From Georgenia sp. TF02-10 (GTDB taxonomy: Bacteria > Actinomycetota > Actinomycetes > Actinomycetales > Actinomycetaceae): 64,000 bases of DNA. Position numbers and translations under genes: made by a program. The stretch is taken from NCBI RefSeq assembly GCF_022759505.1, contig NZ_CP094289.1, positions 3,286,001 to 3,350,000 on the forward strand. The letters are read 5' to 3'. The notes beneath the pieces are model-generated. The model had not been told where the DNA came from. It did not search any database and was given only the letters and a program-made list of their open reading frames with translations. How positions within the stretch are numbered: the first letter of the stretch is position 1; each line of letters opens with the position of its first letter. This document shows, piece after piece, positions 1 through 64,000 of this stretch.

Positions 1-1
1 C

Positions 2-766
2 GCCGTCGCCCGGCACGGCGGGATCCGCGTGGCCGAGGTGGTCGAGGCGCTCGGGGTCTCGGAGATGACCGTGCGCCGCGACATCAACGAGCTCGTCGGC
101 CAGGGGCTCGTGGAGCGGGTGCACGGCGGTGCCGTCGCCCCCTCCACCGCCGCCGCCGAGCCGCTGTTCACCACCAAGGCCGGCCAGCACGAGGCCGCCA
201 AGGCCGCGATCGGCCGGCGCGCCGCCGCCCGCGTGCGGCCCGGGGACGCCCTCCTGCTCACCGCGGGCAGCACCACCCTCGCCGTCGCCCGGGCGCTGGT
301 CGACCTGGAGCACCTGGGCACCCTGACCGTCCTGACCAACTCCCTGCCCGCCGCGCAGGTCCTGCACGAGGCGGCCGAGCGCGCCCACGACGAGGGCCGG
401 CCGGCCGCGACCGTCGTCCTTACCGGCGGGGAGCGGACGAGGTCCGACGCGCTCGTCGGCCCGGTGGCCGTGGACGCCCTGCGCAGCCTGCGGGTGGAGT
501 GGGCGTTCCTCGGCGCCCACGGCGCGGACGCCGAGCGCGGCCTGATGTCGCCCAACCTCGCCGAGGCGCAGACCAACGCCGCGATGGTGGCCGCGGCCAG
601 GGTGGCGGTCGCCGTCGTCGACGCCACCAAGTGGGGCGTGCCGGGGCTGCGCACCTTCTGCAGCCTGGACGACCTCGCCGTCCTCGTCACCGACGCCCCG
701 CCCCCGCCCACCGCCGCCGCGGCCCTGGAGAGCCACGACGTCGTCCTCGACCTCGCCCAGGAGTGA
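2..766 (+). CDS. DeoR-family transcriptional regulator (5' end outside window)
   Basis: The reading frame is already open at the left edge, so the true start lies upstream. The visible N-terminal part carries the DeoR winged-helix signature VSEMTVRRDI. The C-terminal half has the sugar-phosphate sensor fold of the family, with the loop LTAGSTT. DeoR proteins repress sugar operons and are released by phosphorylated sugar intermediates. The stop at 764-766 is only two bases before the galT start, so this is most likely the local regulator of galactose genes and co-transcribed with them. The effector is inferred from position only. Confidence 0.9.
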   Translation, partial: AVARHGGIRVAEVVEALGVSEMTVRRDINELVGQGLVERVHGGAVAPSTAAAEPLFTTKAGQHEAAKAAIGRRAAARVRPGDALLLTAGSTTLAVARALVDLEHLGTLTVLTNSLPAAQVLHEAAERAHDEGRPAATVVLTGGERTRSDALVGPVAVDALRSLRVEWAFLGAHGADAERGLMSPNLAEAQTNAAMVAAARVAVAVVDATKWGVPGLRTFCSLDDLAVLVTDAPPPPTAAAALESHDVVLDLAQE

Positions 767-768
767 CC

Positions 769-2072
769 ATGCCCGACCCCACCACGCCCGACCCCACCAC
801 GCCCGACCCGGCCGCGCCCACGCCCGACCCAGCCACACCCGCGCCCGCCGTGCGCAAGACCACCACCCGCCTCGCGGACGGCCGCGAGCTCATCTACTTC
901 GACGACAGCGAGCCGTACGTCTCCGGCGCGAAGACCCGGCGGCTGGACGACCCCCGGCCGCTGCCGGACCGCTTCGCCGACGTCGTCGGGCCGGACGGCG
1001 TCGCCCGCCCGGTGACGGCGCCGCAGATGCGCTACGACGTGCTGACCGGGGAGTGGGTCCCGATGGCCACCCACCGGATGAACCGCACCTTCCTGCCGCC
1101 GGCGGACGCCAACCCGTTCGCCCCGGCCCGCCCCGGCGCGGCGTACTCCGACGGGGAGATCCCGGACACCGACTACGACGTGGTCGTCTTCGAGAACCGC
1201 TTCCCCTCCCTGGTGGCGGTGCCCGGCGTCCCGGACGAGGTGAGCCACCTCGACGGCGAGGAGCTGTGGCCGGTGCGGCCGGCGGCCGGCCGGACCGAGG
1301 TCATCTGCTTCTCCCCTGACGCCACCGCCTCCCTCGCCGGGGTCGGCACCCACCGGATGCGCACGGTCATCGCCGCCTGGGCCGACCGCACCACCGCCCT
1401 GGGCGCCCTGCCGGGCATCGAGCAGGTCTTCTGCTTCGAGAACCGCGGCGAGGAGATCGGGGTGACGCTGCACCACCCGCACGGGCAGATCTACGGCTAC
1501 CCCTACGTCACCCCGCGCACCGCGACGATGCTCCGCCAGGCCCGGGCGCACCGCGAGCGCACCGGCCGCAACCTGCTGCGCGACGTCCTGGACGCCGAGC
1601 TGCGGGCCGGCCGCCGGGTGGTCGCCGAGAGCGACCACTGGGTCGCCTACGTCCCGGCGGCGGCCCGCTGGCCCGTCGAGGTCCACCTCGCCCCCCGCCG
1701 GGACGTCCCGGACCTGCCGGCCCTGACCGACGCGGAGCGGGCGGACCTCGCCGGCATCTACCTGCGGGTGCTGCAGGGCGGGGACGCCTTCTTCGTCTGG
1801 CCCGACGGCGACCCGCGGGCCGGGCAGCCCATCCGCCTGCCGTACATCGCGGCCTGGCACCAGGCCCCGGTGCGGCTGGGGCGGGAGGACCTGCGCCTGC
1901 ACCTGCAGCTCTTCTCCGTCCTGCGCGCCCCGGGGAAGCTGAAGTACCTCGCCGGCTCGGAGTCCGGCATGGGGGCGTGGATCTCCGACACCACCCCCGA
2001 GCGGATCGCCGACCGGTTCCGCGAGGTCGTCCCCGCCGTGGCCGCCGAGCCCGCGCCGGCCGGAGCCGAGCA

Positions 2073-2076
<4 letters not shown>
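769..2076 (+). CDS. galT: Galactose-1-phosphate uridylyltransferase
   Basis: The product swaps UMP between UDP-glucose and galactose 1-phosphate in the Leloir pathway (cytosolic). The active-site motif HPHGQIY lies near residues 236-242 of the 435-residue protein; the second His is the nucleophile known for the family. The ATG at 769 follows the regulator stop by two bases. The N-terminus is odd: about 30 residues of a proline-rich repeat of the type PDPTTPDP precede the conserved domain, encoded by a short tandem DNA repeat near 772-840. The 3' end overlaps galK by four bases (GTGA), indicating translational coupling. Longer upstream readings of this frame are shadows of the regulator gene. 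Confidence 0.95.
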
Positions 2077-3347
<1,271 letters not shown>

Positions 3348-3517
3348 CCAGGCGGGGCGGTCCGCCGGCGCCCGACCGCCGGTTCCTGACCGAAACCCCG
3401 CGTGTTCGGCCGCCCGCCGGGCCGGCGTCCCGGTAGGTTCGCGCCGTACAGCACGGCCGACGGCGGCCGTGCCGCCGCGGGCGGCCGGGTGCGGACGCCC
3501 CTGACCTCGGGGACGAC

Positions 3518-4567
3518 ATGACCTTCGCTCGGCACATCCTCTTCCCGGCGCTGCGGCTGCTCGTCTGGGCAGTCATCGCCGTCGCCCTGGTCAGGCTCGC
3601 CTTCGGCGGCGGGGCCGCCCCCGGCGCCGATGCCGAGCCGCCCGTCGAGGCCACCGCCGACTTCACCGACCCGGTCGTCCCAGTGAGCACCGGCGACGTC
3701 GCCAACACCGTCACGGTCGACGCCGTCGTGGTGGCCGACGCCCCGGTCGAGGCCAAGGCCGGGCTGGCCGGCACCGTCGGGTACCTCGCCGTCGCCGACG
3801 GCACCCACGTCGAGGCCGGGGCGCCGCTGCTGGAGATCCGCCAGGAGGAGCCCGTCCCACCCCGGGAGGTGGTCGGCGAGGACGGCACCGTCACCATGGT
3901 CGAGCAGGCGCCGAAGGTCCGCCGCTCCACCGTCCAGGCGCCCTCCGCAGGCACCTTCGCGCTGAAGGTGATGCTCGACCAGGAGGTGGCCGTCGGGGAC
4001 GTCGTCGCCACCGTCACCCCGGGCACCCACTCCGTCACCGGGGACCTGTCGGCCGAGCAGCAGTACCGCCTGCTCGACGCCCCCTCCGAGGCCGAGGTCG
4101 CCGTCGTCGGCGGGCCGGCGCCGTTCACCTGCACCGACCTGAGCATCGGCACCGAGGTCACGACGGCGCCCGGGGAGGCCGGGCAGCCGGGCCCGGCGGT
4201 GGACCCGATGGGCGAGCCGGCCGACCCGACCACCAGCGCGACGGTGGAGGTCCGCTGCGCGGTGCCGGCGGGCGTCACGGTCTTCCCCGGCCTCGGCGGG
4301 ACGATGACGATCACCGCCGGGCAGGCCACCGGGGTGCTGACCGTGCCGGTCACCGCGGTGCAGGGGCTGTTCAGCACCGGGAACGTGTGGGTCGTCGGCG
4401 AGGACGGCGGGGAGCCGGTGGAGACCCCGGTGAAGCTTGGGCTCACCGACGGCACCGTCGTCCAGGTCGTCGAGGGGCTGGCGGAGGGGGACACCATCCT
4501 GGAGTTCGTCCCCGTCGGCGACGTCAGCCCGCTGGACGAGCCGACCGACGAGCCGGCGGTGTTCTGA
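3518..4567 (+). CDS. Membrane-fusion / HlyD-like adaptor of an ABC system
   Basis: The protein has 349 residues, with an uncleaved membrane anchor near residues 10-29 followed by an extracytoplasmic region. It shows lipoyl-like halves (pattern GTVGYLAVADGTHVEAGAPL) and a C-terminal beta-barrel segment (VPVTAVQGLFSTGNVWVV), the arrangement of MacA/HlyD adaptors. It starts a three-gene operon with the ATPase and FtsX-like permease immediately downstream (2-base gap, then a 4-base overlap). Such adaptors in Gram-positive bacteria assist export or sensing of peptides or antimicrobials. The substrate here is unknown. Confidence 0.8.
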   Translation: MTFARHILFPALRLLVWAVIAVALVRLAFGGGAAPGADAEPPVEATADFTDPVVPVSTGDVANTVTVDAVVVADAPVEAKAGLAGTVGYLAVADGTHVEAGAPLLEIRQEEPVPPREVVGEDGTVTMVEQAPKVRRSTVQAPSAGTFALKVMLDQEVAVGDVVATVTPGTHSVTGDLSAEQQYRLLDAPSEAEVAVVGGPAPFTCTDLSIGTEVTTAPGEAGQPGPAVDPMGEPADPTTSATVEVRCAVPAGVTVFPGLGGTMTITAGQATGVLTVPVTAVQGLFSTGNVWVVGEDGGEPVETPVKLGLTDGTVVQVVEGLAEGDTILEFVPVGDVSPLDEPTDEPAVF

Positions 4568-4569
4568 CC

Positions 4570-5310
4570 GTGGCCCTGCTCGAGCTCGCCGGCATCGCCC
4601 GCACCGTCCGGCTGCCGGACCTGTCCGAGCTGCAGATCCTGCGCTCGGTGGACCTGGCCGTCGACGGCGGGGAGCACGTCGCCGTCGTCGGCCGCTCCGG
4701 CACCGGCAAGACCACCCTGCTGAACCTCCTCGGCCTGCTGGACTCCCCCACCGCCGGCACCTACCACCTCGACGGCGTCGACGTCGCCCGGCTCGGCGCC
4801 CGCGCCCGGGCCCGGCGCCGCGGGGAGGACTTCGGCTTCGTCTTCCAGCAGTTCAACCTGCTGCCCGGGCGCACCGCGCTGGAGAACGTGCTCGCGCCGC
4901 TGCTCTACGCCACCGGCCGGACCTTCTGGCGCCGCCGCGCCGTCGCCACCGAGATGCTCGAGCGGGTCGGGCTGGGCGGGCGGCTGGAGTCCATGCCCGC
5001 CCGGCTCTCCGGCGGGGAGCAGCAGCGGGTCGCGATCGCCCGGGCCCTGGTCCGCTCCCCCCGGATCATCCTGGCCGACGAGCCCACCGGCGCCCTCGAC
5101 GTCGACACCGGCGCGGAGGTGATGACCCTGCTGGACGACGTCGCCAGCCAGAGCGGCGCCGCGCTGATCACCATCACCCACGACCTGTCCGTGGCCGCCC
5201 GGGCCAGCCGGCACTACCGCCTCGGCGACGGCGTGCTGACCCCGGTGGCCCTGGAGCCGGCCCGGGCCGACGCCCTGGCGTCCCTCACCGCCCTGGAGGC
5301 CGGGGCATGA
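4570..5310 (+). CDS. ABC transporter ATP-binding protein (MacB/LolD type)
   Basis: This 246-residue ATPase has Walker A GRSGTGKTT (residues 41-49), a Q-loop FQQFNLLPGRT, the signature LSGGEQQR near residue 146, and Walker B IILADEPTGALD near 166-177. The form ADEPTGALD and the FQQFNLLP motif are typical of the LolD/MacB export subfamily. The GTG start at 4570 is chosen because it follows the adaptor stop by two bases and begins at the conserved N-terminal strand; the frame upstream is a shadow. It overlaps the permease start by four bases. Confidence 0.93.
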   Translation: MALLELAGIARTVRLPDLSELQILRSVDLAVDGGEHVAVVGRSGTGKTTLLNLLGLLDSPTAGTYHLDGVDVARLGARARARRRGEDFGFVFQQFNLLPGRTALENVLAPLLYATGRTFWRRRAVATEMLERVGLGGRLESMPARLSGGEQQRVAIARALVRSPRIILADEPTGALDVDTGAEVMTLLDDVASQSGAALITITHDLSVAARASRHYRLGDGVLTPVALEPARADALASLTALEAGA

Positions 5311-6506
5311 CCGGGCTGGTCGCCGCGCTGGTCGAGGCGTGGGAGGAGCTCCGGCTGCACCGGCTGCGGGTGCTGCTCTCGCTGGTCGGGGTGGCGGTCT
5401 CGGTGGCGGCGATGACCGGGGTGATGGCGGTCGGGCAGATGACCTCCCAGGCGCAGAACGAGATGCTCGAGCGCGACACCGGCCGGCGGGTCACGGTGAT
5501 GGCCTCGGCGTATGCGGCGACGGACCCGGACCAGGTCCTGCCGGCGATGCGCGCGCTGACCGAGCGGTACCAGGTCAGCCACTCCTCGGTGGTGCTGTGG
5601 GCGTCGGAGCGGTTCCGCGCCGACGGCGGCGCCGCCGTCGACAGCCAGCTGCAGTTGGTCGACCAGCCGTACGGGACGATCCACCGCCTCCGGGTGAGCG
5701 AGGGGTCGTGGTTCGTCCCCGGCGACGAGCAGCGCCGGGCCCCGGCCCTGGTCGTCAACGAGTCCTTCCTGCGCGCCCTGGGCGCGCGCGACCTCGCCGG
5801 CGCGCCCACCCTGACCGTGCGCGGCGAGCGGCCGACGACGATGGTGATCACCGGGGTGGTCCCGGACCGGTGGGAGGGGGAGGGGCCCGCCGCGTTCGCC
5901 CTGTACGACCCGTACGCCCGGACCGGCGGCGCGGCGATCGACCCGGCGATGGGCGCGGTCCCCCAGCTCGAGCTGTGGGTGCCGCCCGGCGCCGCGGAGG
6001 AGGCCGAGCAGACCGTCCGGGACGACCTCACGACGGCGCTCGGCCCGGACTCCCAGGTGGACGTCTACCGCACCAGCCTGGAGGACCAGGAGGCGTTCGA
6101 CGCCACCTTCCAGCTCGTCGTGCTCGGCATCGGCACCCTCCTGCTGCTGCTCGGCGCGCTCAGCCTGGTCAACATCGCCCTGGTCACCGTGCGCCAGCGG
6201 ATCCGGGAGATCGGCATCCGCCGCTCCTTCGGCGCGACGTCGGCCCGGGTGTTCTTCTCGATCATGCTGGAGTCCGTGGTCGGCACCGCCCTGGCCGGGC
6301 TGATCGGGGTGGCGATCGCCGTCGCCGTCGTCCGGGCGCTGCCGATGGAGACGTGGCTGGGGTTCGCCATCGAGGACGTCCCGCCGTTCCCGCTCGGCGT
6401 CGCGGTGACCGGCCTGGTGGCCGCGACCGCCGTGGGCGCGCTCGCCGGTCTGGTCCCGGCGCTGGTGGCGGTGCGGGTCAAGCCGATCGACGCGATCCGG
6501 TACTGA
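5307..6506 (+). CDS. ABC transporter permease, FtsX/MacB family
   Basis: The 399-residue membrane protein has a first transmembrane segment near residues 18-40, a large extracytoplasmic domain, and three C-terminal membrane segments, which is the MacB/FtsX topology. The stretch RQRIREIGIRRSFGA before the second cluster of helices is the family cytoplasmic motif. ATG 5307 overlaps the ATPase stop (ATGA). With the preceding two genes it forms a complete tripartite-like exporter or mechanotransmission system. Its substrate cannot be read from the sequence. Confidence 0.9.
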   Translation: MTGLVAALVEAWEELRLHRLRVLLSLVGVAVSVAAMTGVMAVGQMTSQAQNEMLERDTGRRVTVMASAYAATDPDQVLPAMRALTERYQVSHSSVVLWASERFRADGGAAVDSQLQLVDQPYGTIHRLRVSEGSWFVPGDEQRRAPALVVNESFLRALGARDLAGAPTLTVRGERPTTMVITGVVPDRWEGEGPAAFALYDPYARTGGAAIDPAMGAVPQLELWVPPGAAEEAEQTVRDDLTTALGPDSQVDVYRTSLEDQEAFDATFQLVVLGIGTLLLLLGALSLVNIALVTVRQRIREIGIRRSFGATSARVFFSIMLESVVGTALAGLIGVAIAVAVVRALPMETWLGFAIEDVPPFPLGVAVTGLVAATAVGALAGLVPALVAVRVKPIDAIRY

Positions 6507-6562
6507 CGGCGACGGCGGCGGGACGACGGCGGCGCCCGGGTCTCCTGGTCCGACGGCGCCGC

Positions 6563-7378
6563 TCAGGTCTCGTAGGTCGCCACCACCGGGGCGTGGTCGG
6601 AGAAGCGCTTGTCGTAGGCCGGGGCCCGGTCCACCACGGCCGCCGTGGACCGCTCGGCCGCCCCCGGGGAGGCCAGCTGGTAGTCGATCCGCCAGCCGGC
6701 GTCGTTGTCGAAGGCCTTCCCGCGCCAGGACCACCAGGTATACGGGCCGGCGGCGCCCGGGGCGTGCCGGCGGCCGAGGTCGGCGTAGCCGAGCTCGTCG
6801 ATCCACCGGTCCAGGTAGGCGATCTCCTCGTCGAGGACCCCGGCGACCCGGTTGTGGTTCTCCTTCCACCGCTTGATGTCGTCCGGGCGGCGGACGATGT
6901 TGACGTCCCCGCCGACGACGACGTCCCGCTCGCCGGCCGCCGCCTGCGCGCCGAGCTCGGCCAGGCGGTCGGTGACCCGGTCCAGGTGGGCGTACTTGGC
7001 GTCCATCGCCGGGGTGTTCGCGGTGCCGGAGTGGACGTAGACGGAGGCGACGGTCAGCGGCCGGTCCGCGCCCGGGACGTCCAGGTCCATCTCCACCCAC
7101 CGGCCGGTGTCCACCGCGGGCTCGCCGTCGCCGAGCCCGACCCGCACCGCCGCGGCGGGCAGCCGCGCGGCGACGGCGACCCCGGCACGGCCCTTGATCT
7201 CGCTGGCCTGGTGCACGATGTGCCACCCCGGGCCGAGGTGGCCGGCCAGCACGTCGTCGGTGGCGCGGACCTCCTGCAGGAGCAGGACGTCCGGCCGGCG
7301 GTGCGCGAGCCACTGGTCCATGCCGCGCCGGATCGCGGCGCGTATCCCGTTGACGTTGATGGTGGCGATGGTCAGCAC
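6563..7378 (-). CDS. xth: Exodeoxyribonuclease III
   Basis: The 271-residue protein belongs to the EEP nuclease family and acts as an AP endonuclease and 3'-5' exonuclease in base-excision repair. The N-terminus TIATINVNGIRAA, the metal-binding LLLQEVRA, the GGDVNIV segment and the C-terminal SDHAPVV motif are the conserved catalytic blocks. GTG 7378 is chosen because it places the conserved strand at residue 2 and gives the usual length of about 270; an in-frame extension to 7588 has no conserved content. It is a single-gene unit facing the gal/ABC region. Confidence 0.93.
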   Translation of the reverse strand: MLTIATINVNGIRAAIRRGMDQWLAHRRPDVLLLQEVRATDDVLAGHLGPGWHIVHQASEIKGRAGVAVAARLPAAAVRVGLGDGEPAVDTGRWVEMDLDVPGADRPLTVASVYVHSGTANTPAMDAKYAHLDRVTDRLAELGAQAAAGERDVVVGGDVNIVRRPDDIKRWKENHNRVAGVLDEEIAYLDRWIDELGYADLGRRHAPGAAGPYTWWSWRGKAFDNDAGWRIDYQLASPGAAERSTAAVVDRAPAYDKRFSDHAPVVATYET

Positions 7379-7508
7379 GCCGCCATTCTCCCCGACGCCA
7401 CCGACACCGTCCGAATCCGCCTCGACCGAGCGTTGGCTACCCTGGAGCCCTCTGCTTCTCGACACCTCGGCCTTCCTTCGTGCGCGCCACCGGGGTAGAC
7501 GGTCTGGA

Positions 7509-8261
7509 TCACCGGCCAGCGGTTCGGGAACCTGGTGATCGCTCGTCCGACTCGTCCGGCGCCCCGTGGCCGGTCCTGCCCGACTCACCCGCCACGTCGT
7601 CGAACGCAGCGGTCGCGCGCGCGACGAGCGCGGCGAACAGCCGGGCCCCCTCCTCGGCCGTGGCGCCGCGCGGGTCGCCCAGCACGCCGGTCGGGCTCAC
7701 GGCCCGCACACCCTCGGTCCGCAGGCGGGGCAGCAGCTCGGCGACCGGCTGGGTGACCCCGGCCGCCCGCGGGAGCGTGCGCACGCCCGCCGGGTCGAGG
7801 TGGAGCATCAACGAGGTCTCCGACCTGCCGGCGTGGGCATCCATCCCCGGCAGGCCGATGTGGTGCACCGCCAGGCGCCGGCCCTCCTGCCGGCAGACCT
7901 CCTGCGCGCCGGCCAGCGCCGCGGCGTTGCCGCCGTGCGCGTTCACCACGAGCACGACCGGCCAGTCCCGCGTGACGTGCCGGACGAGCTCGACGACGAC
8001 CGCCTGCAGGGCCGGCCCGCCGATCGACACCGTGCCCGGGAAGTCGGCGTGCTCCCCGCTCGCCCCGTAGCAGAGCACCGGGGCCAGCCCGGCGGCCGGG
8101 CGCTGCTCGTGGACCGCTGCCGCGACCCGCTCGGCGATGCGGGCGTCGGTGCTCAGCGGCAGGTGGGGGCCGTGCTGCTCCAGCGCCCCCACCGGCAGCA
8201 CGAGCACCCGGCGGGTGGCCCCGTCGACCTCGGTCCACGTCGCCTCGGTCAGCCTCACCAT
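7509..8261 (-). CDS. mftE: Mycofactocin biosynthesis peptidase MftE (creatininase family)
   Basis: The 250-residue creatininase-family metalloprotein has the metal-binding motifs VGALEQHGPHLPLSTD (E28, H30 and D39), GEHADFPGT and VNAHGGN. In known mycofactocin pathways MftE cuts the MftC-modified peptide and releases the C-terminal Val-Tyr-derived heterocycle. It is transcribed leftward, seven bases after the regulator mftR, so the two form one unit divergent from mftABC. The assignment rests on the family motifs plus the location beside mftA. Confidence 0.93.
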   Translation of the reverse strand: MVRLTEATWTEVDGATRRVLVLPVGALEQHGPHLPLSTDARIAERVAAAVHEQRPAAGLAPVLCYGASGEHADFPGTVSIGGPALQAVVVELVRHVTRDWPVVLVVNAHGGNAAALAGAQEVCRQEGRRLAVHHIGLPGMDAHAGRSETSLMLHLDPAGVRTLPRAAGVTQPVAELLPRLRTEGVRAVSPTGVLGDPRGATAEEGARLFAALVARATAAFDDVAGESGRTGHGAPDESDERSPGSRTAGR

Positions 8262-8268
8262 CCCCCGC

Positions 8269-8934
8269 TCACCGGTGTCCTCCGGCCGCGCCCGCCGCCG
8301 CCGCGGCGGGGAGGTCCATCCGCTCCAGCAGCCGGAACGCCTCGTCGATCAGCTCGGTGAGCTGCGCCCGGTCGTCGTCGAGCCAGCGGCGGTAGGCGGC
8401 GACGGCGGCCCCGAGCGCACACTCGCCGACCACCTGCGGGTGCAGGTCCTGCGGTGCCTGGTGCAGCCGCCGGGCCGCGAAGCCGGCCACCGCCCGCCGC
8501 CAGCCGGCGAACTTCAGCATCGAGTGGGCGAGCAGGTCGGGGGCGCCGAGGATGAGCCGGAGCCGGGCGCGGTGGTGCTCGGTCTCCGTGGCCGGGACCC
8601 GGTTGAACTCCACGACGGCGAGCCGGAGGGCCGTCATCATCGGCGCCTCCGCGGGCATCTCGTCCAGCGTCGCCCGCAGCCGGTCGACCTCGCGGTCGAA
8701 GTCGCCCCAGACGACGTCGGCCTTGGTGGGGAAGTAGCGGAAGAAGGTGCGCCGGGAGATCCCGGCCGCGTCGGCGATGTCCTGCACGCTGGTGCGGGCG
8801 TACCCGGACCGGGTGAACATCTCGATGCCCAGGCGCTCGAGGTCCCGGTGGGTCGTCGCGGGCGGGCGGCCGGGCCGGGGCGGGGCGGCAGCACCACCCG
8901 CCGCGGGGCTGCGCATGTCGGGCATGCCTCCCAT
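8269..8934 (-). CDS. mftR: TetR-family repressor of the mycofactocin locus, MftR
   Basis: A TetR helix-turn-helix is visible as TSVQDIADAAGISRRTFFRYF, with a helical C-terminal domain and a total of 221 residues. In mycobacteria MftR represses the mft genes and responds to long-chain acyl-CoA; the same role is inferred here from synteny. I prefer ATG 8934, because GAGGG sits seven bases upstream and because the longer start at 8970 would lie within the divergent mftA promoter and palindrome. The start at 8970 adds 12 residues and cannot be excluded. mftE follows directly. Confidence 0.9.
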   Translation of the reverse strand: MGGMPDMRSPAAGGAAAPPRPGRPPATTHRDLERLGIEMFTRSGYARTSVQDIADAAGISRRTFFRYFPTKADVVWGDFDREVDRLRATLDEMPAEAPMMTALRLAVVEFNRVPATETEHHRARLRLILGAPDLLAHSMLKFAGWRRAVAGFAARRLHQAPQDLHPQVVGECALGAAVAAYRRWLDDDRAQLTELIDEAFRLLERMDLPAAAAAGAAGGHR

Positions 8935-8947
8935 CTCACCACCCTCG

Positions 8948-8986
8948 TTGCGTTTGGCACAGAGTGTCATATAACGTGCATCACAC
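8948..8986 (+). promoter_or_regulatory. mftA promoter with overlapping 23-bp operator-like palindrome
   Basis: A plausible -35 (TTGCGT, 8948-8953) and -10 (TATAAC, 8970-8975) are spaced by 16 bases. An imperfect 23-bp palindrome at 8964-8986 (outer arms GTGT and ACAC, inner AT/AT, 7 of 11 pairs matching) covers the -10. A second smaller symmetry, TGGCAC with GTGTCA, occupies 8955-8969. The region lies between divergent mftR and mftA, which fits autoregulation by MftR. Binding is inferred. Confidence 0.6.
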
Positions 8987-9039
8987 CTTGCGCCGGCGCA
9001 CGGAGCCGGGCGTCACCGGAAGTCCGAAGGAGGACCACC

Positions 9040-9129
9040 ATGAGCAACCCCATCGAGGACCAGAACGCCGTCCAGGCCCAGGACCTGCTCGAGGACGTCT
9101 CGATCGACGGCATGTGCGGTGTCTACTGA
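9040..9129 (+). CDS. mftA: Mycofactocin precursor peptide MftA
   Basis: This 29-residue peptide ends in IDGMCGVY, the invariant C-terminus of the mycofactocin precursor, in which Val and Tyr become the redox cofactor core. The leader is acidic (EDQNAVQAQDLLEDVS). A strong AAGGAGG site at 9027-9033 precedes ATG 9040. The last bases overlap the mftB start by 11 bases. It is shorter than most automatic ORF cut-offs and is easily missed. Confidence 0.97.
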   Translation: MSNPIEDQNAVQAQDLLEDVSIDGMCGVY

Positions 9130-9466
9130 CACCAGTGCCACCCCCGCCGCGGGGCCGGGCCTCAGGTTCGACCCCGCCGCGCGGTGGCGCGTCCACCCCG
9201 CGGTGGCCGTCCGGCCCGAGCCCTTCGGCGCGCTCCTCTACCACTTCGACACCCGCCGCCTGACCTTCCTCAAGGACCGCCGCCTGCTCGAGGTCGTCAC
9301 CACCCTGGCGTCCCACGCCACCGCCCGCGAGGCGTGCACCGCCGCGGGCGTCGGCCCGGCCGAGCAGGCCGGCTTCGACGCCGCGCTGCAGCGCCTCGTC
9401 GACATCCACATGCTCGCCCCCGCCGAGCCCGTCAGCAGCGCAGAGCCCGAGGTACTCCCCCGATGA
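9119..9466 (+). CDS. mftB: Mycofactocin peptide chaperone MftB
   Basis: The 115-residue protein has the fold of a RiPP recognition element, with the conserved segment HPAVAVRPEPFGALLYHF and then DTRRLTFLKDRRLLEVV. MftB binds the MftA leader and delivers it to MftC. The GTG start at 9119 lies inside the last codons of mftA and the stop overlaps the mftC start (ATGA), so A, B and C are translationally chained. The function follows from family and position. Confidence 0.94.
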   Translation: MSTDTSATPAAGPGLRFDPAARWRVHPAVAVRPEPFGALLYHFDTRRLTFLKDRRLLEVVTTLASHATAREACTAAGVGPAEQAGFDAALQRLVDIHMLAPAEPVSSAEPEVLPR

Positions 9467-10872
9467 CCATCGCCCCACCCGCTCCCCCGGCCGCCCCGAC
9501 ACCCCGCCCCAGCCTGATCGACCACTTCGAGAAGGGGCTCGACTCCCCGATCTGCCTGACCTGGGAGCTGACCTACGCCTGCAACCTCTCGTGCAGCCAC
9601 TGCCTCTCCGCCTCCGGCCGCCGCGACCCGAACGAGCTGAGCACCGAGCAGTGCAAGGCCGTCATCAACGAGCTGCAGCGCATGCAGGTCTTCTACGTCA
9701 ACATCGGCGGCGGTGAGCCCACCGTCCGGCCCGACTTCTGGGAGATCGTGGAGTACGCCACCGCCCACGACGTCGGCGTGAAGTTCTCCACCAACGGGGT
9801 GCGGATCACCCCCGAGGCCGCGCGCCAGATCGCCGACAACGGCTACATCGACGTCCAGATCTCCCTCGACGGCGCCACCGCCGAGGTCAACGACGCCGTC
9901 CGCGGACCGGGGTCCTTCGACCTGGCCGTCCGGGCGATGGAAAACCTGCACGCCGCCGGGGTCGAGGGGTTCAAGATCTCGGTGGTCATGACCCGGCACA
10001 ACATCCCCCAGCTCGACCAGTTCAAGGCCCTCGCCGACCGGTACAACGCCACCCTCCGGATCACCCGGCTGCGCCCGTCCGGCCGCGGCGCGGACGTCTG
10101 GGACGACCTCCACCCGCGCCCGGAGCAGCAGCGCGAGCTCTACGACTGGCTGGTCGCGCACGGCGAGGGGGTCCTCACCGGCGACTCCTTCTTCCACCTC
10201 TCGGCCTACGGCGAGACCCTGCCCGGCCTGAACCTGTGCGGCGCCGGACGGGTGGTCTGCCTGATCGACCCGGTCGGCGACGTCTACGCCTGCCCGTTCG
10301 CGATCCACGACGAGTTCAAGGCGGGCAACGTCATCACCGACGGCGGCTTCCAGCACGTCTGGCGCCACGCGGACCTCTTCACCGAGCTGCGCGTGCCCCA
10401 GCAGGGCGGGGCCTGCTCGACCTGCCAGCTCTTCGGCTCCTGCCGCGGCGGGTGCATGGCCGCCAAGTTCTTCACCGGCCTCCCGCTCGACGGGCCCGAC
10501 CCCGAGTGCGTCCGGGGCTTCGGGGAGGAGCTGCTCGGCTCCCGCGCCGACACCGCCCAGCTGCCCCGGCCGACCGGGGACCACAGCCACCGCACTGCAC
10601 CGCCGCGGCCGCGGACGAAGAGCCGCCCGGTGCCGGTGACGATCGGCCGGACCAACCCCGGCCGGCCGCCGGTCAGCGCGTGCGAGGAGAACCCGCTCGC
10701 CGGCTTCACCCCGGACCGGCCCCCGGTGGGCGCCTGCGGGGAGAACCCCCTCGCCGGCTTCGCCCCGGACCGTCCGCCGGCCGGCGCGAGCCTCGGCCCG
10801 CTGGCCGGGACGACGGCGGCCCCGTCCGACGGCGGCTGCGGCTGCGGTGCCGGCGGGTGCGGCTGCGGCTGA
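9463..10872 (+). CDS. mftC: Mycofactocin radical SAM maturase MftC, with repeat-bearing C-terminal extension
   Basis: This radical SAM/SPASM enzyme decarboxylates and cyclises the C-terminal Val-Tyr of MftA. The radical SAM cluster ligands are C40, C44 and C47 (CNLSCSHC). The SPASM region carries the Cys set within LCGAGRVVC, VYACPF and CSTCQLFGSCRGGC. ATG 9463 overlaps the mftB stop. At 469 residues it is longer than I expect for the family. Roughly the last 70 residues hold an imperfect 20-residue repeat (RPPVSACEENPLAGF, RPPVGACGENPLAGF, RPPAGAS...PLAG) and a Cys/Gly tail CGCGAGGCGCG. The tail is not part of the catalytic fold and its role is unknown. Confidence 0.95.
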   Translation: MTIAPPAPPAAPTPRPSLIDHFEKGLDSPICLTWELTYACNLSCSHCLSASGRRDPNELSTEQCKAVINELQRMQVFYVNIGGGEPTVRPDFWEIVEYATAHDVGVKFSTNGVRITPEAARQIADNGYIDVQISLDGATAEVNDAVRGPGSFDLAVRAMENLHAAGVEGFKISVVMTRHNIPQLDQFKALADRYNATLRITRLRPSGRGADVWDDLHPRPEQQRELYDWLVAHGEGVLTGDSFFHLSAYGETLPGLNLCGAGRVVCLIDPVGDVYACPFAIHDEFKAGNVITDGGFQHVWRHADLFTELRVPQQGGACSTCQLFGSCRGGCMAAKFFTGLPLDGPDPECVRGFGEELLGSRADTAQLPRPTGDHSHRTAPPRPRTKSRPVPVTIGRTNPGRPPVSACEENPLAGFTPDRPPVGACGENPLAGFAPDRPPAGASLGPLAGTTAAPSDGGCGCGAGGCGCG

Positions 10873-10885
10873 CCGCCCCCACCCC

Positions 10886-10909
10886 CCGCCCGGGCACGAG
10901 CCCGGGCGG
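10886..10909 (+). terminator. Hairpin after mftC
   Basis: A perfect 10-bp stem (CCGCCCGGGC / GCCCGGGCGG) with loop ACGA begins 14 bases after the mftC stop. There is no T-tract. It may attenuate transcription or stabilise mftABC mRNA, giving different levels of the downstream dehydrogenase genes. Confidence 0.55.
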
Positions 10910-10939
10910 TTGACGACCGAGTCAAGGAGGACAAGGACG

Positions 10940-11788
10940 ATGGCAGGACGAGTCGAGGGCAAGGTTGCGTTCATCTCCGGCGGTGCCCGCGGTCAGGGGC
11001 GCAGCCACGCCGTGCGCCTGGCCCAGGAGGGCGCCGACATCATCACGTTCGACATCTGCAAGGACGTCGAGCACGTCCCCTACGCCGGGCCGACCGCTGA
11101 GGACCTCGCGGAGACCGTCCGCCAGGTGGAGGCGCTCGATCGCCGCATCATCGCCCGCGAGGCGGACGTGCGGGACTTCGACGCCATCAAGGCGATCGCC
11201 GAAGAGGGCTTCGCCGAGCTCGGCCGCATCGACATCGTCTCCGCCAACGCGGGCATTTCCGGCGAGATGGCGGAGGCCGACGTCATGTCCGAGGGCGGTT
11301 GGCAGACGATGATCGACATCAACCTCACCGGCGTGTGGCACACCGTGAAGGCGGCGATCCCGCACATCAAGGCCGGCGGCAACGGCGGATCGATCGTTCT
11401 CACTAGTTCGCTCGCAGGCCTCAAGGGCATGGGCAACATCTCGCACTACGTCTCGGCCAAGCACGGTCTGGTCGGCCTCATGCGGTCCCTCGCCATCGAG
11501 CTCGCCCCTCACAACATCCGCGTCAACTCGATCCACCCCACCCAGGTGGACACGCCGATGATCATGAACGAGGCCACGAAGAAGCTCTTCCGGCCCGACC
11601 TGGAGAGCCCGACTGACGAGGACTTCGCGGCGACGTCGCAGGCGATGAACTCGCTGCCGATCCCATGGGTGGAGCCCGTGGACATCTCCAACGCGCTGCT
11701 CTTCCTCTCCTCTGAGGAGGGGCGGTACATCACGGGCGTACCGCTCGCCGTCGACGCAGGCGCCGGCCTGAAGTCGGTCGTCTACTAG
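10940..11788 (+). CDS. Mycofactocin-coupled SDR family oxidoreductase (1)
   Basis: The 282-residue short-chain dehydrogenase has a nucleotide-binding GGARGQGRSH, the segment NAG, and the catalytic pair Ser (LTSS) and Tyr-x-x-x-Lys (YVSAK). The insert after the second strand (DVEHVPYAGPTAEDLAETV, then DRRIIAREADVRD) is typical of the mycofactocin-coupled carveol-dehydrogenase-like family, whose NAD stays bound and is re-oxidised through mycofactocin. ATG 10940 follows an AAGGAGG-like site. It closely resembles the next gene. The substrate is unknown. Confidence 0.92.
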   Translation: MAGRVEGKVAFISGGARGQGRSHAVRLAQEGADIITFDICKDVEHVPYAGPTAEDLAETVRQVEALDRRIIAREADVRDFDAIKAIAEEGFAELGRIDIVSANAGISGEMAEADVMSEGGWQTMIDINLTGVWHTVKAAIPHIKAGGNGGSIVLTSSLAGLKGMGNISHYVSAKHGLVGLMRSLAIELAPHNIRVNSIHPTQVDTPMIMNEATKKLFRPDLESPTDEDFAATSQAMNSLPIPWVEPVDISNALLFLSSEEGRYITGVPLAVDAGAGLKSVVY

Positions 11789-11816
11789 CACGGGGCATCC
11801 CGGACCGTGCGACCGT

Positions 11817-11854
11817 CATCGGCCGCCGATCAGCCCACGGACCGGCGGCCGATG
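11817..11854 (+). terminator. Hairpin between SDR genes 1 and 2
   Basis: A 12-bp perfect inverted repeat (CATCGGCCGCCG / CGGCGGCCGATG) with a 14-base loop sits 28 bases after the stop of the first dehydrogenase. No T-run follows. It may be a terminator or a processing/stability element inside a polycistronic mRNA. Confidence 0.5.
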
Positions 11855-11904
11855 GTCGATCACATCCGAGTTCACCACCGATCAAGACGAAGGAGTCGCA
11901 CATC

Positions 11905-12741
11905 ATGGCTGGACGAGTAGCAGGCAAGGTCGCGTTCATCTCCGGCGCGGCACGGGGCCAGGGACGGAGCCACGCCGTTCGACTCGCGGAGGAGGGCGCG
12001 GACATCATCGCGTTCGACATCTGCAAGGACGTGGAGACCAACCAGTTCCCGGGACCCACCCCCGAGGACCTCGCCGAGACGGTCCGGCAGGTTGAGGCGC
12101 TGGACCGCCGGATCATCGCTCGCGAGGCCGACGTCCGGGACTTCGATGCCGTGAAGGCCGTGGCGGACGAGGGCTTCGCCGAGTTGGGCCGCGTTGACAT
12201 CGTCGCCGGCAACGCCGGCATCACCGGCGAGCTGGCGCAGGCCGACGTGATGTCGGAGGTCGGCTGGCAGACCATGCTCGACGTCAACCTCACCGGTGTC
12301 TGGCACACCGTGAAGGCGGCCGTGCCGCACCTCAAGGCCGGCGGCAACGGGGGATCGATCATCCTCACGAGCTCGACGGCGGGCATCAAGGGGTACGAGA
12401 ACCTCTCGCACTACGTGGCGGCGAAGCACGGCGTCGTCGGTCTCATGAAGTCGCTTACCCTCGAGCTGTCCAGGGAGAGCATCCGGGTCAACACGATCCA
12501 CCCCACGAGCGTCGACACGGACATGATCCAGAACGAGGCGTTCTACCAGCTCTTCCGGCCCGATCTGGACAACCCGGGCAAGGAGGACCTCCGGGAAGTC
12601 ATGCTCGGCATGAACGCCCTCCCGGTCCCGTGGGTCGAGGCGATCGACATCTCCAACGCGCTGCTCTTCCTCGCCTCCGACGAGGCCCGCTACATCACGG
12701 GCATGGAGCTCAAGGTCGACGCCGGACAGCTGACCAAGTAG
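11905..12741 (+). CDS. Mycofactocin-coupled SDR family oxidoreductase (2)
   Basis: The 278-residue paralogue of the preceding gene has GAARGQGRSH, NAG, LTSS and YVAAK in the expected order, and the same family insert (ETNQFPGPTPEDLAETV). Differences cluster in the C-terminal substrate-binding half (FRPDLDNPGKEDLREVMLG). GAAGGAG precedes ATG 11905. High similarity to SDR 1 suggests a local duplication followed by substrate divergence. Confidence 0.92.
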   Translation: MAGRVAGKVAFISGAARGQGRSHAVRLAEEGADIIAFDICKDVETNQFPGPTPEDLAETVRQVEALDRRIIAREADVRDFDAVKAVADEGFAELGRVDIVAGNAGITGELAQADVMSEVGWQTMLDVNLTGVWHTVKAAVPHLKAGGNGGSIILTSSTAGIKGYENLSHYVAAKHGVVGLMKSLTLELSRESIRVNTIHPTSVDTDMIQNEAFYQLFRPDLDNPGKEDLREVMLGMNALPVPWVEAIDISNALLFLASDEARYITGMELKVDAGQLTK

Positions 12742-12779
12742 CCAGCCACCACTGATCGAGACAAGAGGAGTCAAACACC

Positions 12780-13598
12780 ATGGCGGGACGCATGGACGGC
12801 AAGGTCGTCTTCATCACGGGCGCCGCGCGCGGGCAGGGTCGGAGCCACGCGCTCCGCCTCGCCGAGGAGGGCGCTGACATCATCGCGGTCGACATCTGCG
12901 AGGCGATCCCGGGGGTGACGGCCTATGAGGGCGCGACGGAGGAGGACCTCGCGGAGACCGTCCGCCAGGTCGAGGCGCTGGACCGGCGGATCGTCGCCGA
13001 GCAGGCCGACGTCCGCGACCTAGCCCGCCTCAAGGAGGTCGCGAGCACCGGAGTCGCCGAGCTCGGCGGCCGTCTGGACGGCATCGTCGCCAACGCGGGC
13101 ATCGACATCTTCAACCACTGGCAGGACTTCACGGAGGAGGAGTTCCGCACGACGATCGACATCAACCTCGTCGGGGTGTGGCACACGGTCATGGCGGCCG
13201 CACCGACGATGCTCGAGGCCGGCAACGGCGGGTCGATCGTCCTGATCTCCTCGGCGAACGGCATCAAGGCCGGTCCGTTCAACGTCGCCTACAACGCGTC
13301 GAAGTTCGCGGTGACCGGCATGGCGAAGTCCTTCGCCCAGGAGATGGGCAAGGACCGTATCCGGGTGAATTTTATCCACCCCGGTCCGGTGGACACCCAC
13401 ATGGGGCAGGTCCTCACGGCGTTCGAGAAGCTGGCAGACGACAACCCGGGCATCGTGTCAATGCTCAACACCTGGCTGCCGGACACGTTCATGCAGCCGC
13501 GCGAGATCTCGAACGCGGTGCTCTATCTGCTGTCCGACGAGTCGTCGTTCACGACCGGCCTGTCGATGGCGGTCGACGCCGGCATGTCGCAGTACTGA
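12780..13598 (+). CDS. Mycofactocin-coupled SDR family oxidoreductase (3)
   Basis: The 272-residue SDR has GAARGQGRSH, VANAGID, LISS and YNASK. It keeps the mycofactocin-type insert (YEGATEEDLAETVRQVEALDRR) but is clearly more distant from SDR 1 and 2 than they are from each other. AGAGGAG precedes ATG 12780. The gene leads into the MoxR/VWA pair with a 39-base gap, so all are likely on one transcript. Confidence 0.9.
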   Translation: MAGRMDGKVVFITGAARGQGRSHALRLAEEGADIIAVDICEAIPGVTAYEGATEEDLAETVRQVEALDRRIVAEQADVRDLARLKEVASTGVAELGGRLDGIVANAGIDIFNHWQDFTEEEFRTTIDINLVGVWHTVMAAAPTMLEAGNGGSIVLISSANGIKAGPFNVAYNASKFAVTGMAKSFAQEMGKDRIRVNFIHPGPVDTHMGQVLTAFEKLADDNPGIVSMLNTWLPDTFMQPREISNAVLYLLSDESSFTTGLSMAVDAGMSQY

Positions 13599-13637
13599 CC
13601 TCCACCAACCACGAGAACAGCAGAGGCGAGGACCAGG

Positions 13638-14639
13638 ATGAGCACGCAGTCCACCGGCATACGCGACACCGGGTACGTCACGCGCGTGCGGGCGCACATC
13701 CGGGAGCGCGTCGTCGGTCGGGAGCACGAGCTCGACCTGGTCCTCGCCGCGGTGGCGGCCGGACGGGACATCCTCCTCGAGGGGCCGCCCGGCACGTCGA
13801 AGTCCACGCTCTTGCGCGCGATCGCCGAGGAGTGGGGGATCCCGTTCGTGCTGGTCGAGGGCAACGCCGACCTCACGCCGTCGAAGCTCATCGGCGGCCA
13901 CGACCCCGCGCGTGTGCTCCGGGAGGGCTACCGGGACGAGAACTTCGTCGACGGCCCGCTCGTGCGGGCCATGCGCGAGGGCGGCTTTCTCTACATCGAG
14001 GAGTTCAACCGGGCCCCCGACGACACCATCAACACCCTCCTGACGGCGATGGCCGAGCGCGAGGTGACCGTCCCGCGCGTCGGCACGGTCACCGCGCTGC
14101 CGACGTTCCGGGTCATCGCCACTATGAACCCCTACGACAACGTCGGCACCACTCGTCTGTCCTCCTCCGTCCACGACCGGTTCAACCGGCTCGTCGTCGA
14201 CTACCAGGACGCAGCCTCGGAGCGGGAGATCGTCGCCCTGCGCACGGGCTTCTCGCCCGACGCCGACGTCGACGCGGGCTCGAGCATTTCGGCGGATCTC
14301 GCCGCCGTGCTCGTCACGGACGCGGTCGCCCTCACGCGCGCGACCCGCGACCACGAGAACACCCGCCAGGGCAGCTCCGTGCGCGGCGCGATCGACCTCG
14401 CCCTCGTCGCCGCCCAGCTGCTCGCCCTGCGCGGCATCACCAGCCCCGGCGACGGTCGGGTGACCGCCGAGGACACCCCGCGCCGGCGCTACGCCGAGTC
14501 GATGCGGGATGCCGCGCTCGTCGCCCTGTCCGGCCGCATCCACGTCGACGAGGCCGCTGCGACCACCCCGGAGAGGGTCATCCACCAGATCTGGGAGGAC
14601 CACTTCATCCTCCTGCCTGCAGCAGCCGAGCCGGGATGA
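13638..14639 (+). CDS. MoxR-family AAA+ ATPase within the mycofactocin locus
   Basis: The 333-residue AAA+ protein has Walker A GPPGTSKST (near residue 53), Walker B FLYIEEFNRAP, the sensor-1 segment VIATMNPYDNVGT, and an arginine-finger region SSSVHDRFNR. MoxR ATPases work with VWA-domain partners (RavA-ViaA, NorQ-NorD, CoxD-CoxE) as chaperones that insert metals or cofactors into oxidoreductases. Here the VWA partner follows directly. The location between mycofactocin-dependent dehydrogenases and mftD suggests a client among these proteins; that is inference. Confidence 0.9.
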   Translation: MSTQSTGIRDTGYVTRVRAHIRERVVGREHELDLVLAAVAAGRDILLEGPPGTSKSTLLRAIAEEWGIPFVLVEGNADLTPSKLIGGHDPARVLREGYRDENFVDGPLVRAMREGGFLYIEEFNRAPDDTINTLLTAMAEREVTVPRVGTVTALPTFRVIATMNPYDNVGTTRLSSSVHDRFNRLVVDYQDAASEREIVALRTGFSPDADVDAGSSISADLAAVLVTDAVALTRATRDHENTRQGSSVRGAIDLALVAAQLLALRGITSPGDGRVTAEDTPRRRYAESMRDAALVALSGRIHVDEAAATTPERVIHQIWEDHFILLPAAAEPG

Positions 14640-14663
14640 AGGGATGTCCAGGCCGACTCGCCG

Positions 14664-15614
14664 GTGCGTCGTCGGTCCGAGAAGTCACAGGTGCGCCCGC
14701 GCCGGTCCAAGGTGCTCGACCAGGAGCCCACGGTCTTCGAGCCCGCGACCGGTGAGGGCGGCGGACAGGTGCTCATCGCCACCGGGGGGAGTCGTGACAA
14801 GGCCGCCGCTCGCGCCAGGGGAACGGCGGCGCCGGGCGAAACCGGCGAGGAGGGTGCGGTCGTCGACCTCGCGGACCTCGACGAGGCCGCCGACGCCGAC
14901 GCACTGCGACGCGCCCGCGAGATCGCCGCGGCACTCGCGATCCCACAGCCGCCGAGGCGGGCAACCGCACGGCGCGGTCTCGGCGACCTCGAATCGTTGC
15001 CCTTCGCCGGGGCCGCGGACGACATCGACCTCGAGGCGACGATCGACAACCTGGTCTCCAACCCCGTGCCCGACGCCCGCGACATCGTGGTGCGCGAGCG
15101 CATCCGGCAGCACCGGGCGGTCGTCCTCGTCATCGACGTCTCCGGCTCCATGCGCGGGGACCGCGTCCGATCCGCAGCGGCGGCCGTCGGTGCGCTCGTC
15201 GGTGAGCTTGTCCGCGACGACCTGGCCGTCATCGCCTTCTGGTCCGACGCGGCGATCCTCGCGCCCATGGGCCGGGGGGTGCCCGCCAACCAGATCCTCG
15301 ACCTGCTCGTACGCATCCCGGCACGCGGACTCACCAACGTCGAGCTCCCCCTACGGCTCGCCCGCGACGAGCTCGCCAAGACCCTCGGTGCCGAGGGGCG
15401 GGTCCTGCTGCTTTCCGACTGCGTGCACAACGCCGGGCCCGATCCCCGGAGCGTCGCGGCGACCCTGCCGAGGCTGGACGTCCTGCTCGACACCTCGGGC
15501 GAAAAGGACGCGGAACTGGGGCGCGACCTGGCCCGGCTGGGGCGCGGCAGGCTGGAGACCGTCCGTACGCACCGGGACCTCCCCGCGGCCCTCTCCCGGA
15601 TCCTGGGTCCGTGA
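14664..15614 (+). CDS. VWA-domain protein, partner of MoxR (CoxE-like)
   Basis: The protein has about 316 residues. Its N-terminal half is charged and low in conserved motifs, with a segment DLADLDEAADADALRRAREI. The C-terminal half is a von Willebrand A domain with the MIDAS motif DVSGSM, a later Thr in GLTNVELPLRLA, and an Asp in LLLSDCVHN. VWA partners of MoxR ATPases bind the client protein. The GTG at 14664 is the first start in frame but lacks a good ribosome-binding site, so the start is uncertain. The gap to the moxR stop is only 24 bases. Confidence 0.82.
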   Translation: MRRRSEKSQVRPRRSKVLDQEPTVFEPATGEGGGQVLIATGGSRDKAAARARGTAAPGETGEEGAVVDLADLDEAADADALRRAREIAAALAIPQPPRRATARRGLGDLESLPFAGAADDIDLEATIDNLVSNPVPDARDIVVRERIRQHRAVVLVIDVSGSMRGDRVRSAAAAVGALVGELVRDDLAVIAFWSDAAILAPMGRGVPANQILDLLVRIPARGLTNVELPLRLARDELAKTLGAEGRVLLLSDCVHNAGPDPRSVAATLPRLDVLLDTSGEKDAELGRDLARLGRGRLETVRTHRDLPAALSRILGP

Positions 15615-15739
15615 CCCCCGCCCCCTGACAATTGCCACTTGGCCCCTGACCCCACTAGCCGACCTGCCCCGGCTGCGCTCCGCCGCCGGGCACACGCACG
15701 GCGCGACGTCCGCGCCCTGACCAGAAGAGGACACCATCC

Positions 15740-16978
15740 ATGGCCAACCCGTGGTTCGAGAGCGTCATCGAGGCGCGGCGCCGCGCCAAGCGCCGCCTGC
15801 CGAGCTCCGTCTACATGGCCCTCGTCGCCGGCTCCGAGCGCGGGAGCACCCTGCGCGACAACATCGGCGCCTTCGCCGAGCTCGGCTTCGCCCCGTTCGT
15901 GACCAACCTGCCGGCCGACCGCGACCTCTCGACGACGATCATGGGCCAGGAGGTCGCCTTCCCGGTGATGATCTCGCCCACCGGGGTCCAGGCCATCCAC
16001 CCCGACGGGGAGGTCGCCGTCGCCCGCGCCGCCAACAACCGCGGCGCGGCGATGGGGCTCGGCGGCTTCGGCTCCAAGCCCATCGAGGAGGTGATCGCCG
16101 CCAACCCCAAGACCTTCTTCCAGACCTACTGGACCGGCACCAAGGACGCGATGCTGCACCGCATCGAGCGGGCCCGGGCGGCCGGGGCGAAGGGCCTGAT
16201 CGTCACGCTGGACTGGACCTTCGGGTACGGGCGCGACTGGGGCAGCCCGGAGATCCCCCAGACGATGGACCTGAAGACGATCGTCAAGTTCGCCCCCGAG
16301 ATCATCCTCGGCGGCAAGTTCGCCTACCTGATGGACTACGCCAAGACCCTGCGGCCGCCGGAGCTCACCGTGCCGAACATGCAGCTGCCCGGCCAGCCGG
16401 CCCCGGGGTTCTTCCAGGCCTACGGGGAGTGGATGCAGACCCCCCAGCCCACCTGGGACGACGTCGCCTGGCTGCGGCGGGAGTGGGGCGGGCCCTTCAT
16501 GGTCAAGGGGATCACCCGGGTCGACGACGCCAAGGCCGCCGTCCAGACCGGCGCCACCGCCATCTCGGTGTCCAACCACGGCGGCAACAACCTCGACGGC
16601 ACGCCCGGCACCATCCGGCTGCTCCCCGCGATCGCCGACGCCGTCGGGCACGAGGTCGAGGTGCTGATGGACGGCGGCATCCGCCGCGGGTCCGACGTCG
16701 CCAAGGCGCTCGCCCTCGGGGCCCGCGCCGTCCTCATCGGGCGCGCCTACCTGTGGGGTGTCGGCGCCAACGGCCAGGCCGGCGTCGAGAACGTCCTGGA
16801 CATCATGCGCGACGGCCTCAGCGCCGCGATGCTCGGGCTCGGCAAGAGGTCGGTGCACGACCTCTCGCCCGCGGACCTGCTCATCCCGCCCGGCTTCGCC
16901 CGCACCCTCGGCACCCCCGAGGGCCACCTGTACGGCGCACCGTCGCTCGGCGCACAGGAGATGCACCCGTCCCACTGA
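15740..16978 (+). CDS. mftD: Mycofactocin biosynthesis FMN oxidoreductase MftD
   Basis: The 412-residue protein is of the FMN-dependent alpha-hydroxy-acid dehydrogenase family. The catalytic His lies in SNHGGNN, FMN contacts are suggested by MDGGIRRGSDVAKAL and the preceding Lys in FMVKGI. In mycofactocin biosynthesis MftD oxidatively deaminates the MftE product to give the redox-active keto-amide (premycofactocin). ATG 15740 follows AGAGGA. The last codons lie inside the first unit of a tandem repeat, so the C-terminus LGAQEMHPSH is probably recent sequence. Confidence 0.94.
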   Translation: MANPWFESVIEARRRAKRRLPSSVYMALVAGSERGSTLRDNIGAFAELGFAPFVTNLPADRDLSTTIMGQEVAFPVMISPTGVQAIHPDGEVAVARAANNRGAAMGLGGFGSKPIEEVIAANPKTFFQTYWTGTKDAMLHRIERARAAGAKGLIVTLDWTFGYGRDWGSPEIPQTMDLKTIVKFAPEIILGGKFAYLMDYAKTLRPPELTVPNMQLPGQPAPGFFQAYGEWMQTPQPTWDDVAWLRREWGGPFMVKGITRVDDAKAAVQTGATAISVSNHGGNNLDGTPGTIRLLPAIADAVGHEVEVLMDGGIRRGSDVAKALALGARAVLIGRAYLWGVGANGQAGVENVLDIMRDGLSAAMLGLGKRSVHDLSPADLLIPPGFARTLGTPEGHLYGAPSLGAQEMHPSH

Positions 16979-17073
16979 CGGGGCGCAGCAGATGTACCCA
17001 CCCACCGACCGGGGCGCAGGAGACGCGCCCCACCCATTGACCGGGGCGCAAGAGATGTGCCCCACCGAATGAG
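16949..17073 (+). repeat. Four degenerate ~32-bp tandem repeats at the end of mftD
   Basis: Units beginning GGCGCA occur at 16949, 16982, 17013 and 17045 (spacings 33, 31 and 32). Each reads approximately GGCGCA, then a purine-rich CAGGAGATG-like core, then CCC/CACC and a TGACC-like end. The first unit includes the mftD stop codon. The array fills almost the whole gap to the fourth SDR gene. Function is unknown. Confidence 0.75.
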
Positions 17074-17089
17074 AGCGAGAGGAAGCACC

Positions 17090-17908
17090 ATGGGCAACAG
17101 CCTCGAGGGCAAGGTCGCCTTCATCACCGGAGCGGCCCGCGGCCAGGGCCGCGCGCACGCCGTCAAGATGGCCAGCGAGGGGGCGGACATCATCGCCCTC
17201 GACCTCGCCGGCCCCCTCCCCTCGGTCGTGTACGACTCGGCCACGCCCGAGGACCTCGCGGAGACCGCGCGCCTCGTGGAGGCGCAGGACCGCCGGGTCG
17301 TCACCGCGCAGGGCGACGTGCGTGACCTCGCCCGGCTGAAGGAGGTCGTCGAGCAGGGCATCGCCGAGCTCGGCCGGCTCGACATCGTGGTCGCCAACGC
17401 CGGCATCTGCCAGCCCGCCTCGTGGGACGAGATCACCGAGGAGGACTTCCGCAACACCCTCGAGGTGAACACCTTCGGCGTCTGGAACACCGTCATGGCC
17501 ACCGCCCCGCACCTGGTGAGCGCCGGCAACGGCGGCTCGATCATCCTGACGAGCTCCTACGCCGGGAAGAAGATGCAGCCGTTCATGGTCCACTACACGG
17601 CGTCCAAGCACGCCGTCGTCGGGCTCACCCGCGCCTTCGCGGCCGAGCTGGGAGTACACAACATCCGGGTCAACTCCGTCCACCCCGGGGCGGTCGCGAC
17701 CGGCATGACGGGCGACGCGATGATGGCGGCGATGGCCCGGGCTTCCCAGCGGAACCCGAAGCTGGACCAGATGGGCCAGACGTTCATCGAGCCCAACTGG
17801 ATGGAGGCGGACGCCATCGCCGACGCGGTCGCCTTCCTGGCCTCGGACGCGGCCCGCAACATCACCGCCGAGCAACTGAGCGTCGACAAGGGCATGCAGC
17901 ACTTCTGA
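17090..17908 (+). CDS. Mycofactocin-coupled SDR family oxidoreductase (4)
   Basis: The 272-residue SDR carries GAARGQGRAH, VANAGIC, LTSS and YTASK, and the family insert VVYDSATPEDLAETARLVEA. ATG 17090 is chosen for the GAGAGGAAG site just upstream and because it begins the conserved fold. The upstream in-frame start at 17057 lies within the repeat array. It lies between mftD and mftF and is separated from mftF by a strong hairpin. Confidence 0.91.
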   Translation: MGNSLEGKVAFITGAARGQGRAHAVKMASEGADIIALDLAGPLPSVVYDSATPEDLAETARLVEAQDRRVVTAQGDVRDLARLKEVVEQGIAELGRLDIVVANAGICQPASWDEITEEDFRNTLEVNTFGVWNTVMATAPHLVSAGNGGSIILTSSYAGKKMQPFMVHYTASKHAVVGLTRAFAAELGVHNIRVNSVHPGAVATGMTGDAMMAAMARASQRNPKLDQMGQTFIEPNWMEADAIADAVAFLASDAARNITAEQLSVDKGMQHF

Positions 17909-17929
17909 GCGTCCCGGCTGGGCGTCCGC

Positions 17930-17959
17930 GCCCGGGCACCGCGCGTGCGGTGCCCGGGC
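17930..17959 (+). terminator. Strong hairpin downstream of SDR 4
   Basis: A perfect 13-bp stem (GCCCGGGCACCGC / GCGGTGCCCGGGC) with loop GCGT begins 22 bases after the SDR stop. No T-tract follows, as is common in high-GC actinobacteria. It probably ends or attenuates the long mft transcript before mftF. Confidence 0.6.
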
Positions 17960-18007
17960 AGCGGGCGGCCGGTGGGTGGCGGCAGGTGGCGTCGGCAGGC
18001 GGCCAGT

Positions 18008-18058
18008 GGGCGACGGCGGCCGGCGGGCGACGGCGGCCGGCAGGCGATGGCGGCCGGC
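18008..18058 (+). repeat. Three 17-bp GC-rich tandem repeats upstream of mftF
   Basis: Two identical copies of GGGCGACGGCGGCCGGC (18008-18024, 18025-18041) are followed by a copy with two changes (18042-18058). Looser related GGCGG-rich sequence continues to about 18095. This low-complexity array lies in the 5' region of mftF. Confidence 0.7.
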
Positions 18059-18152
18059 GGGCGCGAGGTGATGCGGCGGCGGGCGACGGCGGCCGATGGA
18101 CGGCCGGCGCCGTGGGCGAGCAGCGGCAGTGACAGCAGAACGGAGGCATCGT

Positions 18153-19628
18153 TTGCCGGTGGCGGAGCAGACCGGGACGACGGCGCGGCGGGGCCTACGG
18201 GCGCCGAGCGGCACGCTGCCCGCGGGCACCCGGGTCGCCTGGGACCGGCGCGCCCGGCTCCGGCAGGGCGGGGAGTTCGTGCTCGGCGGGGCGCCCTGGG
18301 GCGTCGTCCGGCTCACCCCGCCGGCGCAGCGCTTCGCCCGCCGCGTCCGCGACGCCGGCCCGGCGGGCCTCGTGCCCGCGGGCCCCCTCGAGCGCCGGGC
18401 GGCCGACCTCCTGCTCGACCGGGGCATCGTCCACCCCGTCGTCGCGCCCCGGCCGGCCGGGCCGGAGGTCACCGTCGTCATCCCCGCCCACGACCGCCTC
18501 GACCTGCTCGAGGCCTGCCTGCGCGGGCTCGGCGGCCTGGACGTCCTCGTCGTCGACGACGCCTCCCACGACGCCGACGGCGTCCGCCGGCTCGCCGAGC
18601 GGTACGGGGCACGGCTGGTCCGCCACCCCGTCAACCAGGGGCCGGGCGCCGCCCGGAACACCGGCCTGGCGCACACCGACGCCCCGGTGGTCGCCTTCCT
18701 CGACTCCGACTGCACCGCCGAGCCGGGCTGGCTCGACGGGCTGCTCCCCCACTTCGACGACCCCCGGGTCGGCGCCGTCGCGCCGCGGGTGCGCCCGCGG
18801 CACGCCGGCAGCTCCGTCCTCGGCCGGCACGAGGACGCCCGGTCCTCCCTGGACATGGGGCGTCACCCCGCGCTCGTCCGGCACGGCGCCATGCTCGGCT
18901 TCCTGCCCTCGGCAGCGCTCGTGGTCCGCCGCGACGCCCTGGCCGGCGGCGCCTTCGCGGCCGCGCTGCGGGTGGGCGAGGACGTGGACCTGGTGTGGCG
19001 GCTGGTCGACGCCGGGTGGCACGTCCGGTACGACCCGAGCGTGCGGGTCGAGCACGAGGCCCGGCTCCGCCCCCTCGCCTGGGCCCGGCGCCGCTACGAG
19101 TACGGCACCTCGGCCGCCGACCTCGACCGGCGCCACCCGGGCCGGCTGGTGCCGGTGCGGGTCTCCGCCTGGAACCTCGCCGCCGCCGCGCTCCTGCTGG
19201 CCGGCCGGCCGGCGCCCGCCGCCGTCGTCGCCGGCACCGCCGCCGCGCTGCTCGGGACGCGGCTGCGCCGGGCGGGCGGCCGGCCGGGCATGGCGGCGGC
19301 GATCGTCGCCAAGGGGTTCGCCGCGGACGCCCTCGCGGTCGGGCACGCGCTGCGCCGGGAGTGGTGGCCGGTGGGCTGGGCCGCCCTGCTGCTGGCCGGC
19401 CGGTCGCGGGTGGCCGCCGCCGCGGCCGTCAGCATGCTGGCGCCGCTGGTCCTGGAGCTGGTCACCGCCCGCCCGGCGGTCGACCCGCCCCGCTACGCCC
19501 TGCTCCGGCTCGTCGAGGACGCCGCGTACGGCAGCGGGGTCCTGGTCAGCGCGCTCCGCGGGCGCCGGGCGGGGCCGCTCCGGCCGGAGGTCCGCCTGCC
19601 GTTCCGGGGCGCGGGGCGCCGCGGCTGA
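18153..19628 (+). CDS. mftF: Mycofactocin glycosyltransferase MftF
   Basis: The product is a family-2 glycosyltransferase that decorates premycofactocin with a beta-1,4-glucan chain. The N-terminal region (VAWDRRARLRQGGEFVLGG) is typical of MftF. The GT-A core has VTVVIPAHDR, the DDAS segment, DSDCTAEPGW (DxD-like) and GEDVDLVWR. Hydrophobic segments near the C-terminus suggest membrane association. I prefer the TTG start at 18153, since CGGAGG at 18141-18146 is six bases upstream. GTG 18129 and the ATG 18096 give longer N-termini of low-complexity sequence. The result is 491 residues. Confidence 0.9.
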   Translation: MPVAEQTGTTARRGLRAPSGTLPAGTRVAWDRRARLRQGGEFVLGGAPWGVVRLTPPAQRFARRVRDAGPAGLVPAGPLERRAADLLLDRGIVHPVVAPRPAGPEVTVVIPAHDRLDLLEACLRGLGGLDVLVVDDASHDADGVRRLAERYGARLVRHPVNQGPGAARNTGLAHTDAPVVAFLDSDCTAEPGWLDGLLPHFDDPRVGAVAPRVRPRHAGSSVLGRHEDARSSLDMGRHPALVRHGAMLGFLPSAALVVRRDALAGGAFAAALRVGEDVDLVWRLVDAGWHVRYDPSVRVEHEARLRPLAWARRRYEYGTSAADLDRRHPGRLVPVRVSAWNLAAAALLLAGRPAPAAVVAGTAAALLGTRLRRAGGRPGMAAAIVAKGFAADALAVGHALRREWWPVGWAALLLAGRSRVAAAAAVSMLAPLVLELVTARPAVDPPRYALLRLVEDAAYGSGVLVSALRGRRAGPLRPEVRLPFRGAGRRG

Positions 19629-19630
19629 CC

Positions 19631-19648
19631 GACGGCGCGGCCGCCGTC
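19631..19648 (+). terminator. Hairpin after mftF
   Basis: A 7-bp stem (GACGGCG / CGCCGTC) with loop CGGC begins two bases after the mftF stop, in the gap to the convergent folD. It is a plausible weak bidirectional terminator. Confidence 0.4.
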
Positions 19649-19729
19649 GCCCCAACCTCTCCGCCCGGCCCCGACCCGTCCCGGCGTCGACCCCGGCCGG
19701 ACTGTCCCGGCCCCGGCCCAGTCCTCGGC

Positions 19730-20611
19730 TCAGCCGGCCGCCCGCTCCGCCGCCTCCACCACGTTGGCCAGCAGCATCGCCCGGGTCATCGGCCCGACCC
19801 CGCCCGGCGTGGGTGACAGCCAGGACGCGACCTGGTCCACGCCGTCGGCCACGTCCCCCCGCAGCTGGGCCTTCCCGGTGGCCGGGTCCACGATCCGCGA
19901 CATCCCCACGTCCAGGACGACGGCGCCGGGCTTGACCATGTCCGCGGTGATGATGCCCGGCTGGCCGGCCGCGGCGATGACGACGTCGGCGGCCCGCACG
20001 TGGGCGGCGAGGTCGGTGGTGCCGGTGTGGGTGAGGGTGACGGTGGCGTTGACGTCCTTGCGGGTGAGCAGCAGCCCGATGCTGCGGCCCACGGTGGTCC
20101 CGCGGCCGACGACGCACACGTCGGCGCCGGCCAGGTCGATGCCGTGCCGGGCCACCAGCTCCAGCACCGCCCGGGGGGTGCACGGCAGCGGGGAGGTGAT
20201 CGGCTCGCTCAGCCGCAGCACCAGCCGGCCGAGGTTGGTCGGGTGCAGCCCGTCGGCGTCCTTGGCCGGGTCGATCAGCTCGAGCACCGCGCCGACGTCG
20301 ACCCCCGGCGGCAGCGGCAGCTGGACGATGTACCCGGTGCAGGCCTGGTCGGCGTTGAGCCGGGCGACCGCCGCCTCGACGTCGTCCTGGGAGGCCGAGG
20401 CGGGCAGGTCCACCCGCAGGGAGGCGATACCGACCTCGGCGCAGTCCCGGTGCTTGCCGGCGACGTAGGCCCGCGACCCCGGGTCCTCCCCGACCAGCAC
20501 GGTGCCCAGGCCCGGCCGCACCCCGCGGTCGGCGAGGGCCTGGACCCGCTGGGTGAGCTCGGCCTTGATGGTGGCCGCGGTGGCCCGGCCGTCCAGGACC
20601 CGGGCGGTCAC
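19730..20611 (-). CDS. folD: Methylenetetrahydrofolate dehydrogenase / methenyltetrahydrofolate cyclohydrolase
   Basis: This 293-residue bifunctional enzyme interconverts methylene-, methenyl- and formyl-THF. Family signatures are present: [13 protein letters not shown] near residue 95, PLPCTPRAV near 145, [11 protein letters not shown] with the NADP-binding turn near 170, and the C-terminal [13 protein letters not shown]. It overlaps the glyA stop by four bases, forming a one-carbon operon with it under one riboswitch. Confidence 0.96.
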
Positions 20612-21903
20612 TGCTGCAGGCCCGGGTACAGCGGGAAGGCGTCGGTCAGCCGCCGGACCCGGGCGCGCTGGGCCTCGACGTCGGTCCCGGCGCCCTGGAC
20701 CAGGGTGGTGGCGATGATGTCGGCGACCTCGGCGAACTCCGCGGCGCCGAACCCGCGGGTAGCCAGCGCCGGGGTACCGATCCGCAGGCCGGAGGTCACC
20801 CGCGGCGGGCGGGGGTCGAACGGGACGGCGTTGCGGTTGACGGTGATGCCGGCGTCGTGCAGGAGGTCCTCGGCCTGCTGGCCGTCCAGGGCGGAGTCAC
20901 GCAGGTCCACCAGGACGAGGTGGACGTCGGTGCCGCCGGTGACCAGGGCGACCCCGGCTCCGCGGACGTCGGGGGCGGTGAGCCGCTCGGCGATGATCCG
21001 GGCGCCCTCGACGGTGCGGCGCTGACGGTCGGCGAACTCCTCGCCGGCGGCGATCTTGAAGGCCACGGCCTTGGCGGCGATGACGTGCATGAGCGGGCCG
21101 CCCTGCTGGCCGGGGAAGACGGCGGAGTCGAGCTTCTTGCCGACGGCGGCCTTGTCCCGGGCGAGGAGGAAGCCGGAGCGGGGCCCGCCGAGGGTCTTGT
21201 GGACGGTGGAGGAGACGACGTCGGAGTGCGGCACCGGGCTCGGGTGCAGCCCGGCGGCGACCAGGCCGGCGAAGTGCGCCATGTCGGTCCACAGGTAGGC
21301 GCCGACCTCGTCGGCGATCTGCCGGAAGGCGGCGAAGTCGAGCTGGCGGGGGTAGGCCGACCAGCCGGCGATGATGACCTTGGGCCGCGCCTCCAGCGCC
21401 TTGGCCCGCACCGTCTCCATCTCGATCCGGTGGCTGCGCTCGTCCACCCCGTAGGCGGCGACGTCGTAGAGCTTGCCGGAGAAGTTGATCTTCATGCCGT
21501 GGGTCAGGTGCCCGCCGTGCGCCAGGGACAGGCCAAGGATGGTCTCCCCCGGCGTGGCCAGGGCGTGCAGGACGGCGGCGTTGGCCTGGGCGCCGGAGTG
21601 CGGCTGGACGTTGGCGTACTCGGCGCCGAAGAGGGCGGTGGCCCGTTCGATGGCGAGGTTCTCGGCGATGTCCACCTGCTCGCAGCCGCCGTAGTAGCGC
21701 CGTCCGGGGTAGCCCTCGGCGTACTTGTTGGTCAGCACCGAGCCCTGGGCCTGCAGGACGGCGCGCGGGACGAAGTTCTCGCTGGCGATCATCTCCAGCG
21801 TCTCGCGCTGGCGGGTCAGCTCGCCGTCGAGGACGGCGGCGATCTCCGGGTCGAGCTCGGCGAGGGGCTGGTCGGCGACGGTGGTGGTGCTGGGCTGGGT
21901 CAT
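20608..21903 (-). CDS. glyA: Serine hydroxymethyltransferase
   Basis: This PLP enzyme of 431 residues converts serine and THF to glycine and methylene-THF. Recognisable blocks are [29 protein letters not shown], and the PLP-lysine motif [14 protein letters not shown] near residue 235. It is the first gene downstream of the ZTP riboswitch and is translationally coupled to folD. ATG 21903 has an AGGAACG-like site (GGAGGAACG) close upstream. Confidence 0.97.
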
Positions 21904-21956
21904 CGTTCCTCCACTGGTCGGTCACGCACCCGGTGCGTGCGCACTGCAGGTCGTGA

Positions 21957-22045
21957 CCCTCGGCCCAGGCGGGCGACCTCGAGTCGGTCCGGATGCCGCT
22001 CCCCGGTGGTGACCCACCTGTGGCGCCAGTTGCGACGCGGGCGAG
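21957..22045 (-). promoter_or_regulatory. ZTP (pfl) riboswitch controlling glyA-folD
   Basis: On the minus strand the leader shows the two hallmark conserved blocks of the pfl/ZTP aptamer: CACCGGGGAGCG near the middle and CCGCCTGGGC near the 3' end. These are preceded by a GTCGCAACTGGCGCC stem side and the GGTGGG turn. The element ends about 55 bases before the glyA start. ZTP riboswitches sense the purine intermediate ZTP/ZMP, which builds up when 10-formyl-THF is low, and turn on folate one-carbon genes. The regulated genes here fit exactly. The expression platform was not resolved, and the ends are approximate. Confidence 0.9.
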
Positions 22046-22220
22046 ACTACCAGCGGGGGGCGGGCTCCACGGCGGTCGCCCGGCGGCGTCACCACCGGAA
22101 CGAGGCAGCCGAGGCGGCATATGGGTGCTCGTGAATGGTGCCTGCCGCGTTCGCTGCCGCTGGCCGGCGGTAAGACTCACCCCTGACGAACGGGGGGCAC
22201 CACCACGCTCGGTGGTCCGC

Positions 22221-22283
22221 TTGACCTTCACCGTAGGCCCCGGCCATACTCATGTAATCGATCTCATAAGAACGATTACATGA
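22221..22283 (+). promoter_or_regulatory. rbs promoter with operator-like inverted repeat
   Basis: A -35 TTGACC (22221-22226) and a -10 CATACT (22245-22250) are spaced by 18 bases. Directly downstream, 11-bp perfect arms TCATGTAATCG (22250-22260) and CGATTACATGA (22273-22283) flank a 12-base AT-rich spacer across the expected transcription start. The AATCG core is LacI-like, and the repeat is placed to be the site of the RbsR-type repressor encoded by the first gene. Confidence 0.7.
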
Positions 22284-22356
22284 CGATCGGCGGCCGCTTC
22301 GAGCTACCCAGCTAAGGGGTCGTGACGCTCGGGCAGGACAAGTCAGCGAGGACTGG

Positions 22357-23370
22357 ATGGCGACGATCAAGGACGTTGCGAAGGCGGCCGGCGTCTCGAC
22401 CGCCTCGGTCTCCCGCGTCCTCACCGGGCACCCCGCCTCCCCGACCATGCGCGAGCGGGTGCTCGCCGCCGCCGAGGCCCTGAGCTTCCGCCCGAACGCG
22501 GTCGCCCGCTCCCTGCGCAGCACCGGCACCCGGACAGTCGGCCTCGTCGTCTCGGACCTGCTCAACCCCTTCTTCACCGAGCTCGCCCGCGCCGTCGAGG
22601 ACACTGCGCGGGCGGCCGGCTACTCCGTCATCGTCGGCAACGCGGACGAGGACCCGGGCCAGCAGGACCACTACATCCGGATCCTCCTCGAGCGGCAGGT
22701 CGACGGCCTCATCGTCGTGCCGACCGTCGAGACCTCCCCCCTGCTCCGCGAGGCGGCGGCGAACGACCACCACCTGGTGCTCGTGGACCGGCCGGCCGAC
22801 GACGTGGACGCACCGACGATCCTCGCCGACGCCACCGAGGCCATCGGAGAGCTCGTCGACCACCTCGTCACCACCGGGCGACGCGACCCGGCCATCATCA
22901 CGGGCCCGGTGCACGCCGGCACCGCCCGGCTGCGCCTCGAGGTCTTCCGTCAGGCCCTCGCCAAGCACGGCCTCGACCTGCCGGAGCGCCGGGTGCTCCA
23001 CGGCGACTTCCGTTCCACGAGCGGCTACGCCGCCATGGAGCACCTCCTCGCCGATCCTGACCGCCCGGACGCTGTCTTCGTCACCAACGGCTCCATGGGG
23101 CTCGGCGTGCTCGAGGTGCTCGGGCGTCGGCGCGGCACCCCACCGGCCATCCCCGACGAGCTCGCCCTCGCCGTCTTCGACGACACCCCCTGGTTCACCT
23201 TGCTCGCGCCGAGCGTCACGGCCATCGCGCAGCCGACGGTGCACCTCGGTGAGCAGGCCACGCGCACGCTCCTCGCGCGCATCAGGGGCGAGGAGCCTCC
23301 GGCTGCGACGCCTGGCCTGCGCTGCCGCCTCGTCCTGCGCGAGTCCACCAACCCCAGGAGGAAGCCATGA
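22357..23370 (+). CDS. rbsR: LacI-family regulator of the ribose operon
   Basis: The 337-residue protein has the LacI helix-turn-helix TIKDVAKAAGVSTASVSRVL, the hinge region AVARSLRSTGTRTVGLVV, and a periplasmic-binding-protein-like effector domain (LLNPFFTELARAVEDTARAAGY). ATG 22357 begins the standard LacI N-terminus. It is the first gene of the rbs operon, with a four-base overlap to rbsA, so it likely autoregulates through the upstream inverted repeat. The ligand is inferred to be ribose from the ribokinase and pyranase genes. Confidence 0.92.
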   Translation: MATIKDVAKAAGVSTASVSRVLTGHPASPTMRERVLAAAEALSFRPNAVARSLRSTGTRTVGLVVSDLLNPFFTELARAVEDTARAAGYSVIVGNADEDPGQQDHYIRILLERQVDGLIVVPTVETSPLLREAAANDHHLVLVDRPADDVDAPTILADATEAIGELVDHLVTTGRRDPAIITGPVHAGTARLRLEVFRQALAKHGLDLPERRVLHGDFRSTSGYAAMEHLLADPDRPDAVFVTNGSMGLGVLEVLGRRRGTPPAIPDELALAVFDDTPWFTLLAPSVTAIAQPTVHLGEQATRTLLARIRGEEPPAATPGLRCRLVLRESTNPRRKP

Positions 23371-24884
23371 CCACCCCCTCCCCCGGACCCGAGCTGCTCC
23401 GGGTCGAGGGCCTCGTCAAGAGGTTCCCCGGCGTCGTCGCGCTCGACGGCATCTCCTTCGACCTGCGCGCCGGCGAGGTGCACGTCCTCCTCGGCGAGAA
23501 CGGGGCCGGCAAGTCCACCTTGATCAAGTGCCTCACCGGGGTCTACCACCCGGACGAGGGGCAGATCTTCGTCGACGGCAGGCCCGTGACCATCACGACG
23601 GCTGCGCAGGCCGAGGTGCACGGCATCGCCACCATCTACCAGGAGTTCAACCTCGTCCCGCAGCTCTCGGTCGCCGAGAACGTCTCGCTCGGCCGCCAGC
23701 CGCGCCGCTTCGGGATCATCGACCGCAAGGCGATGGACCGCCGAGCCCGTTCGGCCCTGGAGCTGGTCGGTCTCGACGTGGACCTGCACCGCCCCGTCTC
23801 CACGCTCGGGGTTGCCCGCCAGCAGCTCGTCGAGATCGCCAAGGCGCTCAGCCTGGACGCCCGCGTCCTCATCCTCGACGAGCCGACCGCAGCCCTCACC
23901 GACGCCGAGGTTGACCGCCTGCTCGGCCTGATGGAAGACCTGCGCGAGAAGGGCGTGGGGATGATCTTCATCTCCCACCACCTCGAAGAGATCCAGCGGA
24001 TCGGTGACCGGGTGACGGTCCTGCGCGACGGGAGGTCGGTCACCACCGTCCCGGCGCGCACCGACACCGAGGAGCTCGTGCGGCTCATGGTGGGCCGCTC
24101 CATCGGCGCGCAGTTCCCCCGCCGCCCCAGCCCCGTCGGCGCCGAGCTCTTGCGGGTCGAGGGCTTGACCAGCCCCGGGAAGTTCGAGGACGTCTCCCTC
24201 ACGGTCCACGCCGGCGAGGTAGTCGGCGTCGCCGGGCTCGTCGGCGCCGGACGTACCGAGCTGCTCCGCGCCATCTTCGGCGCGGACCCGTACCAGTCGG
24301 GCACCGTCACCGTCCAGGGCCGCACGCTGCCGCGCCACGACGTTCACGCCGCGATCCGCACGGGCCTCGGGCTGGTGCCGGAGGACCGCAAGGCGCAAGG
24401 GCTCGTGCTCGGCGCGAGCGTCGAGGACAACCTCGGCCTGGCGATCCTGCCCGCCGCCACGAAGGCCGGCGTCGTCGATCGTGGCCACCTGCGTGACCGC
24501 GCGCGACGAAGCGTGAGCGACCTCGGCATCCGAACGCCCTCTGCGCAGGCGACCGTCAAGAACCTCTCCGGCGGCAACCAGCAGAAGGTCGTCATGGGCA
24601 AGTGGCTCGCCGCCGACCCCGCCGTGCTGCTCCTCGACGAGCCCACCCGCGGCATCGACGTCGGCGCCAAGGTGGAGATCTACGAGCTCATCAACGCCCT
24701 CACCGCCGCCGGCCGCGGCGTGCTGCTCGTCTCCTCGGAGCTGCCCGAGGTGCTCGGTATGTGCGACCGCGTCCTCGTCATGGCCCAGGGCCGCCTCGTC
24801 GGCGAGCTCCCCCGAGAAGAAGCCACCCAGGACACCGTCATGGCCCTGGCCGTCAAGGAAGTGGAGTCCTCCCGTGTCCGCTGA
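23367..24884 (+). CDS. rbsA: Ribose ABC transporter ATP-binding protein
   Basis: This 505-residue tandem ATPase energises sugar import. The first domain has Walker A GENGAGKST (43-51), a Q-loop IYQEFNLVP and Walker B VLILDEPTAAL. The second has the degenerate GLVGAGRTE P-loop, the signature LSGGNQQKV and Walker B LLLDEPTRGIDVG. The two-domain layout and the DEPTRGIDVG motif are typical of the RbsA/MglA/XylG family. The 3' end overlaps rbsC by 11 bases. Confidence 0.95.
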   Translation: MTTPSPGPELLRVEGLVKRFPGVVALDGISFDLRAGEVHVLLGENGAGKSTLIKCLTGVYHPDEGQIFVDGRPVTITTAAQAEVHGIATIYQEFNLVPQLSVAENVSLGRQPRRFGIIDRKAMDRRARSALELVGLDVDLHRPVSTLGVARQQLVEIAKALSLDARVLILDEPTAALTDAEVDRLLGLMEDLREKGVGMIFISHHLEEIQRIGDRVTVLRDGRSVTTVPARTDTEELVRLMVGRSIGAQFPRRPSPVGAELLRVEGLTSPGKFEDVSLTVHAGEVVGVAGLVGAGRTELLRAIFGADPYQSGTVTVQGRTLPRHDVHAAIRTGLGLVPEDRKAQGLVLGASVEDNLGLAILPAATKAGVVDRGHLRDRARRSVSDLGIRTPSAQATVKNLSGGNQQKVVMGKWLAADPAVLLLDEPTRGIDVGAKVEIYELINALTAAGRGVLLVSSELPEVLGMCDRVLVMAQGRLVGELPREEATQDTVMALAVKEVESSRVR

Positions 24885-25854
24885 CACCGTCGCCCGCCCG
24901 CGCCGTGCCGAACCACTGGGCGCCCGCGCGAAGACGCTGCTCGGGCAGAACGGCGCCTTCGTCGCGCTGGTCGTGCTCGCCGTGATCATGGCGGTGCTGA
25001 GCCCGGTGTTCCTCAGCACCCAGAACCTGCTCAACATCGGTGTCCAGGCCGCCGTCGTCGCGATCCTCGCCTTCGGGCAGACGTTCGTCATCGTGTCCGG
25101 GGGCATTGACCTCTCGGTCGGCTCCGTCGCGGCGCTCTCCTCGATCGTCACCGCCTACACGGCGACGACGAGCGGGCTGAGCCCGGCCGTCGCGATCCTC
25201 CTGGGCGTCGTCACCGGCATCGCGTGCGGCTTCGTCTCCGGCGCGCTCGTCGCCTACGGCAAGCTGCCCGCCTTCATCGCGACGCTCGCGATGCTGTCCG
25301 TGGCCCGCGGGCTTGCCCTCGTCCTGTCCGACGGCGTCCCGATCGCCCAGCCGGAGCCTGTCGCCTGGCTCGGTCGCACCATCGGCGGCTGGCTGCCGGT
25401 ACCAGTACTGGTGATGATCGTCTTCGGCGTGCTCGCCTGGTTCGTCCTCAACCGCACCTACTCCGGCCGGGCGATGTACGCGATCGGGGGCAACGAGGAG
25501 GCTGCACGGCTGTCCGGCATCAACGTGGGCAACCAGCAGCTCGTCATCTACTCCCTGGCCGGCCTCTACTCCGCGGTCGCCGGCCTCGTCCTCGCTGGGC
25601 GACTTGCCTCCGGGCAGCCGCAGGCCGCCGCGGGCTACGAGCTCGACGCGATCGCTGCCGTCGTCATCGGCGGCGCCAGCCTCGCAGGCGGTTCCGGCCG
25701 CGCGTTCGGCACCTTCGTCGGTGCGCTCGTGCTCGCCGTCATCCGCAACGGGCTGAACCTGCTCAACGTCTCCTCCTTCTGGCAGCAGGTCGTCATCGGC
25801 GGGGTGATCGCGCTGGCGGTCCTCACCGACACGCTGCGCCGGAAGCGCTCCTGA
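24874..25854 (+). CDS. rbsC: Ribose ABC transporter permease
   Basis: The 326-residue integral membrane protein has about eight or more hydrophobic segments. Typical RbsC blocks are NLLNIGVQAAVVAILAFGQT, the cytoplasmic-loop motif GGIDLSVGSVAALSS, and the C-terminal LDAIAAVVIGGASLAGGSG. The start overlaps the rbsA end. It forms the channel of the importer with RbsA and RbsB. Confidence 0.95.
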   Translation: MSADTVARPRRAEPLGARAKTLLGQNGAFVALVVLAVIMAVLSPVFLSTQNLLNIGVQAAVVAILAFGQTFVIVSGGIDLSVGSVAALSSIVTAYTATTSGLSPAVAILLGVVTGIACGFVSGALVAYGKLPAFIATLAMLSVARGLALVLSDGVPIAQPEPVAWLGRTIGGWLPVPVLVMIVFGVLAWFVLNRTYSGRAMYAIGGNEEAARLSGINVGNQQLVIYSLAGLYSAVAGLVLAGRLASGQPQAAAGYELDAIAAVVIGGASLAGGSGRAFGTFVGALVLAVIRNGLNLLNVSSFWQQVVIGGVIALAVLTDTLRRKRS

Positions 25855-25934
25855 CCGGCGGGCCGACCACTGGGGCAGGCACCGAGGAGGCATGCCGGAC
25901 GGCTGCACCGTGAGGCCGCACGTACCTCGACCAC

Positions 25935-25970
25935 CGACCACGACCACGACCACGACAACGACAACGACCA
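25935..25970 (+). repeat. Hexamer tandem repeat upstream of rbsB
   Basis: Six consecutive six-base units, CGACCA (four copies) and CGACAA (two copies), occupy 25935-25970. They lie about 60 bases before the rbsB start in the gap after rbsC. The array could alter mRNA structure or length between strains. No role is shown by the sequence. Confidence 0.7.
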
Positions 25971-26029
25971 GCACGAACCAACCGACGCGGACCGGACACT
26001 CCGGCCCCATCAGAAAGGAAGGGGTTCCG

Positions 26030-26977
26030 ATGAAGAAGCCCGTCATCAGCCTCGCCGCACTCCTGGCTGCGGGCACCCTCGCCCTCTCGGCATGCGGCAG
26101 CGACGACCCAGGCAGCAGTAACGAGTCCCCCGGAGGCGGAGGCGGGGGCGACGACTACAGCCTCGGCCTGGCCGTCTCCACGCTGAACAACCCATTCTTC
26201 GTCTCTCTGCGCGACGGCGCCCAGGACGCAGCCGACGAGGCCGGCGTAGAGCTCATCGTCACCGACGGCCGTGACGACGCTACCCAGCAGGCGGACCAGG
26301 TCGCGAACTTCCAGACCCAGCAGCTCGACGCCGTCCTCATCAACCCGGTCGACTCGGACGCGGCGGGCCCGATCGTTGCGCCGCTGGTCCAGTCGGACGT
26401 GCCGGTCATCGCCGTCGACCGCGCCGTCAATGGTGCCGAGGTGAGCACCCTCGTCGCCTCCGACAACGTCGAGGGCGGCCGCCTCGCCGCCCAGGCGCTC
26501 GCCGAGGCGATCGGCGAGGAGGGCCAGGTCATCGTCCTGCAGGGCGTGGCCGGCACCTCCGCCTCCCGCGAGCGCGGGCAGGGCTTCGACGAGGGCATCG
26601 CCGATTACCCGAACATCGAGGTCGTCGCGAAGCAGCCGGCGGACTTCGACCGCGCCCAGGGGCTCGACGTCGCGACCAACCTCCTCCAGGCCAACCCCGA
26701 CGTCGTCGGCATCTTCGCCGAGAACGACGAGATGGCCCTGGGCGCCGTCCAGGCGCTCGGTGACCGCGCCGGCCAGGACGTCTTCGTCGTCGGCTTCGAC
26801 GCCACCGAGGACGGCCAGGCCGCCGTCGAAGCCGGCACGATGTTCGCCACGATCGCGCAGCAGCCCGAGGATCTCGGCCGCGCCGCGGTCGAGGCTGCGC
26901 TCGACCTGCTCGACGGCGAGGACGTGGAGGAGACGATCTCCGTGCCCGTCGTCGCCGTGCGCCAGGGCGACGTCTGA
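26030..26977 (+). CDS. rbsB: Ribose ABC transporter substrate-binding lipoprotein
   Basis: The 315-residue protein begins with a lipoprotein signal (MKKPVISLAALLAAGTLALS, then the lipobox Cys) followed by a Gly/Ser linker. The mature region starts LGLAVSTLNNPFFVSLRDGA, typical of RbsB-type sugar-binding proteins, and contains NPVDSDAAGPIV and the C-terminal TIAQQPEDLGRAAVEAA. ATG 26030 is chosen for the AAAGGAAGG site; an in-frame extension upstream translates the hexamer repeat into a Thr run. It captures ribose at the outer membrane face of the cell. Confidence 0.95.
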   Translation: MKKPVISLAALLAAGTLALSACGSDDPGSSNESPGGGGGGDDYSLGLAVSTLNNPFFVSLRDGAQDAADEAGVELIVTDGRDDATQQADQVANFQTQQLDAVLINPVDSDAAGPIVAPLVQSDVPVIAVDRAVNGAEVSTLVASDNVEGGRLAAQALAEAIGEEGQVIVLQGVAGTSASRERGQGFDEGIADYPNIEVVAKQPADFDRAQGLDVATNLLQANPDVVGIFAENDEMALGAVQALGDRAGQDVFVVGFDATEDGQAAVEAGTMFATIAQQPEDLGRAAVEAALDLLDGEDVEETISVPVVAVRQGDV

Positions 26978-27014
26978 CCGTCCGCTCAGCACCACAGGCG
27001 CCGGCGCACCGCTC

Positions 27015-27057
27015 GGCTGGAGGATCCTGACGGCCGGATCGTCGGGATCCTCCAGCC
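27015..27057 (+). terminator. Hairpin between rbsB and rbsK
   Basis: A perfect 13-bp inverted repeat (GGCTGGAGGATCC / GGATCCTCCAGCC) encloses a 17-base loop, 37 bases after the rbsB stop. It probably acts as an attenuator or 3' stabiliser, allowing more binding protein than kinase, a frequent design in ABC sugar operons. Confidence 0.6.
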
Positions 27058-27094
27058 CCGTCGCCCGCGCACCTACTCGTCACACGGAGCACGC

Positions 27095-28021
27095 ATGCAG
27101 ACCCACCAGGTGGTCGTCGTCGGTTCGGCCAACGCCGACCTCGTCCTCGACATCGACCACCGGCCCGCGCCGGGCGAGACGATCCTCGGCTCCGACGTCG
27201 TCATCACCCCGGGCGGCAAGGGCGCCAACCAGGCGGTCGCCGCCGGCAGGCTCGGCGCCGACGTCGCCTTCGTGGGCTGCGTCGGCGACGACGACCACGG
27301 CCGGCTCCTTCGCGACTCGCTCGCCTCGGCCGGTGTGGACCTCGGCGCGCTCAGGGTGGTCGACGCCCCCACCGGCACGGCGACGATCATGGTGACCCCC
27401 GACGGGGAGAACTCGATCATCGTCTCCCCCGGGGCCAACCGCCGGGTGACCCCGGCGCTGCTCGAGGAGGTCCGGCCCCTGTGGTCCGAGGCCCCCGTCG
27501 TCGTCCTGCAGCTGGAGATCCCGATCGCGTCCGTGGCGCTCGTCGCCACCCGTGCGCGGGGCCGGGTGGTGCTCAACGCGGCGCCGGCGGCCGAGCTGCC
27601 CGCGGGGGTCCTGGCGACGGCGGACCCGCTGGTCGTCAACGAGTCCGAGGCGCGGTTCCTCCTGGGCGCCGCCGACGACGCCGCTTTAGCCGTCGTGCCC
27701 GAGGCACTCGCCGCCCGCCTGCTCGGGCTCGGCCCCCGCTCTGTGGTGCTCACCCTGGGGCCGGCCGGGTCGGTGGTCGCGGAGCGCGGACCCGACGGCG
27801 GACCGGTGACCCTCACCGTGCCGGCGCTCCGGGTGGCCGCGGTGGACACCACCGGCGCCGGGGACGGCTTCGTCGGGGCGCTCGCCATGCGTCTCGCCGA
27901 CGGCGCCTCGCTCGCCGAGGCGGTCGAGCTCGCGACCGCCGTTGCCGCCGTCGCGGTCACCCGGCGCGGCGCGCAGGCGTCCTTCCCGACCCGGGACGAG
28001 ATCGTGGAGGTACGGCGATGA
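27095..28021 (+). CDS. rbsK: Ribokinase
   Basis: This 308-residue PfkB-family kinase phosphorylates ribose to ribose 5-phosphate. It has the N-terminal GSANADLVLDIDHRPAPGET, GGKGANQAVAAGRLG, and the catalytic C-terminal DTTGAGDGFVGAL with the base Asp. ATG 27095 starts the conserved domain. A four-base overlap (ATGA) couples it to rbsD. Confidence 0.95.
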   Translation: MQTHQVVVVGSANADLVLDIDHRPAPGETILGSDVVITPGGKGANQAVAAGRLGADVAFVGCVGDDDHGRLLRDSLASAGVDLGALRVVDAPTGTATIMVTPDGENSIIVSPGANRRVTPALLEEVRPLWSEAPVVVLQLEIPIASVALVATRARGRVVLNAAPAAELPAGVLATADPLVVNESEARFLLGAADDAALAVVPEALAARLLGLGPRSVVLTLGPAGSVVAERGPDGGPVTLTVPALRVAAVDTTGAGDGFVGALAMRLADGASLAEAVELATAVAAVAVTRRGAQASFPTRDEIVEVRR

Positions 28022-28407
28022 AGCGCCGCGGGATCCTCAACGACGCCCTCAGCGGACATCTCGCCCGCCTCGGGCACACCGACACGGTCGTCGTCGCCGA
28101 CTGCGGGCTGCCCCGCCCGGCGGGTGTGCCCGTCGTCGACCTCGCGCTCACCTTCGGGGTGCCCAGCTTCGCCGAGGTCGTGGACGCGCTGGCCACGGAG
28201 ATCGTCGTGGAGTCCGCGGCCGTGGCGCGGGAGACGGCCGAGAACAACCCGGCGGCACGTGACCTGCTGCTCGGGCACTTCGGCGAGCCACGCTGGCTCA
28301 CCCACCAGGAGCTCAAGGAGGAGTCCGCGCACGCGGCGCTGTTCGTCCGCACCGGCGAGGCAAGCCCGTACGCGAACGCCATCCTCACCTGCGGGGTGCC
28401 GTTCTAG
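28018..28407 (+). CDS. rbsD: D-ribose pyranase
   Basis: The 129-residue mutarotase converts beta-pyranose to beta-furanose ribose, the form used by RbsK. The N-terminus MKRRGILNDALSGHLARLGH and the C-terminal GEASPYANAILTCGVPF are diagnostic. The first His of the family (SGHLA) is present. It is the last gene of the rbs operon. Confidence 0.95.
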   Translation: MKRRGILNDALSGHLARLGHTDTVVVADCGLPRPAGVPVVDLALTFGVPSFAEVVDALATEIVVESAAVARETAENNPAARDLLLGHFGEPRWLTHQELKEESAHAALFVRTGEASPYANAILTCGVPF

Positions 28408-28606
28408 CCGGACGCTCTGCTGTCGGTCGACCGGCACGACGCCTAGAGCGCCGTGGTCGTGATCTGGCCGCAGTTCGAGGCTCAACTGCCCCCCTCGATG
28501 GTCACGAGCCGCGTAGGGTGGCTCGCACCTCGGTAACGACTCGATCTTTACAAGGACGTGAGAGCAGTGCTCCCGACAGAGCTGCCGGACAGCCGGACAA
28601 CCGGAC

Positions 28607-29026
28607 ATGATGCACGACACCTTTAGCGCTACCACCGTAGACGAACTTCGGAGGACGACTTCTCTGCGGCGACTAGCGGCCATCATCGATCAGCGGTTGC
28701 TCTTCCCGCGGAGTGGCGACATCGAGCTGGCGGACGGAACCTTGCAGCTCGGGACGTGGAGGTCGTTCAACCCGGGCGACATCCTCAGCGTCTCGCTCGA
28801 GTTTCTTCCCGAGTACGGCAGAGTCGCGGCAGGTGGTGCCCGTGGTGGGTTCCCGTCGTTCGGTGCCTTCAAGCGGCTCGGCGCGCCTCTCGTCCTGGAC
28901 CTCAGGAGTGGAGAACGCATCCTCTTGCTGATCGGATACATCTGGTTAGCGGGTACGACAAAGAACGCGGCCTGGCTCCCCGAGCTTCGAGCGTTCGCTA
29001 TGCAGCACGGTGGGGATCGGCATTGA
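28607..29026 (+). CDS. Hypothetical protein
   Basis: I do not recognise this 139-residue protein. It contains the segments TSLRRLAAIIDQRLLFPRSG, IELADGTLQLGTW and LVLDLRSGERILLLIGYIWL, with no signal peptide and one moderately hydrophobic C-terminal strand region. The codon usage is less GC-biased than its neighbours, and it stands alone between the rbs operon and the NUDIX remnant, which suggests acquired DNA. A second Met immediately follows the first. The coding call rests on length and plausible composition only. Confidence 0.5.
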   Translation: MMHDTFSATTVDELRRTTSLRRLAAIIDQRLLFPRSGDIELADGTLQLGTWRSFNPGDILSVSLEFLPEYGRVAAGGARGGFPSFGAFKRLGAPLVLDLRSGERILLLIGYIWLAGTTKNAAWLPELRAFAMQHGGDRH

Positions 29027-29083
29027 CGCACATGCTCATAGCCACGGACGGCTGCGCTTCACCGACGTGGTGACCCACAGACG

Positions 29084-29491
29084 TCAATCGGTGGCGTGCG
29101 CCGGCTCCCGCTGAGCCACCTTGGCGAGGAATCGGCGGATGTGCGGCTCGAAGCGAGCCGGGTCGGCCGAGCGGACCTCGGCCGGCGTCCACCAGCGGAC
29201 GGCGGCAAACTCCCTCATGTCCGGGACCAGCGGCTGCGATCCGGAGCCGACGAGGAGGAACCAGAGACTCACGTCGGTGTGGCGGTACTCGGCACGTTCG
29301 GTCGTCTCGGTCACGGTGACGAAGCTCGGTGCGACCGGTTCTGCCGCAAAAACGGCATCAATCCCTAGTTCTTCACGCACCTCCCGCCTGACCGTCTGGA
29401 CGGGGTCCGCGCCGGGGTCCACGTGCCCACCAGTGGGCAGCCACAACCCTGCTTTGCGGTGGTCGACCAACAGCACCGAACCATCAGCCAT
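29084..29491 (-). pseudogene. 5'-truncated NUDIX hydrolase gene
   Basis: The 135-residue frame is a close copy of the intact NUDIX protein encoded at 32517-33110. It contains the NUDIX box region GGHVDPGADPVQTVRREVREELGI. It starts at ADGSVLLVDHRK, whereas the intact paralogue has about 60 more N-terminal residues. Similarity stops abruptly near 29490, where AT-rich unrelated DNA begins. A fortuitous ATG at 29491 could still allow expression of the catalytic core, so partial function is possible, but truncation by a rearrangement is the simpler reading. Confidence 0.75.
29100..29490 (-). repeat. Left copy of a ~390-bp direct repeat (NUDIX gene)
   Basis: By eye about nine in ten bases match 32535-32925 in the same orientation. 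The two copies bracket a block of about 3 kb that holds the YeiH, LysR, PEP-enzyme remnant and MazG-like genes. Confidence 0.75.
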
Positions 29492-29603
29492 CGAAGAAAA
29501 TGCGTTTCCCTACCGGCCCGGAATAATATCTTCATTTATTCAGACTCTACTGCACTGAGGCGGGAGCCCTTTGCTCCGCGTGGTTCACTACGCTTGCTAG
29601 TTT

Positions 29604-30647
29604 TCAGATGGCGAGGATGGTGCCGATGCCTGCAATGGTGGCGACCAGGGTGGTGGACAGCCCGGCGAGGATGAAGGGCTTTAGTCCTACTTTGATGATG
29701 GTTCGGAACTTGACGCCGCAGCCGAGCCCGAACATGGCTGCGGCGAGCAGCCCGGTTTGCAGCACTCCGCCTGTCGTCAGCACGGCTTCTGGCAGGGGAA
29801 GAAATGATCGTAGGAGCACCATGGCGAGGAAGCCGATGACGAACGGCGGGACGACGGGCGGCAGTTTCGCGCGTGACGGCTGCTGGTCGGATTCGGACGA
29901 TATGCGGGTGCGGCGCTGCCGGATGCTGAGCGCGGCGAGGACAGGAGCCAGCATCAGGACGCGGGCGAGCTTGACGACGACCGCGATGGTGAGCGCCCCG
30001 CCACCGATGACGCCGCCGGCCGCGACGACCTGTGCGATCTCGTGGATGGATCCACCGGCCCATGTCCCGGCGGCCTCGGATCCGACTCCGAACAGCTGCG
30101 CGGCGAGCGGGATGAGCGGGATCATCAGCGTCCCGAAGATCACGACGAGCGCGACCGCGGTGATCGTGTCCTCTTCGGCTTCGTCGTCGGGATCGGTCAC
30201 TCCGGCTGCTCCTGCGACGGCTGCCGCTCCGCAGATGGAGAACCCGCACGCTATGAGGAGTGTGAGCCCCCGCGGGACGCGCAGCATCCAACCCAAGAGG
30301 ACCGTGCCGAAGATGCCGCCGGTGACGATGCACACGACGACGATGAGCATCGGAACGCCGAGCGCCACGATGTCGGTGAGCACGAGCTGGAGGCCGAGGA
30401 GGACGATCCCGGCCCGCAGGAGCTTCTTCGCGGAGAAGTCGATGCCGGGCGAGGCGAGCACGGGTATCCGCGCGAGGTTGGCCAGAAGAACGCCGAGGAT
30501 GATCGCGATGATCAGCGGGCTGGCTCCCGGCAGCAGCATGCTGAGCGCAGAGGACACTCCGGCGGCGACGAGGCACAGCGCGAGCCCCGGAGTCAGGGAA
30601 CGTGCCCGGGCGAGCCGATGACTGTTGTGATGCTGCGTGCGAGTCAT
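29604..30647 (-). CDS. YeiH-family putative sulfate exporter
   Basis: The 347-residue membrane protein has about ten hydrophobic segments. It shows the YeiH family blocks SPLIIAIILGVLLAN, FSAKKLLRAGIVLLGLQL, the CGFSICGAAAVAGAAGV motif, and GSIHEIAQVVAAGG. The family is annotated as exporters of sulfate or related sulfur anions; direct evidence of substrate is limited. It is divergent from a LysR gene, the classic YeiH-YeiE/CysL arrangement. Base composition is lower in GC than the surroundings. Confidence 0.88.
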   Translation of the reverse strand: MTRTQHHNSHRLARARSLTPGLALCLVAAGVSSALSMLLPGASPLIIAIILGVLLANLARIPVLASPGIDFSAKKLLRAGIVLLGLQLVLTDIVALGVPMLIVVVCIVTGGIFGTVLLGWMLRVPRGLTLLIACGFSICGAAAVAGAAGVTDPDDEAEEDTITAVALVVIFGTLMIPLIPLAAQLFGVGSEAAGTWAGGSIHEIAQVVAAGGVIGGGALTIAVVVKLARVLMLAPVLAALSIRQRRTRISSESDQQPSRAKLPPVVPPFVIGFLAMVLLRSFLPLPEAVLTTGGVLQTGLLAAAMFGLGCGVKFRTIIKVGLKPFILAGLSTTLVATIAGIGTILAI

Positions 30648-30701
30648 GCCTTCATCGTTTCTCGGGGCGTCAGCCGCGGGTAGAGGCAGATCACGCGCAC
30701 G

Positions 30702-30720
30702 TTACAAGCTATGCTTGTGA
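30702..30720. promoter_or_regulatory. LysR-type operator palindrome
   Basis: A 19-bp imperfect palindrome, TTACAAGCTATGCTTGTGA, has inner arms ACAAGC/GCTTGT and fits the T-N11-A style of LysR boxes. It lies in the 91-bp divergent region 18 bases before the LysR start and about 55 bases from the YeiH start. Confidence 0.6.
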
Positions 30721-30738
30721 CCTGGTGGCTGGAGGGGT

Positions 30739-31653
30739 ATGGGCGACGAACCGGATCTGGATGCGCTGCGTGCGCTGACGCTCGTGGCCGAGGAGAGCAG
30801 CATCTCGGCGGCGGGCGCACGGCTGGGGGTGAGTCAGCAGGCGGTCTCGTTGCGCATCCGGGGCTTGGAGCGACAGCTGGGCGTGCGGTTGCTGGTGCGT
30901 TCGGCGCGCGGTTCCCGGTTGACTCCGGCCGGGGAACTGGTCGTGGGGTGGGCGACGGCGCTGCTGAGGACCGCCGATGGGTTCTCGAGTGCCGTCGAAT
31001 CCCTCCGGACCGACCGCGCAAAGACGATGCGCATTGCGGCGAGCCTCACGATCGCTGAACACCTCTTGCCGGAGTGGATCGCACGGTGGCGTCGAGCTCA
31101 GCAGCAGGACACACCGCTCGTGCAGCTCGTGGCGGCGAACAGCAGCGAGGTCATCAGGTTGGTGCGCACGGGCGAAGCTCAGCTCGGGTTCATCGAAACG
31201 CCGACCGTTCCCGACGACGTGCGGTCGCTGCCGGTAGGAGAGGATGAGATTGTCGTGGTGGTCCCTCCGACGCACCCTTGGGCGCGGCGGAGGAATGTGT
31301 CCAAAGCCGAGCTCGCGGCTACTCCGCTGGTGCTGAGGGAAGAGGGCAGCGGTACGCGTGCCGCGCTGGAGGCGGTACTCGCACGGGCCGATGCTCCCTT
31401 GTCCGCCGTTCCGGTCGCGGAGCTGTCGACAACGCTGGGAGTGCGTAGCACGATCGCAGCAGGCGACGCCCCCGGCGCACTCAGCTCCCTCGCGGTCGCG
31501 GACGATCTTCGAGCTGGACGACTCCGATCAGTAGCCATCAGCGACTTGCGGATGACACGTTCCTTGCATGCGATCTGGACCGGCAGCCCCCAGCCCAGGA
31601 ATGCTGCAGGCGATCTTCTATCCGCGATCAATCAGCTCGTCCGGCGATCATGA
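30739..31653 (+). CDS. LysR-family transcriptional regulator
   Basis: The 304-residue protein has a LysR helix-turn-helix (LTLVAEESSISAAGARLGVS, then QQAVSLRIRGLERQLGVRLL) and a C-terminal effector domain beginning at MRIAASLTIAEHLLPEWIARW. That start of the effector domain and the divergent exporter gene resemble the YeiE/CysL group that controls sulfur-anion export. It likely regulates the YeiH gene through the palindrome between them. The stop overlaps the next frame by four bases. Confidence 0.88.
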   Translation: MGDEPDLDALRALTLVAEESSISAAGARLGVSQQAVSLRIRGLERQLGVRLLVRSARGSRLTPAGELVVGWATALLRTADGFSSAVESLRTDRAKTMRIAASLTIAEHLLPEWIARWRRAQQQDTPLVQLVAANSSEVIRLVRTGEAQLGFIETPTVPDDVRSLPVGEDEIVVVVPPTHPWARRRNVSKAELAATPLVLREEGSGTRAALEAVLARADAPLSAVPVAELSTTLGVRSTIAAGDAPGALSSLAVADDLRAGRLRSVAISDLRMTRSLHAIWTGSPQPRNAAGDLLSAINQLVRRS

Positions 31654-31958
31654 AGACAGACAGGAACCATGCGATTCCTGCGACGACGATGACGAGATGC
31701 ATGGAGTCCGCGCTGACCCCGACGGGGCACGACCCGGCCGTCCGCCGGCTAGTCGACATCTGTGTCCGCGAGGCCAGGCAAGCCGTCCCGGGCATCCCCA
31801 TCGGGTTCTGTGGAGAGCAGGTGGCCGAGCCGACTGCGTTGGTCGAGCTCCTCCGGCACGAGCCCGACTACGTCTCGTGTGGGCCCGCCCACATCGAGGT
31901 CGCGCGCTACGTTGTCGGCCGGCAGCGTCGACAGGACGGAGGCACCTCATGGGCATGA
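31650..31958 (+). pseudogene. Fragment resembling the C-terminus of a PEP-utilising enzyme
   Basis: Residues about 30-95 of this 102-residue frame (DPAVRRLVDICVREARQAVP, GIPIGFCGEQVAEPTALVEL, PDYVSCGPAHIEVARYVV) resemble the end of the PEP/pyruvate-binding TIM barrel of pyruvate phosphate dikinase-type enzymes, including the Cys-Gly-Glu and the DYVSCGP segment. A whole enzyme would be several hundred residues, so this is a remnant. The first 20 residues are unrelated. It is spliced directly behind the LysR gene, consistent with a rearranged region. Expression as a small protein cannot be excluded. Confidence 0.55.
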
Positions 31959-32371
31959 CCGAGCCGGACGGCGGCAAGCTCGTCCGCGACAGAATCCCGG
32001 AGATTATCCGAGCCGATGGCGCGGTGCCGGTCATCAGGACCGCAGGTGACGCCGAGATCGACGGCCTGCTCCTCGCCAAGCTCGTCGAGGAGGTCGAGGA
32101 GTACGCCGACTCGCGTGAGGTCGAGGAGCTGGCCGACGTCGTCGAGGTGTGCTTCGCAGCGGCCGCTCGGCAGGGCGTGTCCGTGGAAGAACTTCTGGCC
32201 CTCGCCCGCGACAAGCGGGACCAACGGGGTGGCTTCGCGCAGGGGTTGGTGTGGTCCGGCAACCGGGCCCCGGGCCCGGACCCGACCGGAGGTGACCGCT
32301 CGCGTCGGATCAGAGGTGCTGGGGCTGCGCAGCGATCAGGTCGCGTACCAGTGGAGTGGCCGCGGGCATGA
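31949..32371 (+). CDS. MazG-like / phosphoribosyl-ATP pyrophosphohydrolase-like protein
   Basis: The product begins KLVRDRIPEIIRADGAVPVI and continues LLAKLVEEVEEYADSREVEELADVVEVCFAAA. The KLVRDRIPEII start and the EExxE / ExxD helices are typical of small all-alpha NTP pyrophosphohydrolases used in nucleotide-pool cleaning. GGAGG lies six bases before ATG 31949. The last 40 residues are Arg/Gly-rich and not conserved in appearance, so the natural end may have been extended by frameshift or fusion. Confidence 0.75.
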   Translation: MGMTEPDGGKLVRDRIPEIIRADGAVPVIRTAGDAEIDGLLLAKLVEEVEEYADSREVEELADVVEVCFAAAARQGVSVEELLALARDKRDQRGGFAQGLVWSGNRAPGPDPTGGDRSRRIRGAGAAQRSGRVPVEWPRA

Positions 32372-32516
32372 ACGGTGGCCCGACCAGGACCTGCGCTGCA
32401 GCCGCCGCGGCGATATCACCGTCACCGCATCGAGCGTTTCGAAAGTGCGGGGCGACTCAGACGGCCGCCACAGTGGCAGTCATGACCCGTGGGTCAGTAC
32501 CTGGCGGCCCAGGACG

Positions 32517-33110
32517 TCATTCGGCGGCGTATGACGGCTCCCCTTGAACGACCTTGGTGAGGAACCGGTGAATGTGCGGCTCGAAGCGAGCCGGGTCGGC
32601 CGAGCGAATCTCGGTCGGCGTCCACCAGCGAACGGCAGAAAACTCCCTCATATCCGGGACCAGCGGCTGCGATCGGGAGCCAACGAGGAGGAACCAGAGA
32701 CTCACGTCAGTGTGGCGGTGCTCGGCGGGTCCTGTCGTCTCGGTCACGGTGACGAACCTCGGTGCGACCGGTTCTGCTGCAAAGACGGCGTCGATCCCTA
32801 GTTCTTCACGTGCCTCACGCTTGACGGTCTGGACGGGGTCCTCGCCGGGGTCCACGTGGCCACCGGTCGGCAGCCACAACCCAGATTTCCGGTGATCGAC
32901 CAGCAGGACCGAACCATCGGCGGGATCATGCAGCAGGAAGTAGGACACGACATGCTTGGGCGGCGTGCGAGGCGGGACCCGGCGGAACACGTCATCTGTC
33001 GACGTCAACCAGCTGAGCGCGTCGTCGCGATGCCTCCGTTCGATCTCGTCGAAAGGGCAAATGTCGCTGACCTGAGCAACGATCCGCTCGACCTCGACCT
33101 GAAACGACAT
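32517..33110 (-). CDS. NUDIX hydrolase
   Basis: The 197-residue protein has a NUDIX box GGHVDPGEDPVQTVKREAREELGI (residues about 80-103), with the catalytic REAREEL glutamates, preceded by VVSYFLLHDPADGSVLLV. It probably hydrolyses a nucleoside diphosphate derivative; the substrate is unknown. An N-terminal helical part (IVAQVSDICPFDEIERRHRD) is specific to this group. It is the intact parent of the truncated copy near 29.1 kb. Confidence 0.88.
   Translation of the reverse strand: MSFQVEVERIVAQVSDICPFDEIERRHRDDALSWLTSTDDVFRRVPPRTPPKHVVSYFLLHDPADGSVLLVDHRKSGLWLPTGGHVDPGEDPVQTVKREAREELGIDAVFAAEPVAPRFVTVTETTGPAEHRHTDVSLWFLLVGSRSQPLVPDMREFSAVRWWTPTEIRSADPARFEPHIHRFLTKVVQGEPSYAAE
32535..32925 (-). 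repeat. Right copy of the ~390-bp direct repeat (NUDIX gene)
   Basis: This is the part of the intact NUDIX gene matched by 29100-29490. The match ends just upstream of the codons for ADGSVLL, which defines one junction of the rearrangement. Confidence 0.75.
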
Positions 33111-33291
33111 TCCGCCAGACTAGTCTCGAGCGTCCTCTTCGTGCTAATCGGTCGTGGCCTGATCGGGCGGGGAGGCGGGTACGTGCACGGCCCCCAGGCC
33201 TCCGGGCGTCGCGCACGCGCTTGGGTGGCCCTGGCCGCCCACCCACGGTCGGGGTCAGGGTACGGCCAGCGCCCGCTCAACCGGCTCGCCC

Positions 33292-34935
33292 CTACCGGCG
33301 GACGAGCGTGCGCTCGACAATCTCCCGGATGTACGGCGCGACGACGGTCGGCGACACCCGCAGGTCGGCGAGGAACGTACCCTGCGCCCCGGCAGCGAGC
33401 CACTCCCCCACGGCCCGCAGGTCCTCGAGCCGGCTGACCGTCGCCGCCGAGGCCCCCAGGCCGCGGGCGACGGTCGCGAAGTCCACCTCGTCGATGACCA
33501 TCACCTCGCGGTCCAGCCCCTGGGAGCCGTACTGGTGGAGCTCGGCGCCGTACGCGGCGTCGTTGACCACGAGGACGAGGGCGCTGCGGGCGGACCGCAC
33601 CAGCGTGTCGAGGTCGGCGATGCCCATGAGCCCGCCGCCGTCGCCGGTGACGACGACGGTCAGCGCGTCCGGCCGGGCGACCGCGACGCCGGGGGCCGAG
33701 GGGAAGCCGAGGCCGATGGCCTGGAAGGCGGTGCCGACGAGGGTGATGGAGTCTGCCGCTGGCAGCTCGAGGTAGGTGTTGGCCCATCCGATGAAGTGCC
33801 CCCCGTCGGAGACCACGAGCCGGTCCGCGGGCAGCAGCGCGTCCAGGCGGCGCATGACGGAACGCGGGTCGAGGCGCCCGTCGGCCGTGACGTCGTCGCC
33901 CGCGGGCCGGGCGTGCTGGAGCGGGCCCTCGCCCGCCCGGGCAGCCGCGCCGCCCCACGGCTGGGCCGGGGTCGGGTGGCCGTCGAGCGCCGCCAGCAGC
34001 TCCGCCGCCGCGACCCGCGCGTCGCCGCGGATGTGCCGGTCCACCCGTGGGTGCGTGGCGCGGTCGGCGAGGTCGACCTGGACGAGGTGCACGTCCGGGC
34101 CGAAGGCGGACCCGAACGAGGTGGTGAACTGGTTGAGCCCGGCCCCGACGACGAGGACGACGTCCGCCTGCCGGATGAGGTCGGCGGACGGCTCGGAGGC
34201 GAACCCGCCGCACACGCCCAGGTCGTAGGGCCGGCCGGCGAACAGCCCGCGCGCCGGGGCGCTCGTGGCCGTCAGCGCCCCGAGCCGGTCCGCCAGCCGA
34301 CGCAGCTCGGCCGCCGCGCCCTTGGCCCCGCGCCCGGCCAGGACCAGGGGGCGCTCGGCAGCGGCGAGCCGGCGCGCGGCCTCCTCGAGCGCCGCTCGCT
34401 CCGGCGCGGGCGACGCGGGCGGCGCGGGCAGCGCCGGGACGCCGTCGTCCTCGGCGGGCGCGGTCGCGAGGTCGTAGGGCAGGGCGAGGACGACGGGCAC
34501 CCGGTGCGTCAGCGCGTGAGAGGCCGCCTCCACCGTGGTGCGGCCGGGCGCGGCAGCGTCGAGGACGAACGTCGGGGCGCCGACGGCGGCCGCGAGCCCG
34601 GGCTGGTCCACGTCCCACGGCCGGCGCCCGGCGGACGGGGCGTCGCCGGCGACGAGCACGAGGGGGGTCTGCGCCTTGACGGCCTCGGCGAGGGAGGTGA
34701 TCGCGTTGGTGAACCCCGGCCCGTACGTCGTCGTCGCGACGGCGAGGCGCCCGGAGACGCGGTGGTAGGCGTCGGCGGAGGCGACCGTGCCGGCCTCGTG
34801 GCGCAGGGCGGTCACCCGGACCGGCGTGCGCGCCAGGGCGTCCAGCACGTAGGCGTTGCCGTTGCCCATGAGGGCGAACACGTCCTCGCTGATGGCGGCG
34901 ACGGCGGCGGCGACGACCTCGGAGACGGTGCTCAT
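33292..34935 (-). CDS. Thiamine-diphosphate-dependent enzyme (decarboxylase / acetolactate-synthase-like)
   Basis: The 547-residue protein has three ThDP-family domains. The N-terminal domain has the activating Glu in ALRHEAGTVASADAY. The middle domain has VVGAGLNQF. The C-terminal ThDP/Mg site is GDGGGLMGIADL, with the later Asn in VVNDAAYG. It is last in a leftward operon behind the aldehyde dehydrogenase and flavin hydroxylase genes. It could decarboxylate an aryl-pyruvate or aryl-glyoxylate whose aldehyde is then oxidised by the neighbour. Carboligase activity is also possible. The exact reaction cannot be read. Confidence 0.85.
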   Translation of the reverse strand: MSTVSEVVAAAVAAISEDVFALMGNGNAYVLDALARTPVRVTALRHEAGTVASADAYHRVSGRLAVATTTYGPGFTNAITSLAEAVKAQTPLVLVAGDAPSAGRRPWDVDQPGLAAAVGAPTFVLDAAAPGRTTVEAASHALTHRVPVVLALPYDLATAPAEDDGVPALPAPPASPAPERAALEEAARRLAAAERPLVLAGRGAKGAAAELRRLADRLGALTATSAPARGLFAGRPYDLGVCGGFASEPSADLIRQADVVLVVGAGLNQFTTSFGSAFGPDVHLVQVDLADRATHPRVDRHIRGDARVAAAELLAALDGHPTPAQPWGGAAARAGEGPLQHARPAGDDVTADGRLDPRSVMRRLDALLPADRLVVSDGGHFIGWANTYLELPAADSITLVGTAFQAIGLGFPSAPGVAVARPDALTVVVTGDGGGLMGIADLDTLVRSARSALVLVVNDAAYGAELHQYGSQGLDREVMVIDEVDFATVARGLGASAATVSRLEDLRAVGEWLAAGAQGTFLADLRVSPTVVAPYIREIVERTLVRR

Positions 34936-35020
34936 GACGTGGCGCTGACCTTTCGTGGGACGGGGTGGGCTGGGCCGGCTCGACCGGGCGGGCGACGGCG
35001 CGCCGCCGCGGCGGGCCCGG

Positions 35021-36550
35021 TCAGGACGGGCTCGGCGCGGACAGGCTAGGCGCGGACAGGCCGGGCGTGGCCGGACCGGGCACGAACGGGCTCGGGGTGA
35101 GCGTGTACTTGGTCTGCAGGTACTCCTGGATGCCCTCGGCGCCGCCCTCTCGGCCGAGGCCGGACATCTTCCAGCCGCCGAACGGGGCCGCGGCGTTGGA
35201 GACCACGCCGACGTTCAGGCCCATCATCCCCGTCTCGAGCCGCTCGATCATCCGCTGCCCACGGGCCAGGTCCGCGGTGTAGACGTAGGCGACCAGGCCG
35301 TACTCGGTGTCGTTGGCGAGGCGGACCGCCTCGTCCTCGGTGTCGAACCGGACGATCGCGAGCACCGGTCCGAAGATTTCCTCGCGCAGGAGGTCGCTGC
35401 CCGGGGCCACGTCGTCGAGCACCGTCGGGGCGTAGAAGGTGCCGGGCCGGTCGATCGCGCTGCCGCCGGTGCGCACGGTCGCGCCGCGCCGGACGGCGTC
35501 GCCGACCAGGGCGGCGGCCTTCGCGACGGCGCGGGCGTCGATCAGCGGGCCGATCATCGCCCCATCCTCGGTGCCGCGGCCGACGGCGAAGCGCTGGACC
35601 CGCTCGGTCACCCGGCGGGCGAACTCCTCGGCGACGGCGCGGTGCACGATGAACCGGTTCGCGGCGGTGCAGGCCTGCCCGGTGTTCCGGAACTTCGCCG
35701 CGACGGCGCCGTCGACCGCCTGGTCGAGGTCGGCGTCGTCGAAGACGACGAACGGGGCGTTGCCGCCGAGCTCCATGGAGGTGCGCAGCACCCCCCGGGC
35801 AGCCTGCTCCAGGAGTCGCTGGCCCACCGCCGTCGAGCCGGTGAAGGAGAGCTTGCGCAGCCGCGGGTCGCGGATGATCGGCTCGCAGACCTCCCCGGCG
35901 GTCGAGGTCGTGACGGCGTTGACGACGCCGGCCGGGACGCCGGCGTCCTCGAGGAGCTGGACGAGGTACAGGGTGGTCAGGGGGGTGAGCTCGGCCGGCT
36001 TGATGACGACCGTGCAGCCCGCGGCGAGGGCGGGTGCGATCTTGCGGGTCGCCATCGCGAGCGGGAGATTCCACGGGGTGATCAGGAGACACGGCCCGAC
36101 CGGGTGCTGGGAAACCACCATCCGGCCGGTGCCCTCCGGGTTGGGCCCGTACCGGCCGTGGATGCGGGTGGCCTCCTCGCTGAACCAGCGGAGGAACTCT
36201 CCGCCGTACGCGACCTCGCCGCGCGCCTCGGCGAGGGGCTTGCCCATCTCGATCGTCATGAGCAGGGCGAGCTCCTCCGTGCGCTCCTGCAGGAGGTCGA
36301 ACGCCCGGCGCAGGATCTCCGCGCGGTGGCGCGGCGGCGTGGCCGCCCAGGCGGGGAAGGCCTCGGCGGCGGCGTCGAGCGCCGCGAGGCCGTCGGCGGG
36401 CGCGGCATCGGCGACCGTCCTGACCACGTCGCCGGTGGCGGGGTCGTGGACGTCGAGGGTCCGTCCGCCCGCGGCGGCGCGCCACTGCCCGCCGATGTAG
36501 AGGCGGTCGGGCACGCGCGCCAGCAGCGCGGACTCGTGGTCCTGGCTCAT
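35021..36550 (-). CDS. NAD(P)-dependent aldehyde dehydrogenase, succinate-semialdehyde dehydrogenase-like
   Basis: The 509-residue enzyme has the catalytic Cys in NTGQACTAANR, the general base Glu in MELGGNAPFVVF, and the GabD-type segments ITPWNLPLAMATRKIAPALA and FTGSTAVGQRL. GabD-type enzymes oxidise succinic semialdehyde, which is exactly the product expected from the HpaI aldolase encoded at 47.6-48.4 kb, so it would close the pathway. Oxidation of an aryl-acetaldehyde made by the adjacent ThDP enzyme is the alternative. The C-terminus has a repetitive tail (PGLSAPSLSAPS). Confidence 0.88.
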   Translation of the reverse strand: MSQDHESALLARVPDRLYIGGQWRAAAGGRTLDVHDPATGDVVRTVADAAPADGLAALDAAAEAFPAWAATPPRHRAEILRRAFDLLQERTEELALLMTIEMGKPLAEARGEVAYGGEFLRWFSEEATRIHGRYGPNPEGTGRMVVSQHPVGPCLLITPWNLPLAMATRKIAPALAAGCTVVIKPAELTPLTTLYLVQLLEDAGVPAGVVNAVTTSTAGEVCEPIIRDPRLRKLSFTGSTAVGQRLLEQAARGVLRTSMELGGNAPFVVFDDADLDQAVDGAVAAKFRNTGQACTAANRFIVHRAVAEEFARRVTERVQRFAVGRGTEDGAMIGPLIDARAVAKAAALVGDAVRRGATVRTGGSAIDRPGTFYAPTVLDDVAPGSDLLREEIFGPVLAIVRFDTEDEAVRLANDTEYGLVAYVYTADLARGQRMIERLETGMMGLNVGVVSNAAAPFGGWKMSGLGREGGAEGIQEYLQTKYTLTPSPFVPGPATPGLSAPSLSAPSPS

Positions 36551-36628
36551 GGATCTCCTTTACTCGTCCGGGCCCAGTCGTCCGGGGACGACGACGCAGC
36601 CGCCGAGCCGCCGTCGCGGGACGGCTCG

Positions 36629-38593
36629 TCAGGCCACCGGCTGTCCGCCGGTCACCGGCTGGCCGTCGCTCACCGGCCGGCGCCCGCCCACCGGCCGGCG
36701 GTCGGCCACGAGCAGGTGCTGGCGGAAGAACGCCGCCAGCTCCTCGGTGGCGTCCAGCGGGAGGACCGCCGCGACGTACTGGTCGGGGCGGACCACGACG
36801 ACGCACCCGGCCCGGTCGATCCCGCGCAGGTCGAAGATGTCCTCCTCCGGGTGCGCGGCGAAGACCTTGTCGTAGCTGATGAGCTCGAACGGCCCGGTGC
36901 GCGGCAGGAAGACCTCCGGCACCGCGGTGATGTCGATGTCGACGTGCCGCTGCTGGTAGACCACCTTCACGTCCAGGACGCTGTCGCGCTCCGCCCCCGC
37001 CGGGGTGTGCGCGCGGACCGGGGACTCCGGCGAGCCGCCCAGCCACTCCGCCCACGCGGCCAGCGCGGACGGCTGCCCGGGCGCGGCGCCGTCGGCGAAG
37101 GCGTAGACGCGCCACCGGCCGTCGGCCCGGTGCTGGTGCCCGAGGTGGAGCGGGTTGGCGTCGCAGACGCGCACCACCGGGACCGACTTGAACCGCTTGC
37201 CGATCGGGAACCCGGTGGCGAGGCCCTGGTGGGTCGCCTCCCCCACGATCATCGACGGCGGGTACTGGGTCATGAAGCCGGCGGGGAACTCCTGGGTGCG
37301 GACGTAGAAGTCGGCGAGCTCGGCGGGGTCGGCGAACTCCTCCGGCCGCTTGGCCATGAGCGTGGACCACTCCCGGTCGAAGTCGATCAGGTTCTGGGCG
37401 ATGACCTGGCGCTCCGCGGAGTAGGTCGCCAGCAGGCTCTCCGGGCTGCGGCCGGACAGCACGTACCCGAGCTTCCAGCCGAGGTTGAACCCGTCCTGCA
37501 TCGAGACGTTCATGCCCTGGCCGGCCTTGGCGCTGTGGGTGTGGCAGGCGTCGCCGGCGATGAAGACCCGCGGGGTGCGCGTGCCGACCTCGCTCAGGGG
37601 GATGTCGTCGAACCGGTCGGTGACCCGGTGCCCGACCTCGTACACGCTGTGCCAGGCGACGTGGCGCACGTCGAGCGTGTACGGGTGCAGGATCGCGTTG
37701 GCCTTGGCGATGATCTGGTCGATCGTCGTCCGCCGGATCGCCCCCTTGTCCTCCGGCGAGACAACCCCGAGGTCGACGTACATGCGGAAGAGGTGGCCGC
37801 CCTCCCGCGGGATGAGCAGGATGTTGCCGCCGGACCCGGACTGGATGGCGCACTTGAGACGGATGTCGGGGAAGTCGGTGACGGCCAGGACGTCCATGAC
37901 GCCCCAGGCGTGGAACGCCTTGTCGCCCCGCGGGACGCAGCCGATCGCGTCGCGGACCCGGCTGTGCGCGCCGTCGGCCCCGAGGACGTACTTCGCCCGG
38001 ACGACCCTCCCCTGCCCGGCCTGCTCCCCGGCGGTGCGCACCAGGTGGGCGGTGACCGGGTGCTCGGCGCCCTGGGTGATCTGCAGGCTGCGGAACTCGT
38101 AGCCGTAGTCCGGCCTGACCCGCCCTGGTGAGCTGGCCGCGAACTCGGCGAAGTAGTCCAGGACGCGGGCCTGGTTGACGATGAGGTGCGGGAACTCGCT
38201 GATGCCGGTGGGGTCGTCCACCGGCCGCTCCCCCCGGACGATGCGCGAGGGGTCGTCCGGGTCCGGCCGCCAGAAGCACATCTCGGTGATCCGGTACGCC
38301 TCCTCGGTGATCCGCCCGGCGAACCCGAACGCCTGGAACGTCTCCACGCTGCGCGCCTGGATGCCGTCGGCCTGGCCGATCCGGAGCCGGCTGTCCCGGC
38401 GCTCGATGATGCGGGTGCTCACCTCGGGGAACTGCGCGAGCTGGGCCGCCGCGATCATCCCGGCCGGCCCGGTGCCCACGATGAGGACGTCGACCGTCTC
38501 GGGCAGCTCGGCGGGACGGTCGAGGCCGGTCCCGGCCGCGGGCTCGACCCGCGGGTCGCCGGAGACGTAGCCATGGTGGTGGAACTGCTGCAT
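36629..38593 (-). CDS. FAD-dependent aromatic hydroxylase, MobA / phenol 2-monooxygenase type
   Basis: The 654-residue flavoprotein has the Rossmann FAD motif VLIVGTGPAGMIAAAQLAQ (residues about 35-53), the second FAD motif AGDACHTHSAKAGQGMN, and a C-terminal thioredoxin-like dimerisation domain that includes DRAGCVVVVRPDQYVAAV. Size and order match 3-hydroxybenzoate 4-hydroxylase (MobA) and phenol hydroxylases. In this cluster it probably makes the catechol ring substrate for HpaD, for example 3- or 4-hydroxyphenylacetate to homoprotocatechuate; that is inference. It heads a leftward operon with a distinct promoter region. Confidence 0.88.
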   Translation of the reverse strand: MQQFHHHGYVSGDPRVEPAAGTGLDRPAELPETVDVLIVGTGPAGMIAAAQLAQFPEVSTRIIERRDSRLRIGQADGIQARSVETFQAFGFAGRITEEAYRITEMCFWRPDPDDPSRIVRGERPVDDPTGISEFPHLIVNQARVLDYFAEFAASSPGRVRPDYGYEFRSLQITQGAEHPVTAHLVRTAGEQAGQGRVVRAKYVLGADGAHSRVRDAIGCVPRGDKAFHAWGVMDVLAVTDFPDIRLKCAIQSGSGGNILLIPREGGHLFRMYVDLGVVSPEDKGAIRRTTIDQIIAKANAILHPYTLDVRHVAWHSVYEVGHRVTDRFDDIPLSEVGTRTPRVFIAGDACHTHSAKAGQGMNVSMQDGFNLGWKLGYVLSGRSPESLLATYSAERQVIAQNLIDFDREWSTLMAKRPEEFADPAELADFYVRTQEFPAGFMTQYPPSMIVGEATHQGLATGFPIGKRFKSVPVVRVCDANPLHLGHQHRADGRWRVYAFADGAAPGQPSALAAWAEWLGGSPESPVRAHTPAGAERDSVLDVKVVYQQRHVDIDITAVPEVFLPRTGPFELISYDKVFAAHPEEDIFDLRGIDRAGCVVVVRPDQYVAAVLPLDATEELAAFFRQHLLVADRRPVGGRRPVSDGQPVTGGQPVA

Positions 38594-38684
38594 GTGATTC
38601 CCTCCTCGGACATCACTGTCGAGGGACCAGCGAGCGCCGGCGGTTCTGCTCGCGAACCCGCCGCTCTCCTCCCCAGGACAAACG

Positions 38685-38737
38685 TATACGATTGCGGTAC
38701 GCCACGGACCAGGCTTGCGTTACGCCAACGGACCGGG
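38685..38737. promoter_or_regulatory. Putative operator region of the hydroxylase operon
   Basis: TATACGATTGCG (38685-38696) shares 11 of 12 bases with TATACGATTTCG at 41567-41578 in the other divergent region of the cluster. It overlaps a 23-bp tandem pair starting TTGCGGTACGCCA (38692-38714) and TTGCGTTACGCCA (38715-38737). The leftward hydroxylase gene begins about 90 bases away. A binding site for the cluster's GntR regulator is likely but unproven. Confidence 0.5.
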
Positions 38738-38812
38738 TTCGCCGGCACGCCGCCTGCCGGGTGATCCCCGGGTCGACGGACCGGGCCGCGCGCTCGGCTC
38801 GGCACCCCGGCA

Positions 38813-40009
38813 TCAGGTCCATCCGGCGGCACCGGCCCGGCGACCGTGCACGAGGTGGTAGCACCCGGCGGACGCGACGACGAGGGCCGCCACGGCCAGG
38901 TACATGACGGGGTAGTCGGCGGCACCGATGACCAGCCCCAGCGCGAGCGGTCCCAGCCCCGTGCCGGCGTCGAGGAACAGGTAGTAGGTCGACACGGCGA
39001 GCCCGACGTGCCCCCCGGCGATCCGCACCGCCGCGGCCTGCCCGGCGGGCATCAGCGTGCCGGACCCGACCCCCGCCAGCACGCCGGCCACGACCAGGGC
39101 GGCCGTCGTGCCGGCCTGGGACAGCACGACCATCCCCGCGCCGTACGCCGCGAGGGCCGGGTACATCACCGCGTTGTCCCCGTAGCGGTCCTGGACCCGG
39201 CCGGCGACGAGCCGGACGCCCACGACGGCGAGCGAGAGGACGAGGAAGAACGTCCCGGCAGCAGCGGGGATGCCCAGCCCGTCGGCGTAGGGGTGGACGT
39301 AGGTGATGAGCGCCGCGTTGGCCACGCCGACGAGCAGCATGAACGTGGCGAGCGGCACGACGCCGGGGTGCACCGCCGCGCGCCACCGGGGCCGACGGCG
39401 GCGCTCGCGGGCGGCGACGGCGCCGGGCGGCACGAGGACGGCCGCCACCCAGGCCGCCGCGGACACGGCGGCACAGGTGAGGAAGAGGGCGTCGTAGTCC
39501 CAGCGGTCGATGAGCCACAGGGCGAGCAGCGGCCCGACCCCGGAGGCGACCGGCAGGCCGATCGTGAAGTACCCGGTGCCCTCGCCGCGCCGCGCCGCCG
39601 GGATGACCTGCTGCGCCAGGGTGCTCACCGCGGTGTGCGCGATGCCGTGCGCGGCCCCGTGGACGAACCGGACGGCGAGCAGGACGGCGAGACCGTCCGC
39701 CCACAGGTAGGCCAGTGACAGGACGACGGCGATCGCGAGGCTCACCAGGAGCGCCCGCCGCGGGCCGATGGCGTCGATGAGCTGCCCGGCCGCGAGCCGG
39801 GCGCCGACCGCGCCGATGATGAACACGCTCGAGGCGAGGCCCGCGCCGGTCGCCGAGGCGCCGGCCTGCCGGACGGCGTAGACGGCCATGGTGGTCATGA
39901 GCAGGTAGAAGATCGCCATGACCAGCGCGTTGGCCACGGTCGCGAGCGCGAGCTCGCGCGTCCACAACCGGTCCGCCCCCGGGCCCCCGCCCGAGCCTGC
40001 CCGTGCCAT
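38813..40009 (-). CDS. Major facilitator superfamily transporter
   Basis: The 398-residue protein has about twelve hydrophobic segments and a loop-2/3 motif variant (GQLIDAIGPRRALL) typical of MFS. A second copy of the pattern (GRVQDRYGDNAV) lies in the C-terminal half. It starts 15 bases after the preceding transporter gene, in the same operon. The substrate is unknown; import of an aromatic acid or efflux of a pathway intermediate are options. Confidence 0.88.
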   Translation of the reverse strand: MARAGSGGGPGADRLWTRELALATVANALVMAIFYLLMTTMAVYAVRQAGASATGAGLASSVFIIGAVGARLAAGQLIDAIGPRRALLVSLAIAVVLSLAYLWADGLAVLLAVRFVHGAAHGIAHTAVSTLAQQVIPAARRGEGTGYFTIGLPVASGVGPLLALWLIDRWDYDALFLTCAAVSAAAWVAAVLVPPGAVAARERRRRPRWRAAVHPGVVPLATFMLLVGVANAALITYVHPYADGLGIPAAAGTFFLVLSLAVVGVRLVAGRVQDRYGDNAVMYPALAAYGAGMVVLSQAGTTAALVVAGVLAGVGSGTLMPAGQAAAVRIAGGHVGLAVSTYYLFLDAGTGLGPLALGLVIGAADYPVMYLAVAALVVASAGCYHLVHGRRAGAAGWT

Positions 40010-40024
40010 CGCCGCGGCGGTCCG

Positions 40025-41452
40025 TCAGACCTTCGCCAGGCCGCGGACCGGGCTGACCTGCTGCTCCGCCTCGTGGTCCGGGCCGAGCGGGATGCCGCTG
40101 CGGTCGCGCAGGACGAGCGTGGCGAGCAGCCCGATGACGGTCATCCCGGCGAGGTACCAGGTCACCGAGGTGGTGGACCCGGTGGCGCTGACCAGCGCCG
40201 TCGCGATCGTGGGGGCGAAGGCGCCGCCGGCGATCGCGCCGATGGCGTAGGAGATCGACACGCCGGAGAACCGGATCGACGCCGGGAAGAGCTCGGTGTA
40301 GAACGCCGCCTGCGGGCCGTAGGTGAAGCCGAGGCCCACGGTGAGGAGCGCGAGCCCGGCGAACAGCAGGCCGATGCTGCCGGTGTTCACCAGCGGGAAC
40401 AGGGCCACCACGCCGACGAGCTGGAGGACCCAGCCGAGCAGGTAGGTGGCGCGCCGCCCGAGGCGGTCGGAGACCCAGCCGGCGAGGATCGTGGACAGCA
40501 GCCAGGTGACGGCGGAGCCGGTGACGGCCCACAGCACCGGGCCGCGGTCGAGAGCGAGCGGCCCCTCGGGGTCGGTGGAGTAGTTCTGGATGTACCCACC
40601 GGTGGTCATGTAGCCCACTGCGTTGTTCCCGGCGAAGACGAGCGCGGCGACGAGGACGAGGACCGTGTGCCTGCGGAAGAGCCGCAGGATCGGCATCTGG
40701 GCCTCCTGCCGGCGCTCGGCGAGCTCGGCGAAGACCGGGCTCTCCTCCACCTTCCGGCGGACGTAGTAGCCGACGAGGATCAGGACGACGCTGAGCAGGA
40801 ACGGCACGCGCCAGCCCCACCGGAGGAACTCGTCGCCGGGCGCGATCATCGCCATGACCGCCATGACGCCGGAGGCGAGCAGCAGGCCCAGCGGGACGCC
40901 GGTCTGCGGCCCCGCGCCGAACAGGCCGCGTTTGTCCCGCGGCGCGTGCTCGACGGCCATGAGAACGGCGCCGCCCCACTCCCCGCCGGCGGAGACGCCC
41001 TGCAGGATGCGCAGCAGGACCAGGAGGATCGGCGCGGCGACGCCGATGGTCGCGTAGGTCGGCAGCAGGCCGATGAGCGTGGTGGCCAGGCCCATCATGA
41101 TCAGCGTGGCCATCAGCACCAGCTTGCGGCCGTACTTGTCGCCGAGGTGGCCGGCCAGGAAGGCACCCAGCGGCCGGAACAGGAAGCTGACGCCCACCGT
41201 GGCGAAGGAGAGCAGCACGCTGTTCGCGCCGAGGGGCGCGAAGAACGCCTGGCCGAAGACGAGCCCGGCGGCCGAGGCGTAGATGAAGAAGTCGTACCAC
41301 TCCACCGTCGTGCCGATCACCGTCGCGAAGACGACCCGGCGACGCTCGGCGAGCGTGGCGACTGGCCCGGTCGGCGTGCTGCCGGCGGGGGCGGTGCTGT
41401 TGGCGATGGGCCCGGGCGGCGTGCTGCCGTCGGGGGCGGTGCTGCTGCTCAT
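40025..41452 (-). CDS. MHS-family metabolite:proton symporter
   Basis: The 475-residue MFS protein of the metabolite:H+ symporter branch starts its fold with VVFATVIGTTVEWYDFFIYA and has GHLGDKYGRKLVLMATLIMM and LLRILQGVSAGGEWGGA, all diagnostic of the ProP/KgtP/ShiA group. It likely imports the aromatic acid used by the cluster. ATG 41452 is chosen for the GAAGGAG site seven bases upstream. The N-terminal 30 residues are a Ser/Thr/Pro repeat (SSTAPDGSTPPGPIANS). Confidence 0.92.
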   Translation of the reverse strand: MSSSTAPDGSTPPGPIANSTAPAGSTPTGPVATLAERRRVVFATVIGTTVEWYDFFIYASAAGLVFGQAFFAPLGANSVLLSFATVGVSFLFRPLGAFLAGHLGDKYGRKLVLMATLIMMGLATTLIGLLPTYATIGVAAPILLVLLRILQGVSAGGEWGGAVLMAVEHAPRDKRGLFGAGPQTGVPLGLLLASGVMAVMAMIAPGDEFLRWGWRVPFLLSVVLILVGYYVRRKVEESPVFAELAERRQEAQMPILRLFRRHTVLVLVAALVFAGNNAVGYMTTGGYIQNYSTDPEGPLALDRGPVLWAVTGSAVTWLLSTILAGWVSDRLGRRATYLLGWVLQLVGVVALFPLVNTGSIGLLFAGLALLTVGLGFTYGPQAAFYTELFPASIRFSGVSISYAIGAIAGGAFAPTIATALVSATGSTTSVTWYLAGMTVIGLLATLVLRDRSGIPLGPDHEAEQQVSPVRGLAKV

Positions 41453-41566
41453 GTTCTGACTCCTTCGAAGGAACGTCGTTGTCCTCGCCAGCGCCGCGCC
41501 CTGGGGGCGGGCCGGCTGGCTGGCACGCTCGCCGGTCGTCCGGCTTACCGTGTCAGCACAGGATGC

Positions 41567-41589
41567 TATACGATTTCGCCTACTATGCA
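41567..41589. promoter_or_regulatory. Overlapping divergent promoters and shared operator motif, hpa cluster
   Basis: TATACGATTTCG (41567-41578) matches the motif ahead of the hydroxylase gene. TACTAT (41581-41586) is a good rightward -10, six bases before a GTG at 41593. On the minus strand TTGCAT (41589-41584) and TAGCAT, spaced by 16, form a leftward promoter for the symporter. The elements overlap, so one regulator could switch both directions. Confidence 0.55.
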
Positions 41590-41604
41590 AGGGTGAGGGA
41601 GCTC

Positions 41605-43104
41605 ATGACCGCAGACACGACCGCCGCCGCCGGCGCGGACCCGAGGTTCTCCGGCCTGCCCGGCCGCCCGGGCAAGATCGTCGCCGTGCACCTGAGCTAC
41701 GCCTCGCGGGCCGACCAGCGCGGGCGGCGGCCGGCCGCGCCGTCGTACTTCCTCAAGCCGTCGAGCTCGGTCGCCGCCTCCGGCGGCACCGTCGAGCGGC
41801 CGGCCGGCACCGAGCTGCTCGCCTTCGAGGGCGAGATCGCGCTCGTCATCGCCACGCCCGCCCGGTGGGTCACCCTCGAAGAGGCCTGGGACCACGTCGG
41901 CTGGGTCACCGCGGCCAACGACTTCGGCCTGTACGACCTGCGCGCCAACGACAAGGGCTCGAACCTGCGGTCCAAGGGCGGCGACGGGTTCACCCCGATC
42001 GGCCCCCGGCTCATCGACGCCCGCACCGTCGACCCCGCCGCGCTCCGGCTGCGGACCTGGGTCGACGGCGAGCTCCGGCAGGAGGACACCACCGCCGGCC
42101 TGCTCTTCCCGCTCGCCCAGCTCGTGGCCGACCTGTCCCAGCACCTCACCCTCGAGCCGGGCGACGTCATCCTCACCGGCACCCCGGCCGGGTCCTCCGT
42201 CGTCGTCCCGGGCGACGTCGTCGAGGTCGAGGTGGACGCGCCCGGGGCCCCCGGGGCGCCGACCTCCGGCCGGCTGGTCACCACCGTGACCCAGGGCGAG
42301 CACGGGTTCGACGGCGGTCTCGGCTCGCTCCCGGCGGTCGACGACGGCCAGCGCACGGAGGCGTGGGGCTCCCGCGCGGCCGCCGGGCTGGAGCCCGAGG
42401 CGGAGCCGTTCCGGCTCACCCCCGAGCTCCGCGGCAAGCTCCGCGCGGCCCCGGTGGCCGGGCTGAGCGCCCAGCTGCGGCGGCGGGGCCTGAACAACGT
42501 CACCGTCGACGGCGTCCGGCCGATGCACCCCGGCGCCAAGCTCGTCGGCACCGCCCGCACCCTGCGGTTCGTGCCCAACCGCGAGGACCTCTTCACCAGC
42601 CACGGCGGCGGCTACAACGCGCAGAAGCGGGCGTTCGACGCCGTCGGCGAGGGCGAGGTCATCGTCATCGAGGCCCGCGGCGAGCCGGGCTCGGGCACGC
42701 TCGGCGACATCCTCGCCCTGCGCGCCCACGAGCGCCGCGCCGCCGGCATCGTCACCGACGGCGGCGTGCGGGACCACGACGCCGTGGCCGCCGTGGGCAT
42801 CCCGGTGTACTCCGCCGGGGCGCACCCCGCGGTCCTCGGCCGGCGGCACGTGCCGTGGGACACGGACGTCGCGGTCGCCTGCGGCGGCACCACCGTCCAG
42901 CCGGGCGACGTCGTCGTCGGCGACCAGGACGGCGTCGTCGTCATCCCGCCCGCGCTGGTCGAGGAGGTCGTCGACGCGGCCCTCGCCCAAGAGGACGAGG
43001 ACGCCTGGATCGTCGAGCAGGTCGCCGCCGGCCACGCCCTGGACGGGCTCTTCCCGATGAACGCCGAGTGGCGAGCGAGGTACGAGGCATGGCGGGCGAG
43101 ATGA
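41605..43104 (+). CDS. FAH-domain / RraA-domain fusion (HpaG-like isomerase-decarboxylase)
   Basis: Residues about 1-225 form a fumarylacetoacetate-hydrolase fold with YFLKPSSSV, the metal-binding EGEIALVI, GDGFTPIGP and GDVILTGTPAGSSV. Residues about 270-499 form an RraA-like fold with LGDILALRAHERRAAGIVTD and GGVRDHDAV. HpaG of the homoprotocatechuate pathway normally has two FAH domains and performs the decarboxylation and isomerisation after HpaE. Here an RraA module, a fold that includes metal-dependent aldolase/oxaloacetate decarboxylases, takes the second place. ATG 41605 has AGGG upstream; GTG 41593 lies at the predicted transcription start and could be a leaderless start. Confidence 0.85.
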   Translation: MTADTTAAAGADPRFSGLPGRPGKIVAVHLSYASRADQRGRRPAAPSYFLKPSSSVAASGGTVERPAGTELLAFEGEIALVIATPARWVTLEEAWDHVGWVTAANDFGLYDLRANDKGSNLRSKGGDGFTPIGPRLIDARTVDPAALRLRTWVDGELRQEDTTAGLLFPLAQLVADLSQHLTLEPGDVILTGTPAGSSVVVPGDVVEVEVDAPGAPGAPTSGRLVTTVTQGEHGFDGGLGSLPAVDDGQRTEAWGSRAAAGLEPEAEPFRLTPELRGKLRAAPVAGLSAQLRRRGLNNVTVDGVRPMHPGAKLVGTARTLRFVPNREDLFTSHGGGYNAQKRAFDAVGEGEVIVIEARGEPGSGTLGDILALRAHERRAAGIVTDGGVRDHDAVAAVGIPVYSAGAHPAVLGRRHVPWDTDVAVACGGTTVQPGDVVVGDQDGVVVIPPALVEEVVDAALAQEDEDAWIVEQVAAGHALDGLFPMNAEWRARYEAWRAR

Positions 43105-43841
43105 CGGACGTGGCCGCGCCGGCGGCGGCCAACGGGTCCGTGAGCAAGTCCCAGCGGGCGTACGCCTGGATCCGCGAGCGCATCGTGCGCCAGGATTTCA
43201 CCCCCGGCTACCGGCTCGTGCTCTCCGCCCTCGCCGCGGACCTGGGCATGAGCGTCGTCCCGGTGCGGGAGGCCATCCGCCAGCTCGAGGCCGAGGGCCT
43301 GGTGACGTTCAAGCGGAACGTCGGTGCCCACGTCTCGATGGTCGACGACACCCAGTACCGGCACAGCATGCAGACGCTGGCGATCCTGGAGGGTGCGGCC
43401 ACCGCGCTCGCCGCGCGCCGCCTCACCGCCGAGGACGTGCGCCGCGCCCGCGACGTCAACGCGCGGATGACCGAGGCGCTCGACCAGTTCGACCCGCCGG
43501 CGTTCACCCGGCTCAACCAGCAGTTCCACACCATCCTGTACGCGCCCTGCGCGAACCCGCGGGTGCTCGAGCTCGTCGACGCCGAGTGGGCCCGCCTGGG
43601 CCACCTGCGCGCCTCGACCTTCAGCTTCGTCCCCGGCCGGGCGCACGAGTCCGTGCGCGAGCACGAGAACATCGTCCGCCTGATCGAGGCCGGCGCCGAC
43701 CCGGCCGCCGTCGAGCGGGCCGCGCGGGAGCACCGGCTCGCCACCCTCGACGCCTACCTGACCCGCGACCACGACCACGAGCACAGCCGCGAGCACAACC
43801 GTGAGCGCCCCGACGAGGCCGTTAGCCGGCCCGCACCCTGA
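43089..43841 (+). CDS. GntR-family (FCD) transcriptional regulator
   Basis: The 250-residue protein has a GntR winged helix (AYAWIRERIVRQDFTPGYRL, LGMSVVPVREAIRQLEAEGL) and an all-helical FCD ligand domain with the metal/ligand His pattern (RLNQQFHTILYAPC, HENIVRLIEAG). The C-terminus is His/Asp/Arg-rich (RDHDHEHSREHNRER). It overlaps the FAH-RraA gene (ATG 43089, or ATGA at 43101). It is the only regulator in the cluster, so it likely controls the shared TATACGATT motifs. Confidence 0.9.
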   Translation: MAGEMTDVAAPAAANGSVSKSQRAYAWIRERIVRQDFTPGYRLVLSALAADLGMSVVPVREAIRQLEAEGLVTFKRNVGAHVSMVDDTQYRHSMQTLAILEGAATALAARRLTAEDVRRARDVNARMTEALDQFDPPAFTRLNQQFHTILYAPCANPRVLELVDAEWARLGHLRASTFSFVPGRAHESVREHENIVRLIEAGADPAAVERAAREHRLATLDAYLTRDHDHEHSREHNRERPDEAVSRPAP

Positions 43842-43859
43842 CCCCGACCGGAGGCTCCA

Positions 43860-45455
43860 GTGAGCGACACCAGCACCGCACGGACGACGGCGACCGCCCC
43901 CCGGCACGTCCCCGCCGACCTGCCCGAGCGCATCCAGCACTACATCGGCGGCGAGCTCGTCGATTCCGCCGACGGCGACACCTTCGAGATCCTCGACCCG
44001 GTCTCGAACGAGACCTACCTGCGCGCCGCGGCCGGCAAGAAGGCCGACGTCGACCGCGCCGTCGCCGCCGCCCGGCGGGCGTTCGAGGAGGGCCCGTGGC
44101 CGCGGATGCTGCCGCGCGAGCGGTCCCGGGTGCTGCACCGCATCGCCGACCTGGTCGAGTCCCGCGACGCCCGGCTCGCCGAGCTGGAGACCTTCGACAC
44201 CGGCCTGCCGATCACCCAGGCGCTCGGCCAGGCCCGCCGTGCCGCCGAGAACTTCCGGTTCTTCGCCGACCTGGTCGTCGCCCAGGCCGACGACACCTAC
44301 AAGGTTCCCGGCCGGCAGATCAACTACGTCAACCGCAAGCCGATCGGCGTCGCCGGGCTCATCACGCCCTGGAACACCCCGTTCATGCTCGAGTCCTGGA
44401 AGCTCGGCCCGGCGCTGGCGACCGGGAACACCGTGGTGCTCAAGCCCGCCGAGTTCACCCCGCTGTCGGCGTCGCTGTGGGCGGGCATCTTCGAGGAGGC
44501 GGGCCTGCCCACCGGCGTCTTCAACCTGGTCAACGGTCTCGGCGAGGAGGCCGGCGACGCGCTGGTGAAGCACCCGGACGTGCAGCTCATCTCCTTCACC
44601 GGCGAGAGCCGGACCGGGCAGATCATCTTCGCCAACGCCGCGCCCCACCTCAAGGGGCTGTCGATGGAGCTCGGCGGGAAGTCCCCCGCCGTCGTCTTCG
44701 CCGACGCCGACCTCGAGGCGGCCATCGACGCGACGGTCTTCGGGGTGTTCTCCCTGAACGGCGAGCGGTGCACCGCGGGCAGCCGGATCCTCGTCCAGCG
44801 GGAGGTCTACGACGAGTTCGTCGAGCGCTACGCCGCGCAGACCCGGCGCGTCGTCGTCGGCCCGCCGCACGACCCGAGGACCGAGGTGGGGGCGCTCGTG
44901 CACCCCGAGCACTACGACAAGGTCATGCGCTACATCGAGATCGGCAGGTCCGAGGGCCGGCTCGTCGCCGGCGGCGGCCGGCCGGAGGGCTTCCCGACCG
45001 GCAACTACGTCGCCCCCACCGCCTTCGCCGACGTCGCGCCGGACGCGCGCATCTTCCAGGAGGAGATCTTCGGGCCGGTCGTCGCGATCACCCCGTTCGA
45101 CACCGAGGAGGAGGCGCTGCGGCTCGCGAACGGGGTGAAGTACGGCCTGGCCGCCTACGTGTGGACCAACGACCTGAAGCGGGCGCACAACTTCGCCCAG
45201 TCCGTCGAGGCCGGCATGGTCTGGCTGAACAGCAACAACGTCCGCGACCTGCGCACCCCGTTCGGCGGGGTCAAGGCCTCGGGCCTGGGCCACGAGGGCG
45301 GCTACCGGTCGATCGACTTCTACACGGACCAGCAGGCGGTGCACATCACGCTCGGCGAGGTGCACAACCCCAGCTTCGGCAAGGCGGACGCCGACGAGCC
45401 CGCCGAGGTCGACGCCCACCAGCCGACGGACCTGGACGACCCGGACCCCCGCTGA
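43860..45455 (+). CDS. hpaE: 5-carboxymethyl-2-hydroxymuconate-semialdehyde dehydrogenase
   Basis: The 531-residue aldehyde dehydrogenase has the catalytic Cys in NGERCTAGSR, the Glu in MELGGKSPAVVF and the segment NRKPIGVAGLITPWNTPFML typical of HpaE. It oxidises the ring-cleavage semialdehyde in homoprotocatechuate degradation. GTG 43860 is preceded by CGGAGG with a five-base gap. It is followed by hpaD. The C-terminal extension is acidic (ADADEPAEVDAHQPTDLDDP). Confidence 0.93.
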   Translation: MSDTSTARTTATAPRHVPADLPERIQHYIGGELVDSADGDTFEILDPVSNETYLRAAAGKKADVDRAVAAARRAFEEGPWPRMLPRERSRVLHRIADLVESRDARLAELETFDTGLPITQALGQARRAAENFRFFADLVVAQADDTYKVPGRQINYVNRKPIGVAGLITPWNTPFMLESWKLGPALATGNTVVLKPAEFTPLSASLWAGIFEEAGLPTGVFNLVNGLGEEAGDALVKHPDVQLISFTGESRTGQIIFANAAPHLKGLSMELGGKSPAVVFADADLEAAIDATVFGVFSLNGERCTAGSRILVQREVYDEFVERYAAQTRRVVVGPPHDPRTEVGALVHPEHYDKVMRYIEIGRSEGRLVAGGGRPEGFPTGNYVAPTAFADVAPDARIFQEEIFGPVVAITPFDTEEEALRLANGVKYGLAAYVWTNDLKRAHNFAQSVEAGMVWLNSNNVRDLRTPFGGVKASGLGHEGGYRSIDFYTDQQAVHITLGEVHNPSFGKADADEPAEVDAHQPTDLDDPDPR

Positions 45456-45528
45456 CCGCCCCACCCGATCACCCACCCGATTGCCCCCCGCTGATCACCC
45501 CACCCGAACGGAAAGCAAGGACGCTGAC

Positions 45529-46695
45529 GTGACCACGCGTGACCAGATGACCCTGACCTCCTCCGGCTTCTTCGTCTCGCCGGGGGCGCCCATCCACACC
45601 GACAACCCCATCCCGACGCCGAGCGCGCCGCCGCCGGACATCCTGCGTTGCGCGTCCATGGAGCTCGTCGTGACGGACCTGGCGGCCTCCCGCAGGTTCT
45701 ACGCCGACGTGCTCGGCCTGGTCGTGACGGAGGAGGACGAGGAGACGGTCTACCTGCGCAGCATGGAGGAGTTCATCCACCACAACCTGGTGCTGCGCCG
45801 GGGCACGGTGCCCGCCGTCGCCGCGTTCTCCTACCGGGTCCGCTCGCCGGAGGACCTGGACAAGGCGGTGGCGTTCTACACCGAGCTGGGCTGCCGAGTG
45901 GAGCGCCGGCCGGAGGGCTTCACCCGGGGCGTCGGGGACACGGTGCGGGTGGAGGACCCGCTCGGCTTCCCGCAGGAGTTCTTCCACGACGTCGAGCACG
46001 TCGAGCGCCTGGCGTGGCGCTACGACCTTTACACCCCGGGCGCGCTCGTGCGCCTCGACCACTTCAACCAGGTCACCCCGGACGTGCCGCGCGCGACGAG
46101 GTTCATGCAGGACCTCGGCTTCCGCGTCACCGAGGACATCCAGGACGAGGAGGGGACGGTCTACGCCGCGTGGATGTGCCGCAAGGCGACCGTCCACGAC
46201 ACCGCGATGACCGGCGGCGACGGGCCGCGGATGCACCACGTCGCCTTCGCCACCCACGAGAAGCACAACATCCTGGCGATCTGCGACGAGCTCGGTGCGC
46301 TGCGGATGTCCGACCGCATCGAGCGCGGCCCGGGCCGGCACGGGGTGTCCAACGCGTTCTACCTCTACCTGCGGGACCCGGACGGGCACCGGGTGGAGAT
46401 CTACACCCAGGACTACTACACCGGCGACCCGGACAACCCGGTCGTCACCTGGGACGTGCACGACAACCAGCGGCGGGACTGGTGGGGCAACCCGGTCGTG
46501 CCGTCCTGGTACACCGAGGCCTCCGTGGTGCTCGACCTGGACGGCAACCCGAAGCCGGTGGTCGAGCGCACCGAGAGCAGCGAGATGGCGGTGACCATCG
46601 GCGCCGACGGCTTCTCCTACACCCGCCGGGAGGAGGGCGAGGAGTCGATGCCCAGCTGGAAGCAGGGCGAGTACAAGCTCGGTCACCAGCTGTGA
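45529..46695 (+). CDS. hpaD: Homoprotocatechuate 2,3-dioxygenase (VOC extradiol type)
   Basis: The enzyme opens 3,4-dihydroxyphenylacetate by extradiol cleavage using Fe(II) or Mn(II). The sequence is strikingly like the Brevibacterium fuscum enzyme: RLDHFNQVTPDVPR, RMHHVAFATHEKHNI and IYTQDYYTGDPDNP. The metal ligands known there (H155, H214, E267) map here to H178, H237 and E290, a constant offset of 23. The 388-residue length reflects an N-terminal extension; GTG 45529 has AAGGA upstream, and ATG 45547 is an alternative start. Confidence 0.96.
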   Translation: MTTRDQMTLTSSGFFVSPGAPIHTDNPIPTPSAPPPDILRCASMELVVTDLAASRRFYADVLGLVVTEEDEETVYLRSMEEFIHHNLVLRRGTVPAVAAFSYRVRSPEDLDKAVAFYTELGCRVERRPEGFTRGVGDTVRVEDPLGFPQEFFHDVEHVERLAWRYDLYTPGALVRLDHFNQVTPDVPRATRFMQDLGFRVTEDIQDEEGTVYAAWMCRKATVHDTAMTGGDGPRMHHVAFATHEKHNILAICDELGALRMSDRIERGPGRHGVSNAFYLYLRDPDGHRVEIYTQDYYTGDPDNPVVTWDVHDNQRRDWWGNPVVPSWYTEASVVLDLDGNPKPVVERTESSEMAVTIGADGFSYTRREEGEESMPSWKQGEYKLGHQL

Positions 46696-46812
46696 CCGCC
46701 CGCTCGCCCCGTCCCGACGGCGGCTCACTCAGTCCCGACGGCGGCTCCCCCCGTGCCCACGCCCCCTCGCCCCGGCCCGATGGCGGGACCCACCCATGGA
46801 AGGGAGGACCCG

Positions 46813-47598
46813 ATGCTGCCGGCTGAGACCATCGCGGCGATCGCCGACGAGCTGGCCGCCGCCGAGCGGGACCGCACGATGGTGCCGCTGCTGACCCGGC
46901 GGTACGCCGGGATGAGCGTCGAGGACGCCTACGCGGTTCAGAACGAGTGGCGGCGGCGCGCTATCGCCGCCGGCCGGCGGCCCGTCGGCCGCAAGATCGG
47001 GCTCACCTCGAAGGTCATGCAGGCCGCCACCGGCATCGACGAGCCCGACTACGGCGCGATCTTCGCGGACATGGTGCTCGAGAACGGCTCGGTGATCGAG
47101 CACGGCCGGTTCTCCAACGTGCGCATCGAGGTCGAGCTCGCCTTCGCGCTGGCCGAGCCGGTCGACGGCCCCGACGCCAGCGTGCTCGACGTGCTCCGGG
47201 CGACCGAGTACGTCGTGCCGGCGCTGGAGATCCTCTCCTCCCGCGTCGAGCTCGAGGGCCGCACCATCGTCGACACGATCAGCGACAACGCCGCGATGGG
47301 CGCGATGGTCTACGGCGGCAACCCGGTCCGGCCGGGCGACGTCGACCTGCGCTGGGTCGCGGCCCTGCTGTACCGCAACGAGACGATCGAGGAGTCCGGC
47401 GTCGCGGCCGCCGTGCTCAACCACCCCGCGACGGGCGTGGCGTGGCTGGCCAACAAGCTCGCCCAGCACGGCGACCGCCTCGAGGCCGGGGAGCTGGTCC
47501 TCGCCGGCTCGTTCACCCGGCCCATGTGGGTCCGCCCGGGCGACACGGTGCTCGCCGACTTCCGAGACCTGGGGACGATCTCGTGCCGCTTCGTCTGA
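46813..47598 (+). CDS. hpaH: 2-oxo-hept-4-ene-1,7-dioate hydratase
   Basis: The 261-residue protein belongs to the FAH-like hydratase family (MhpD/HpaH). Blocks [36 protein letters not shown] and the C-terminal [20 protein letters not shown] are typical. It hydrates the dienoate formed after decarboxylation and isomerisation. ATG 46813 follows GGGAGG. It overlaps the aldolase gene by 16 bases. Confidence 0.94.
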
Positions 47599-48401
47599 CG
47601 CCCACGCTCCGCCACGCGCTGGCGGACCACCGCCGCCGGCAGGACGGGCGCGCCCTCGCCGGGATCTGGGTGTGCAGCGGGAGCCCGCTGGTCGCCGAGA
47701 TCGTCGCGGGCTCCGGGATCGACTGGGTGCTCATCGACATGGAGCACTCCCCCAACGGCCTGGCGGCGGTGCTCGCCCAGCTCCAGGCGGTCGCGGCCTA
47801 CCCGGTCACCCCGGTCGTGCGGGTGCCGGTCGGCGACGTCGTGACGATCAAGCAGGTGCTCGACCTCGGCGCGCAGAACCTGCTCGTGCCGATGGTCTCC
47901 TCAGCCGCGGAGGCGCGGGCCGTCGTCGAGGCGGTCCGGTACCCCCCGCGCGGGCGCCGCGGCGTCGGTTCCGCGCTCGCCCGGTCGGCCCGGTGGAACC
48001 GGGTCGACGAGTACCTCACCGACGCCGACGAGCACGTGTCCGTCGTCGTCCAGGTAGAGACCGCCGAGGCCGTCGACGCGGCCGCGGACATCGCGGCCGT
48101 CGACGGCGTCGACGGCGTCTTCGTCGGGCCGTCCGACCTCGCCGCCTCCCTGGGGCTCCTCGGGCAGCAGAGCCACCCGGACGTCGTCGCCGCCGTGCAC
48201 CGCGCCTTCGCGGCGGTGCGGGCGGCCGGCAAGCCTGTGGGCGTGAACGCGTTCGACCACGCCGCCGCACACTCCTACATCGACGCCGGCGCGTCCTTCG
48301 TGCTCGTCGGCGCCGACGTGACCCTCCTCGCCCGTGGCTCCGAGGCGCTCGCCGCGGCGTTCGGCCCCGGCTCCGACGACGGCGCACAGCCGGGCCAGTG
48401 A
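47583..48401 (+). CDS. hpaI: 4-hydroxy-2-oxoheptanedioate aldolase
   Basis: This 272-residue class II aldolase of the HpcH/HpaI family splits the hydrated intermediate into pyruvate and succinic semialdehyde. Motifs are [12 protein letters not shown] with the catalytic His, [20 protein letters not shown], metal-binding [10 protein letters not shown], and [15 protein letters not shown] 47583 lies inside the end of hpaH, so the pair is coupled. It ends the rightward operon. The semialdehyde product would be handled by the dehydrogenase at 35.0-36.6 kb. Confidence 0.94.
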
Positions 48402-48593
48402 CGCACGCGCGGGCGGTGCAGCGCTCGCCGCCAGCCGCGCCTGGACGATGCCGGCCGGGATGGCGTTCACGCCGACCCGCACCGCCGGCGGGCCCGTCGT
48501 CCTGGTTCACCCAACCGTGCGGGATGTCGAACCCTGGTACCGGCGCTGGCGGCGGGACGAGGAGGACCGCGACTGGGACGACGAGCGCCCTGG

Positions 48594-49007
48594 CTACCGG
48601 GCTCCGGGCGTGGCCGGGTCCAGCGGGACGTCCAGAACTCCCGCCACCCGCACGAGGTCGACGTCCTGGGCCAGCAGAGCGGCGCCCCACCGCCAGGCGA
48701 CGACGACGATCAGGCAGTCAATAATCCCTCTCGGTGTCACCCCCACCGCCCGGCACCGGCGGTAGATGCGCGCCGCGGCCTCGAAGTCTCCGGTGGGATC
48801 GACGCTGAGCAGCTGGAACCGCAAGAGGAGGCGGCGGAGGCTGGTCTCCCGCGCGTCGTCCCGGGCCCCGGCCAGCACCTCCATGATCACCGGTTCGGTC
48901 ACGGCCAGCTCATCACCGGCCGCGACAAGGTCGCGTAATCGGTGGTGCACCGGGCTGCCCGTCGCTCGGTCGAGCTCGACCCATGCGGAGGTGTCAACAA
49001 GGATCAC
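48594..49007 (-). CDS. vapC: PIN-domain ribonuclease toxin, VapC family
   Basis: The 137-residue protein begins ILVDTSAWVELDRA with the first PIN acidic residue. It has TEPVIMEVLAGARDD with the second acidic position, and DCLIVVVAWRWGAALLAQDVDL with the C-terminal acidic residues. VapC toxins cleave RNA, often tRNA or rRNA, when free of VapB. GTG 49007 overlaps the vapB stop (GTGA), which is the typical antitoxin-first arrangement. Long in-frame extensions upstream are shadows. Confidence 0.92.
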   Translation of the reverse strand: MILVDTSAWVELDRATGSPVHHRLRDLVAAGDELAVTEPVIMEVLAGARDDARETSLRRLLLRFQLLSVDPTGDFEAAARIYRRCRAVGVTPRGIIDCLIVVVAWRWGAALLAQDVDLVRVAGVLDVPLDPATPGAR

Positions 49008-49216
49008 GCCGCACCACGGGGCGGCACGTCCGTGGGGACCTCCCCGATCGCCTTCGCCCCCTCCATCGCGAGCGCCTCCTCGCGTGTCATCGGCTGACCG
49101 GCGAGATGACGGAGCGCGAGGTCGACTGCTTCCGTCTTCGTCCGGAGCAGGTATCGCTTCATCACGATCTCGAGATAGGTGTCCTCGATCTCGATGTTGG
49201 TCCTGATCCTGGTCAT
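49004..49216 (-). CDS. vapB: VapB-type antitoxin
   Basis: The 70-residue protein begins MTRIRTNIEIEDTYLEIVMK, a VapB-type DNA-binding N-terminus (ribbon-helix-helix style), followed by RTKTEAVDLALRHLAG. The C-terminal part, with EALAMEGAKAIGEVP, would bind and inhibit the toxin. ATG 49216 is chosen because it begins the conserved N-terminus; the start codon lies inside one arm of the operator-like repeat, favouring autoregulation. Confidence 0.9.
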   Translation of the reverse strand: MTRIRTNIEIEDTYLEIVMKRYLLRTKTEAVDLALRHLAGQPMTREEALAMEGAKAIGEVPTDVPPRGAA

Positions 49217-49244
49217 ACACGCAAGGTACACCATACGTGTATGG
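49214..49244. promoter_or_regulatory. vapBC operator-like inverted repeats
   Basis: CATACACG (49214-49221) is perfectly complementary to CGTGTATG (49236-49243). The right side is itself a palindrome, CCATAC-GT-GTATGG (49231-49244). The left arm includes the vapB start codon. This is the usual kind of autoregulatory site of VapB with VapC as corepressor. Confidence 0.65.
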
Positions 49245-49333
49245 AACGTGCATCGCCGCGCCCGGTCTCGCCGGGCATCGCGCATCGAGCAGATCCAACC
49301 GGCCACAGCGGGTCGGCAGGCGGCGCGCGTCAG

Positions 49334-49861
49334 TCAGCCCGCGGACCCGGGCATGCCGGCCAGCCCGGCCGCGTCCTCGCCGTCGCCGTCCTCGCCCAGG
49401 ATCCGGCGCAGGTAGGCGTACGTCAGGTCGCCAGTGTGCTGGTCGTACTGGTGCTCGTAGCCGTGCTTGGCGTACAGCGCCAGGTTCTGCTTGGAGTCCT
49501 GGCCGGTGAAGACCCAGACCTCCCGGGTCCGCTCCGGCAGGTACTGCAGGACCGCCATCAGGAGCTGGGTGCCGATCCCGCGGCCCTGCAGATCCGGGAC
49601 GACGGCGAGCCGGCCCAGGTTGGCCCGCTCGGCCTCCAGCTCCACCCGGATCGAGCCGACCAGCCGGTGCCCCAGCCAGGCACCGAGGGTGACGACGTTG
49701 GGCCGCTGGAGGTCCGCCTCGAGCTCGGTGAGGGACTGGGTCAGGGCGGGCAGGTTGGGGTCGCCGTAGAGCTGGGCCTCGGTGACGAACGCGGCACGGC
49801 GCACGGTGAGGAGCTCCCCGGCCTCGTCCTCGGTGATGAGGTCGATCCTGACGTCGTCCAT
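49334..49861 (-). CDS. GNAT-family N-acetyltransferase
   Basis: The 175-residue GCN5-related acetyltransferase has the acetyl-CoA-binding motif A as LAVVPDLQGRGIGTQLL, followed by the motif-B-like VWVFTGQDSKQNLALYAKHGY. ATG 49861 begins the fold; upstream in-frame sequence is Arg-rich and not conserved in appearance. The acceptor is unknown. Confidence 0.9.
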   Translation of the reverse strand: MDDVRIDLITEDEAGELLTVRRAAFVTEAQLYGDPNLPALTQSLTELEADLQRPNVVTLGAWLGHRLVGSIRVELEAERANLGRLAVVPDLQGRGIGTQLLMAVLQYLPERTREVWVFTGQDSKQNLALYAKHGYEHQYDQHTGDLTYAYLRRILGEDGDGEDAAGLAGMPGSAG

Positions 49862-50067
49862 GGGGGTCAGTGTGGCATCCCGCCGGCGGCGGCCCGCGGC
49901 AATTCGCACCGGCCGGGTCTCGCCGTCGGAACGACGAGTCCCGGGTGCGCAGCGCCGACGGCCACGGCCCGGCGACGCCGTCCGGGCGCGGGCAACGGCC
50001 GGCCGCGGCCGCGACCGCGCCCGGACCGGGCCGACGCCAGGGTGGGCGCCGCACTACCCTGCCGAGG

Positions 50068-50940
50068 ATGAGCACCGCCCCCGCTGCCCGACCGGCCGAG
50101 CAGCACCTCGTCCTCGCCCTGTCCTGCCCGGACCGGCCCGGGATCGTGCACACCGTCTCCGGCGTGCTGGCCGAGCACGGCGGCAACATCACCGAGTCCC
50201 AGCAGTTCGGGGACCCCTCCACCGGGCTGTTCTTCATGCGGGTGCAGGTCCAGACCGCCGCGCCCCGGGCCGAGCTCGAGGCCGCGCTGGGCGCCGTCGC
50301 CGAGCGGTTCGCGATGACCTTCCGCCTCGACGAGGTCGGCCGGCCGGTGCGGACGCTGATCATGGCGTCCAAGGACGCGCACTGCCTGTCCGACCTGCTC
50401 TTCCGGCACCGGTCCCAGCGGCTGCCGATCGACCCGGTCGCCGTCGTCGCCAACCACCCGGACCTGGCGGACATCGCCGACTTCTACGCCGTGCCGTTCC
50501 ACCACCTGCCGGTCGCCCGGGAGACCAAGGCCGAGGCGGAGGCCGCGCTGCTGCGGCTCGTGCGCGAGCGCGACGTCGAGCTGGTGGTGCTGGCCCGCTA
50601 CATGCAGGTGCTCTCCGACGAGGTGTGCCGGGAGCTGACGGGCCGGGTCATCAACATCCACCACTCCTTCCTGCCCAGCTTCAAGGGCGCCCGGCCGTAC
50701 GCCCAGGCGCACGGGCGGGGGGTGAAGCTCATCGGTGCGACGGCGCACTACGTCACCGCCGACCTCGACGAGGGCCCGATCATTGAGCAGGACGTCGAGC
50801 GCGTCACCCATGCCGACGACGTCGCGGAGATGGTTGCCCGCGGGCAGGACGTCGAGCGGCGGGTGCTCGCTCGCGCGGTGCGCTGGCACGCCGAGCACCG
50901 GGTGCTGCTGGACGGGCGCCGCACCGTCGTCTTCCCCTGA
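50068..50940 (+). CDS. purU: Formyltetrahydrofolate deformylase
   Basis: The 290-residue enzyme releases formate and THF from 10-formyl-THF. It has an N-terminal ACT domain (LVLALSCPDRPGIVHTVSGV) and a C-terminal formyltransferase-like domain with VVANHPDL, the catalytic block INIHHSFLPSFKGARPYAQA and GATAHYVTADLDEGPII. A TAnnnT-type -10 (TACCCT, 50055-50060) lies seven bases before ATG 50068, so the message may be leaderless. Confidence 0.95.
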   Translation: MSTAPAARPAEQHLVLALSCPDRPGIVHTVSGVLAEHGGNITESQQFGDPSTGLFFMRVQVQTAAPRAELEAALGAVAERFAMTFRLDEVGRPVRTLIMASKDAHCLSDLLFRHRSQRLPIDPVAVVANHPDLADIADFYAVPFHHLPVARETKAEAEAALLRLVRERDVELVVLARYMQVLSDEVCRELTGRVINIHHSFLPSFKGARPYAQAHGRGVKLIGATAHYVTADLDEGPIIEQDVERVTHADDVAEMVARGQDVERRVLARAVRWHAEHRVLLDGRRTVVFP

Positions 50941-51108
50941 GCGCGGGCCTGACGAGGCTCGGAACCGGGCCAGCGCGGGCCGAAAGAGGCGCCGTGCCGG
51001 GCATGACGGGACGCCGCGCGCGGCCAGAACGGGTCAAACCGGGCGCGGCGCCGTGCGCGCGGGCGGAGGTTTCGGGAGGATGGCATCTCCCCGACCAGGA
51101 GGACCACC

Positions 51109-51762
51109 ATGAGTACATCCAGCCGCCCCGGCGACGGCGAGGAGCTCCCGCCGGACCCGTACAGCCAGCCAGGGTCGGGTGAGCGCCGCCCGCCGAGCTA
51201 CGGCCAGCCCGGGCAGCAGGAGCCGGACCGCTACGGCCAGCAGGAGCCGCCCGCCTACGGGCAGCAGGAGCCGCAGGCGTCGCCGGGTCCGGGCCAGTAC
51301 GGCCAGCAGCCGCCGCAGTACGGCGCCGGCACCTACGGCCAGCCCGCCGGCTACGGCCAGTCCGGCTACCCCGGCCAGGGCAGCTACGGCGGCGGGCCCG
51401 GGCAGCCGTACGGGCCGCGCAACGGGCTCGGGACGGCGGCGCTCGTGGTCGCCATCATCTCCCTCCTGCTCGCCTGGATCCCGTTCATCGGGCTGGTCGG
51501 CGCCGTCGGCGGGATCGTCGCGATCATCCTCGGCGCGCTCGGGCTCGGTCGCGTGAAGCGGCGCGAGGCGACCAACCGCGGGGTATCGATCGCCGGCATC
51601 GTCATCGGCGCACTGGCGCTGATCCTGGCGATCGCCGCGACCGTCTTCGCCACCTACGTCATCGGGGACGTGCTGGGCCCGGAGTTCCAGCAGTGCGCCG
51701 AGCAGTACGGCAACGACCCGCAGGGGCTGCAGCGCTGCCTGGAGGAGTCCAACGCCTACTGA
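51109..51762 (+). CDS. DUF4190 membrane protein with Pro/Gly/Gln/Tyr-rich N-terminus
   Basis: The first 100 or so of 217 residues are disordered repeats such as SYGQPGQQEP and YGQQEPPAYGQQEP. Two transmembrane segments follow (TAALVVAIISLLLAWIPFIG with GIVAIILGALGLGRV, and VSIAGIVIGALALILAIAAT), the DUF4190 pattern. The C-terminus has two Cys (QQCAEQYGNDPQGLQRCLEE) that may form an extracytoplasmic disulfide. GGAGGACC precedes ATG 51109. Function is unknown. Confidence 0.88.
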   Translation: MSTSSRPGDGEELPPDPYSQPGSGERRPPSYGQPGQQEPDRYGQQEPPAYGQQEPQASPGPGQYGQQPPQYGAGTYGQPAGYGQSGYPGQGSYGGGPGQPYGPRNGLGTAALVVAIISLLLAWIPFIGLVGAVGGIVAIILGALGLGRVKRREATNRGVSIAGIVIGALALILAIAATVFATYVIGDVLGPEFQQCAEQYGNDPQGLQRCLEESNAY

Positions 51763-51866
51763 CCGGTCGGGCTGGCTCGCCCGGACGCCGTCGTGAGCCG
51801 CCGATGTTTGCCCGGGCGTCACCGCCTCGGTATGCATGATCACGTCCCGTCCCCGCCCGGAAGCAG

Positions 51867-52460
51867 GTGCCCGCCATGACCCTCCCCCCGCGCGACCCGC
51901 TGCTGGAGTCGTTCGCCGCCACCAGCCGCCGGGTCTGGTACCTGCCGGTGATCCGCGGCGTCCTCGCCATCCTGCTCGGCGTCCTCGCGCTCGTCTGGCC
52001 GGCGGCGACACTCCTCACGCTGATCCTCGTCCTCGGCGTCTTCTGGCTGGTGGACGGCGTGGTGGGGATCGTCGACGGCGTCCGTTGGCGGGGCGAGGCG
52101 GGCGCCGGGCTGCGCATCGTCCTCGGCGTGCTCGGCGTCCTGGCCGGTCTGGTCCTCGTCCTGCAGCCGGGGCTCTCGGCCGGCGTCCTCGTCACGATCG
52201 CCGGCGTCTGGGCGGTGCTGGGCGGGGTCGCCCTCGTCGTGGTCTCGGTGCAGGCGCGGCGGTGGGGCGTGGGTTGGGGCTGGGGCGTCGCGGCCGGGGT
52301 GGTCACCGCCGTCTTCGGGATCCTGCTCATCGCCTGGCCCGGGATCGGGGCGGCGACCTTCGTGATCCTGCTCGGCGCCTATGCCCTCGTGGCCGGGATC
52401 GCCCTGGTCGTGCACGGGCTGCGCATCCGCGCCCTCGCGAAGCGGCTCGACCGGCGCTGA
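51867..52460 (+). CDS. HdeD / DUF308 family membrane protein
   Basis: The 197-residue protein has six hydrophobic segments arranged in pairs, beginning VIRGVLAILLGVLALVWPAA and FWLVDGVVGIVDGV, the layout of the HdeD family. Members are linked to acid or envelope stress in enterobacteria; in actinobacteria the role is unclear. GTG 51867 and ATG 51876 are both possible starts. Confidence 0.88.
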   Translation: MPAMTLPPRDPLLESFAATSRRVWYLPVIRGVLAILLGVLALVWPAATLLTLILVLGVFWLVDGVVGIVDGVRWRGEAGAGLRIVLGVLGVLAGLVLVLQPGLSAGVLVTIAGVWAVLGGVALVVVSVQARRWGVGWGWGVAAGVVTAVFGILLIAWPGIGAATFVILLGAYALVAGIALVVHGLRIRALAKRLDRR

Positions 52461-52492
52461 CCGCGGGGCGCTCACCACGGCGGACTGACCGC

Positions 52493-52526
52493 CGAGGGCC
52501 CGCCGCACCAGGCGGCGGGCCCTCGG
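52493..52526. terminator. Hairpin between convergent HdeD-like gene and mdh
   Basis: CCGAGGGCCGCCGC pairs with GCGGCGGGCCCTCGG across a short loop, with a single bulged base. It lies between two convergent genes and is a good candidate bidirectional terminator. Confidence 0.65.
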
Positions 52527-52583
52527 AGTCGGGCCGAGGCCAATCAGACTAGGGCGTGGCCCGCCAGACGAGGCCGAGGCTGG

Positions 52584-56240
<3,657 letters not shown>

Positions 56241-56244
<4 letters not shown>

Positions 56245-57167
56245 CCCTTCACCGCCCCGCTGACCAGGCCGGAGGTCATCCGGTTCTGGACGAGGAGGAA
56301 GAAGACGATGACCGGGACGGCGACCAGGGAGGAGGCGGCCATCACCTGGCCCCAGTCGATCTCCCGGGTCACGCTGGCCTGGACGAAGCTGCGCAGCCAC
56401 AGCGGCAGGGTCCGGTTCTCCTCGCGCTGGAGGATCACCAGGGCGATGGTGAACTCGTTCCAGCACTGCAGGAACGCGTACACGCCGGACGCGACCAGGC
56501 CCGGCGCCAGCAGCGGGAAGGTGATCCGGAAGAAGGCGCGGGGGCGGGAGAGCCCGTCGACCATGGCGGCCTCCTCCAGGTCCGCCGGGATGGCGGAGAC
56601 GAAGCCGCGCAGCATCCACACGGTGAACGGCACGACGGCGGCCACGTACAGGATGCTGGTCCCCCACACGCTCTCCAGCCCGCCGATCCCCTGCATCAGC
56701 TTGTACTGGGCGATGAACAGCCCCTCGGCGGGGAGCATCTGGATGATCAGCACCGCCAGGACGAAGCTGGTACGGCCGCGGAAGCGGTACCGGGAGATGG
56801 CCAGCGCGGCGAGGAAGGCGAAGAGCAGGCAGACGACCACCGAGAGCAGGGTGATGGTCAGGCTCATGGTCAGCGCCTGGACGAAGTTCCCGCGGCCGAG
56901 CACCGCCTGGTAGTTCTCCAGGCTGCCGCCGGTGGGGAAGAAGGTGGGCGTGAAGCTCTGCAGCCGGGAGTTGGGCAGCAGGGAGGAGCTCCACATCCAG
57001 TACACCGGGAAGACCCAGGCCAGGGCCACCACGAGGGCCAGGACGCTGAGCGCGGCGGTGCGGCCCCGGCCGCGGCGCCGGCGGGTGGGCGCGGCGCCGC
57101 GGGCGGTGGCCGGCGGGCGGGCCGGGGCGCCGCCGGTGGCCGGCGGCGTCGTCGTCGGGGCGCTCAT
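56241..57167 (-). CDS. Carbohydrate ABC transporter permease (MalG type)
   Basis: The 308-residue protein has six membrane segments and the EAA loop ADLEEAAMVDGLSRPRAFFR typical of MalG-type permeases. The first 30 residues are Pro/Ala/Arg-rich and cytoplasmic. It overlaps both neighbours by four bases (ATGA). It is the second permease of the amino-sugar importer. Confidence 0.93.
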
Positions 57168-58141
57168 TCCTGGTCCTCCTTCAGCAGGGCCCGGACGTAG
57201 TAGGCGCTCATCACCAGGGTGAGCGCGAGGATGAAGACGGACAGCGCCGCCGCGGTGCCGAAGTTCGACGTGCCGGTGCCGAGCTTGTAGATCGCGGTGC
57301 CGAGCAGGTCGAAGGCGCTGGTCGCGGAGCCGGCGTCCTGCAGCATCCGGACCTGGGTGAAGACCCGCAGGTCCCAGACGAGCTGGAGGAGCAGGACGAT
57401 CATGATCACCGGCCGGATCATCGGCAGGATGATGTACCGCAGCCGCTGGCGGGGGCTGGCGCCGTCGATCGCGCTGGCCTCCAGCACCTCGGTGGAGACC
57501 TGGGTCAGGCCCGCATACACCGACAGGGCCACGAACGGCACGGACATCCAGACGACGATGACCGAGGCCACCGCGAAGAAGGTGAGCGGCTGGCTGAGCC
57601 AGTCGAAGCGGTGGAACTGCTCCAGCCCGGCGGTCTCGAGCAGCCAGTTGACCACCCCGCGGCGGCGGTCGAAGAGCCAGATCCACACGGTCATCGCGGC
57701 GATGACCGGCATCGCCCAGGCGAGCAGCAGGGCGACCTGGAGGGTCACCCGGGCCCAGTTCCACACCGCCCGCATCAGCAGGGCGAGGCCGAGCCCGAGC
57801 GCCACCGTGACCAGCGCCGTGACGATGCAGAAGACGACCGAGCGGACGATGACGCCCCACAGGTCGGCGTCGGCGACGATCGCGGCGTAGTTGGCCAGGC
57901 CGACGAACGGGGCGGGCTGGCCGAACTGCTGGGCGACGCCGTAGGTCCGCAGGGACGTCAGCAGCTGCCACAGCACCGGGTACCCGGTGCCGAGCAGGAG
58001 GATGCCGATCGCCGGGGCGAGGAGCAGGTACGGCAGGAGGGCGCGGCGGCGGCGCGGCCGCACCGGGGTGACGGGCCCGGCCGGCGGGGCGGCGGCGCCG
58101 GGGGCGGCTGCCCGGGGGGCGGGGGCGGGAGCGGTGGCCAT
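57164..58141 (-). CDS. Carbohydrate ABC transporter permease (MalF type)
   Basis: The 325-residue protein has six membrane segments and the EAA loop TEVLEASAIDGASPRQRLRY. The conserved start LLPYLLLAPAIGILLLGTGY is that of MalF-type permeases. The N-terminus is Ala/Pro-rich. No ATPase gene is in the operon, so a shared MsiK-type ATPase is likely used; this is known in actinobacteria and is inferred here. Confidence 0.93.
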   Translation of the reverse strand: MATAPAPAPRAAAPGAAAPPAGPVTPVRPRRRRALLPYLLLAPAIGILLLGTGYPVLWQLLTSLRTYGVAQQFGQPAPFVGLANYAAIVADADLWGVIVRSVVFCIVTALVTVALGLGLALLMRAVWNWARVTLQVALLLAWAMPVIAAMTVWIWLFDRRRGVVNWLLETAGLEQFHRFDWLSQPLTFFAVASVIVVWMSVPFVALSVYAGLTQVSTEVLEASAIDGASPRQRLRYIILPMIRPVIMIVLLLQLVWDLRVFTQVRMLQDAGSATSAFDLLGTAIYKLGTGTSNFGTAAALSVFILALTLVMSAYYVRALLKEDQE

Positions 58142-58350
58142 GGGCTCTCCTGGGTCTGGGGTGGTGCGGGGCCGGCCGGCGGGGCGGGGGTCCAGCCGGG
58201 GCGGGGGTCCATCCGGACGCCGGCCCGGCCGGTGCGGTGCGGAAGCGGTGGGGCGGGGCGGCGGGGCCACCGGCCGACGGCGGGTGCGGGGCCGCCGTCG
58301 GCGGGTGCGGGGCCGGCGGCCGACGACGGCCCCGCACCACGTGGGCGGCC

Positions 58351-59667
58351 TCAGCCGTTGAGCAGCTCGCCGATCTTCTCGTCGTACTCCTCGGCCAGGG
58401 CGGCGATGTCCCCGCCCCCGGCGACCTTGCCGAAGAACTCCTCCAGCAGGCCGGACCCCTCGACGGCGGCCCAGCCGGGAGCCGGCGGGGTGAGCCGGGA
58501 GTCGACGGCGGCCTCGGCGGCGGCCGGGTTCACCGTCGGGTTGAGCTCCTCGAACGCCTCGAGGTACTGGGTGTTGGCCGGGCCCAGGCCGTTCTCGGCG
58601 AGCATGGTCTGGTAGTCGCCGGAGAAGATGATCTCGAGCAGCTCGCGGGCGAGGTCCTGCTTCTCGCTGGCCGCGGAGATCGCGATGTTCGACCCGCCGG
58701 CGAAGACCGGCGCCACGCTGCCCTCCTCGGCGCCGGGCAGGGCGAAGACGCCGAAGGTGGCGTCGTCCCAGACCATCGTCTCCGGGTCCGCGGCGTCCGG
58801 CTTGCCGATGGACCAGTAGGCCCAGCCGGGGGCGATGATCGTGGCCGCCTCCGGCACGCCGGCCTCGTTGTCGTTGATGTTGACCCACGGGGTGGAGTCG
58901 GCCTCGGTGACCGGGGCGTTGGAGGCGTTGGTGAACAGGTCCTGGAACTGGGCCAGGCCCTCCTGGGTGGCGGGGTCGGACAGGCTGGACTCCCAGGTGT
59001 CCCCGTCCTTGGTGGCCAGGTCCCCGCCCGCGGCGAAGATCCAGGAGACGGCGTTGCGCCAGTCCTCCCCGCCCAGGTAGAAGCCCGAGCGGTCCTCGGT
59101 GCGCAGCGCCTTGACGGTCTCGTTGAACTCGGCCAGCGTCGTCGGGACCTCGTGGCCGGCCTCGGCCCAGACGTCCTTGCGGTACCAGACCAGGCGGGAG
59201 CCGAAGTAGTACGGCAGCGCGTACTGCTTGCCGTCCACCTCCCCGGCGGTGACGAAGGAGGGCAGCAGGTCCTCCCCGCCGAGGTCCTCGTACATGTCCG
59301 ACAGGTCGGTGAAGGCACCGACGCTGGTGAAGGTCGAGGCCCAGGTGTTGCCGATCTCGGTCACGTCCGGGGTGGTGGCGGCGTCGGGCAGCGCGGTGGT
59401 GAGCTTGGTGACGGCGTTCGCCCAGTCCTGCTCCTCGATCACGAGCTCGGCGCCGGTGTTCTCCTCGAACGTCTCCTGCAGGTAGGTGCGCAGCTCGTCG
59501 GGCGTGTCGCTGCCCATGAGCCACAGGGTGAGCGAGTCACCCTCGCCGCCGCCGGTGCCGGCGGCGTCCGCGTCGGCGCTCCCACCGCCGGAGCCGCCGG
59601 AGCAGGCGGCAAGCCCCGCCGTGCCGACGGCCAGGGCGGCGAGGGCCCCGGTGATCTGCTTCTTCAT
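58351..59667 (-). CDS. Extracellular sugar-binding lipoprotein of ABC importer
   Basis: The 438-residue protein has a lipoprotein signal (MKKQITGALAALAVGTAGLA, then the lipobox Cys) and a Gly/Ser/Asp linker. The mature part starts LTLWLMGSDTPDELRTYLQE, with typical family-1 solute-binding features such as NTWASTFTSVGAFTDLSDM and YALPYYFGSRLVWYRKDVW. The ligand is probably an amino-sugar oligosaccharide, from the NagZ and ROK kinase genes downstream. A 209-base GC-rich gap follows before the first permease, with short repeats near 58258-58325. Confidence 0.92.
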   Translation of the reverse strand: MKKQITGALAALAVGTAGLAACSGGSGGGSADADAAGTGGGEGDSLTLWLMGSDTPDELRTYLQETFEENTGAELVIEEQDWANAVTKLTTALPDAATTPDVTEIGNTWASTFTSVGAFTDLSDMYEDLGGEDLLPSFVTAGEVDGKQYALPYYFGSRLVWYRKDVWAEAGHEVPTTLAEFNETVKALRTEDRSGFYLGGEDWRNAVSWIFAAGGDLATKDGDTWESSLSDPATQEGLAQFQDLFTNASNAPVTEADSTPWVNINDNEAGVPEAATIIAPGWAYWSIGKPDAADPETMVWDDATFGVFALPGAEEGSVAPVFAGGSNIAISAASEKQDLARELLEIIFSGDYQTMLAENGLGPANTQYLEAFEELNPTVNPAAAEAAVDSRLTPPAPGWAAVEGSGLLEEFFGKVAGGGDIAALAEEYDEKIGELLNG

Positions 59668-59808
59668 GGTGGTCTCCTTCGTTGGAGGTGGGTGCCGGTG
59701 TGGCGGTTGTCGGTGTGGTGGTTTCGGTGTGGCGGTCGTCGGGTCTTGGCGGTCGGTCGTGGCCCTCGGGTTGCGGCGGTTGCGATGGGACTGGCCGGTG
59801 GGCCGGGG

Positions 59809-60969
59809 TCAGGCGACGCCCAGCTCGGCGGCCAGCACGATCGCGGCGGCGCCGCGGGGGACGATGTCCTCGCCGAGCTGGGTGAGCCGGACGGAGAGCT
59901 CGTCGTCGAACGCGGCGATGATGCGTTCGCGCAGGGTGGCGTCGGCGGCGGCGCGCAGCTCGCCGTCGAGCAGGTCCGGCGGGCCGGACAGGACGACCTC
60001 GGGCAGGGCGAGCGCGCCGACGACGGGGGCCAGCGCGATCCCGAGCCGGCGCCCGGCCTGGCGCAGCACGGCGGTGCGGCCGGCGTCTCCGTCGGGCTCG
60101 GCGGCGGCCAGGGCGCGGAGCAGGCTGGGCACGGAGAGCCAGGCCTCCAGGCAGCCGTCCTTGCCGCACGCGCAGCGCGGCCCGCCGTCGGTGCCGACGA
60201 CGACGTGGCCGATCTCCCCGGCCGCGCTGTGCGCGCCGAGGCGGGGCACGCCGTCGATGACCAGGCCGGCGCCGACGCCGAACCCGACCTTGACGAGCAG
60301 GACGTCCCCGGCGGCCCCGCCGAGGGCGTGCTCGGCCATGACCGCGGCGTTGGCGTCGTTGGCCACCAGGACGGGTCCGGGGAACCGGGCGGCGAGCCGC
60401 TCGCCGAGCGGCAGGTCGGTCCAGCGCAGGTTGGGCGCGGACCGCACGGTGCCGGCGGCGTCGACGATGCCGGGGGTGCCCACGCCGATGCCGAGCAGCG
60501 GGGCCCGGACGGCGTCGAGCGCCTCGGTGAGGAGCCGGTCGAGGACGGCGACGGCGGCCTCCCCGGTCGCCCCCTCGGTGGGGACCTCGTGACGGCTGCG
60601 AATCCGCCCGTGGAGGTCGACGACGGCGGCGCGGAAGGCGCCGAACGGGGACAGGTCCACGCCCAGGACGTGGTAGGCGTCCGGGTTGATCTGCAGCAGG
60701 GTGGCGGGCTTGCCGGGGCGGACGTCGGTGCGGACGCCGATCTCGAGGAGGAGGTCCTCAGCGAGGAGCTCGGCGACGAGGTCGGAGACGGTGACCCGGG
60801 TCAGCCCGGTGCTCCGGGCGAGGTCCGCGCGGCTGAGCGGGTCGACGACGGTGTGCAGGGTCTGCAGCACCAGGGCCCGGTTGTGGCTGCGGGCCTGGCC
60901 GGGGAGCATCTTGGCGGTCGGGCGCAGCGGGCGCCGCGTCGCGCTCCGGACCTGTCCGTTGGTCTCCAC
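59809..60969 (-). CDS. ROK-family transcriptional repressor (NagC/XylR type)
   Basis: The 386-residue protein has an N-terminal winged helix (SRADLARSTGLTRVTVSDLV) fused to a ROK sugar-sensing domain with DANAAVMAEHALGG, GFGVGAGLVIDG and the zinc motif CACGKDGCLEAW. It is first in the leftward amino-sugar operon and likely represses it until the sugar binds. GTG 60969 is about seven bases after a predicted -10, so translation may be leaderless. Confidence 0.9.
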   Translation of the reverse strand: METNGQVRSATRRPLRPTAKMLPGQARSHNRALVLQTLHTVVDPLSRADLARSTGLTRVTVSDLVAELLAEDLLLEIGVRTDVRPGKPATLLQINPDAYHVLGVDLSPFGAFRAAVVDLHGRIRSRHEVPTEGATGEAAVAVLDRLLTEALDAVRAPLLGIGVGTPGIVDAAGTVRSAPNLRWTDLPLGERLAARFPGPVLVANDANAAVMAEHALGGAAGDVLLVKVGFGVGAGLVIDGVPRLGAHSAAGEIGHVVVGTDGGPRCACGKDGCLEAWLSVPSLLRALAAAEPDGDAGRTAVLRQAGRRLGIALAPVVGALALPEVVLSGPPDLLDGELRAAADATLRERIIAAFDDELSVRLTQLGEDIVPRGAAAIVLAAELGVA

Positions 60970-60975
60970 GTTTGT

Positions 60976-61005
60976 TAGTAGACCTTACTTTCATACTCCT
61001 GACAA
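60976..61005 (-). promoter_or_regulatory. Promoter of the ROK-regulator operon
   Basis: On the minus strand TTGTCA (61005-61000) and CTACTA (60982-60977) are spaced by 17 bases. The overlapping sequence TTAGTAGACCTTACTTT on the plus strand has AGTA/TACT symmetry that could be an operator. The predicted transcription start falls at or next to the GTG start codon. Confidence 0.5.
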
Positions 61006-61120
61006 GGGTCCTCGTGCGTCGTGACGAGATCGTGACCTTGCCGGGCGTGCGGGCCCCGGTCTGCCGGAGTTGTGCAGGTGCCGGGCGTTGAGCAGCGTGA
61101 CCCTCGACGGCTGCGGCGCA

Positions 61121-61660
61121 TCAGCGCTGCGCGCGGACCACCCGGTGGCGGCTGCACACGAAATCCCGGTTGCGGGCGACGTCGAGCAGTTCGAGCTCGA
61201 GCCGGCGCGGCAGCAGCGGCGCGCCGCCACCGAGCGCGACCGGGGCGTACTGCACCCAGACCTCGTCCAGCAGGCCCGCGTCGGCGAACTGGCCGGCCAG
61301 GTCTCCCCCGCCGACCACCCACAGGTCCCGCCCGCCGGCCGCGGCGATCATCTGGGCGTGCACCACCTCGACCGGCTCCTGGGTGAACCGGACGTCCCCG
61401 TCGACCCGGGGCAGGTCGTGGTGGGTGAACACCCAGGCGGGTTGCTGGTAGAGCCAGGCGGCGCCGTCGTCCTGCGGATTGTCGAGGATCCACTCGTAGG
61501 TGGTCCTGCCCATCGCGAGCGCCCCGGTCTCGGCGAGGAGGGCGTCCACGGACATCGGCCCGGCCGGGTCGACGTCCCGGGTCAGCAGCCAGGACAGGGA
61601 GTTGTCGGGGTCGGCGATGAAGCCGTCGATGCTGCTCGCCGTGTAGTAGCGGGTGACCAT
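61121..61660 (-). CDS. Dihydrofolate reductase family (RibD C-terminal-like) protein
   Basis: The 179-residue protein begins VTRYYTASSIDGFIADPDNS and has LAMGRTTYEWIL, DLWVVGGGDLAGQFADAGLL and VWVQYAPVALGGGAPL. This is the RibD_C/DHFR-like family common in actinobacteria; most members are of unknown substrate and are not the housekeeping DHFR. ATG 61660 starts the fold; the longer in-frame extension is Arg-rich shadow. Confidence 0.88.
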   Translation of the reverse strand: MVTRYYTASSIDGFIADPDNSLSWLLTRDVDPAGPMSVDALLAETGALAMGRTTYEWILDNPQDDGAAWLYQQPAWVFTHHDLPRVDGDVRFTQEPVEVVHAQMIAAAGGRDLWVVGGGDLAGQFADAGLLDEVWVQYAPVALGGGAPLLPRRLELELLDVARNRDFVCSRHRVVRAQR

Positions 61661-61770
61661 GGGCCCCAGTGTGGCAGCGCCCTGCGGCGCGCGGTGGCAG
61701 CGCCGCCGGCGCTCGCGACCGCCGCAGACCGAGCCCGCGACTGTCACCGGCCGTCTGCGGCCCCGCTCCG

Positions 61771-61879
61771 GAACGACCACAAAGTCCGGCCGGGCGGCGC
61801 TGGCGCCAGCCCGGATCCGCGGAATGCCGCGGCCGGCGTCAGGCCGGTACCGCTGGTCGGGAGGACTTTGTGGTCGTTC
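61771..61879. repeat. 17-bp perfect inverted repeat with structured 75-base interior
   Basis: GAACGACCACAAAGTCC (61771-61787) is the exact reverse complement of GGACTTTGTGGTCGTTC (61863-61879). The interior contains GCTGGCGCCAGC, a 12-bp palindrome, and further GC-rich stems. It lies between divergent-outward gene ends with no coding potential that I trust. It looks like a REP/MITE-like element or a structured RNA. Confidence 0.7.
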
Positions 61880-61918
61880 GCGAACGCCTACGAGCGCAGG
61901 TCAGCATGCTGGAGGAGG

Positions 61919-62119
61919 TCAGGACAGCGACCACTGCCCTACTTCGCGGTACTCCGAGTCTCGCACCGTCTCGACGACGCCAGCGTCGAGGTCGTAGTGC
62001 TTCAGGTTGCCGGCCCAGTACCGCAGGATGCGGGCCAGCTCGTCAACCGTCTCTCCCGACAGCTTCGGGAGGTCGACGTCCAGAACAAATCGAACCGCCT
62101 TCTCTCCTCCATCTCCCAT
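61919..62119 (-). CDS. Small conserved-looking hypothetical protein
   Basis: The 66-residue protein reads VRFVLDVDLPKLSGETVDEL, ARILRYWAGNLKHYDLDAGV and ETVRDSEYREVGQWSL. The composition is that of a real folded protein with alternating strand and helix. I do not recognise a family. It stands alone next to the inverted-repeat element. Confidence 0.6.
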   Translation of the reverse strand: MGDGGEKAVRFVLDVDLPKLSGETVDELARILRYWAGNLKHYDLDAGVVETVRDSEYREVGQWSLS

Positions 62120-62445
62120 GGGTCGACCGTACGGCGTGGGTCAAGCGTGCCGTTGGTGCCGCAGGCGTTGTCGCTGGTGCGGCACCTGGTGACAGCCCAA
62201 AGGGACCTCTGGATGGCGCTTCGCCGGACCGAGGTAGTGCCGGACCCCAATTTGAGCCGGTCGACGGAGCCGTGATGCGACCAGCCGGTCTGGCGGTCAG
62301 TGCCGGAGGCTCCAACAGGTGCGAGACCTCGAGGCCGGGGTCCTACCTCCTGCCGCAGGCACCACCTGCGGCTACCTCCGCCCAACCCCGTGAGCCCCAC
62401 GAGCTCCGGCGCCGCATGCCGCGCGAGGATGCCGTTCGGCTCAGT

Positions 62446-63663
62446 TCAGCCGAGCCGGGTGGCCAGGTTCTCGTCGAGGGTGGCGAGGAACTCCTCGGTG
62501 GTCTGCCACTCCTGGTCCTTGCCGACGAGCAGGGCCAGGTCCTTGGTCATCTTCCCCGACTCCACGGACTTGATGACCACGTCCTCCAGGGTCTCGGCGA
62601 AGCCGGTGACCTCGGGGGTCCCGTCGAGCTTGCCGCGGTGCTTCAGTCCGCCGGTCCAGGCGAAGATCGAGGCGATCGGGTTGGTGGAGGTGGGCTTGCC
62701 GGCCTGGTGCTGGCGGTAGTGCCGGGTGACGGTGCCGTGGGCGGCCTCGGCCTCGACCGTCTTGCCGTCCGGGGTCATCAGCACCGAGGTCATCAGGCCC
62801 AGGGAGCCGAAGCCCTGGGCGACGGTGTCGGACTGGACGTCGCCGTCGTAGTTCTTGCAGGCCCACACGTACCCGCCCTCCCACTTCAGGGCGGAGGCGA
62901 CCATGTCGTCGATGAGGCGATGCTCGTAGGTCAGCCCGGCGGCGTCGAACTGCGCCTTGTACTCGTTCTCGAACACCTCGGCGAAGATGTCCTTGAAGGC
63001 GCCGTCGTAGGCCTTGAGGATCGTGTTCTTGGTGGACAGGTACACCGGGTAGCCGCGCTGCAGCCCGTAGGAGAAGGAGGCGCGCGCAAAGTCGGCGATG
63101 GACTTGTTGTAGTTGTACATCCCCATGGCCACCCCGCCGTCGTCGCCGTAGTTGGCGACGACGTGCTGGATCGGCTCCGAGCCGTCCTCGGGAGTGAAGG
63201 TGATGGTCAGCTGGCCGGGGCCGGGGACCCGGAAGTTGGTGGACTTGTACTGGTCGCCGTGGGCGTGGCGGCCGATGACGATCGGCTTGGTCCAGCCCGG
63301 CACCAGGCGGGGCACGTTGGAGATGATGATCGGCTCGCGGAAGACGACGCCGCCGAGGATGTTGCGGATGGTCCCGTTCGGCGAGACCCACATCCGCTTC
63401 AGCCCGAACTCCTCCACGCGGGCCTCGTCCGGGGTGATGGTGGCGCACTTGACGCCGACGTTGTGCTCCTTGATGGCGTTCGCCGCGTCAATGGTTACCT
63501 GGTCGTCGGTGGCGTCGCGGTTCTGGATGGACAGGTCGTAGTAGCGCAGGTCCACGTCCAGGTACGGGTGGATGAGGCGGTCCTTGATGAACTGCCAGAT
63601 GATCCGGGTCATCTCGTCGCCGTCGAGCTCGACGACGGGTCCCGCCACCTTGATCTTCGCCAT
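62446..63663 (-). CDS. icd: Isocitrate dehydrogenase (NADP+)
   Basis: The 405-residue dimeric-type NADP-IDH starts [20 protein letters not shown] and has [33 protein letters not shown], the metal-binding region [20 protein letters not shown] and [17 protein letters not shown]. It makes 2-oxoglutarate and NADPH. ATG 63663 is chosen for the conserved N-terminus; CAGGAG lies 11 bases upstream. Confidence 0.96.
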
Positions 63664-63755
63664 GTCCGGGTTCACTCCTGACCGCCCGTCACGGGCGCAC
63701 ATCGACTGCTACGCCGGGGCCCGGCGCCACGGACAGGTTACTCGAGGTCGAGATA

Positions 63756-64000
63756 TCAGGACGCGGGGGCGGGGACCGGGCGGCGGACCTCGACCCGGTC
63801 GATGCGCCGGCCGTCCATCGCGGTCACGGTCAGCACCGTGCCGTCCCAGGCCACCGCGTCGCCCTCGTGCGGCAGCCGGCCGAGCTCGGTGATGATGAAG
63901 CCGGCGAGGGTGTCGTAGGGCCCGTCGGGGAGCTCGCGGCCGAGCACCTTCGCCACCTCGGCCCGGCCGAGCAGGCCGGCGACGCTCTCGACCTGGCCGT
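63756..64000 (-). CDS. C-terminal end of a CorC/HlyC (CNNM-type) transporter-associated protein, 5' end outside window
   Basis: Only the last 80 or so residues are visible. They read GQVESVAGLLGRAEVAKVLG-like sequence into PDGPYDTLAGFIITELGRLP, HEGDAVAWDGTVLTVTAMDG and RRIDRVEVRR. This is the transporter-associated (CorC_HlyC) domain found at the end of CNNM/hemolysin-C-like membrane proteins. A GTG at 63956 is an internal codon, since the frame stays open to the window edge. Confidence 0.88.
   Translation of the reverse strand, partial: GQVESVAGLLGRAEVAKVLGRELPDGPYDTLAGFIITELGRLPHEGDAVAWDGTVLTVTAMDGRRIDRVEVRRPVPAPAS

Follow-up and report, generated by a model that had tools for sequence, protein, structure and literature searches.

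A MoxR–VWA protein pair beside mycofactocin-dependent dehydrogenases is a predicted ATP-driven remodelling machine for nicotinoproteins

MoxR-type ATPases paired with VWA proteins have been described as metal inserters (PMC13036017, excerpts). With NorQ–NorD, NO reductase becomes active only if ATP is hydrolysed and the MIDAS is intact (PMC9976466, excerpts), and the mode of action proposed is one of twisting and stretching (PMC13036017, excerpts). CbbQO is, by the PDB title of 6l1q, a Rubisco activase. The classes of dehydrogenase linked to mycofactocin were listed by Haft in 2011, together with a Haloterrigena cluster, and the words AAA, ATPase and von Willebrand are absent from the examined text of that paper (PMC3023750, in part). 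The studied short-chain enzymes (SDRs) of the mycofactocin class bury their NAD, which showed no exchange in NMR tests and could leave only if the enzyme changed its conformation substantially (PMC5264612, excerpts). Here we report that a MoxR–VWA pair recurs directly beside mycofactocin-linked dehydrogenases across Actinomycetota, and we consider what such a pair may do for them.

The window, a stretch of 64,000 nucleotides from Georgenia sp. TF02-10 (contig NZ_CP094289.1, positions 3,286,001 to 3,350,000), contains a mycofactocin (mft) cluster. Its gene order is mftE-like and mftR on the minus strand, then mftA, mftB, mftC, SDR1, SDR2, SDR3, the ATPase gene, the VWA gene, mftD, SDR4 and mftF on the plus strand:

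7509..8261, minus strand: mftE-like gene of the creatininase family (Pfam Creatininase, 192.1 bits)
8269..8970, minus strand: mftR, TetR-type regulator with an MftR C-terminal domain (Pfam TetR_C_14, 122.8 bits)
9040..9129, plus strand: mftA, precursor peptide of 29 residues ending in IDGMCGVY (TIGR03969, 35.4 bits, cut-off 25)
9119..9466, plus strand: mftB, assigned by position and by similarity to a neighbour genome, without a family-library scan
9463..10872, plus strand: mftC, mycofactocin radical SAM maturase (TIGR03962, 635.8 bits)
10940..11788, plus strand: SDR1, mycofactocin-coupled SDR, predicted client (TIGR03971, 399.3 bits; the frame opens at 10847, start placed by alignment)
11905..12741, plus strand: SDR2, mycofactocin-coupled SDR, predicted client (TIGR03971, 401.1 bits)
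12780..13598, plus strand: SDR3, directly upstream of the ATPase gene, predicted client (TIGR03971, 335.7 bits, cut-off 300)
13638..14639, plus strand: MoxR-type AAA+ ATPase, 333 residues (Walker A codons 13782–13808; Pfam AAA_5, AAA_3 and bpMoxR above cut-off)
14664..15614, plus strand: VWA protein, partner of the ATPase, 316 residues, GTG start (MIDAS DVSGSM codons 15135–15152; Pfam VWA_2 above cut-off)
15740..16978, plus strand: mftD, pre-mycofactocin synthase (TIGR03966, 658 bits)
17090..17908, plus strand: SDR4, downstream of mftD, predicted client (TIGR03971, 351.9 bits; the frame opens at 17057)
18096..19628, plus strand: mftF, glycosyltransferase (TIGR03965, 401.5 bits)

The original prediction placed a MoxR–VWA pair at 13638–15614 on the plus strand of this cluster, and the coordinates, motifs and short gaps were confirmed. 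Both frames are open, and 39 bases separate SDR3 from the ATPase gene, 24 the ATPase gene from the VWA gene and 125 the VWA gene from mftD. The three mycofactocin SDRs described upstream of the pair are SDR1–SDR3; the cluster holds a fourth TIGR03971 SDR, after mftD.

About two and a half copies of a motif like PPVSACEENPLAGF occur in the C-terminal tail of the window MftC (within 9463–10872), and the final stretch of the protein is rich in Cys and Gly. The MftC tails of L008, L009, L010, L017, L018, L021, L032, L068 and L106 each show a single copy of a PPVSACEENPLAGF-like motif, and that of L075 shows none. Of ten loci with which a GMC (MftG-like) gene had been grouped, tblastn recovered the gene in L008 and L009 only; the sole relative of the L008 GMC oxidoreductase found in the window genome (G000:C1:3801163-3802626, 41% identical) sits about 0.5 Mb from the mft cluster, which would place an MftG-like partner outside it.

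The window ATPase scores above the Pfam cut-offs for AAA_5 (102.6 bits), AAA_3 (67.7) and bpMoxR (43.6), and both GPPGTSKST and IEEFNR are present. Its predicted model (pLDDT 82.4) adopts a MoxR-like overall fold, the best match being MoxR 2r44 (Z 20.7, 257 residues aligned, 3.2 Å), with NorQ, BchI, CbbQ and RavA at Z 16 to 17. The partner protein scores 50.5 bits on VWA_2, above the cut-off, and retains DVSGSM. In its model (pLDDT 74.0) the VWA domain starts at about residue 149 (Z up to 19.7) and the N-terminal part is poorly predicted. A PDB search with the VWA profile returned weak matches only, and no NorD chain is among the 50 matches listed in the VWA fold comparison, which says nothing on relatedness. 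The curated GvpN model reached 81.1 bits, below its cut-off of 266.8. Three other MoxR genes are encoded in the window genome, 29–34% identical to the window ATPase over the aligned parts, and none lies near any listed mycofactocin-linked dehydrogenase.

Across the family, the Walker A and B motifs, sensors 1 and 2 and the arginine fingers are kept in 63–64 of 64 ATPase domains; five fragment rows (two of L031 and one each of L025, L099 and L012) were left out of this count and of the ATPase tree. Of 65 aligned VWA domains, 64 have the MIDAS residues D, S, S and T and 62 have the last D, the remainder being mostly gaps. In 12 loci, including L026 (8987–10909), L072–L076 and L078, the ATPase and VWA parts share one reading frame, which suggests a fused protein; binding of the VWA protein to an ATPase ring is putative, inferred from adjacency and from these 12 shared frames. 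Two ATPase genes or domains stand in tandem before the VWA part in L069, L070 and L035, where the ring may be composed of two kinds of subunit.

To collect relatives, we aligned two VWA proteins and used the alignment to scan the collection of species genomes; the scan depends on two short peptide patterns and returned 28 loci. Neighbours were taken from six-frame profile matches; gene calling trained on the window is poor in genomes of other composition. In all 28 loci the VWA gene is immediately preceded, on its own strand, by an ATPase gene or its remnant, and damaged copies are cut at a contig edge (L025), shortened (L012) or interrupted (L031). At the interrupted locus, from Geodermatophilus (8873–9919), the VWA gene is open, and the ATPase gene has either decayed or suffers from a sequence error. 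The block SDR–ATPase–VWA–mftD recurs in a genome of the same family (G021, L007) and in Citricoccus, Agromyces and Microbacterium loci, a recurrence that is more than chance. Within the stretches scanned, mftC is present in 11 loci, at least one of mftB to mftF in 14 and none in the other 14. By our own SDR profile, applied at a threshold of 60 bits and distinct from the NCBIfam models, an SDR lies directly upstream of the ATPase in 21 of the 28 loci (with fragments of 146 bits in L012 and 63 bits in L034), including eight of the 14 without mft genes, with Rhodococcus, Gordonia and Geodermatophilus as hosts. Seven loci have no adjacent dehydrogenase. The neighbours are a monooxygenase and a P450 in L013, an amidohydrolase in L026 (with an SDR 7.7 kb away on the other strand), a haloalkane dehalogenase in L035 and, upstream, a NUDIX gene in L028; L015 has mftD downstream and its SDR at a distance of 4.7 kb upstream, L025 stands at a contig edge, and L029 is the seventh.

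The plasmid collection yielded two records with the pair (L036 and L037), both large linear Rhodococcus plasmids. On RQCS_2 of Rhodococcus qingshengii, an annotated mycofactocin-coupled SDR is followed by the MoxR gene and then the VWA gene; on pmega_1 of R. ruber, four annotated mycofactocin-coupled SDRs surround the pair, on the other strand. In both records the pair sits among catabolic genes with mycofactocin SDRs, and the stretch shown holds no mft genes. Thus, the pair can travel with the dehydrogenases.

We then took a census of 396 Actinomycetota genomes drawn evenly from the phylum, using 31 aligned VWA proteins that had been selected for VWA similarity and not for gene neighbourhood (threshold E 1e-20); in the large searches, 4–6 candidates per genome were scored. 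The VWA family occurs in 31 genomes and MftC (TIGR03962) in 53. Counted, like the other census numbers, without correction for phylogeny, 27 of the 31 VWA genomes carry mftC, compared with 53 of 396 overall (Fisher p 4.5e-23), and 24 of 26 genera with the VWA family do so. This bears out the proposal that a MoxR–VWA module is tied to the mycofactocin system; no report of a link between such a pair and mycofactocin dehydrogenases was found in the literature searched, which leaves out most subscription papers, and excerpts of the MftG paper do not name the pair (PMC11778925). Two of the four VWA genomes without mftC (G209 and G389, 89 and 87% complete) have an NDMA-dependent alcohol dehydrogenase (ADH) directly upstream of the pair, and the other two (G080 and G344) give weaker, divergent VWA matches without an adjacent NDMA-dependent ADH. 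In 18 of the 27 genomes a single contig carries both pair and mftC, no more than about 12 kb from each other; two genomes show a distance of about 20 kb, and in the remaining seven the two are widely separated or sit on separate contigs. In G105, mftC, the ADH and the ATPase stand at a contig end that cuts off the VWA gene.

Surroundings were analysed for all census matches but the fragment G334:C50. The 36 match rows gave 34 units once the two pieces in G422 and the two in G334 were merged. In 31 of these 34, the gene immediately preceding the pair in the same orientation encodes a mycofactocin-linked dehydrogenase, no more than 130 bp away as measured from the profile matches. This upstream neighbour is a zinc NDMA-dependent ADH in 24 units (all 24 places exceed the TIGR03989 cut-off, as do ten scanned singly) and a TIGR03971 SDR in five; in two others it is an SDR above the TIGR04504 and NF040491 cut-offs. 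The three exceptions are L081 and L098, which are divergent, sit on long branches and have no adjacent dehydrogenase, and L099, at a contig edge. Three genomes (G362, G090 and G273) each contain a pair beside SDRs and a second pair beside an ADH. Ten units with a dehydrogenase neighbour have no mft genes in the stretch (L069, L070, L071, L073, L076, L079, L082, L089, L092 and L097). The original prediction had named the SDRs or MftD as the clients and had counted pairs away from mft loci against a mycofactocin role. Such pairs do occur, and their neighbour is mostly the same dehydrogenase class, which favours the dehydrogenase half of that guess over the MftD half. The SDR assignment stands in widened form, as the commonest census neighbour is the zinc ADH and not an SDR.

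As a control, the AAA_3 model was run on 26 of the 27 genomes with both pair and mftC (G334 left out), genomes picked by VWA match and not by neighbour, with two TIGR04504 places added to the dehydrogenase list. The 88 matches split into 57 of at least 168 bits and 31 of at most 70 bits. The 31 low-scoring matches are the ATPase family of the window pair, in 29 units, two of which have tandem ATPases. Each of the 31 has a listed dehydrogenase no more than 1.5 kb away; for the 57 other MoxR matches in these 26 genomes, no listed dehydrogenase comes within 2 kb, and a single match has one within 20 kb (at 13.6 kb).

The link between the pair and the dehydrogenases is strong: the family is well defined, its motifs are intact, and it keeps recurring beside dehydrogenases of three curated families, which represent both the SDR and the zinc MDR fold. 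The pair is a real, recurrent module, and we propose that it probably serves as a dedicated machine that uses ATP to remodel mycofactocin-dependent nicotinoprotein dehydrogenases; its clients in the window genome would be the four TIGR03971 SDRs of the cluster. A single enzyme lineage as client was rejected, the pair-bearing dehydrogenases being scattered over the trees in no single clade. In a quick tree of 67 ATPase rows, switching between SDR and ADH as neighbour calls for three changes over 52 labelled rows; all trees are quick searches with long-branch warnings.

By analogy with NorQ–NorD and CbbQ–CbbO, the ATPase would form a ring, the VWA protein would dock on it and grip the dehydrogenase through the MIDAS metal ion, and ATP hydrolysis would pry the closed dehydrogenase open. 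The neighbours are united by their link to mycofactocin and, as far as the SDRs have been studied, by a non-exchanging NAD; from these traits, the opened site might allow NAD(H) to be inserted, exchanged or rescued where no exchange occurs alone, or mycofactocin to dock. The NAD step taken by itself, an opening for loading, exchange or rescue of NAD(H), is a tentative reading. Equally tentative is its fuller form, a possible nicotinoprotein activase that opens dehydrogenases with non-exchangeable NAD, so as to load it, swap it or free the enzyme from dead-end states, and that was recruited twice, as a MoxR type in Actinomycetota and as a chelatase type in haloarchaea.

A somewhat unlikely alternative is that the pair serves not the bound NAD but mycofactocin delivery or the electron path, acting on mycofactocin docking or on a re-oxidising partner. 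Both client folds use mycofactocin, and the pair co-occurs with MftC. Across 21 ADH-type units, ATPase distances correlate at 0.92 with those of the VWA protein and at 0.85 with those of MftC, compared with 0.67 for the adjacent ADH (0.36 once MftC is accounted for, partial correlation, p 0.001). The pair thus keeps close to the mft lineage of its host, and the adjacent enzyme is more variable, a pattern that also fits a role tied to mycofactocin itself; the MftC correlation is, however, also expected from shared host ancestry, and 26 of the 53 mftC genomes are without a VWA match.

Less probable still is metal insertion, by which the pair would load zinc into NDMA-dependent ADHs as NorQ–NorD inserts iron. 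The published description of MoxR–VWA pairs as metal inserters (PMC13036017, excerpts) speaks for it, as does the prevalence of the zinc family among adjacent census dehydrogenases (24 of 31). SDRs, however, take that place in seven census units (five TIGR03971 and two TIGR04504) and in most discovery loci, and TIGR03989 finds no match at 1e-100 in the window genome. Mycofactocin-coupled SDRs are not known to hold a catalytic metal. An opening for NAD(H) fits better than metal insertion because the client class spans both zinc enzymes and these SDRs.

It is very improbable that the pair is a hitch-hiker, carried along in gene blocks and serving an unrelated client. Gene order is common to close relatives, and ten loci or units have no adjacent dehydrogenase, but chance is hard to credit for an association that holds for three families of dehydrogenase, in several gene arrangements, with the two proteins fused or separate, on plasmids and for a different pair in haloarchaea. 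Maturation of MftD or another biosynthetic enzyme, suggested by the pair directly preceding mftD in the window and several relatives, is the least probable reading and was rejected, since many units have a dehydrogenase directly upstream with no mftD in the stretch and the VWA family is missing from those same 26 mftC genomes. The likely client of the remodelling machine is the dehydrogenase class, and not MftD, because adjacency to dehydrogenases recurs across Actinomycetota and, with a different AAA+/VWA pair, on two haloarchaeal plasmids.

The haloarchaeal case comes from the mft plasmids of Haloterrigena turkmenica and Halolamina (L169 and L170). On each, a single strand carries a VWA gene and then an AAA gene, about 8 kb after mftC, followed by three (Haloterrigena) and four (Halolamina) annotated mycofactocin-coupled SDRs. 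On TIGR03971 the first of the Haloterrigena SDRs reaches 324.7. Membership of these pairs in the window family was rejected, the four proteins scoring 17–26 bits against the window profiles; unrelated MoxR paralogues reach 54–69 bits on the window ATPase profile. The Haloterrigena AAA and VWA proteins are instead of magnesium/cobalt chelatase type (486 and 658.7 bits on TIGR02442, below the cut-off of 779.45). No large chelatase subunit is annotated in the two stretches shown, and the pair could still have a chelatase role. If real, this would be a second, independent recruitment, seen in two records only. Electron-transfer flavoprotein and ferredoxin genes lie between mftF and the chelatase-like pair on both plasmids.

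The machine is an option, not a rule. The VWA family is present in 27 of 53 mftC genomes (28 with G105) and so is not a core component; those without a match at E 1e-20 (26, or 25 if G105 is counted as having the pair) include all 8 genomes of group f66 and 13 of the 14 of group f19. TIGR03971 is found in 32 of the 396 genomes and TIGR03989 in 58, 50 of them above the cut-off, and 40 gene regions of these two families, away from known pairs or mostly from pair-less genomes, had no window-type ATPase in the short stretch around them. Together, the mftC genomes without VWA and the many TIGR03971 and TIGR03989 genes without an adjacent pair argue that the pair is not generally required. Four of 12 mftC plasmid records were examined; no pair was present in the stretch shown of a Thermomicrobium mft plasmid region with two NDMA-dependent ADHs or of a Streptomyces mft plasmid region of FadH/OYE type.

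A machine beside both the SDR and the zinc ADH versions makes two questions on dehydrogenases with permanently bound NAD directly testable: how they acquire the cofactor, and whether their inactive forms are rescued. A mycofactocin-dependent client would be a new class for AAA+/VWA machines and would widen the known work of MoxR–VWA pairs beyond metal centres and Rubisco. We conjecture that it may also explain the difficulty of obtaining some mycofactocin-dependent dehydrogenases in active form outside their hosts.

Several described systems resemble this pair in part. MftG is likewise an optional gene that co-occurs with mft (PMC11778925, excerpts), but it is an oxidoreductase of the GMC superfamily and not an ATPase pair. 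The I and D subunits of magnesium/cobalt chelatase form an AAA+/VWA machine of the type found beside the haloarchaeal mycofactocin SDRs, whereas the window ATPase and VWA protein score 44.6 and 27.1 bits on TIGR02442 (cut-off 779.45). CoxD–CoxE is also an ATPase–VWA pair, and the CoxE-like VWA model (PF05762) gives a borderline 26.3 bits, just under its cut-off of 26.4; the window cluster, in contrast, has no CO dehydrogenase genes. RavA–ViaA shares the MoxR fold (3nbx, Z 16.2, 245 aligned) and a VWA partner, but the curated RavA model gives 19.6 bits on the window ATPase against a cut-off of 681. NorQ–NorD combines a MoxR-type ATPase (NorQ 9qh7, Z 17.4, 150 aligned, 2.3 Å) with a MIDAS-bearing VWA partner. 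NorD is, however, a protein of about 70 kDa with a large N-terminal domain (PMC9976466, excerpts), compared with 316 residues for the window VWA protein, and NorQ–NorD inserts iron into nitric oxide reductase, whereas the neighbours of the window pair are mycofactocin-linked dehydrogenases, with no nitric oxide reductase genes among those scanned. CbbQ–CbbO has a different client, no Rubisco gene having been seen in the neighbour scans made; it too is built on a MoxR-type ATPase (6l1q, Z 16.7, 150 aligned), and as an activase that works on an enzyme, and not only as a metal inserter, it is the closest functional analogy to the role proposed here.
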